29,024 nt of DNA, from positions 1-29,024 of the IMG/VR virus record IMGVR_UViG_3300034375_007271; one strand, given 5' to 3'. A program made the translations under genes and the position numbers. This stretch comes from a virus. Under the pieces are notes generated by a model. It worked only from the letters and a program-made list of their open reading frames with translations. It was not told the DNA's origin and searched no databases. Shown here piece by piece: positions 1 through 29,024 of this stretch (positions are counted from its first letter, which is position 1; each line of letters opens with the position of its first letter).

Positions 1-240
1 GTCGTGGTCGAGGTCGGGGTTGCGGTCGTGGTCGAGGTCGAGATGATATGAACGCAGCAACATTAAGAACTGCACACGACCAAGCACTGAAGTCGTCGAG
101 GTCGAGGTCGTGGTCGTGGGCGTGGTCCGGGTCGAGGTTGTGGTCGGGGTCGAGGTCTTGGTCGAGGTCGTTGTCGCGGTCGGGATTGTGGTCGAGGTGT
201 TGGTCGTGGTCGGGGTCGGGGTCGAGGTGGAGGTCGAGGT
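1..240 (+). repeat. Imperfect GGTCGN hexanucleotide repeat, two blocks
   Basis: Two blocks (about 1-44 and 94-240) are built from a six-base unit GGTCGN, separated by about 50 bases of unique sequence. The N position takes all four bases, and a few units carry other substitutions. The unit encodes Gly-Arg, Ser-(Arg/Trp/Gly) or Val-(Glu/Val/Gly) depending on frame, and none of the three plus-strand frames has a stop inside the second block. The plus strand is strongly G/T rich with closely spaced GG pairs. The first block probably continues left of the window. Confidence 0.9.
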
Positions 241-248
241 ACAATTAA
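1..248 (+). CDS. C-terminal end of a gene with an RG-repeat tail (5' truncated)
   Basis: An open frame (codons starting at base 3) enters from the left edge and stops with TAA at 246-248. It first reads alternating Arg-Gly with one Cys, then a unique stretch (MNAATLRTAHDQALK) from an internal ATG at 48, then Ser-Arg/Ser-Trp repeats. Arg/Gly-rich tails often bind RNA or single-stranded DNA, and the genes just downstream are DNA-binding proteins, so a nucleic-acid-binding tail is a reasonable inference. The body of the protein is outside the window. In the second repeat block the Gly-Arg reading has moved to another frame, open to 324 if a +1 shift occurs near 87-93, so the real C-terminus is uncertain. 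A short protein starting at ATG 48 is possible but has no convincing ribosome binding site. Confidence 0.45.
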   Translation, partial: RGRGRGCGRGRGRDDMNAATLRTAHDQALKSSRSRSWSWAWSGSRLWSGSRSWSRSLSRSGLWSRCWSWSGSGSRWRSRYN

Positions 249-259
249 GGGAGAAACAA

Positions 260-898
260 ATGGAAAGAGTTTTAGAAGGGAAGCTGACGGTAAAACCTGC
301 CGAGCGAGTCAGTCAGCGTGGTAATAAGTATTGCCTGTTCGTTATACGTGACAAAGATGGCATACACTATCAGTGTAGAGCATTCAGAGAGCAGGCTGAC
401 AGGGCTAAAACACTGCTTACTCATCACGGAGAGAACCTTTTCGTATGTGGTAAGGTCGACGAGACAGTAGAGGACGATATACGCTCTGTCCTAGTCTCGA
501 GCTGGGGCTTCGTCGATGAGGATAAGCAACAGGAGGTGACCAAGAAGGCAATTCGGCACGACGCTTGTGATAGTATAGTGACTGAAGAGCATAAAGAGTG
601 GATGCGCGAGTTCGACGTGATTTACATCAAACGTGCTGACGGTCGTCACGAGTATACGCATATTGATAACTGCATTCAACTGAATGAGCGGTATGTTGAT
701 AAGGTCGACTTTTTGCACCTTATGTTTGGCACGGAGTGGGAGGATATCTTAACGGCGCAAGGTTATGACTGGACTCGAATTGATAAGAAAAACTTCAAAG
801 ATTACGCAGTGCTCAAAGAGGCTTATATAGAGATAGGGTTACGACGGTTACGACAAGGAGAGCGACCATGGGAGAACAGAGCAAAATCATCGGGATAG
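260..898 (+). CDS. OB-fold single-strand DNA-binding-like protein
   Basis: This is a 212-residue protein. Residues 5-85 look like an SSB-type OB fold: a GKLTVKPAERVSQRGNKY strand pair, a middle strand at IHYQCRAFREQA, and a final GENLFVCGKV strand. It would coat single-stranded DNA during phage replication or recombination. Residues 100-212 are a charged, Trp/Tyr-containing extension I do not recognise; classic SSBs have a disordered acidic tail there instead. The frame is open upstream into the GGTCGN repeat, giving an implausible Val/Glu-rich extension. I chose ATG 260 because AAGGGAG (247-253) sits six bases before it and the OB fold starts at once. The end overlaps the RuvC-like gene by 31 bases. 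The family call rests on pattern only. Confidence 0.65.
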   Translation: MERVLEGKLTVKPAERVSQRGNKYCLFVIRDKDGIHYQCRAFREQADRAKTLLTHHGENLFVCGKVDETVEDDIRSVLVSSWGFVDEDKQQEVTKKAIRHDACDSIVTEEHKEWMREFDVIYIKRADGRHEYTHIDNCIQLNERYVDKVDFLHLMFGTEWEDILTAQGYDWTRIDKKNFKDYAVLKEAYIEIGLRRLRQGERPWENRAKSSG

Positions 899-1308
899 AC
901 CCGGGAAAGAATGGAGGCATTGCAGTTTTTGCGGATGGGGTGATGCAAGCGTGGGCAATGCCAGATACAGAAGCGGATGTAGCCGAGCTGCTCTGGGACT
1001 TCGGCAGAGGTAAAGCATTTGCTCTATTAGAGAAGGTTCATTCCATGCCGAAGCAAGGGGTCAAGAGCACCTTTACCTTCGGACGAGGCTATGGCTTTCT
1101 GCGTGGAGTACTGACAGCGCAACGGACTCCTTTTGACGATGTCGCTCCGAGTACGTGGCAAAAAAGCCTCAGCTGTCTGACAAAGGGGGACAAGAATGTC
1201 ACCAAACAGAAAGCGCAGCAGCTCTTTCCTGACTTGCACATCACTCACAAGGTGGCAGATGCTATACTGATTTGCGAATACTGCAGGAGGACGTATGGGG
1301 ACTGTTAG
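868..1308 (+). CDS. RuvC-like Holliday junction resolvase
   Basis: This 146-residue protein has the RNase H-like fold of RuvC-type resolvases. It would cut four-way or branched DNA during recombination or before packaging. The first strand carries IIGIDPGKNGG with Asp11, the second acidic residue is Glu55 in FALLEKVH, and the last motif is HKVADAILICEY with Asp131. These match the metal-binding acidic set of the family. The middle FGRGYGFLRG and VAPSTWQKSL segments are typical of phage versions. The length is slightly shorter than bacterial RuvC. AAGGAG at 855-860 lies seven bases before ATG 868. It overlaps both neighbours, indicating one operon with the SSB-like gene. Confidence 0.88.
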   Translation: MGEQSKIIGIDPGKNGGIAVFADGVMQAWAMPDTEADVAELLWDFGRGKAFALLEKVHSMPKQGVKSTFTFGRGYGFLRGVLTAQRTPFDDVAPSTWQKSLSCLTKGDKNVTKQKAQQLFPDLHITHKVADAILICEYCRRTYGDC

Positions 1309-1516
1309 AAAGCGTTCGACTCGCAATTTATCTCAAGAGTTATTGAATAACGAAAAATACAGGCAAACTCAACGTGAGCTGAATGCTGCGAGAGAGCGTC
1401 TCATGGATAGTCATGGCTTAAACGGTAGCACAGTACAGGTCCTCAAGAAAAATGTAGTTCGATTAATGGCGGAGTTGGATAAGATAAAAAAAGAGGTACG
1501 AGATGGGGGACAATAA
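1295..1516 (+). CDS. Small coiled-coil protein of unknown function
   Basis: A 73-residue basic protein with no recognised family. Residues 12-36 and 47-70 are predicted by eye to be long charged helices, with a short Gly/Asn turn (HGLNGS) between them, so it may form a helical hairpin or dimer. The start is set by AGGAGG at 1285-1290, four bases before ATG. It overlaps the resolvase gene by 14 bases and the next gene by 14 bases, placing it firmly in the same operon. Confidence 0.65.
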   Translation: MGTVRKRSTRNLSQELLNNEKYRQTQRELNAARERLMDSHGLNGSTVQVLKKNVVRLMAELDKIKKEVRDGGQ

Positions 1517-1772
1517 AATTCGCTGTGGATATAGGTGGTTTGCTACTGACAAGATTTTCAAGTGGTTGGGGACTACAGACCCTATGCTTCCTGCCTGTAC
1601 TCTCCATGATGCTCTATATGATAACGCCGGCAGCTTAACGCGCAAGCAAGTCGATGACTTATTCCTCCGCCGTATGCTCGTAGAAGCTACAACAGTAAAT
1701 AGTAGCTGGATGAAAGCACAGGCTTACGTGTACTATGGACTAGCACGAGCCTTCGGCTGGCTGGTGTGGTGA
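1503..1772 (+). CDS. DUF1353-like small phage protein
   Basis: An 89-residue protein resembling DUF1353 phage proteins. It has Cys32 and the His35-Asp36 pair in ACTLHDALYD, then TRKQVDDLFLRRML (Arg47, Asp51/Asp52), and a C-terminal tyrosine-rich helix ending in ARAFGWLVW. This order (HD-x-x-Y, R-x-x-x-D, YxxxRxFG) is what I know of that family, whose biochemical role is unsettled. The His-Asp pair also recalls phospholipase A2-like proteins, which is the main alternative. Start ATG 1503 follows an AGAGG-like site. A strong hairpin with a T run follows the stop directly. Confidence 0.6.
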   Translation: MGDNKIRCGYRWFATDKIFKWLGTTDPMLPACTLHDALYDNAGSLTRKQVDDLFLRRMLVEATTVNSSWMKAQAYVYYGLARAFGWLVW

Positions 1773-1776
1773 TTTA

Positions 1777-1841
1777 TGGGAGGGGGTCGAGTCTTAGTAG
1801 TTTCTCCCAAGAACCTTTTTCGACTACCCTCCCACCTTTTT
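1777..1841 (+). terminator. Rho-independent terminator or attenuator, plus strand
   Basis: The arms at 1777-1790 and 1820-1834 pair over 8 + 5 base pairs (TGGGAGGG with CCCTCCCA, GTCGA with TCGAC) with a small internal loop. The terminal loop is 29 bases, and TTTTT follows at 1837-1841. It begins four bases after the stop of the DUF1353-like gene. Only 11 bases separate it from the next start codon, so the following gene must rely on readthrough unless a promoter overlaps the hairpin. Confidence 0.6.
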
Positions 1842-1852
1842 ACAGGTGACGT

Positions 1853-2137
1853 ATGGCTGATAAAAAAAAGAAAAAGAAAGACCCACCTCTTAACAAAGTT
1901 ATGCGTAACGAAGGTGGCAACAAGAAGTACAAAGTGTACGTACGGAATGAGAAGGGCAACATAGTCAAAGTCACGTTTGGTGACCCTGACATGGAGATAC
2001 GACGAGACAACCCTGCAGCGCGTAAAGCTTTCCGCGCTCGTCATAACTGCGACAATCCGGGTCCTAAAACGAAAGCCAAATATTGGGCGTGTAAGTTGTG
2101 GAGTACTAAAAGTGTCTCAGATATTTTAGACGATTAA
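1853..2137 (+). CDS. Small conserved-type phage protein with RARHxC...YWxCKxW motif
   Basis: A 94-residue basic protein. The N-terminus is a lysine run (coded partly by eight consecutive A at 1862-1869). Residues 23-45 look like a beta hairpin (KKYKVYVRNEKGN then VKVTFGDPDM). Residues 50-83 hold the striking motif RRDNPAARKAFRARHNC followed by YWACKLW, with His64, Cys66 and Cys80 able to bind a metal. I have seen this motif style in uncharacterised proteins of several phages but cannot name a function; links to head proteins or DNA binding are only possibilities. AGGTG at 1844-1848 may serve as ribosome binding site. It sits between two opposed terminator-like hairpins. Confidence 0.75.
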   Translation: MADKKKKKKDPPLNKVMRNEGGNKKYKVYVRNEKGNIVKVTFGDPDMEIRRDNPAARKAFRARHNCDNPGPKTKAKYWACKLWSTKSVSDILDD

Positions 2138-2168
2138 AAAGGGGCAGAGAGCAATAGCTCCCTACCCC
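2136..2168 (-). terminator. Rho-independent terminator, minus strand
   Basis: The inverted repeat 2141-2152 / 2157-2168 (GGGGCAGAGAGC, loop AATA, GCTCCCTACCCC) pairs at 10 of 12 positions. Read on the minus strand it is followed at once by TTTTT (2140-2136). There is no T run on the plus side, so it is oriented to stop leftward late transcription. It is the first good terminator after the last minus-strand gene, about 540 bases past that gene's stop. Confidence 0.6.
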
Positions 2169-2229
2169 ACGAGCACCAACATCTTGCTTAATAGCACTCG
2201 TATTGTAGGTTAAAATCTGAAAGGAGCCA

Positions 2230-2715
2230 ATGCACAAAGTTCCGTCAGTCTATGATTTTGAAACGCAACTCACAGTAGGCGAATCCTACGAAAAACTTCT
2301 TGACAGGTATTTCTCGCAATTCTTTAGAGTGTCAATAGTACCGCTGACGGTGCAAAAACTTGGGGTCGATAGGATATTCATCTTTAAAGGCACCCCTAAA
2401 CGAAGATTTACCGTGGAGTACAAAGCGGACATACGAGCTGCAGAAACTAAGCGCATCTTTGTCGAGATAGAATCAAATAGTAATACTGGTAAGCCGGGTT
2501 GGGCGTATAGCTCAGTTGCACAAATGTTAGTTTACTATATCCCTCCTTTGAAACGCGCAGCCATTGTAAATATGCTGACTCTACGAGAAACAATTCCTCA
2601 GTGGCTAAAGCAGTATGATAAAAAGATTTGCAATAACCCCACGTATCATAGCACTGGTGTGGTGGTGCCGTTGCACGAATTGAAAGCCATTGCTTCTCGT
2701 GTCGTTACGGTTTAG
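2230..2715 (+). CDS. PD-(D/E)XK nuclease-like protein
   Basis: A 161-residue protein with the layout of restriction-endonuclease-like (PD-(D/E)XK) folds. An N-terminal helix carries Glu18 and Glu21 (TVGESYEKLLDRYF), Asp47 lies in KLGVDRIFIF, and Glu63-Tyr-Lys65 in RFTVEYKAD. A further strand RIFVEIES is followed by KPGWAYSS. The Asp...Glu-x-Lys triad would coordinate the catalytic metal. Such phage proteins act in recombination, DNA processing or host DNA breakdown; I cannot tell which. AAAGGAG at 2220-2226 lies only three bases before ATG, which is close. The gene's 3' end overlaps the opposite-strand coiled-coil membrane gene by 11 bases, marking the convergence of the two modules. Confidence 0.6.
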   Translation: MHKVPSVYDFETQLTVGESYEKLLDRYFSQFFRVSIVPLTVQKLGVDRIFIFKGTPKRRFTVEYKADIRAAETKRIFVEIESNSNTGKPGWAYSSVAQMLVYYIPPLKRAAIVNMLTLRETIPQWLKQYDKKICNNPTYHSTGVVVPLHELKAIASRVVTV

Positions 2716-2995
2716 CCCCGTTGAATATTTTACTCTCCAGTCGAGATATCCTGATATTGAGCATGTTATATCGCTCCAAGATTAGCTGAGTATCCTTCTG
2801 AGCTTCCACTGCTGTATACCTATCTTGATTAACAATTCGTAGCTCTGATTTTAATTCTGCGATTTGCTGGGACATGTAATCGAAGCCAGCTTGTATGCGA
2901 GATGCCCACCAGATTGCACCAGCAGTGTGCAACGTCAAGAATAGTATGACTGCCCAGTTAAGACGCTGGACTTGTGTTACCGTTGCTTCCGTCAT
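2705..2995 (-). CDS. Membrane-anchored coiled-coil protein, possible inner-membrane spanin
   Basis: A 96-residue protein with one predicted transmembrane segment (about residues 12-31, NWAVILFLTLHTAGAIWWAS), a short polar N-terminus, and a long helical periplasmic-type region with heptad-like spacing (about 42-90). This is the architecture of inner-membrane spanins (T7 gp18.5 or lambda Rz type), which help disrupt the outer membrane in Gram-negative lysis. Its start lies inside the end of the endolysin gene (38-base overlap), supporting a lysis role. Other one-pass phage membrane proteins remain possible. It is the last gene of the minus-strand operon. Confidence 0.6.
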   Translation of the reverse strand: MTEATVTQVQRLNWAVILFLTLHTAGAIWWASRIQAGFDYMSQQIAELKSELRIVNQDRYTAVEAQKDTQLILERYNMLNIRISRLESKIFNGAKP

Positions 2996-3716
2996 TTGTT
3001 ACTCCTGCAGGTTGTATCTCGTTCTGACTATCATCACCAACAAAATTAATATCAGCAGTACGGAAAGGCTCATCGCGTACATGCTGAAACTTCTTGGGTC
3101 TACGAGCATTGACTTGTTTGGGAGCTTCCCCACGAAACAAGCTTTCCTCAATCACTCGCCTATGAGTAAGACCATCTAGCGTGACCTTCATAGTCTGAGG
3201 TTTGCCAGTCCTTGAGTTTATTATAGTCTTGCCAGTCTTTGGGTCTTTTTTATTCACTGTCTGCTTATTCCAATCCCAGAACTCTTTAGCAGCCTCGTCA
3301 TACTTGCCAGCATTTAGCTTCTTTAAGAGATTAGACTTGGCAACGTTCTTAGCACCAGTGTTGTAAGTAAGACTAACCAAAGCATCAAACTGATTTTGAC
3401 TCAAAGGCACCTTGACCATTCTCTTAACAAAATCAGAAGCTTCCAACATGTCACGCCCTAGCAACCTCTCAGCTGTCTCCCTGTCTATCTTTTGTCCCGG
3501 TTGTATCATCTTACGATTTAGGTCTAGCGTAGACCCCCAGCCTATAGTTAGCTTGCCATCTGCCTTCTCCCCTTCAGTAGCTGCGTACGCCTCAGTTTTG
3601 AAAGTCTCAAACTCCTTGATGAGCTTAGTAGCATTAGGGCTAGGACCGTCGATGCCAGTCTTGTTGCTTTCTTCCCATACCTGTTCCACAGCTGACTTCT
3701 TTTCTTCTTCTGCCAT
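2958..3716 (-). CDS. Endolysin, T4-type lysozyme (GH24 muramidase)
   Basis: A 252-residue enzyme expected to cleave the MurNAc-GlcNAc bond of peptidoglycan. Residues 29-125 match GH24: catalytic Glu37 in KLIKEFETFKTEAY, Thr57 in KLTIGWGST, then SQNQFDALVSLTYNTGAKN. Further conserved signatures are STLL-like KSNLLKKLNAGK and GLTHRRVIEESLF. The residue at the place of T4 lysozyme Asp20 appears to be Ala46, followed by a five-residue insertion that brings in Asp53. The roughly 55-residue tail after 198 is polar and unassigned. There is no signal peptide, so export depends on the holin. ATG 3716 overlaps the upstream stop as TGATG; an in-frame GTG at 3719 is the alternative start. Confidence 0.92.
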   Translation of the reverse strand: MAEEEKKSAVEQVWEESNKTGIDGPSPNATKLIKEFETFKTEAYAATEGEKADGKLTIGWGSTLDLNRKMIQPGQKIDRETAERLLGRDMLEASDFVKRMVKVPLSQNQFDALVSLTYNTGAKNVAKSNLLKKLNAGKYDEAAKEFWDWNKQTVNKKDPKTGKTIINSRTGKPQTMKVTLDGLTHRRVIEESLFRGEAPKQVNARRPKKFQHVRDEPFRTADINFVGDDSQNEIQPAGVTNDGSNGNTSPAS

Positions 3717-5944
3717 CACTGCACCTTTCTCTTCTTAGTACCTAATCCAGTATCTTCCATCTCTATTGTTGGAGTTTCAGTCTTTTCTTCTTCCTCCTCC
3801 TCAGGCGGTGTGGTTATGCCAGCACCCCTTATAAAAATCTCAGTAACATTGTCTGAACCTGTAGGCGTTCCATTGTTGTACATTAGCTTTTTCTTTGCAT
3901 ATGCCAAACTGTCACTAGCTCCCTGCAGTACGTTTAGTATGTGTGTTCTGCGCTCCTGCTTTAAGTCTATTAATGGCAACGGTTGAGCAGCACGAGCTTC
4001 TTCTTCGGCAGTTTTTTGCGTTTGCAATGCAGCTTCTGCTCCATTGTTAATAACATCAGCTGCCCATTGTCTGATATCAACATCGGTTGCATCTGTAATT
4101 AATCGAGACATAGCACTAGCAGTACCCGGTCCTAATTCTGCAGCTGCTGCTAATGGACGACGCATTGCCTCTGCGCCTCTATATGTAACAGCTGCTATCG
4201 GCTTTATAAATGATGCTCTGCTTCCAACATCTTCCATACCAACACGAAATGCACCTGCTGGCGACATGCCTAACACAAAATCACTGACAACTCCGCCGAC
4301 TGGTCTCCGTATGAGATTGTCAGCAGCTTGGTCAGGTAGCGCTCTATGACGAACTCCCGGCTCAACTCTCTTAAGAACTCCGTACGTCTCATTCATATTT
4401 GCCCAAGAAATAGCTAAGTCAGGGTCAATTTCGTGTATGCGTCGTCCAAGAGTTTCTCGAAACTTATTCGACAACAACTGCATTGACTCATATGATAGCC
4501 TACCCGATACGCTAGTATCTGCTGTCTTCGCATCTAAGTTAGATAGCTGGTCCATACCTCGTCGGATATTGATTAAGTCCTCTGCTGGAATTGAGATGTC
4601 ATCTAATATAGATTGAAAATCAGCTATGTTGGCTTCATAAACTTCTAAGTCCTCTTTTAATTCAGTTACTTTTGCCTCTTTTTTAGCTCTGGTCTTTGGA
4701 TTAGTCCATCTACCTTGTCGCTGTTCGAAATACAATTTACGTAATTTCTTTTTTGTGACAGCAGCATCGTTCTGAGCAAGAATCATGGAATCAAAAGTGT
4801 CCGGTTCATATTTTTTATAAAGATTGTCAATCTCTTCCCTAACCCGTTTGGTAATAGTCGTGTTGCCCCTTCCGGTATCAATCGCTCCCTTTAAAGAGTC
4901 CTGCCCCTTAGCTTTCCACGCATCGAACATTTCAATGCTTCTATCATTTAACGCTTTGTAAAGTCCTTCGAAGTTAAATTCGGACATTTTGAAATCGAAT
5001 GAAGGTGGAGCTTCCCGACCAGTGCGACCTGCAAGATAAAACGCACCCGGTGCGCCTTTTGCTTTTCCTTCCGCCACTTCGTAGTAGCTATTAACTTTAT
5101 CAGACACCTGTGTAATAGTTTTGTCTAGACCCTCCTGAGTAGCCTTTAGGCTCTCATTAAACCTCTTTTCAACAACACTAAAAATTTTAGCTGTAGGTAA
5201 ATTACGGAACTTTCTATCGTTCAGTAATTTCTCTTTCATTTTCTGATAAGCTTCTACTGCCGTGTAGGCATTGCCACCAACTCCACCATAAATAGACTTG
5301 TTGAATTGAGCGATGTCGTCCACAAAAGCGCGAGTTAAGTTTATTGCAGGGTCAAAATGTTTGAGAACCATTTCGGATATGTCCGCCAATTCCCTCATTG
5401 GACCAGACAAACGACCAGCAGCAATTACCCCACCTTCTAACATCATGTCGATGAAGGTATTACTAACAATTCTTTCGCCCCTATCGACTAATTTTTTCTG
5501 CTCGCGTAGACCCAAATCTGATAAGATTTTATTTGCTACTTCCTCGGAAAAAGAAGAACCGACACTGCTTATGGCAGCTGTCCCTAATTCGCGCAGGATT
5601 GGTCCTCCATATCTTCTTCCCAATGCCATAGGCAATCCAACACCGCCAGCTACCGATGCTGCTAGCTCAATAGTGCCAGCATCGGTCATTGATGGTTCTG
5701 CAACACCACTGATGAACCTTTGGTACTCTGCTTCCTTCTGCCTCTCTAAGATTGGCTCTGCGACATCTGCTGGTACAATCCCGAGTAACCTAGCAGTTCT
5801 GTCCTCCTCCGTTTCATCCGACGGCGTTGTTAGCGCTTGTGTAACTTCTTCTTGAGTCGGAACTGGTTGGTCACCAAATAATTTGTGCCACAAATCTGAT
5901 TTAACCTCAGTGGCTTCATTTGATAATTCTGTGGGGTCTGCCAT
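3716..5944 (-). CDS. Large helical virion protein, probable internal/ejected protein
   Basis: A 742-residue protein with no recognised enzymatic motif. The N-terminus is acidic. Residues about 86-130 contain a Gly/Ala-rich segment that could contact membrane (AGTIELAASVAGGVGLPMAL). Residues 180-540 are charged and mostly helical, with coiled-coil stretches around 400-440. The C-terminus holds a run of Glu and ends in basic residues. Size, composition and place after the tail genes fit the large internal proteins that podoviruses eject with DNA (as with T7 gp15/gp16 or P22 gp16), but no homology is visible, so this is inference. AAGGAA just before ATG 5944 supports the start. The stop overlaps the endolysin start. 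Confidence 0.6.
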   Translation of the reverse strand: MADPTELSNEATEVKSDLWHKLFGDQPVPTQEEVTQALTTPSDETEEDRTARLLGIVPADVAEPILERQKEAEYQRFISGVAEPSMTDAGTIELAASVAGGVGLPMALGRRYGGPILRELGTAAISSVGSSFSEEVANKILSDLGLREQKKLVDRGERIVSNTFIDMMLEGGVIAAGRLSGPMRELADISEMVLKHFDPAINLTRAFVDDIAQFNKSIYGGVGGNAYTAVEAYQKMKEKLLNDRKFRNLPTAKIFSVVEKRFNESLKATQEGLDKTITQVSDKVNSYYEVAEGKAKGAPGAFYLAGRTGREAPPSFDFKMSEFNFEGLYKALNDRSIEMFDAWKAKGQDSLKGAIDTGRGNTTITKRVREEIDNLYKKYEPDTFDSMILAQNDAAVTKKKLRKLYFEQRQGRWTNPKTRAKKEAKVTELKEDLEVYEANIADFQSILDDISIPAEDLINIRRGMDQLSNLDAKTADTSVSGRLSYESMQLLSNKFRETLGRRIHEIDPDLAISWANMNETYGVLKRVEPGVRHRALPDQAADNLIRRPVGGVVSDFVLGMSPAGAFRVGMEDVGSRASFIKPIAAVTYRGAEAMRRPLAAAAELGPGTASAMSRLITDATDVDIRQWAADVINNGAEAALQTQKTAEEEARAAQPLPLIDLKQERRTHILNVLQGASDSLAYAKKKLMYNNGTPTGSDNVTEIFIRGAGITTPPEEEEEEKTETPTIEMEDTGLGTKKRKVQ

Positions 5945-5953
5945 GGTATTCCT

Positions 5954-7336
5954 TTATTGTGTATTCGTGCTCTGTTGTGTCTGCATCTCTGCTAGCGTTT
6001 TAGCAACATGCTCATTCAAGCGTTGTTGAAATGCTAACTTATTACGTGAACTGATTCTGCCACTTTGCATGTCTCGCATAGCATCAACATTTTCTGGCAA
6101 GTTCAAAAACTCTGACAACCAAGGAGCATCTATTGAGGCTTCTGACATAACCCCATTAGGTCTTTTGAACAAAATTATTCCATCTCGAGAAACGGTACCA
6201 ACTTCCCTCTGCTGCACTTCCTTAGCCGATTCTTTCTTTTGCTTCTCTTCATCTTCTGGCGTTTCAATGCCAGCAATCGGCACACGACCCGCCATTTCTT
6301 GGATATATTCAGTGGTCATGGCTTCCCCACGTTGAAACCTTTTATAAGCTTCACCAATGGTATTTGCTTCTAAGGTAATTCTTCGCACTGAGTTTTGTAA
6401 GGCATTTCGGAACTGCTGAATTCCCTCAATCGTGGCACCGCCCGATAGGATTTTATCAATGATTTTTTGGTCCGCATTACTCGGAATACCTTTGATGCTA
6501 GCCTGTAAAGCCAATCTCAAATTAGCCTTTAGGTTTGCTAAAATTTGTGCGTTAGTTAAACCAGTGTTGAGATACTGGTCTTTTAATCTTGCAGCATAAT
6601 CGGTAAGAGATTCATCGTTCGGAAAGAATTTATTAACCCAATCTAAGGTTTGCTGCACCTGAACTGCACTCACCGTATAATCAGCCATTTGTTGTAAGAC
6701 TGGGTGTGGTAATCCACCTATCCTGTTTTCCAGCGCAACGGCAACCCTGCCTTGTAAGTTTGTGAGTCTACCCTCTAGTGTCTGAGCATACTTTTCTCTA
6801 GCCTTTATTTCTTCGCTGATAGCCTCACGCTCCTTAGCCCGCCTTTCGGATAATCCGGTCATACCACCAACGGCACCAGCAAGGGCAGTCCTGCTGTCAC
6901 CTACTGCAGCACCAATAGCTGCTGGCAATAAAGCTACGACAAGGTCAGCAAGGTCAGGAGCACCGGGCTTTTGTTTGGCTAGCTCAACCGCTCCAGCTCG
7001 TTCTTGTTGTATTTGACCAGCTAGTTGATTGATTAAATTTTGTACGCCACTAGCATCAGACAAACCATCAGTACCCGCACCACCAGTGCGTCTTAGAATA
7101 TCTTCAGTTGCTGCTTCTAATTCATTTTTTAACGCAGACCTAAAAGCCTCTCGGTTGGCAAGCGCAGTCTCAGACTCCTCTTCATTAGGCTCATCCATGC
7201 CCTCTTCAGCAGGAGCCTCTTCAGTAGGAGCCTCTTCAGTAGGAGCCTCTTCAGTAGGAGCCTCTTCAGTAGGAGCCTCTTCAGTAGCAGCTTCTACTTC
7301 TTCTTTCTTCTTTTCGTCTTCGTCTTCTTTAGCCAT
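5954..7336 (-). CDS. Virion-associated protein with acidic EEAPT-repeat N-terminus
   Basis: A 460-residue protein of unknown family. Residues 1-60 are extremely acidic and contain the pentapeptide EEAPT/A in tandem, coded by a perfect 15-base DNA repeat. After this lie helical segments, a Gly/Ala-rich hydrophobic stretch around 130-160 (LVVALLPAAIGAAVG), a charged coiled coil (about 165-200) and a long helical C-terminal half. It lies nine bases from the next large helical gene and is flanked by other suspected internal proteins, so it likely belongs to the same ejected or head-internal set. The ribosome binding site is weak. Function is not recognised. Confidence 0.65.
   Translation of the reverse strand: MAKEDEDEKKKEEVEAATEEAPTEEAPTEEAPTEEAPTEEAPAEEGMDEPNEEESETALANREAFRSALKNELEAATEDILRRTGGAGTDGLSDASGVQNLINQLAGQIQQERAGAVELAKQKPGAPDLADLVVALLPAAIGAAVGDSRTALAGAVGGMTGLSERRAKEREAISEEIKAREKYAQTLEGRLTNLQGRVAVALENRIGGLPHPVLQQMADYTVSAVQVQQTLDWVNKFFPNDESLTDYAARLKDQYLNTGLTNAQILANLKANLRLALQASIKGIPSNADQKIIDKILSGGATIEGIQQFRNALQNSVRRITLEANTIGEAYKRFQRGEAMTTEYIQEMAGRVPIAGIETPEDEEKQKKESAKEVQQREVGTVSRDGIILFKRPNGVMSEASIDAPWLSEFLNLPENVDAMRDMQSGRISSRNKLAFQQRLNEHVAKTLAEMQTQQSTNTQ
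7201..7290 (-). repeat. Tandem repeat, six 15-base units inside a coding region
   Basis: Six head-to-tail copies of CCTCTTCAGTAGGAG (plus-strand spelling). Internal copies are identical and only the first and last differ by one base. Each codes for Glu-Glu-Ala-Pro-Thr on the minus strand (with Ala in place of Thr at one end). Unit length is a multiple of three, so copy-number change keeps the frame. The high identity indicates recent slippage. Confidence 0.97.
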
Positions 7337-7350
7337 AGCTCGTTACCGCA

Positions 7351-8583
7351 TTAGTAGCCCATATCCAAAGGAGCGCCAAATCCACCACCAGACATTCCCA
7401 TCAGCTGCCCATAGGCATTCTGGTAAGCATTCGCCTGAGCAATCTGCCCTTGTCTAATAGCTTCCATCTGCTCACGCTCCAAACGTCTCTGACGCTGCTG
7501 CTCCATAAGCTGACCAGCCAACCCAGCACCACCAAAGAAGAGCGCTTGCTGTCCAGATAGGAGGTTTGCCTGTTGTCCGATGTTGAACTGCTGTCTTGCC
7601 AGCTCATCCTGCTCTGCCGTTCTAAGAAGGTTCTGGAATGCTTGTCTACGCTGGTCTTGTACCGCTATGTTCTTGAGCATGATGTCCTGCTCCATCCCAG
7701 CAGCCTGCTGCGCTCTTTGTCTCATCAAATCCCCGAACTGAGCTGTAGCAGCTGCACCCTGTACTCCAGAACGCGCCTGAAGGTTCGCTAGCGCCCTCTG
7801 TCCGCCCATGAACTGACGATTAAGCTCCTCATACCCTCTAGCCCTTAAAGCCTCATTCTCGGCTGCTGTCAGCCCTCCTAGCCCACCTTTAGACATTGCT
7901 AGGGTTTCCTGCATCTCAGCGCTACGAGACGGGTCTACCGTCCCGAGAACGCTAATATCAGGTAGGAACCTATCCACCATCTCCTGACCGAGACCAAACA
8001 TCTTGTCCATGCGCTTGCTGATACGAGGACCAAAGGTCAGTGGCTTTTCCCCTGCAGGAGCTTCTCCAGCTGCAGGAGCTGGTGCTTCAGGGGCTGGGGC
8101 TGCAGGCGCATTTTGGAATTGTAGCGCAGGAGCATTAGCTGGATTGGCAGGTAACCCAGCTGCAGTACGCAATGAGTATCGCAATCCACGAGCAGCTTCC
8201 CTACCGCCAGACTCTCGTAAGGCTCTTATCTGTGCTCTTTGCTCAGGGTTTAGTCGATTAGGATTAGCTGCAGGTGCAGGAGCTGCTGGCGCAGATGGAG
8301 TCTCCTGAATAAACGGCGAAAGACCTTGTGACTGCGCGTCACGAGTGCCCATTTGAAAAAACATTCCATTCGCATCTGGAGTGTTTCTAGCTTCTCTAAT
8401 CCTCGCCAACTCTTCAGGGGTTTGCTGAACAACCTGCTTAACTCCCGAAGGAACATTAGCAGGATTGGTTGGTAAGCCTGCCTGTGTTCTCATCTGGAAA
8501 CGCAAAGCCTTCGCAGCATCTTTACCTTCAGCTGCTCGAAGTGCTCTTATCTGTGCTCTCTGTTCTTCACTTAACTGTACCAT
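7351..8583 (-). CDS. Structural protein with three N-terminal sequence repeats and Gln-rich tail
   Basis: A 410-residue protein of unknown family. Residues 4-45 and 111-152 are near-copies (EEQRAQIRALR, then ANPAN-type endings), and residues 55-90 are a degenerate third copy (PEELARIREAR, FQMGTRD, QGLSP). The copies are separated by Ala/Pro-rich linkers. Residues 240-390 are Gln/Ala-rich helices, as in virion proteins that line or exit the portal (compare P22 gp7/gp20-type proteins). The C-terminus is Gly-rich. AAGGATAGG before ATG 8583 supports the start. It follows the tail appendage gene by eight bases. Confidence 0.65.
   Translation of the reverse strand: MVQLSEEQRAQIRALRAAEGKDAAKALRFQMRTQAGLPTNPANVPSGVKQVVQQTPEELARIREARNTPDANGMFFQMGTRDAQSQGLSPFIQETPSAPAAPAPAANPNRLNPEQRAQIRALRESGGREAARGLRYSLRTAAGLPANPANAPALQFQNAPAAPAPEAPAPAAGEAPAGEKPLTFGPRISKRMDKMFGLGQEMVDRFLPDISVLGTVDPSRSAEMQETLAMSKGGLGGLTAAENEALRARGYEELNRQFMGGQRALANLQARSGVQGAAATAQFGDLMRQRAQQAAGMEQDIMLKNIAVQDQRRQAFQNLLRTAEQDELARQQFNIGQQANLLSGQQALFFGGAGLAGQLMEQQRQRRLEREQMEAIRQGQIAQANAYQNAYGQLMGMSGGGFGAPLDMGY
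8128..8574 (-). repeat. Coding-region duplication (about 42-residue unit)
   Basis: The two best copies occupy 8449-8574 and 8128-8253 and encode residues 4-45 and 111-152 of the 410-residue protein; a decayed copy lies near 8314-8421. Protein identity between the best copies is clearly high by eye (EQRAQIRALR is unchanged), while the DNA has drifted, so the duplication is older than the 15-base repeat in the next gene. Confidence 0.85.
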
Positions 8584-8591
8584 ACCTATCC

Positions 8592-9038
8592 TTACTTTAT
8601 ATACCTCAGTACAACGTGCGCCTCACTGTAAATACTGTAATCAAAGCCCACGTACTGAATCCTCAATCCTCCACCATTTGGATAAAACGTTGGTTGAATA
8701 TAGTTTCCAGCCATATCATCCACGTACGGTATGGGCAGATGAACATATCCATCATTGCGATATGCCATACCCGTCATACTCAACATTCTACCTACACTCG
8801 TAGGAACTGAATAGTATTTAATTACTTGTGCTGTCGAAGCATCCGGTAAGGTGCCAAGGCTTAGCACCTGCCGAAAAATAGGAGCACCCGTTATCCAAGT
8901 CTCTCCCGTTTCTTTCTCCTGACCCTGCTTATACGTAGCCTCAGATATAGACTTGTTCTGCAAGCCTCGAAGTACGTTAGGTACACGCTGTTCGTTACCT
9001 ACTGTATTAGCCGTACGACCTGTCTTTAACCGCCTCAC
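8592..9038 (-). CDS. Tail appendage or fibre-type protein
   Basis: A 148-residue protein. Residues 46-66 (ETWITGAPIFRQVLSLGTLP) resemble the W-x-x-G-x-PIYR module common at the ends of phage tail fibres, and the rest (GMAYRNDGYVHLPIPYV, then strands ending in EAHVVLRYIK) looks beta-rich. It could be a separate distal tip or a small tail protein attached to the preceding nozzle-like protein, with which it shares a four-base ATGA overlap. The basic N-terminus may be the attachment part. Assignment rests on motif style only. Confidence 0.6.
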   Translation of the reverse strand: MRRLKTGRTANTVGNEQRVPNVLRGLQNKSISEATYKQGQEKETGETWITGAPIFRQVLSLGTLPDASTAQVIKYYSVPTSVGRMLSMTGMAYRNDGYVHLPIPYVDDMAGNYIQPTFYPNGGGLRIQYVGFDYSIYSEAHVVLRYIK

Positions 9039-12000
9039 CTATTCCTCCCTGCTTTTATTCTAGGAAGATATGGATTGCGAACTTCATACTCGTAGCCTGT
9101 AAGGACAGGTTTTTGCTGAGCTGTGTTGTTGTAAAACTCAAGGCTAATTGAACTGGCTCTTCCGTTCTTGAATTTCAATCTTTTTTCTTTATCAGCAGCC
9201 GTGCTGAACGTACGACTCGCCTGTGTGTACACAGTGTTTTCGTTGTAGTTGCGATACTCTTTAACAGTCAAATCAAATGCCGTCAGAAAGTCCTCATTGT
9301 TAAATTGATATAACTTAAGAAACACGGGAACAAAGTAGTCACTTGGATTATCCAGAGAATCCCATGTCATCCGAAGTCGCATTTCTATTGGCTGTGTTTC
9401 GTCAAGGAAATCAATAGAGGTACCATCATTCCGTTGCCGATATAACTTACCCCACATCATTGCATAGGTAGATTCATTATATCGCCGAGCTGCCCAATAT
9501 AACTCATCTCGATGAACCGTAACACCACCAGCCATGTTTAGGTCAGGTGACATTTGCCATTTTGTCCAAGCTTGTTGCTTTAGATGAAGCACAAAAACAC
9601 GACTATTCTCATTAGGCTCACGACTGCCTTCGAAACCAACCACCCCAGATTCACATGGAATAAAACAAACGTATTGTTGTGTCTCTGGAAAATATGTAGC
9701 TGTAGCTCTTCTTAATACAAACTTGTCTTGATTTTCCGTTGCAATAGCTTGTCCAACACTTTGCGTGTATTCATTACCTAAGAAGTCATCAACAAACACA
9801 TCATTAAAATCGGTAATTAGTTGTCCTCCAGCAATAGCCTTGAAACCCGTATTAGAAGGAAACAACAACGTGTTGTTAACTTTTGCAATTGCAGCGTGTG
9901 CCGAACAACCATACTGACCTTTGGAAACTTCCAAGACCTGAAAACTGAGACTGTCCAAATCACCAACCACGTTGAAATAATGATTGTCTTTAAATACAGC
10001 CAACATGTCGTCATTATCCGAAGCATGCGCGGTAACAGCACCGCTGCTTTGTGACCCTACGACTTGAAAGGAAGATGTCGAAGCTGGGCTTGATTCCTGT
10101 ATTAGTTGGTCTTCAAAATAGATTGTTTCTGGGTCGTCGGGATTTCCACTGGCTATGATTAATCCTTGATGCGTCGAGAGCGTTGAAATTTTTGGAAACA
10201 AGGAAGGTCGTCTGTCAGGCTCAATTAGCGGCTCGCCAAGGTCGGAATCTGCCGTTCCGTCAAAAAATGCATACGTCTCTCCTGGGATTCTAATAGCTGG
10301 CAAGTCGCAACAAAAATAAAACAAGCTACCGTCTGCAACGGTTCGCCATACTCTGATTCGGATTTGCGATAAACAAGCATGATGTTTATACGTGAGAAGG
10401 CTTCCGCCAGCTGGCATATATCTAATTGGCTCGTCCAAATAATAAGTTGTGCCAAGAGGAGTAGCGTCCGTATCTGCAATAATTCGCGTAGTAAAATTAC
10501 CAGTAAACGGAGCGATTCCAGCATTAAACAAAGCCACTTCGGTTCCCGGCAGTACGTTTCCTATTAAAATACCACCATCTGTCCCTGGGATTTCGTCAGT
10601 AATAATAGTAACCCAACCTCCAATATCGCTTTGAGGCAAGACTCCACGCCAAGCAAAAGGCGCTCTGTGTGCTCGCGGATTGTTCCACGTAAAAACTGCA
10701 TTCAGTTGTGTGGCACTAGTCTGCATGGCAATTTCGTCAGACAACGGTCCTTCTATAAAATTACCACGATAATCTCTGTAACAATATTGGAACTTAAACT
10801 TATAAGTTGAACTCGCCGTCATCCCATCGTTGCCATACGACAGCACTGGCACTATGGAATCTGGAGTGGGAATACTGGGCATTCCTGCTAAATACGTATC
10901 CCTACCATCGTGTTTCCATAACCCCCCATTTTCTTCAGTTAAGGTGGTTCCATTCTGTGTTAAATTTCCAGAATTTATATAAAAGGGCAGTCCGAAATAT
11001 ATGTTGCTACTTTTACTGACAAAACTGGTGTTTGTATCGTTGACCCCATGAGTTGTCTGAGCAGAGACAAACGGCTCTTCTTCAAACACAGTCGATGGCT
11101 GGAACCTCGTTTCTCCTTGAATTATCTTGTATAGATTCGTGGTCAAAATGTTGTTGGTGGGCACTTGCCAAGGCACTTCAATATCTCCCGCCGTCGTGTC
11201 GTTGGCAGGTAGCAACACTCCATCTTGTTCCGGAATTGAAGCAACCAGCTGGTTAAAAATCCCCATAACAGTCCCAGCATCGGCAGAAACATTGCCATCT
11301 AATCTTACGTAATTATAGTCCGACCCCAGAATATAACGCGATGTGTTTGTCAAATATCGTTCTGACCAGATTGTGACATTATCCACATCAGTAAATGTAT
11401 GTCCGGGGCAGTGGATGTAGGGTTGTTCTGTCACAGTTGTAGCTACTTCACCTGCCGGAGTTGCCTCCATGTAAAAGTCAGCAGTAGCGTTAATATCGTC
11501 GTATAAATTTTTAATAAGCGCTGGGGCTGTGTCTGTGTCGTAGTATTTAGGAAACCCAACAATGCTTAAATCGTTAATTTGCAAATCCACTTTATATTGA
11601 CCAGTAGCTGTGTCTGGCAATATAAACAATTTGGCTGGTGGAGGAGTTCCACCACCAGAAGGACTGTATACTATTTTTATATTTCCATTAGAGTGTTCTT
11701 CTAAATGTTTGCCAAAGCTAAACAGTTTGGTCGTGTCGCTGTTGTCAATCGCAGGTCTATAATTCACCGCAACTTTCAAATAAGCTAGACGCACATTGCC
11801 TGTGGGAGAACTAGTTATGGCGTTTGCAATAACACGTAAGGCAACACCAAAATTCGAATCATTTACTATGGAAGGGGTAAGTGTTTCGATTCCAAGTGTG
11901 TCGGTCTTACCTCCGTAAATTTGTAATTCTTGTAACCCTGTAACTGGCACGTTATCCAGTTGAATATCTGTTTCTAAAGTTGTGCCACCATCTAAAGTAA

Positions 12001-12511
12001 GTGCAAGAATTGGCTTGATATAATTAACACTTGCAGCAACCCACAATGATTCCACGGTTATGCCAACAACTTCTGCGTCGCTTGGTACGTTAAAATTCAA
12101 ATTTTTTACAACAACATACTCTGTATAATAGTCAGCGCCAGCCGTGGGACAAATCGCAGTACAATAAAAGCCAGTAGTTAACAATGCAGATGTGTTTATC
12201 CAATTAATCCCAAATCCACTTGGTGCAAAAAAGGACGTGGTGTTTGTTGTCACCGTGTTTGGTAAAGAGAAGCTTGTATTAGTACTAGGAGCTGGACGAG
12301 AAAATACGTGACTATATAAGCCATGAAATGAATTTGTTGTGACAAAAGTCTGACTCTTAACGCCAGGTCGCTTAACTACAGAACCCTTTCTTGTAATCTC
12401 GACATTGGTAGCTTCATCAGCAAATTCTACAGGACGTGTAAGGTCATCAGCACCCTGATTGAGTCCTTTGAAATTGCTAAAGTTGCGTCGGATTCCACCG
12501 GGTGCGCTCAT
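9035..12511 (-). CDS. Large tail protein, probable nozzle (T7 gp12-like)
   Basis: An 1158-residue, beta-rich protein. The N-terminus (FKGLNQGADDLTRPVEFADE, then NVEITRKGSVVKRPG) has the Gly-rich and G-x-x-x-KRPG signature I associate with podovirus tail-tube/nozzle proteins such as T7 gp12. Around residues 780-900 are beta-propeller-like repeats (HQGLIIASGNPDDPETIYFED, VFKDNHYFNVVGD, TLLFPSNTGFKAIAG), also typical of that family. It is much longer than T7 gp12 (794 residues), with an inserted beta-rich region over roughly 80-500. Its place directly after the adaptor-like gene, joined by TAATG, supports the role of the tail tube end. Confidence 0.65.
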   Translation of the reverse strand: MSAPGGIRRNFSNFKGLNQGADDLTRPVEFADEATNVEITRKGSVVKRPGVKSQTFVTTNSFHGLYSHVFSRPAPSTNTSFSLPNTVTTNTTSFFAPSGFGINWINTSALLTTGFYCTAICPTAGADYYTEYVVVKNLNFNVPSDAEVVGITVESLWVAASVNYIKPILALTLDGGTTLETDIQLDNVPVTGLQELQIYGGKTDTLGIETLTPSIVNDSNFGVALRVIANAITSSPTGNVRLAYLKVAVNYRPAIDNSDTTKLFSFGKHLEEHSNGNIKIVYSPSGGGTPPPAKLFILPDTATGQYKVDLQINDLSIVGFPKYYDTDTAPALIKNLYDDINATADFYMEATPAGEVATTVTEQPYIHCPGHTFTDVDNVTIWSERYLTNTSRYILGSDYNYVRLDGNVSADAGTVMGIFNQLVASIPEQDGVLLPANDTTAGDIEVPWQVPTNNILTTNLYKIIQGETRFQPSTVFEEEPFVSAQTTHGVNDTNTSFVSKSSNIYFGLPFYINSGNLTQNGTTLTEENGGLWKHDGRDTYLAGMPSIPTPDSIVPVLSYGNDGMTASSTYKFKFQYCYRDYRGNFIEGPLSDEIAMQTSATQLNAVFTWNNPRAHRAPFAWRGVLPQSDIGGWVTIITDEIPGTDGGILIGNVLPGTEVALFNAGIAPFTGNFTTRIIADTDATPLGTTYYLDEPIRYMPAGGSLLTYKHHACLSQIRIRVWRTVADGSLFYFCCDLPAIRIPGETYAFFDGTADSDLGEPLIEPDRRPSLFPKISTLSTHQGLIIASGNPDDPETIYFEDQLIQESSPASTSSFQVVGSQSSGAVTAHASDNDDMLAVFKDNHYFNVVGDLDSLSFQVLEVSKGQYGCSAHAAIAKVNNTLLFPSNTGFKAIAGGQLITDFNDVFVDDFLGNEYTQSVGQAIATENQDKFVLRRATATYFPETQQYVCFIPCESGVVGFEGSREPNENSRVFVLHLKQQAWTKWQMSPDLNMAGGVTVHRDELYWAARRYNESTYAMMWGKLYRQRNDGTSIDFLDETQPIEMRLRMTWDSLDNPSDYFVPVFLKLYQFNNEDFLTAFDLTVKEYRNYNENTVYTQASRTFSTAADKEKRLKFKNGRASSISLEFYNNTAQQKPVLTGYEYEVRNPYLPRIKAGRNR

Positions 12512-13461
12512 TAGAAAAGTATCTCACTATCAAGAACAGGGAAGTCTTTTACATCCTCATCCATGTCCCCAAAACTATCTACGATATCTGCTTTCATTAC
12601 CTGCAACATTGCTAACTCATCTTGCCAATCTGACGACGAGTCTAATTTCAATGCTAAAACGGTTCCATAGCTGACTAAAAACCGTTCGCAGTTTACTGGC
12701 AGTTCTGAATGTGTACTTGTATATTTCCCAACTGTGATAAAATCATCTGTAGTAATTCCAGCATTGTTAGTGCGGAGATGATTAATACCAGAAAAAACAC
12801 CAGTTCCTGAATCATAGGACGTATATGAAATATTATATTCCTTAACATTTCCGTCCTTGTCACAAATACACAGATACTTGTCGCCAATATTGCTGATAAG
12901 ATTAGGTAAGTCATCGGCAGTTCCTATAGTAAGAGCACTAATAGTACCGTTGTCCGTTATCGCACTGATTTGACCTGCCCGTAACGCTAGCCTGTCAGCT
13001 TCTCTATAATACTCAACACGAATCTTACCAACTCCTATTGTCGGAATTGGATTCAACAATATCTTCCCTGACCTGCGGATGTACCAACTTGGATGACTAG
13101 TAATATCTGTAAATCTGTCTCGTAGAGGACGTGGTGGCAATCGGTAGTAGTCAATTGCATTTCCAGTAGAAGTGTATTGAACTGAAATAAGTCTGTTATT
13201 GACAAAGACGTTGTCAGGAATTGAATATTCTTCTTGATTAGCAACTACATTGATTTCTTTACTGACAACGAACTCGACAGGATGTGCATTGATTATAGCA
13301 CTCTGAATATGCGTCTGCCCTTCATTGACAAATTCAATGAGCTGCTGATTGCCAACGCCCTCTACTACATCTTCAATAGAGGATGTGCCACTACCAATCG
13401 TATATTCTTGGTTGTGGCTGCGCTCCCGTACAGATGTCAGTAAATCACCAACGTATCTCAT
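12511..13461 (-). CDS. Head-tail adaptor / tail tubular protein A-like
   Basis: A 316-residue protein. Residues 38-60 form helices (QLIEFVNEGQTHIQSAII), followed by NQEEYSIPDNVFVNNRLISVQY, YYRLPPRPLRDRF, SWYIRRSGKILLNPIP and KIRVEYYREADRLAL. This helix-then-beta pattern is that of podovirus adaptors (T7 gp11, P22 gp4-like), which bind the portal and carry the nozzle. It is longer than those because of an inserted beta domain (about 165-250). It is linked by TAATG overlaps to both neighbours, which fits stoichiometric production with the nozzle. Confidence 0.7.
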   Translation of the reverse strand: MRYVGDLLTSVRERSHNQEYTIGSGTSSIEDVVEGVGNQQLIEFVNEGQTHIQSAIINAHPVEFVVSKEINVVANQEEYSIPDNVFVNNRLISVQYTSTGNAIDYYRLPPRPLRDRFTDITSHPSWYIRRSGKILLNPIPTIGVGKIRVEYYREADRLALRAGQISAITDNGTISALTIGTADDLPNLISNIGDKYLCICDKDGNVKEYNISYTSYDSGTGVFSGINHLRTNNAGITTDDFITVGKYTSTHSELPVNCERFLVSYGTVLALKLDSSSDWQDELAMLQVMKADIVDSFGDMDEDVKDFPVLDSEILF

Positions 13462-13793
13462 TACATCCTTCGTAACTTAATGATTGCTATCTTCTTGCGA
13501 CTATCTTTGTTCGAACGGTCAACCATATTGGTCTTACCGCTGTCATCATTCATCATGCCTTCGAGATTAATGTTCTTGTCATCAATAACCTTGTCAGCAT
13601 CTTTCATAGGGTCTTCGTGAGTATCTTCTTCTTCGTCGTCATACTCCTCTTCCTCGTAGTTCTCCATGTAATGTGCAGCAAAGTCAGCCATACGGCGAAC
13701 TGTAGCAAGCATCTGCTCCATGGCAGCCATTGTATCCATCGCATCCCGATGCATAGCTCCAAAATCCACTTCTCTTTTTAGTTGTTTTTCCAT
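13461..13793 (-). CDS. Small acidic protein of unknown function
   Basis: A 110-residue protein with an amphipathic helical first half (MHRDAMDTMAAMEQML, then VRRMADFAAHYME), a dense acidic run (EEEEYDDEEEDTHED, about 46-60), and a basic C-terminus (RKKIAIIKLRRM). No family recognised. It lies between an internal virion protein and the adaptor and is coupled to the latter by TAATG, so a head-assembly or minor structural role is possible. Confidence 0.6.
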   Translation of the reverse strand: MEKQLKREVDFGAMHRDAMDTMAAMEQMLATVRRMADFAAHYMENYEEEEYDDEEEDTHEDPMKDADKVIDDKNINLEGMMNDDSGKTNMVDRSNKDSRKKIAIIKLRRM

Positions 13794-13794
13794 G

Positions 13795-15777
13795 TTACCT
13801 CTCCTTAGACTTCTCTACTCCAGCTGGAATCTTAGGTGCCTTTGGTTGTACTGGCGCTTTTGGCGCTTTATATGTCACCTTCGGCAACTCACGTTTCTTA
13901 TATTTTATCTTCTTTAGTGGCTTTACTGGCGGTAGTGGTGTTACTGGCGGCGGTCCGAAAGACGGGAACGCACCCATCCCTGCACTAGGCGCAGCGTACC
14001 CTGTAACAGGTATCCCTTCCATCCTTTGGCTACCGTCCGATATAGGTATCGAGTTGCCATACCTATCTTCCACGATGACATTTTGAAACGCTCCTCCGGG
14101 TCTATCAAATCGAATAGTATCCGCAAATCCGTTGCTTGGACCTGAAGACTGTCCTACCGCAAGTACTTGTCCAGTGTTGGCATCTCTAATCGTTACTTCA
14201 CCAACTGGATATGGGAATAACATTACAAGATTGCCATCCCTTTCAGAGTTTGGCTTCCACAAAGCTTGTCCTTGTACCTGCTGATAACCTGCTTGTTCTG
14301 CACGAGCTGCTGCTTGTTGCTTTAGTTCTCCAGCCATCATCTGTCTGTGCTCTTCCGCTCGCTGAGCATCCACTTGAGCATCCATTGATGGGTCCCAAAC
14401 TATGCCATTAGCTTGAGCATAAGCAGCTCTGTCTTGCATTCGTTGTTCATCTGAAATGGCAGGAACATACGTACCTTGCTTGACCTGATACCCAATTTCT
14501 TGAATACGAGCTAGGTGACCACGCTTTCCACTAAAGAGAACTGAACCTTTGTCAGTGCTCAGTAAATTTTCACGTAATGCAGCCTCAGAAATAATTCTCC
14601 TTTCTTGCTCGGTCCATCCAGTCAACCAGTCTGGAAACGCCTCAAAGAATGCATACTCACCCCAGACATCTTCTCCACGACCCATGCCATTGATGTCTTG
14701 TAGGTTCCACTTTCTACCAGCAAGAGGTCCCTCTTCCCAAATGGGTGGTTTACCAGATTGCTTTTGTTCTATGACTCGGTCCATCTGACGAGCTGCCCAC
14801 TTTTGCTCTTCTGGACTAGCAGCGTTCTCCATGGCTGAGGTCCAACGGTCTATTTGATATTGTGTGGTCGAGCGACCACCAACAAGACCTAACGACTCAC
14901 CTAGACTAGCAACACCTCTACCAACAGTTCGACCAATGACAGAACCAATCCCAGCACCCATCCAGCCACCATAAATAGCACCAACAGCAGTTCCAATACC
15001 AGTGAACACGCCTTCAACAGCACCTTTGCCACGTCTACTACCGCTGGCAATATTTTGTATGGCATCGGTAACATTATATGCAGCAACAGCTCCACCAACG
15101 ACGTTTCCAGCCGTAGTTAATGCGCCAGTCTCAGCTCCCATTGGAGCGTTCCACGCAGCTTGTGTTTCAGGCGTTGCCATAGACAAGTCTGTCGCAATTT
15201 GACCAGCACTAACAGGTGTGTAGCCAGCAGTCACACCGCTAGTTCCAACACCTGTGCTCCCGGGATATATAATTTCAGCAAGAGCTTTGAGACCTTCTGA
15301 TGTTGTTTCTATGCCTAGTTGGCTCTTGATTTCATCTTTTGCTATATCAAGTGCAACGTCCTTACCAAACTCCGTTAGTATCTCGCCTGTATCAGGACTC
15401 GCAACTTGAAGAGGTTCCTCTTGTTGAGCAGGTTCTTCGGCAACACGACTCATTATTTGCGATTGTCCAGTAGGAGCACTGACAGGTTGCTGCATCGGCG
15501 CAGGAGCTTGCCTAGTAGTGTCCAATACACTTGGTTGGCTTAATACTGTTTGAGGAGCCTCAACACCAACTAACGGTTGAGCTGGTTGAGGAGCTGCAGG
15601 AATAACAGCTTGTCTAGCTGCAGGTTGTCCCGTGTAAAACGCAACTTCATCATAAAACCGTTGCATGTTTGAGGGAGTAGTAGACTGTCCCTGAAATGCA
15701 GATACTGGTGCCATCGTTTGTGTTGGCATCATACTCGCATCTACATATCGTCCCGTCCTAGCATCATATTGAAGCAT
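13795..15777 (-). CDS. Large internal virion protein with glycine-zipper segment and WKP domain
   Basis: A 660-residue multidomain protein. Residues 50-125 are Pro/Gln-rich and disordered. Residues 222-300 are Gly/Ala-rich with small-residue spacing that suggests a membrane-inserting glycine zipper (AVGAIYGGWMGAGIGSVIG). Residues 310-500 are helical. Residues 506-580 form a beta domain beginning LWKPNSERDGNLVMLFP, homologous to one in the exported protein at 25054-25530. Residues 610-660 are Pro/Lys-rich and strongly basic, suited to DNA binding. Together this suggests an ejected protein that contacts both DNA and host envelope, which is inference. It overlaps the coiled-coil gene upstream by one base (TAATG). 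Confidence 0.65.
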   Translation of the reverse strand: MLQYDARTGRYVDASMMPTQTMAPVSAFQGQSTTPSNMQRFYDEVAFYTGQPAARQAVIPAAPQPAQPLVGVEAPQTVLSQPSVLDTTRQAPAPMQQPVSAPTGQSQIMSRVAEEPAQQEEPLQVASPDTGEILTEFGKDVALDIAKDEIKSQLGIETTSEGLKALAEIIYPGSTGVGTSGVTAGYTPVSAGQIATDLSMATPETQAAWNAPMGAETGALTTAGNVVGGAVAAYNVTDAIQNIASGSRRGKGAVEGVFTGIGTAVGAIYGGWMGAGIGSVIGRTVGRGVASLGESLGLVGGRSTTQYQIDRWTSAMENAASPEEQKWAARQMDRVIEQKQSGKPPIWEEGPLAGRKWNLQDINGMGRGEDVWGEYAFFEAFPDWLTGWTEQERRIISEAALRENLLSTDKGSVLFSGKRGHLARIQEIGYQVKQGTYVPAISDEQRMQDRAAYAQANGIVWDPSMDAQVDAQRAEEHRQMMAGELKQQAAARAEQAGYQQVQGQALWKPNSERDGNLVMLFPYPVGEVTIRDANTGQVLAVGQSSGPSNGFADTIRFDRPGGAFQNVIVEDRYGNSIPISDGSQRMEGIPVTGYAAPSAGMGAFPSFGPPPVTPLPPVKPLKKIKYKKRELPKVTYKAPKAPVQPKAPKIPAGVEKSKER

Positions 15778-16154
15778 TACTTTATTCCAGCTCTAGTCTG
15801 AGAAACAATATTCGCTAAAGCACCAGTGACATCCTGCGCCGTTCCTCGACTCATCTTCTGTTGTTCCATCATTTGTTGAGCTTCAAACTCACGGTCTTCA
15901 GCTGCAGCAATTTGTGCATTTAAAGCTTTAATTGCTAAATCAATCTGCATTTCTTGCCGTTGCAATTCTAAATCAGCCATATCTTTTGCGCGTTTTCTTG
16001 CTATTTCCTCACGTTGGACCTCAAGCTTTTCTCTCTCAGTTTTTAACTCATCCGCAGCAGTCTGCTGCGTGAGAATAGCCTTACCACCCGACGACAAAAG
16101 TGTAGGTGCGTTTTTAATTAACGAATCTAAAAACTTGTCGAGATAGTCCGCCAT
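15777..16154 (-). CDS. Coiled-coil minor virion protein
   Basis: A 125-residue protein. A short amphipathic N-terminus (DYLDKFLDSLIKNAP) precedes a long charged helix with heptads (about 33-98, rich in Glu, Gln, Lys and Arg), and then a Gly/Ala-containing C-terminal helix. No family recognised. Small coiled-coil proteins beside internal proteins are common in podoviruses (comparable in size to T7 gp14 or P22 gp7 fragments), so a head-internal or ejected role is a guess. It has TAATG junctions with both neighbours. Confidence 0.6.
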   Translation of the reverse strand: MADYLDKFLDSLIKNAPTLLSSGGKAILTQQTAADELKTEREKLEVQREEIARKRAKDMADLELQRQEMQIDLAIKALNAQIAAAEDREFEAQQMMEQQKMSRGTAQDVTGALANIVSQTRAGIK

Positions 16155-16519
16155 TATCTGTACATCCCTTGTAAGAACACACTACCAGTAGTGCAGGTTT
16201 CTCCAGATACTTTCTGCAACTTCACTTGAGAGGTCAGCTGCCCACCATTTTCACCGAAGCGTACGTCATACGTTACGCCGGCGAGAACAACCACTTCAGG
16301 AGCATTTGTTGCATCCGTGAACTCAATCTGTACATCACAGTCTGTTTGGTTAGCTACGGTCACCATAAGCCAAGACTTACTCGTCAATTTGGCTGCATAC
16401 GAAGCAGCCACACTGGCAGCTGCAGTCGTTGATAACGCAGTCAAAAATCGTGGCTGGCTCTGCCCCCAAGCAACAACAGGAACTAGAATAACTAAAGCGT
16501 ATGCAAGTAGAAGTCTCAT
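16154..16519 (-). CDS. Protein with N-terminal signal peptide inside the head gene cassette
   Basis: A 121-residue protein. Residues 1-19 form a clean Sec-type signal (basic MR, hydrophobic LLLAYALVILVPVVA, likely cut after AWG). The rest is beta-rich with Cys61 and Cys109, which could form a disulfide outside the cytoplasm, and ends in SVFLQGMYR. The mature part resembles small all-beta phage surface proteins. Being joined by TAATG to flanking structural genes, it must be expressed in step with virion proteins, yet it is predicted to leave the cytoplasm. The hydrophobic end may instead serve a virion function. No family recognised. Confidence 0.65.
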   Translation of the reverse strand: MRLLLAYALVILVPVVAWGQSQPRFLTALSTTAAASVAASYAAKLTSKSWLMVTVANQTDCDVQIEFTDATNAPEVVVLAGVTYDVRFGENGGQLTSQVKLQKVSGETCTTGSVFLQGMYR

Positions 16520-17559
16520 TAGAATATATCCTCCGAATCAGAGCCGAATATCAAGAAATTGAGATATGCAGGGTCTTGAGCTGCTGCTAGCTCATCCGTA
16601 ACTTCCAACGTAACTGCTGTAGCACTATTCGCCTTAACAGACACCCAGCTATGTGTATCCGTGTCAGCTGCCGATGCAACTACAATAGGAGTGCGAGCAA
16701 ACGCCTCATCAAATGTTATTGTTAGCTCACCTTGCGCTACATCCGTCAACGTGAACTCACCAGTCCCAATCGTGATTGCTGGTACTCCAGCAGTATACGT
16801 GACTTTGCCAGCTACCAGTCTAGGCTTTCGATGCCTTGCCATTACAAGACCACCCTTCTGCAAGGTGTAATCTGAGCTGTCATGGAATCCTAATGCTACG
16901 AAGTTAAATGCTGCATCCGCTGCTGCTTCGCTGTCATCGAAAGTTAAAATGTTTGTAGTCGTTTCACTAACGGACTCAACTCGTAATGCATAACCATCAG
17001 TAGTAGCATTAAAAGGAGTAGCCACTACAATAGGATTTGCCCCAAAGCCCGGAGTAAACGTAATGGTATAGTCACCCGTACCATTCTTAGTGACAGTGAA
17101 TTCTCGTCCACCAATAGTCACAGCACCAGCACTACTGACTTGTCCTACAACTACTTCTGAAATTTTTCTAGTGCTACGAACGTCAAATAAACGTCCATTT
17201 TTGTTACCACTACGTCGAGTCTCAGCTGTTTCATGCCCATAGACCAAGCTATGTGCCTGACCTACATCAGCTGCTCCACTGCCATCGACCGTAGCAACTC
17301 CTCCTGCTGTTGCGGTAGCAGTCGCCTTGACAGCTGCTACACCACCATCAGCAACACCTGCGCCAGCACATACAACCTGTACTGGAGTAGTACCAAAAGC
17401 ATGTGTGTAAGTATGGTCTAAAATATTATCACTGCTTGCGTTTGTAAAAGTAGCTTCACCAGCGCCTTGCTGTACTGTGTTATTCGCAGCTGCTGCTGTT
17501 GTCGCAGTGAATCCTAGTAATCTTGCGTTTAAAAAGCCTGTCTGAAGAGGTCGTAACAT
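16519..17559 (-). CDS. Repeat-containing capsid decoration or head-fibre candidate
   Basis: A 346-residue beta-rich protein with three related units. Two are clear: residues 132-226 and 246-342, both with ITF...PIVVA, a middle strand, and a FNFVALGF / LNFLIFGS end. One is weaker (about 30-108). The F-x-x-x-F-x-x-x-PIVVA pattern and the closing hydrophobic strand are reminiscent of H-type-lectin-like domains in phage structural proteins, which would give sugar binding. It is the first gene after the capsid gene and its terminator, the usual site for decoration proteins. Readthrough of that terminator would lower its level relative to capsid protein. Confidence 0.6.
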   Translation of the reverse strand: MLRPLQTGFLNARLLGFTATTAAAANNTVQQGAGEATFTNASSDNILDHTYTHAFGTTPVQVVCAGAGVADGGVAAVKATATATAGGVATVDGSGAADVGQAHSLVYGHETAETRRSGNKNGRLFDVRSTRKISEVVVGQVSSAGAVTIGGREFTVTKNGTGDYTITFTPGFGANPIVVATPFNATTDGYALRVESVSETTTNILTFDDSEAAADAAFNFVALGFHDSSDYTLQKGGLVMARHRKPRLVAGKVTYTAGVPAITIGTGEFTLTDVAQGELTITFDEAFARTPIVVASAADTDTHSWVSVKANSATAVTLEVTDELAAAQDPAYLNFLIFGSDSEDIF

Positions 17560-17569
17560 TGTTTATCCG

Positions 17570-17601
17570 TATAAAATAAAGGGGAGGATAACCCTCCCCT
17601 T
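17570..17601 (-). terminator. Rho-independent terminator after the capsid gene
   Basis: A perfect nine-base-pair stem (17579-17587 with 17593-17601, AAGGGGAGG / CCTCCCCTT) with a five-base loop is followed on the minus strand by TATTTTAT (17578-17571). It starts ten bases after the capsid stop codon. With no space for a clear new promoter before the next gene, it probably acts as a partial stop that keeps capsid mRNA more abundant than downstream mRNA. Confidence 0.82.
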
Positions 17602-17610
17602 ATTGTGTTA

Positions 17611-18825
17611 CTAAGCGCTGAGGCTATGAATTACACCGTGAAAAGGCGGTGCAATATAGTTCTCATAGTAACCACCGTAACGCGCTTCATACTCGTCACT
17701 GTCTGCTACTCGTAGGAACACAGTTCCATCATCGTCAAACCATCCAAACCCGGGTCTGTGGTAAGAACGCATGAAGTTGTCATTAAGAACATAGAAGAGG
17801 TCTTCGCGGACAAATCTGTCTGGGAATACTCCAATAGGTCCTTGAGTTGTCATAACTTCAACACCTCGGAAAGAGATAACACCCTTCATAGCATCTGATT
17901 GATACCGTGGTGGGAGGTTATATCTCTTCTGGTCCTCAAGTTGATTGATGAGCTTACGGAACTGAGTGTAAGAACAAAGCGCCATGTTTGGTGTTTGTCC
18001 AGACTCTTCCTCAACGCTCAATACAATCTGATTGATGAGGTCGGGTGTGATAGTTGCGCTAGATGCATCAATCTGTTGAGCAACGTATGGGTCTGCGATA
18101 GAAACACCATACTTTGTTCCAGAAGTTGCAAGTACTACTCCACGAAGACCCTGTGGAACATTGTTTTCAGAACCCTGCATGAAGATAACATCAGTAGCTG
18201 CTGGAACTTGAGTAGCACCAGAAGCTCGCTGTACGCTAACAGTCTTTGTAGACTTATTAACAGCTGTTATTTCGAAAAGGTCTGTATTACCAGTTTCAAT
18301 GTTTACAAAGTCTCTTTTAGAGAAGTTTGCAGCAATCCATGTAGCGTCAGTGATGGTTAAATCATAATCACCACCACCATTATCAACGACACTAGAAACA
18401 GTTCCTAATGCACCAGTTCCATCACCGTGAAGGATGATAGAAGCCCATCGGTTAAAAGACTCGACAGTCTTTCTTACTGTTTCAGCAGTGTTCTTGAAGA
18501 ATGCACCCTCGTCTGATGCAGCAGCCTTGATAGACTCTCTGTCATACAATGCTCGAGCGTATACCTTCTTCGCTGTGAAGTTGACATCTTCGACTTCACC
18601 GACGTTAGCTTCAGGAAGACTTCCTGCACCAACACCACCTTGGAAAGATAGCTCCATAGGGAACTCCATCTTCTTTCCAACAAAGTCGTACGATTTTTTG
18701 ATTCGCCCAAGGGCGACGTTAGCTGAGTTGTATGCGTTCTCAGACCGCTTACCATACTTAATCTTATAAAGATTGGTGAGGTCGGTCAGGTTAAACGCAG
18801 TTTCAGCTGCATTTCCAGTAGCCAT
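17611..18825 (-). CDS. Major capsid protein (HK97 fold)
   Basis: A 404-residue protein. The first 135 residues have the arm and E-loop plus long spine helix pattern (KKVYARALYDRESIKA, then VRKTVESFNRWASIIL). Residues about 140-215 are a beta-rich insertion that may form a surface knob. The C-terminal half has ITPDLINQIVLSVEEESGQ and NMALCSYTQFRKLINQL, then strands with VMTTQGPIGVFPDRF, ending in YYENYIAPPFHGVIHSL. This matches phage capsid proteins of the portal-scaffold-capsid order; size is close to P22 gp5 (430). GGAGG at 18833-18837 is seven bases from ATG and lies inside a hairpin. A terminator follows. Confidence 0.9.
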   Translation of the reverse strand: MATGNAAETAFNLTDLTNLYKIKYGKRSENAYNSANVALGRIKKSYDFVGKKMEFPMELSFQGGVGAGSLPEANVGEVEDVNFTAKKVYARALYDRESIKAAASDEGAFFKNTAETVRKTVESFNRWASIILHGDGTGALGTVSSVVDNGGGDYDLTITDATWIAANFSKRDFVNIETGNTDLFEITAVNKSTKTVSVQRASGATQVPAATDVIFMQGSENNVPQGLRGVVLATSGTKYGVSIADPYVAQQIDASSATITPDLINQIVLSVEEESGQTPNMALCSYTQFRKLINQLEDQKRYNLPPRYQSDAMKGVISFRGVEVMTTQGPIGVFPDRFVREDLFYVLNDNFMRSYHRPGFGWFDDDGTVFLRVADSDEYEARYGGYYENYIAPPFHGVIHSLSA

Positions 18826-18828
18826 TTA

Positions 18829-18854
18829 TATGCCTCCATTGCAGCAGAGGCATA
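18829..18854 (-). promoter_or_regulatory. Hairpin covering the capsid gene ribosome binding site
   Basis: A perfect eight-base inverted repeat (18829-18836 and 18847-18854; minus strand TATGCCTC, ten-base loop, GAGGCATA) ends three bases before the capsid ATG. The Shine-Dalgarno GGAGG (18837-18833 on the minus strand) is mostly within the 3' arm. It may limit initiation until opened by ribosomes leaving the scaffold gene, or stabilise the 5' end of a processed capsid mRNA. Confidence 0.55.
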
Positions 18855-18865
18855 CTTTGCCCCTG

Positions 18866-20053
18866 CTAAGTAAAGTCCCAACCTATAGCGTCTTCTGGCT
18901 CTAGGTTACTTATCTCACTTATTGCAGAGGCTGCCCTTTCCGATTTGCCCTGATTAGTTGGGGTCTTACTCGGGGTCTCACTAGCTTGAACAGGTTCTTT
19001 GTCCAAACCAAGGTACTCTCGGAGTACTTCTTTTATATCATTCACAGAATAGTCATAATCTGCAACCGTAAAAATGTTATTTATTAGGTTTTCTTTATCA
19101 TCGTAATTAGGCGCAACTGCTTCTATCGCTTGTGCAATCCGCTCTTCTTTCGCACTATCTAAATAGAATGTGCAGACTGCCTGAGTTGCTTTTTCAGGAG
19201 TTAACTCTCTAATTACCTTCATAGCCTGTTCATTTTGGCGTATATGGCTGTACGCTTCTTCGAACTGACGCTCAGATAATCCAGATGCGTAGATAATGTC
19301 CTGTAGACCTTTCTTAACCTCAGCTCGTCTAGTAGCCTCACGGTCTACATCCTCTCGCTCTTCTAGTTGGCTTTTAGCATGAGCAGCTTCCTTCTCAGCC
19401 CAATACGCCTTCTCCTCGGCTTCTGTCATGTTAGCAACGCCATCAGCTGACTCCATGACATGCTTTATGATTTGACGCTCGAACTCTACGGGATTAACAC
19501 CTGCCATTTTTGCCAAGGAAGCAATCGCACCAGAATACTCTCCAGCATCAGCAGCATCTTGCAGTTTCTTGATTTCGTTGAGAACAAGCTGCTCATTCTT
19601 GTTAAAACGAGCCACAACATCGTTCTCCCAAGTCTTTTTTTGCTTATCAAACTCGGTAAAACGGCGGTTTATTTCTTTTTGACCTATGTAGTCATCAACT
19701 AAAGAACCGAGAGGAACAGCCTGTCCGTTGATTTGCACTTCCATATTAGCTTCATATTCGCTGTCTCCCAGCTGAATCATACGAACATTTTTACTGTCCT
19801 CTACGGTATCTATTATTTCCCTCGGGGTCTCGGTCTCCTCTTGCCCTTCTTCGTTCCGCAGCCCATTACTATCCTCCTCTGATATGTCAAATCCAGTCAG
19901 TTCACCCGACGTGTCTTCGACTGTTTCTGCTCCAAAATCCTCCACTGAGGACATTTCAATGCCTTCTCCCGGTGCTCCGAAAAGCCCATCGTCTGGCATT
20001 GCTATTGATGTTTCTGGTGTTGTTGTGGTGCTCTCTGTTGTTGGTTCGCTCAT
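18866..20053 (-). CDS. Scaffolding protein
   Basis: A 395-residue acidic, helix-rich protein between portal and capsid genes, the standard place for a phage scaffold. Residues 1-80 are Thr/Glu-rich and disordered. Residues 95-130 hold VQINGQAVPLGSLVDDYIGQKE, a segment seen in scaffold-like proteins. A long charged coiled coil spans about 130-300. The C-terminus is Ser/Thr/Pro-rich before a short acidic end. It would nucleate procapsid assembly on the capsid protein and leave before packaging. There is no protease domain. The gap to the portal gene is eight bases. Confidence 0.82.
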   Translation of the reverse strand: MSEPTTESTTTTPETSIAMPDDGLFGAPGEGIEMSSVEDFGAETVEDTSGELTGFDISEEDSNGLRNEEGQEETETPREIIDTVEDSKNVRMIQLGDSEYEANMEVQINGQAVPLGSLVDDYIGQKEINRRFTEFDKQKKTWENDVVARFNKNEQLVLNEIKKLQDAADAGEYSGAIASLAKMAGVNPVEFERQIIKHVMESADGVANMTEAEEKAYWAEKEAAHAKSQLEEREDVDREATRRAEVKKGLQDIIYASGLSERQFEEAYSHIRQNEQAMKVIRELTPEKATQAVCTFYLDSAKEERIAQAIEAVAPNYDDKENLINNIFTVADYDYSVNDIKEVLREYLGLDKEPVQASETPSKTPTNQGKSERAASAISEISNLEPEDAIGWDFT

Positions 20054-20061
20054 AAAGTCCC

Positions 20062-22164
20062 TTATGGTTGTTCGTTTTCTACTTCTGCTACAGGTTCAGC
20101 TGGCAGCTCCATTCCCGGCTCTAATCCCTCCTGAGGAGGCATCTCGCCCTGTGCCATCATAGCCTGTGCTGTTTGCATATCCATTCCCATACCCTGTGGC
20201 ATTGCTGGCTGTGGAGGCTGTACCTGCCCTGTAATCAAGTATGCCTGTTCCTCTGGTGTAGGAGTATAGAACATCGGGAATCCCGACAATGTTCGTAATT
20301 CAGCCAATGCTTCTGGGTTGTTCATAGCAGATTCAAGCAAGAATACCTCGTGAACTAAGATATGCTCCGCCATTCGACGCTTGTACTCAGTTGGCACATC
20401 CTCCTTGTAGAATCTGCCCTGTATCACGATTGTATGCGCTCTCCAATGCACCATGTGCTGTTCATAGACATCTGGCGCACTGACCTCCTCACCACGCAAC
20501 AGCTCCTCATTCTCGCTCTCAGCAGAACGTAGAGCTGCCGTAGCAATATCATAGAACTTCTCAGGAGCACCCAGCTCGAGCAAGTCAGCAATCTGCTCAC
20601 GGCTTAATAGCCCCGGGATGTTCTGTGCCAAGTCGATAACCTGCTGGGTTCTACCAGCTCGGCTGTCAGATAACGCAGTAGTATTCTGGATAATGATGCT
20701 GTATGGACCAGAAAGGTTCACATTTGCCAGCGTCTTTATCTGATACTGATTGTTGTTCCCCAGTATCCGCACCAAACGGCTCTCATCAGCTGGCTCATCA
20801 GTCTTGTAGTAGTCTCCAGCTACGGCTATAGCCATCTCATTGACTTCTACAATGAAGTTGTTGTGCTTAACAATACTGGTGTTGGCTCGTTGTAGTTCCT
20901 GCTCCTCAAGGAACTGGAGGGCAATACCAGCTCGAATTCCTGGAGGCGGAGCACCTCTACTTACTCCATATACTCCTCCGACCTGCTCCATCTCTTGTTT
21001 CAGTTTATCTCGGAACGCATAGACTTCGGGAGGATTTGGCGCAAACGTGACCACCGACGGCGCAATAGGACCACGAAACGTAACAGCCGTAGCAGCATTT
21101 CCCATACTCTCAATTTTAGCAGCCCCTTCTGGCATCATGATTTTTGGATGAGCCACAAGAAAGATGTTTTTGCTAATAAGCGAGGTGGTCTTGTTGTAAT
21201 TGTGTTGTATCGGCTTGAGGTGTTCAAACAAACTCATGCCATACAAACGATTGGGAACATCTATATCTGTGATTCGTACAAACGGAAATTTACCATGCGA
21301 GTACGGATATACATCCGCCATCTGCAGTATTTCATTTTCCGTAAATAATATATAAGCTCCATCTTCTAAAAATTCATCAGGTGGATATACAAATCGATAA
21401 ACAACTACCTCATCTGGCTGTTTGGAATGAAAATAATCTTTCAGAAATTCATAGCTATAAACAGAACTCCTATTATCAGCTTGGACTTTCTTACCGTACT
21501 TCTTCTTGACTTCTTCAATATGTAATATTTCATGTATTTCAATAACCCATTTGCAATTTGCGTAATGTCGTTTGTTGTCAAATAATTTGAAGAACGGAGG
21601 AGCTAACGTATATTGTACGTCTCCAATTCTACCTCCCTTTTTGTCCTTGTCACCGACACGAGAGTTCCAGTCGATGTTTAGATACATCTCACCAAAAACC
21701 GCATTCCATCTTTCGATTTCTTGCAGTTTTAAATCGAACTGATTCTGCCGATTAAGCTGTCGCAGGATTAAGTCAGCAAATTGCGCCGACTTCTTATCTT
21801 CAAACTCGTCATTTACAGGTAATGCTTTTACGTTGCTTTTGAATCGACTTAGTCGAGCAATACGCTGTTCTGTTAGGTCAAACATGTGATTAACGACCAA
21901 CGGAACTTTCTTCGGAGCAATCTTCTCTTCTCGATTTCCACCTAAGCTTAGGCGGTATTCTTTGCTCTGGTCATATTGCCCAGTGTACCAAAGTAAATTA
22001 TTAAACAGCTGTTCTATTCTATCTTGGTTTGATGACTCGAGCAGCGGATATGTGTTTTCAAACCATTTCAAAAATTTCTTTGGTGACTTAACAACATTAT
22101 CTACCCACGGGGGTATAATGGTTTTGGAACCTTGTTCTAATTCTTCTGCTGGTGTATCAAACAT
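20062..22164 (-). CDS. Portal protein (head-tail connector)
   Basis: A 700-residue protein, close in length to P22 gp1 (725), forming the dodecameric DNA gate at one capsid vertex. Evidence is the N-terminal helical region (LLWYTGQYDQSKEYRLSLG, VVNHMFDLTEQRIARLSRFKS), the FGEMYLNIDWNS strand, the conserved wing/stem segment KFPFVRITDIDVPNRLYGMS, and GVYGVSRGAPPPGIRAGIAL before a long helix. The order between terminase and scaffold supports it. The C-terminal 60 residues are Gln/Met/Pro/Glu-rich and probably lie inside the capsid. It is joined to the small gene upstream by TAATG. Confidence 0.9.
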   Translation of the reverse strand: MFDTPAEELEQGSKTIIPPWVDNVVKSPKKFLKWFENTYPLLESSNQDRIEQLFNNLLWYTGQYDQSKEYRLSLGGNREEKIAPKKVPLVVNHMFDLTEQRIARLSRFKSNVKALPVNDEFEDKKSAQFADLILRQLNRQNQFDLKLQEIERWNAVFGEMYLNIDWNSRVGDKDKKGGRIGDVQYTLAPPFFKLFDNKRHYANCKWVIEIHEILHIEEVKKKYGKKVQADNRSSVYSYEFLKDYFHSKQPDEVVVYRFVYPPDEFLEDGAYILFTENEILQMADVYPYSHGKFPFVRITDIDVPNRLYGMSLFEHLKPIQHNYNKTTSLISKNIFLVAHPKIMMPEGAAKIESMGNAATAVTFRGPIAPSVVTFAPNPPEVYAFRDKLKQEMEQVGGVYGVSRGAPPPGIRAGIALQFLEEQELQRANTSIVKHNNFIVEVNEMAIAVAGDYYKTDEPADESRLVRILGNNNQYQIKTLANVNLSGPYSIIIQNTTALSDSRAGRTQQVIDLAQNIPGLLSREQIADLLELGAPEKFYDIATAALRSAESENEELLRGEEVSAPDVYEQHMVHWRAHTIVIQGRFYKEDVPTEYKRRMAEHILVHEVFLLESAMNNPEALAELRTLSGFPMFYTPTPEEQAYLITGQVQPPQPAMPQGMGMDMQTAQAMMAQGEMPPQEGLEPGMELPAEPVAEVENEQP

Positions 22165-22457
22165 TAGTTTTCATCCATAAATGCATCGTCAACATCAAGA
22201 TGCCCACGACTCGCCTCAAATAACTTATCCAAACTTTCTTCCAAATCCTTTTGGCTTATGTTGCTGCCTTCATAGGGGTGTGGAGGCTCTAATTCCTCTA
22301 CGTTAGTCGTTGGATTTACAAAGTATGCTTTGTGGGTACTTTGCTCCATTGCCTTGACTTTGGTAAGTGCCTCCATTGCCATGTCCAATGCTTTTTCCGC
22401 TACCTTCTCTGCTACACTTGCTCGTACTAACGCTTGTTCTAATTTGTCGCTCACCAT
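22164..22457 (-). CDS. Small protein between terminase and portal, unknown
   Basis: A 97-residue protein. Residues 1-45 form an Ala/Lys/Glu helix likely to make a coiled coil (EKVAEKALDMAMEALTKVKAM), and the second half is acidic with Pro-rich ELEPPHPYEGS and a closing LDKLFEASRG helix. It overlaps the large terminase end by seven bases and the portal start by one (TAATG). Small genes here are frequent in phages; a role in packaging or portal assembly is possible, but no family is recognised. Confidence 0.6.
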   Translation of the reverse strand: MVSDKLEQALVRASVAEKVAEKALDMAMEALTKVKAMEQSTHKAYFVNPTTNVEELEPPHPYEGSNISQKDLEESLDKLFEASRGHLDVDDAFMDEN

Positions 22458-23905
22458 TCAAACTCCGTATCATCAAATATATTAATATCTTTACCAAACA
22501 TGATATCCGATTGCTGTCTCCATGCCATCATGTCCTGCTCAAGAGTCACGTATCGTTTCCTCTCTTCTGGCTCTGGCGCAACATCTTCATTTATTTCATA
22601 CCGACTACACGTCAATAAGTACCGAAAACAGTCTATTAAGTGGTCATCTTTTTTTGGTATTCTTCCCCTTTCGTCTCGTACATAATTCTCCAGTTCCCAC
22701 ATCAGATTCTCGCATCGGTCGCTTATGGTAAGGAGATTCTTGACCCGAGCCACGTCCTTCAACATACTGATGCCAAGCTCTTTGTCCGCAGCAAATTTTC
22801 CTGCTGGCTGACAATAAACCCCATATCGACTCAAGACTTCGTTCCCGAACCATGCTGCTGCGTCGTCATAATATACACGCCAAGCACCTTCTCTCGCGTG
22901 AAAATGCTTCGCTTTACTTACTACCGTCGTCCAGATGTGGTCTGTACTCGTCTTATATTGGTCTTTCTCGTAGATTTCGTCTAGCAGATAAATTTGAGAG
23001 GAATATGGGTCGATAGCTGCAAATAACCCAGCAAAACAGGTCGCAGTACCGGGGTCGAGGATAATATAATACTCCAGCTTACCTTCATGATTGTCTAATA
23101 GTTGTTGAACATGGAAATCAGGCTTCATGTGCTCTGTACGAGTGATATTAGGAACAACCCGACTTCTACCCCCAAATGCCAGCTCCGCCTCATATTCGCG
23201 TAACCAGCGCTCTTTATCGCCTCGTTCGTAATACTTACGCTTCTCCGTATTCAGCCACTTATGCGCCTCCGCCTCGTCTTTAATACCAGCTACAAATGGG
23301 TTCTCCCACGCCGTGCCATGGATATGCGCCCAGTCGTTATCACCTTTAATGTCGTTCAATAGCTGCACGTAGAAGTTGTCGGGGTAGTCAGGAGGAGTAC
23401 CGATGCAAATTAAAACACCGTTTAGGGAACGTAGGTTCGGATAGGCAGCATCGTAGAAACGAGGGTCTTGGTCTTTCATCTCATCAAGTATCATCGCGTG
23501 ATACTCGGTCCCTCGATAGGCTTCGTAGTTTTCCGACCCATCAACCTTGATAAACCCATTGTTCAGCTTAATACGCAGCTCAGAGTCCATTATCTGCTCT
23601 ACGTACTCCTCTGGTCCAAAGTTCTTAAGACGACCATTCTGCCACATAATCTCCTTCTGCTGCTTCTGCGAAGGACCAATAATATAAACTTGAGGGTTGT
23701 CTGTGGTAAGAGCTATCCGCCATGCGATATACATGCATAACTCTGTTTTACCGAATTTGCGTCCAGCACGTATGAATAAGCGTTTTTTCTTATCCCGAAA
23801 TATCGCCCTTCCTGCTTTCAGTTGCCCCGGATGAGGCTCCCACTTCGCATTCAGTTTCTGTATCCGTTGCGCCAGCTCCAACGGTGCTAATTTCGTATTC
23901 GACAT
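22451..23905 (-). CDS. terL: Terminase large subunit (packaging ATPase-nuclease)
   Basis: This 484-residue motor pumps DNA into the procapsid and cuts the concatemer. The ATPase part has Walker A RAGRKFGKTE (46-55), Walker B AMILDE (137-142, with Asp141 and catalytic Glu142) and the coupling-type motif LICIGTP (165-171). The RNase H-like nuclease part has Asp284 in YYIILDPGTA, Asp347/Asp348 in VYYDDAAAW, and Asp421/Asp425 in KDDHLIDCFRY. All expected residues are present. The start at 23905 is required because Walker A lies only 46 residues in and PHPGQ (25-28) is a normal N-terminal motif; the ribosome binding site is weak. It overlaps the small subunit gene by 116 bases. Confidence 0.96.
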   Translation of the reverse strand: MSNTKLAPLELAQRIQKLNAKWEPHPGQLKAGRAIFRDKKKRLFIRAGRKFGKTELCMYIAWRIALTTDNPQVYIIGPSQKQQKEIMWQNGRLKNFGPEEYVEQIMDSELRIKLNNGFIKVDGSENYEAYRGTEYHAMILDEMKDQDPRFYDAAYPNLRSLNGVLICIGTPPDYPDNFYVQLLNDIKGDNDWAHIHGTAWENPFVAGIKDEAEAHKWLNTEKRKYYERGDKERWLREYEAELAFGGRSRVVPNITRTEHMKPDFHVQQLLDNHEGKLEYYIILDPGTATCFAGLFAAIDPYSSQIYLLDEIYEKDQYKTSTDHIWTTVVSKAKHFHAREGAWRVYYDDAAAWFGNEVLSRYGVYCQPAGKFAADKELGISMLKDVARVKNLLTISDRCENLMWELENYVRDERGRIPKKDDHLIDCFRYLLTCSRYEINEDVAPEPEERKRYVTLEQDMMAWRQQSDIMFGKDINIFDDTEFEW

Positions 23906-24491
23906 TCTTATGCTCTATCTTTTTCATTTTCGCAGACTCAATGGCATCAGCAAATTCTTGGAATGGGTCTTCTTTTAATATCATTCGGATTTGAGCACGT
24001 TGCTCTCGAATAGTTAATTGTTGCGTAATCTCAGTAGGCTTGCCATCCTCTGTACGACTCACTTTCTGCATCGAGACAATAATGTCAGATAGCTTCTTTA
24101 ACTCGTCCCATGCTAGTTCTTCATCACGAGAAAGCTTCTTCTGTATTTGTTCATTAAATAACGTCTGCGCTAAGTTCTGTGCAATAGCAGCATTATTGCC
24201 TATCTGCCCCCACGACTGCTGATATACCTTCTTAAATATATCAGCTCGCTTACTAACCCACTTACCACTATCAACCCAACCACTAATAACGCGAGCTTCT
24301 AAACCCATGCGTTCTGCAATCGCGGACACGTCGTGTCCTAAAAGATATAAAGACAACGCTTTGTCTTTAACTTCTGGCATGTAAGCAAAACCATTCATGT
24401 GTTTTTCAACCTCTTGTTGCAAATACAATAATTGCGTGGTGGGTAGTTTTCCGGGTTTTTTCCTTTTTTTATTAGGATTAATTTTTGGCAT
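23790..24491 (-). CDS. terS: Probable terminase small subunit
   Basis: A 233-residue protein placed directly before the large subunit. Residues 1-14 are very basic. Residues 40-78 form a helix-turn-helix (DKALSLYLLGHDVSAIAERM, then a recognition helix and GWVDSGKW), as in small terminases that bind the packaging site. Residues 100-195 are helical, suited to oligomerisation, with IREQRAQIRMILKED. The last 38 residues are Thr/Glu/Gly-rich and are encoded in the region shared with the large subunit gene. It overlaps the preceding small gene by 14 bases. Identity rests on HTH plus position. Confidence 0.8.
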   Translation of the reverse strand: MPKINPNKKRKKPGKLPTTQLLYLQQEVEKHMNGFAYMPEVKDKALSLYLLGHDVSAIAERMGLEARVISGWVDSGKWVSKRADIFKKVYQQSWGQIGNNAAIAQNLAQTLFNEQIQKKLSRDEELAWDELKKLSDIIVSMQKVSRTEDGKPTEITQQLTIREQRAQIRMILKEDPFQEFADAIESAKMKKIEHKNVEYEISTVGAGATDTETECEVGASSGATESRKGDISG

Positions 24492-24780
24492 ATATTTCAG
24501 GATTCGGCACGTATTCCTTATCCACTTGTTTCTTCTTTGCAGCTTTCTTTGGTGCAGATGTAGTCTTTGTCATCTCACTAACTATGTCACGCAATCCTAA
24601 CAATTCCTTGTCAGCCCGTTGGTCGGTTAGTCGAGAAGTCAAAACTTCCATTTGTCTTTTCTCTATAGCCTCCTCTAAAACCTGCAACATTGCTGCAAGT
24701 TCTGGCGCAGAGCCAAAGATGTTCTTATAAGCTTCTATGGTGGTCTCTAGTTTGGTTTTTAGTTGGTTTTCGTTAAGCAT
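24478..24780 (-). CDS. Small helical protein upstream of terminase, unknown
   Basis: A 100-residue protein: helices over residues 1-70 (EAYKNIFGSAPELAAMLQVL, EKRQMEVLTSRL), then a basic Ala/Lys linker (APKKAAKKKQ) and a short polar end. TAGGAG before ATG 24780 supports the start. It overlaps the small terminase by 14 bases and follows the holin-like gene by seven. A nucleic-acid-binding or packaging accessory role is conceivable from the basic stretch, but no family is recognised. Confidence 0.6.
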   Translation of the reverse strand: MLNENQLKTKLETTIEAYKNIFGSAPELAAMLQVLEEAIEKRQMEVLTSRLTDQRADKELLGLRDIVSEMTKTTSAPKKAAKKKQVDKEYVPNPEIYAKN

Positions 24781-24787
24781 AAATCTC

Positions 24788-25021
24788 CTACTTTATGATT
24801 CCTTTAATCGGCTTAGTAGCTCTCCAACGCCCAACTAATGCAACGCACTGTTGAACAACCGCCACTACGGTCACGGTCGCAAACGTCTTAGTCTCAGCTA
24901 ACAATTCTGGTGGAATTGATGCCCATACATCTTTCAGCATCTTTAACATGCCGAGCAAACTACCAATACTTGTAATGCTGCCCCAGACACCCATACTTTT
25001 AATTGCAGGTTTTGTTTTCAT
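24788..25021 (-). CDS. Holin-like membrane protein
   Basis: A 77-residue protein with two predicted membrane helices, about 11-30 (GVWGSITSIGSLLGMLKMLK) and 47-65, joined by a short polar loop. It ends in LVGRWRATKPIKG, the GR-x-x-A-x-xPI ending common in phage holins of this size. It would form the inner-membrane lesion that releases the endolysin. I use ATG 25021 because CAGGAG (25033-25028) sits six bases upstream; the longer reading from 25096 adds 25 charged residues and overlaps the upstream gene by 43 bases. It is the neighbour of a lipoprotein gene, consistent with lysis. Confidence 0.68.
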   Translation of the reverse strand: MKTKPAIKSMGVWGSITSIGSLLGMLKMLKDVWASIPPELLAETKTFATVTVVAVVQQCVALVGRWRATKPIKGIIK

Positions 25022-25053
25022 TTCATTCTCCTGTTCTCTTAATGCTAAATACA

Positions 25054-25530
25054 CTAATCTTGCCTTTTTCGAGGCTTCGCTACTTGCCATGTGCACAGCT
25101 GACTAGGATTAGCACCAAAGGCTTCAACAACACCAGTGTATTGCCCACCCCTTAACTGCGCTCTCCATGTCTGCCTATTGCCATTGCTAAAACCTGTAAA
25201 GTTCATGTTCTCATATTGTCCCGTCTTACGCTGCACCGTAACTGTGTTGAACGGTGACCGAAACTCCTCGGGAAACAAAACAACCAAAGCTCCGCTGTGG
25301 TCTCCCTCTGGCTTCCACAGGAATTTACCCGGTCCATCCGTACCCATTATCTGGCTACAAATTGGGTTCATCTCGAGATTAGGTGTCGGTAAGGGAGTCG
25401 GTTCTGATGTCGGTTCAGAAGAAGGTTGGGGTGCAGGAACACACTGTATAGTCCCGTTCGAAGTCTCTCTACAAATATTATTCCCACAACCCAAGCTAAA
25501 TATTAGCAAAACCAATGTTAGTGCTCTCAT
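25054..25530 (-). CDS. Exported lipoprotein-like protein with WKP domain
   Basis: A 158-residue protein. Residues 1-14 are a signal peptide (MRALTLVLLIFSLG) followed by Cys15, a plausible lipid attachment site though the -3 position is Ser rather than Leu. Residues 32-50 are a Pro/Ser/Thr linker (PAPQPSSEPTSEPTPLPTP). Residues 69-155 are a beta domain starting FLWKPEGDHSGALVVLFP with FSNG and RGGQYTGVVEAFG, which matches residues 506-580 of the large internal virion protein. Next to the holin gene, an outer-membrane spanin role fits the architecture, but the WKP domain is not usual for spanins; a surface or superinfection role is the alternative. AGGAGG lies six bases before ATG. Confidence 0.7.
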   Translation of the reverse strand: MRALTLVLLIFSLGCGNNICRETSNGTIQCVPAPQPSSEPTSEPTPLPTPNLEMNPICSQIMGTDGPGKFLWKPEGDHSGALVVLFPEEFRSPFNTVTVQRKTGQYENMNFTGFSNGNRQTWRAQLRGGQYTGVVEAFGANPSQLCTWQVAKPRKRQD

Positions 25531-25570
25531 ATATGCCTCCTATAGCACATATTCTCATAAGGTGTCACAT

Positions 25571-25580
25571 ACGTATACGT
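25571..25580. promoter_or_regulatory. Palindrome upstream of the lipoprotein gene
   Basis: Within the 67-base gap 25531-25597, ACGTATACGT is a perfect ten-base palindrome that extends with one mismatch to about 16 bases. It lies about 40 bases before the lipoprotein ATG. It could be an operator or part of a promoter, but no convincing -35/-10 pair at useful spacing is visible. Confidence 0.25.
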
Positions 25581-25597
25581 GTGGTAAAGCATAAAAA

Positions 25598-26005
25598 TTA
25601 CGGCATTATTAAATTGTCAAATCGTTGTTTGATTGGAATCAGCTGCTCATCAGGTAAAGCCATCAACGCCTCTACTAATTGTTTAGCCTGTTCCTGCTGC
25701 TGTGCCAGCTGCTGTTCTTCGATATTAGTCATTGCAGGAGCATGTGCAGCAATTACCGCTTCAAATGCCACCTTGTTAACTTCTTCCCCGTTCTCAATAT
25801 GGCACACCGCCTTCTGTAGATAAGGTGCATCAAGGTCATCTGGAATATCTATAATATGCGGTGGCAGAGATTCTATGTAATATGGAAAGTTCATCCATAG
25901 AACTTGTTCGATGATTTCAAACTCGACATTGGACTGAACAGCTTCCAATTCGGGTCTTAATATCTTCGTGTTTATTTTCTGATGTTCTGCAAATTGAATG
26001 TACAT
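25598..26005 (-). CDS. Hypothetical protein with acidic body and Gln-rich helix
   Basis: A 135-residue acidic protein. Residues 1-70 look mixed (VEFEIIEQVLWMNFPYYIES, PHIIDIPDDLDAPY), and residues 95-125 form a Gln/Glu-rich helix (EEQQLAQQQEQAKQLVEALM). No family recognised. It sits between tail-appendage genes and the lysis pair, eight bases after the fibre-like gene, so it might be an appendage assembly helper; this is a guess from position. Confidence 0.6.
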   Translation of the reverse strand: MYIQFAEHQKINTKILRPELEAVQSNVEFEIIEQVLWMNFPYYIESLPPHIIDIPDDLDAPYLQKAVCHIENGEEVNKVAFEAVIAAHAPAMTNIEEQQLAQQQEQAKQLVEALMALPDEQLIPIKQRFDNLIMP

Positions 26006-26013
26006 AACTTTCC

Positions 26014-26697
26014 CTATACTGCTGCCATATATTCAAAGTTGTAGCCGATAAAAAAATTGTTGTTGATTGGAATGCTACCTACATCACTTCGTATAATTCT
26101 TAAGGTAGTAGTGCTAGAAAGATAGCCAAGACATAAATAATTTGTGTTTCCACTAATCGCATTTCCCCACACAGGTCGCGGTCCATAACGCTCAAAACCA
26201 TTGGCAGTAAAAGGTAATGTGGATGTAAGATACGTAGCAGCTGTTCCCGTTAATCGCAACTCGTTATATATGTTTACTTGAACTCTAGTAGCACTGACCC
26301 ATTGATATGTTCTACTAACATTAGCAACTAATGAAAGAGTACCAGCAGAAGACCCCCACGTCGGTGCCCATGCTATCTTGTCAGATTCTGAATTTCTATT
26401 CTGCAATAACCAACGAATTCCATCATAGACAATGTGATAGTATCCACGGCTTGTAATCTCACCCGCAAACAAGCTTCTATTGCCAGTGCCAGTAGTGTGT
26501 ATTCTGATGTATTTAGCACCACTTCCATTTACATCAATGGTAGCATCGGTTGCACACGCAGTATGTGCATCAAACCAACATTGATAACCCGGATATAACG
26601 TAGATGTGCCATCATAAGTGTTAAGCACATACGCCGTACTTGTACCAGTGGTTGTAGGATATACATTTCGCTGGTCTACAGTATCAAAGATTGCCAT
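26014..26697 (-). CDS. Tail fibre-type protein, beta-rich
   Basis: A 227-residue protein of mostly short strands, rich in Thr, Ser, Gly, Tyr and Asn. The first part (YVLNTYDGTSTLYPGYQCWF, DVNGSGAKYIRI) and YYHIVYDGIRWLLQNRN resemble a fibre shaft-attached domain. The second half (TGTAATYLTSTLPFTANGF, then strands ending in FFIGYNFEYMAAV) resembles C-terminal tip domains of phage fibres. It would take part in host recognition. AAGGATAAG precedes the ATG. It lies in a run of small appendage genes with six- to eight-base gaps. Confidence 0.6.
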   Translation of the reverse strand: MAIFDTVDQRNVYPTTTGTSTAYVLNTYDGTSTLYPGYQCWFDAHTACATDATIDVNGSGAKYIRIHTTGTGNRSLFAGEITSRGYYHIVYDGIRWLLQNRNSESDKIAWAPTWGSSAGTLSLVANVSRTYQWVSATRVQVNIYNELRLTGTAATYLTSTLPFTANGFERYGPRPVWGNAISGNTNYLCLGYLSSTTTLRIIRSDVGSIPINNNFFIGYNFEYMAAV

Positions 26698-26703
26698 TAC
26701 GAC

Positions 26704-27015
26704 TTATCCTTTCAACATGTTTTCAGTGGCAGTCTGACTAGCCTGTTGTGCTTCCATTTGTTTCATAAACGCATGATGCCCTTGCCATGTCGCAGTAATC
26801 CAATCTTTTACTCTAGCAACTGCAAAGTCCAAGGCTGGCTCAGGATTCTCTATCAATACCGTTTGACCGTTCTGCTCCTCTTGAAAATGGCTCACCCAAC
26901 CAAAATGGTTAGCAAATATTTCTATACCACCATCTTCTAGAATTGGATTCTTAACTACTACATCAATTCGTATGGTATGTGTTCCGTCGCCATTATCAGT
27001 AATGTGGTTGCTCAT
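26704..27015 (-). CDS. Small protein in tail-fibre cluster, unknown
   Basis: A 103-residue protein. The first 20 residues form a beta hairpin (DNGDGTHTIRIDVVVKNP), and the rest is mixed with a helical end (ALDFAVARVKDWITATW, HHAFMKQMEAQQAS). Small acidic proteins between fibre genes often act as chaperones or fibre-associated parts, but no family is recognised. It is spaced eight bases from the upstream fibre gene and six from the downstream one. Confidence 0.58.
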   Translation of the reverse strand: MSNHITDNGDGTHTIRIDVVVKNPILEDGGIEIFANHFGWVSHFQEEQNGQTVLIENPEPALDFAVARVKDWITATWQGHHAFMKQMEAQQASQTATENMLKG

Positions 27016-27023
27016 AATTTCTC

Positions 27024-28307
27024 CTAACTAATTTTAACAGTTCCACCATCGTTCCAAAGAGCACCAGTCACGCCGGGGTTACTCGTAGGTAAATTGTTTA
27101 AGATGATATTACCAGCTACTCCAGCGCCATCACCTGCACCTGCTTCCATAGCAATGTCACCTCCATTAGCACCACTTCCAGTTGTAGCAGTCGTGCCATA
27201 GAACGTGTACTTTTCAGGCGATGCCGAATAAACTCCTTTCCCGAAATAAACAGCAGTGCGTTTGCCTTCTCGAAAACTACCCGGATTGTAATCACCACCA
27301 AAGATTATCTGGTAATCAGCCGTTGCAGCGGAGTTGCTGTTGCCAGTGTCATAACTTGAACCAATGTGTGTTGAGTTATAAACACCAACATTAGCCCGTT
27401 CTCCAATACAAATACTCGGCCCATTATTCGGGTCATTTGCATAGCTTTTATCACCAATACAAATTGCCTTGGACTTAGCAAAAATATCTGCACCAATCGC
27501 TACACTATTGTTCTGTGCCGTTGAACGAACGCCCATAATCAATCCACCACCTGTAGCAGTGTTGGCATTACCAAGTGTCAAACCACCAGTAGAGTTTGCA
27601 CCAATTACTGTTGCATACGTTCCTGCGATAGTATTGTTAGTCCCTACCGACGTACCATAAAAATAAAATCTATTTAGTATATTCGAGTTTGAACCGATTG
27701 CAGTACATGAGATTCCATAATTCTGTAAATTGTACCCCATTGTCACAGCATTTGTTGAGCCCCAGCCCACTAACACAGATTGCCCACACACCAAGTTAGT
27801 ACCTACAGCCGTGTGCTGACTCCCATTGACATCAATATTGTTTCCTACGACAACACTTTTAGTTGTCGTAAGTGGCGTACCTGAACTGTTCACATATTCC
27901 AAATTGATATCGCTTCCAACAGCAGTCTGATACGTTCCAGTGACATCAATAGTGCTACCAAGAGCAACCGTATTTCTGCCATCGGTCACAACACCATCGC
28001 CATATACTTCACTCTGTAAATGAGCTGTTGGATTGCTAAAGGCACCATCACTTGTAACTCGTGCATAAGCAGTACCAGCACTGTCTTGCCACTGCTGCAA
28101 GTCTGCTGTTTGACCTACAGCACCTTTTACAATCTGTGCAGTATTAGAAGAGGCACTTGCTATAATCTGTACTTGCCCTGCTGTGTACGTGAAGTTAGAC
28201 GCACCTGCAAACGTGCCAAAGGAATTATACTGTACATCTCCAGTACCACCACCCGGCGTACCACCGCCACCACCACCACTACTTGACTTCGTATAATAAT
28301 GACTCAC
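27024..28307 (-). CDS. Tail fibre with YadA-head-like repeats
   Basis: A 427-residue fibre protein. The N-terminus has a poly-Gly hinge (SSSGGGGGGTPGGGTG) then DVQYNSFGTFAGASNFTYT, a pattern common in phage fibre proteins. Residues about 110-340 contain many short repeats with a hydrophobic-Gly core (VALGSTIDV, TAVGSDI, VAIGADI, ICIGDKS) at irregular 14-25-residue spacing. This resembles the trimeric beta-roll head of YadA-type adhesins. The C-terminus (GALWNDGGTVKIS) is a frequent fibre end. It probably forms a trimer that touches the host surface. It overlaps the upstream gene by four bases (ATGA). Confidence 0.72.
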   Translation of the reverse strand: MSHYYTKSSSGGGGGGTPGGGTGDVQYNSFGTFAGASNFTYTAGQVQIIASASSNTAQIVKGAVGQTADLQQWQDSAGTAYARVTSDGAFSNPTAHLQSEVYGDGVVTDGRNTVALGSTIDVTGTYQTAVGSDINLEYVNSSGTPLTTTKSVVVGNNIDVNGSQHTAVGTNLVCGQSVLVGWGSTNAVTMGYNLQNYGISCTAIGSNSNILNRFYFYGTSVGTNNTIAGTYATVIGANSTGGLTLGNANTATGGGLIMGVRSTAQNNSVAIGADIFAKSKAICIGDKSYANDPNNGPSICIGERANVGVYNSTHIGSSYDTGNSNSAATADYQIIFGGDYNPGSFREGKRTAVYFGKGVYSASPEKYTFYGTTATTGSGANGGDIAMEAGAGDGAGVAGNIILNNLPTSNPGVTGALWNDGGTVKIS

Positions 28308-29024
28308 GTAAACACCTGTATTGCTAAATTACTTGCTGCACCACTCGCTATCGCATTCACAGCACTTGCTACCGTAATAGGTCCATCAATAATTAACTTC
28401 TCTTGCGTCGCTAGAACAATTCCACTATTCAACGCAGCCGTGTTGTCAAAAGCTATACAAATAGTATTCCCACTCGTATTACAAAAGCTCATCTTAACAT
28501 AATTACCAGCAGCAATTCCTAAAGACCCACTGCTCGTTCCAACACTCGCACTCGTAGGAGCTTGACCCGTACTCGTCGCTAGAACAACAGGCAAACTATT
28601 CGCCATCGTGTCCTCTCCAGCAACATCCCCTATGTCACCTATAGCTGTTAGTAAACTGCCAGAAGGAGTCACCTTTACATTGTAATAGGTGCCCCCCCCA
28701 GCAGAACTTCTTCCAGCTATAACACTCCGATTCAAACTCGCTAACGTGCTGTCAGTCAACGTCGTAGTTAAAGACTCAAGGTCAGTAGTAGTGCCCCCTG
28801 CTATACACGCAGTATATAAAATAAGATTGGTAGCATCGCCCCCAGTCTTTGCTACCTCAATCTTCACAGGTAAATCAGGATTCTCAATGCTCGGATTCAA
28901 CTGCAAGTTCGGATAACGTAACGTGTGAAATACCACCCACTCAGCATCAGGACTAAATACCTCAAAGCTGACAGGTCCACTCCCTAACCACGCCCACCTA
29001 ATCCTATACAAATTGCTCTTCGTA
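28304..29024 (-). CDS. Structural appendage protein, 5' end outside window
   Basis: The frame is open to the right edge, so the true start lies beyond it; the TTG at 29011 is unlikely to be the start. About 239 residues are visible. The first part (GPVSFEVFSPDAEWVVFHTL, LQLNPSIENPDLPVKIEVAK, then GGDATNLIL) is a beta sandwich pattern that I associate with conserved phage structural proteins (F-x-V...H-x-x-x-YPN...NPxLP). The C-terminal third (VKMSFCNTSGNTICIAFDNT, AVNAIASGAASNLAIQVF) resembles small decoration or fibre domains. It is most likely a tail or baseplate-like appendage protein coupled by ATGA to the fibre gene. Confidence 0.6.
   Translation of the reverse strand, partial: TKSNLYRIRWAWLGSGPVSFEVFSPDAEWVVFHTLRYPNLQLNPSIENPDLPVKIEVAKTGGDATNLILYTACIAGGTTTDLESLTTTLTDSTLASLNRSVIAGRSSAGGGTYYNVKVTPSGSLLTAIGDIGDVAGEDTMANSLPVVLATSTGQAPTSASVGTSSGSLGIAAGNYVKMSFCNTSGNTICIAFDNTAALNSGIVLATQEKLIIDGPITVASAVNAIASGAASNLAIQVFT

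Follow-up and report, generated by a model that had tools for sequence, protein, structure and literature searches.

The window, by which we mean the whole 29,024-nucleotide stretch of viral DNA that was analysed, carries two minus-strand genes whose products share a stretch of similar sequence, one for a 660-residue protein encoded among virion genes and one for a 158-residue lipoprotein encoded next to a holin-like gene. We termed the shared element the WKP domain. Its two copies and the genes that mark their positions are as follows:

14014–14271, minus strand: WKP copy 1 (profile E = 2.7e-15; AlphaFold2 mean pLDDT 93.0)
13795–15777, minus strand: 660-residue virion-module protein, between the major capsid gene and the adaptor
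17611–18825, minus strand: major capsid protein (phrog_14242, E = 1.3e-20), the upstream landmark of the copy 1 slot
12511–13461, minus strand: presumed adaptor/structural gene (weak match to the phrog_399 structural protein), the downstream landmark of the copy 1 slot
25057–25329, minus strand: WKP copy 2 (profile E = 1.3e-21; AlphaFold2 mean pLDDT 86.7)
25054–25530, minus strand: 158-residue lipoprotein, consisting of a signal with presumed lipid-bearing Cys15, a Pro-rich linker and the WKP domain
24788–25021, minus strand: holin-like gene (weak match to the phrog_1356 holin, E = 0.01), directly downstream of the lipoprotein gene
23790–24491, minus strand: presumed small terminase gene, from gene order and because its homologues precede the large terminase gene in relatives

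A preliminary description of this DNA had noted copy 1 at 14038–14262, which corresponds exactly to residues 506–580 of the 660-residue protein on the minus strand; the full extent of the domain is residues 503–588, and copy 2 spans residues 68–158 of the lipoprotein. The two proteins match each other in BLASTP with E = 9e-7, and the local alignment of copy 1 with copy 2, at about 35% identity, has a score of 88 that none of 5000 shuffles reached (mean 24.4, maximum 52). A profile of 37 homologues, from which the window and its near relatives had been left out, found only two matches in the open frames of the window, namely the two copies, at the E-values listed above and thus at a similarity far above chance. 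Both copies are also present, at corresponding places, in the related contig L004. Judged by their sequences, the two copies are homologous and belong to one domain family of about 85–90 residues. The homology claimed in the preliminary description is therefore real, as BLASTP, the shuffles and the independent profile agree, while two details of the motif given there are slightly off: the position written as Asp or Arg is His in copy 2, and the end of copy 2 reads GGQYTGVVE rather than GG-x-Y-x-x-V-V-VE.

The predicted structures agree as well, the model of copy 1 being all-β with eight strands and that of copy 2 being all-β with the strands in the same order. Fold searches with both models returned no significant neighbour in the PDB (best E-values 0.37 and 0.055, TM-scores about 0.3–0.4) and nothing significant among viral models, where two uncultured-phage models, A0A6J5MYV4 and A0A6J5M538, had a probability of 1.0 at E-values of 0.05 and 0.22. 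The terms β-sandwich and Ig-like are used here for the shape of the predicted domain and not for membership in a family. Neither a ligand nor a catalytic site was found, and because these and a confident PDB fold neighbour are missing, the case for a binding function is built on the location of the module in its carrier proteins. The near-invariant features of the family are LWKP, G-x-LV-x-L-x-P, Asn-Gly, two Arg residues and a late Gly, giving the motif LWKP...LVxLxP...NGxR...R. Both copies retain LWKP, G-x-LV-x-L-x-P, the Asn and the C-terminal Arg. In copy 1 the Trp, Lys, Asn and C-terminal Arg are Trp507, Lys508, Asn549 and Arg585, and in copy 2 they are Trp72, Lys73, Asn116 and Arg156. 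The Arg of NG-x-R, which occurs in 89% of the family, is retained in copy 2 as Arg119 and replaced in copy 1 by Ala552.

Copy 1 is internal to its protein and is followed by a Lys/Pro-rich tail of about 72 residues. It is 93% identical between the window and L004, compared to 63% for the rest of the 660-residue protein, and its dN/dS in the same comparison is about 0.06 versus 0.23 for the rest. Within the window/L004 clade, copy 1 is under strong purifying selection and is the best-conserved part of its protein. The gene lies among virion genes, and its product may be the internal, ejected virion protein that the preliminary description took it for, judging by its place in the gene order, by a stretch rich in glycine and by weak similarity to a tape-measure protein (E = 0.011). 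Homologues of the presumed adaptor gene downstream are found in 16 loci, the window counted.

Two further minus-strand genes of the virion module were noted. A 121-residue protein (16154–16519), located in the middle of the module and conserved in L004, has a strong signal peptide (...VVAWGQSQP) and no Pfam match. A 346-residue protein (16519–17559) adjoining the capsid gene weakly matches an H-type lectin (E = 0.0011), possibly in repeated form.

The description of the other carrier as an exported lipoprotein is supported. The lipobox at its presumed lipid-bearing Cys15 departs from the consensus, reading SLGC here and FIGC in the L004 protein. The L004 orthologue is 62% identical overall; within it, the domain is 67% identical and the rest 55%, with synonymous changes near saturation. 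The lipoprotein gene is followed by two small genes and then the small terminase gene. The first of the small genes is the holin-like gene, whose listed open reading frame opens at 25096 and whose likely start, at 25021, lies 32 bases from the end of the lipoprotein gene; it has orthologues in L004 and L095, and the terminase genes come after it. As the lipoprotein gene adjoins holin-like and terminase genes, gene order suggests that it is expressed late. In other phages, WKP lipoproteins adjoin genes for lysozyme, DUF1353, lipase or transmembrane coiled-coil proteins, the neighbours in L021, for example, being a DUF1353 gene, a lysozyme gene and a transmembrane protein gene. Given these lysis-type and terminase neighbours, here and elsewhere, an accessory role in the late lysis phase is likelier than early exclusion of other phages, so that of the two roles offered in the preliminary description, release fits the late gene position better than exclusion does.

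At the other end of the window, an 89-residue protein (1503–1772, plus strand) has a sub-threshold DUF1353 match (E = 2.2e-4), and DUF1353-type genes are found near the WKP lipoproteins of L021 and L013 as well. A 96-residue protein (2705–2995, minus strand) with an N-terminal transmembrane segment and a coiled coil is encoded by a gene that overlaps a phage-lysozyme-type endolysin gene; its topology is i-spanin-like, and no lipoprotein gene neighbours it. Positions 1–250, where the contig ends, contain low-complexity GGTCGWGGTCG-like repeats, one frame of which is the V/E-rich N-terminus of an SSB-like protein.

Family members were located with DNA patterns for the LWKP...LVxL core, a search that found the domain in about 30 uncultured viral contigs. 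Their WKP proteins have the following architectures:

Lipoproteins: the window, L004, L013, L015, L017, L019, L021, L054, L147, L150 and L154
gp5-like central spike with a C-terminal WKP domain: L023 (Pfam Gp5_OB and Gp5_trimer_C, then WKP), with look-alike spikes in L014, L148, L152 and L156
Proteins of virion genes: the 660-residue protein of the window, and a 530–562-residue protein in L155 and L161
458-residue protein: L149, L158 and L162

In the podovirus-like contigs L155 and L161, the gene for the WKP-ended protein comes behind that for the major capsid protein and ahead of a tail/adaptor gene, which is the copy 1 slot. The lipoprotein gene of L154 lies one gene upstream of the small terminase, large terminase and portal genes, which is close to the order around copy 2. 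The window proteins that were compared show no resemblance to those of L154, L155 and L161 apart from the WKP-bearing ones, and since these unrelated phages carry WKP in the same places, both slots have been filled more than once. A virion copy and a lipoprotein copy do not occur together in any viral contig beyond the window/L004 clade. The contigs with a single kind include some of 32–58 kb that have the lipoprotein copy and some of 73–235 kb that have the virion copy, although these may be fragments.

As WKP stands at the C-terminus of gp5-like spikes and of proteins that are long and flexible, it could also be a passive folding or oligomerisation cap that has no ligand. We regard this as quite unlikely, as WKP is also found on lipoproteins that have no fibrous body, and its near-invariant residues include polar ones (Lys, Asn, Arg), as expected of a binding face.

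The domain is not restricted to viruses. It was found in 30 bacterial genome stretches labelled Kiritimatiellae, Myxococcales, Bdellovibrionales, Planctomycetota, Armatimonadetes and others. In one GTDB phylum (L036, L045 and L055–L094, from genomes G004–G053), 42 of 46 genomes have it, in one to eight copies each; under a stricter E-value cut-off and with the seed genomes counted, it is present in 6 of 57 genomes of Kiritimatiellia and in 2 of the 119 genomes from the planctomycete phylum. The protein C-terminus is at most 12 residues from the end of the domain in 57 of the 60 bacterial rows. In bacteria, the domain is joined to lipoproteins, to exported repeat proteins that may be FG-GAP/VCBS propellers, and to proteins of about 300 residues that have no evident signal peptide. 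The last of these recur in the WKP-rich phylum (EEELFAxLIQER...AAQLDDNxxALYDGRGG), and the two examples scanned have no significant Pfam match. An exception to the C-terminal rule is the bacterial contig L030, which encodes two WKP proteins, one of them with the domain near its N-terminus and 477 residues behind it. A portal resembling that of the window, sought for host assignment in the 46 genomes of the WKP-rich phylum, gave no match in a search run without a positive control.

Pfam, PHROGs and NCBIfam contain no relevant match to the WKP domain, and PDB sequences contain none; tblastn with several domain queries found no match among 50,697 records of cultured phages or among 72,556 of plasmids, and a text search of the literature for the motif found no paper. 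A Pfam PT repeat on the lipoprotein linker and CHS5/DUF matches fell under the cut-off and were dismissed as chance. By these searches, WKP is an undescribed module, absent from the domain libraries covered yet widespread. The preliminary observation was real but more general than supposed: WKP is a mobile domain.

Because WKP nearly always forms the last ~90 residues, and on several unrelated partners per genome, some with no evident signal peptide, it could act as a C-terminal targeting or secretion signal akin to the type IX C-terminal domains, in which case the phage lipoprotein would reach the cell surface by means of WKP. This, too, is quite doubtful: virion proteins that need no export carry the domain, it is internal in the 660-residue protein, it is combined with lipoprotein signals, and NCBIfam models of type IX C-terminal sorting domains do not match it.

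An alternative role for the lipoprotein is that of an o-spanin-type lysis factor with its lipid in the outer membrane and its domain in the periplasm, acting after the endolysin, WKP being merely structural. The Pro-rich tether, the adjoining holin-like gene and the lysis-type neighbours in other phages point this way, as does the overlap of the 2705–2995 gene with the endolysin gene; furthermore, separated o-spanins can contain β structure and unusual lipoboxes, FVGC being one (PMC6139136). However, the i-spanin-like gene stands unpaired at a distance of about 22 kb, the neighbour of the lipoprotein gene being the holin-like gene instead, no spanin family gave a match, and WKP is also part of exoproteins of bacteria and spikes of phages, which have no role in fusion. 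We therefore consider an o-spanin unlikely.

In a tree of 74 rows, copy 2 is sister to the bacterial lipoproteins L075 and L077 (97/91), followed by that of phage L017, whereas copy 1 groups with L046, L083 and phage L021 (99/91). A bacterial lipoprotein composed of a signal, a low-complexity linker, WKP and a CSRFG end is encoded in 10 of the 46 genomes of the WKP-rich phylum, among unrelated genes, and we infer that copy 2 probably derives from the lineage of such a lipoprotein. Neither copy was found in more than 30 other relatives by capsid, many of these contigs being fragments, which suggests that the window/L004 clade gained both locally. Separate recruitment of the two copies by this phage lineage is favoured, not proven. 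An origin of one copy from the other by recent duplication is disfavoured by their low identity and their different nearest relatives, though an AU test with both copies forced into one clade does not reject it (p = 0.30). One of the capsid relatives, L095, encodes a subtilase (1090–2493, plus strand; Peptidase_S8, E = 2.4e-52) that has a signal of the lipoprotein type.

The preliminary description had suggested that the two copies may share one envelope target, which the lipoprotein could occupy so as to keep further phage out or to help release. Help with release could consist in freeing progeny from debris, and T5 Llp would be a functional parallel. The common domain and predicted fold speak for such a model, as do the extra Cys residues of copy 2, which could form disulphides, and the precedent of an outer-membrane lipoprotein that excludes phage, T5 Llp bound to FhuA (PMC9586334). 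As the model makes the pair matter as a pair, the two copies would be expected to recur together, but no contig outside the window/L004 clade pairs them. In addition, (i) the conserved Arg is replaced by Ala552 in copy 1, (ii) the copies stand on different branches, though a single clade is not rejected, (iii) gene position suggests late expression of the lipoprotein, and (iv) T5 Llp blocks by allostery from the periplasmic side and not through a domain that it shares with the receptor-binding protein. A shared target and a block to superinfection are thus not supported, and we judge the model quite unlikely.

Our preferred reading, to which we assign a probability of roughly one half, is that WKP is a promiscuous, shuffled β-sandwich module for display or binding that this phage lineage took up twice. 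The module would normally form the C-terminus of a protein exposed outside the cytoplasm, where it would serve for display or for binding to a common component of the envelope or the extracellular space. In copy 1, the module would be presented by the virion and act on the cell surface or within the envelope. In copy 2, the lipid would anchor it to the outer membrane, with the Pro-rich tether placing the domain away from the membrane during late infection, and the lipoprotein may be an accessory part of the lysis/release phase. The internal position of copy 1 and the several bacterial carriers with no evident signal peptide weigh against this reading. A more specific version, which we consider rather unlikely, holds that WKP binds one widespread component of the bacterial envelope, that bacteria use it on their own surface proteins, and that phages captured it for spike or virion docking and for late lipoproteins acting on the same component at release.

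With WKP present in about 30 viral contigs and in almost every genome of one bacterial phylum, its absence from the domain libraries and cultured-phage records covered marks an annotation gap that can be closed now. Its occurrence on spikes and exported host proteins offers a testable handle on phage attachment in unculturable bacteria, and the lipoprotein link is a possible host lead for the phages of such bacteria.

Among known systems, T5 Llp and T1 Cor are, like the window lipoprotein, phage-encoded lipoproteins expected in the outer membrane. T5 Llp acts on its receptor FhuA from the periplasmic side, by allostery (PMC9586334). The window lipoprotein differs in having a ~90-residue domain common to a virion-module protein and a gene in a presumed late region, and it matches no phage protein family in PHROGs or NCBIfam. 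It resembles lambda Rz1 and T4 PseT.2 in being a lipoprotein with a Pro-rich tether encoded near a lysis-type gene, but its large globular domain also occurs in bacteria and in spikes, and it has neither a neighbouring i-spanin nor a family match. With Ig-like and other small β-sandwich display domains, WKP shares its size, the predicted all-β sandwich, promiscuous end fusions on virion and surface proteins and a patchy distribution; it differs from them in its own motif and in having no Pfam, PHROG, NCBIfam or significant PDB fold match. Finally, the standalone SH3 domain of Drexlerviridae lysis modules (PMC13164509) is likewise a small accessory of wall-binding type in a lysis cassette, widespread but not universal, although the two domains are unrelated and WKP copy 2 is lipid-anchored and common to a virion-module protein.
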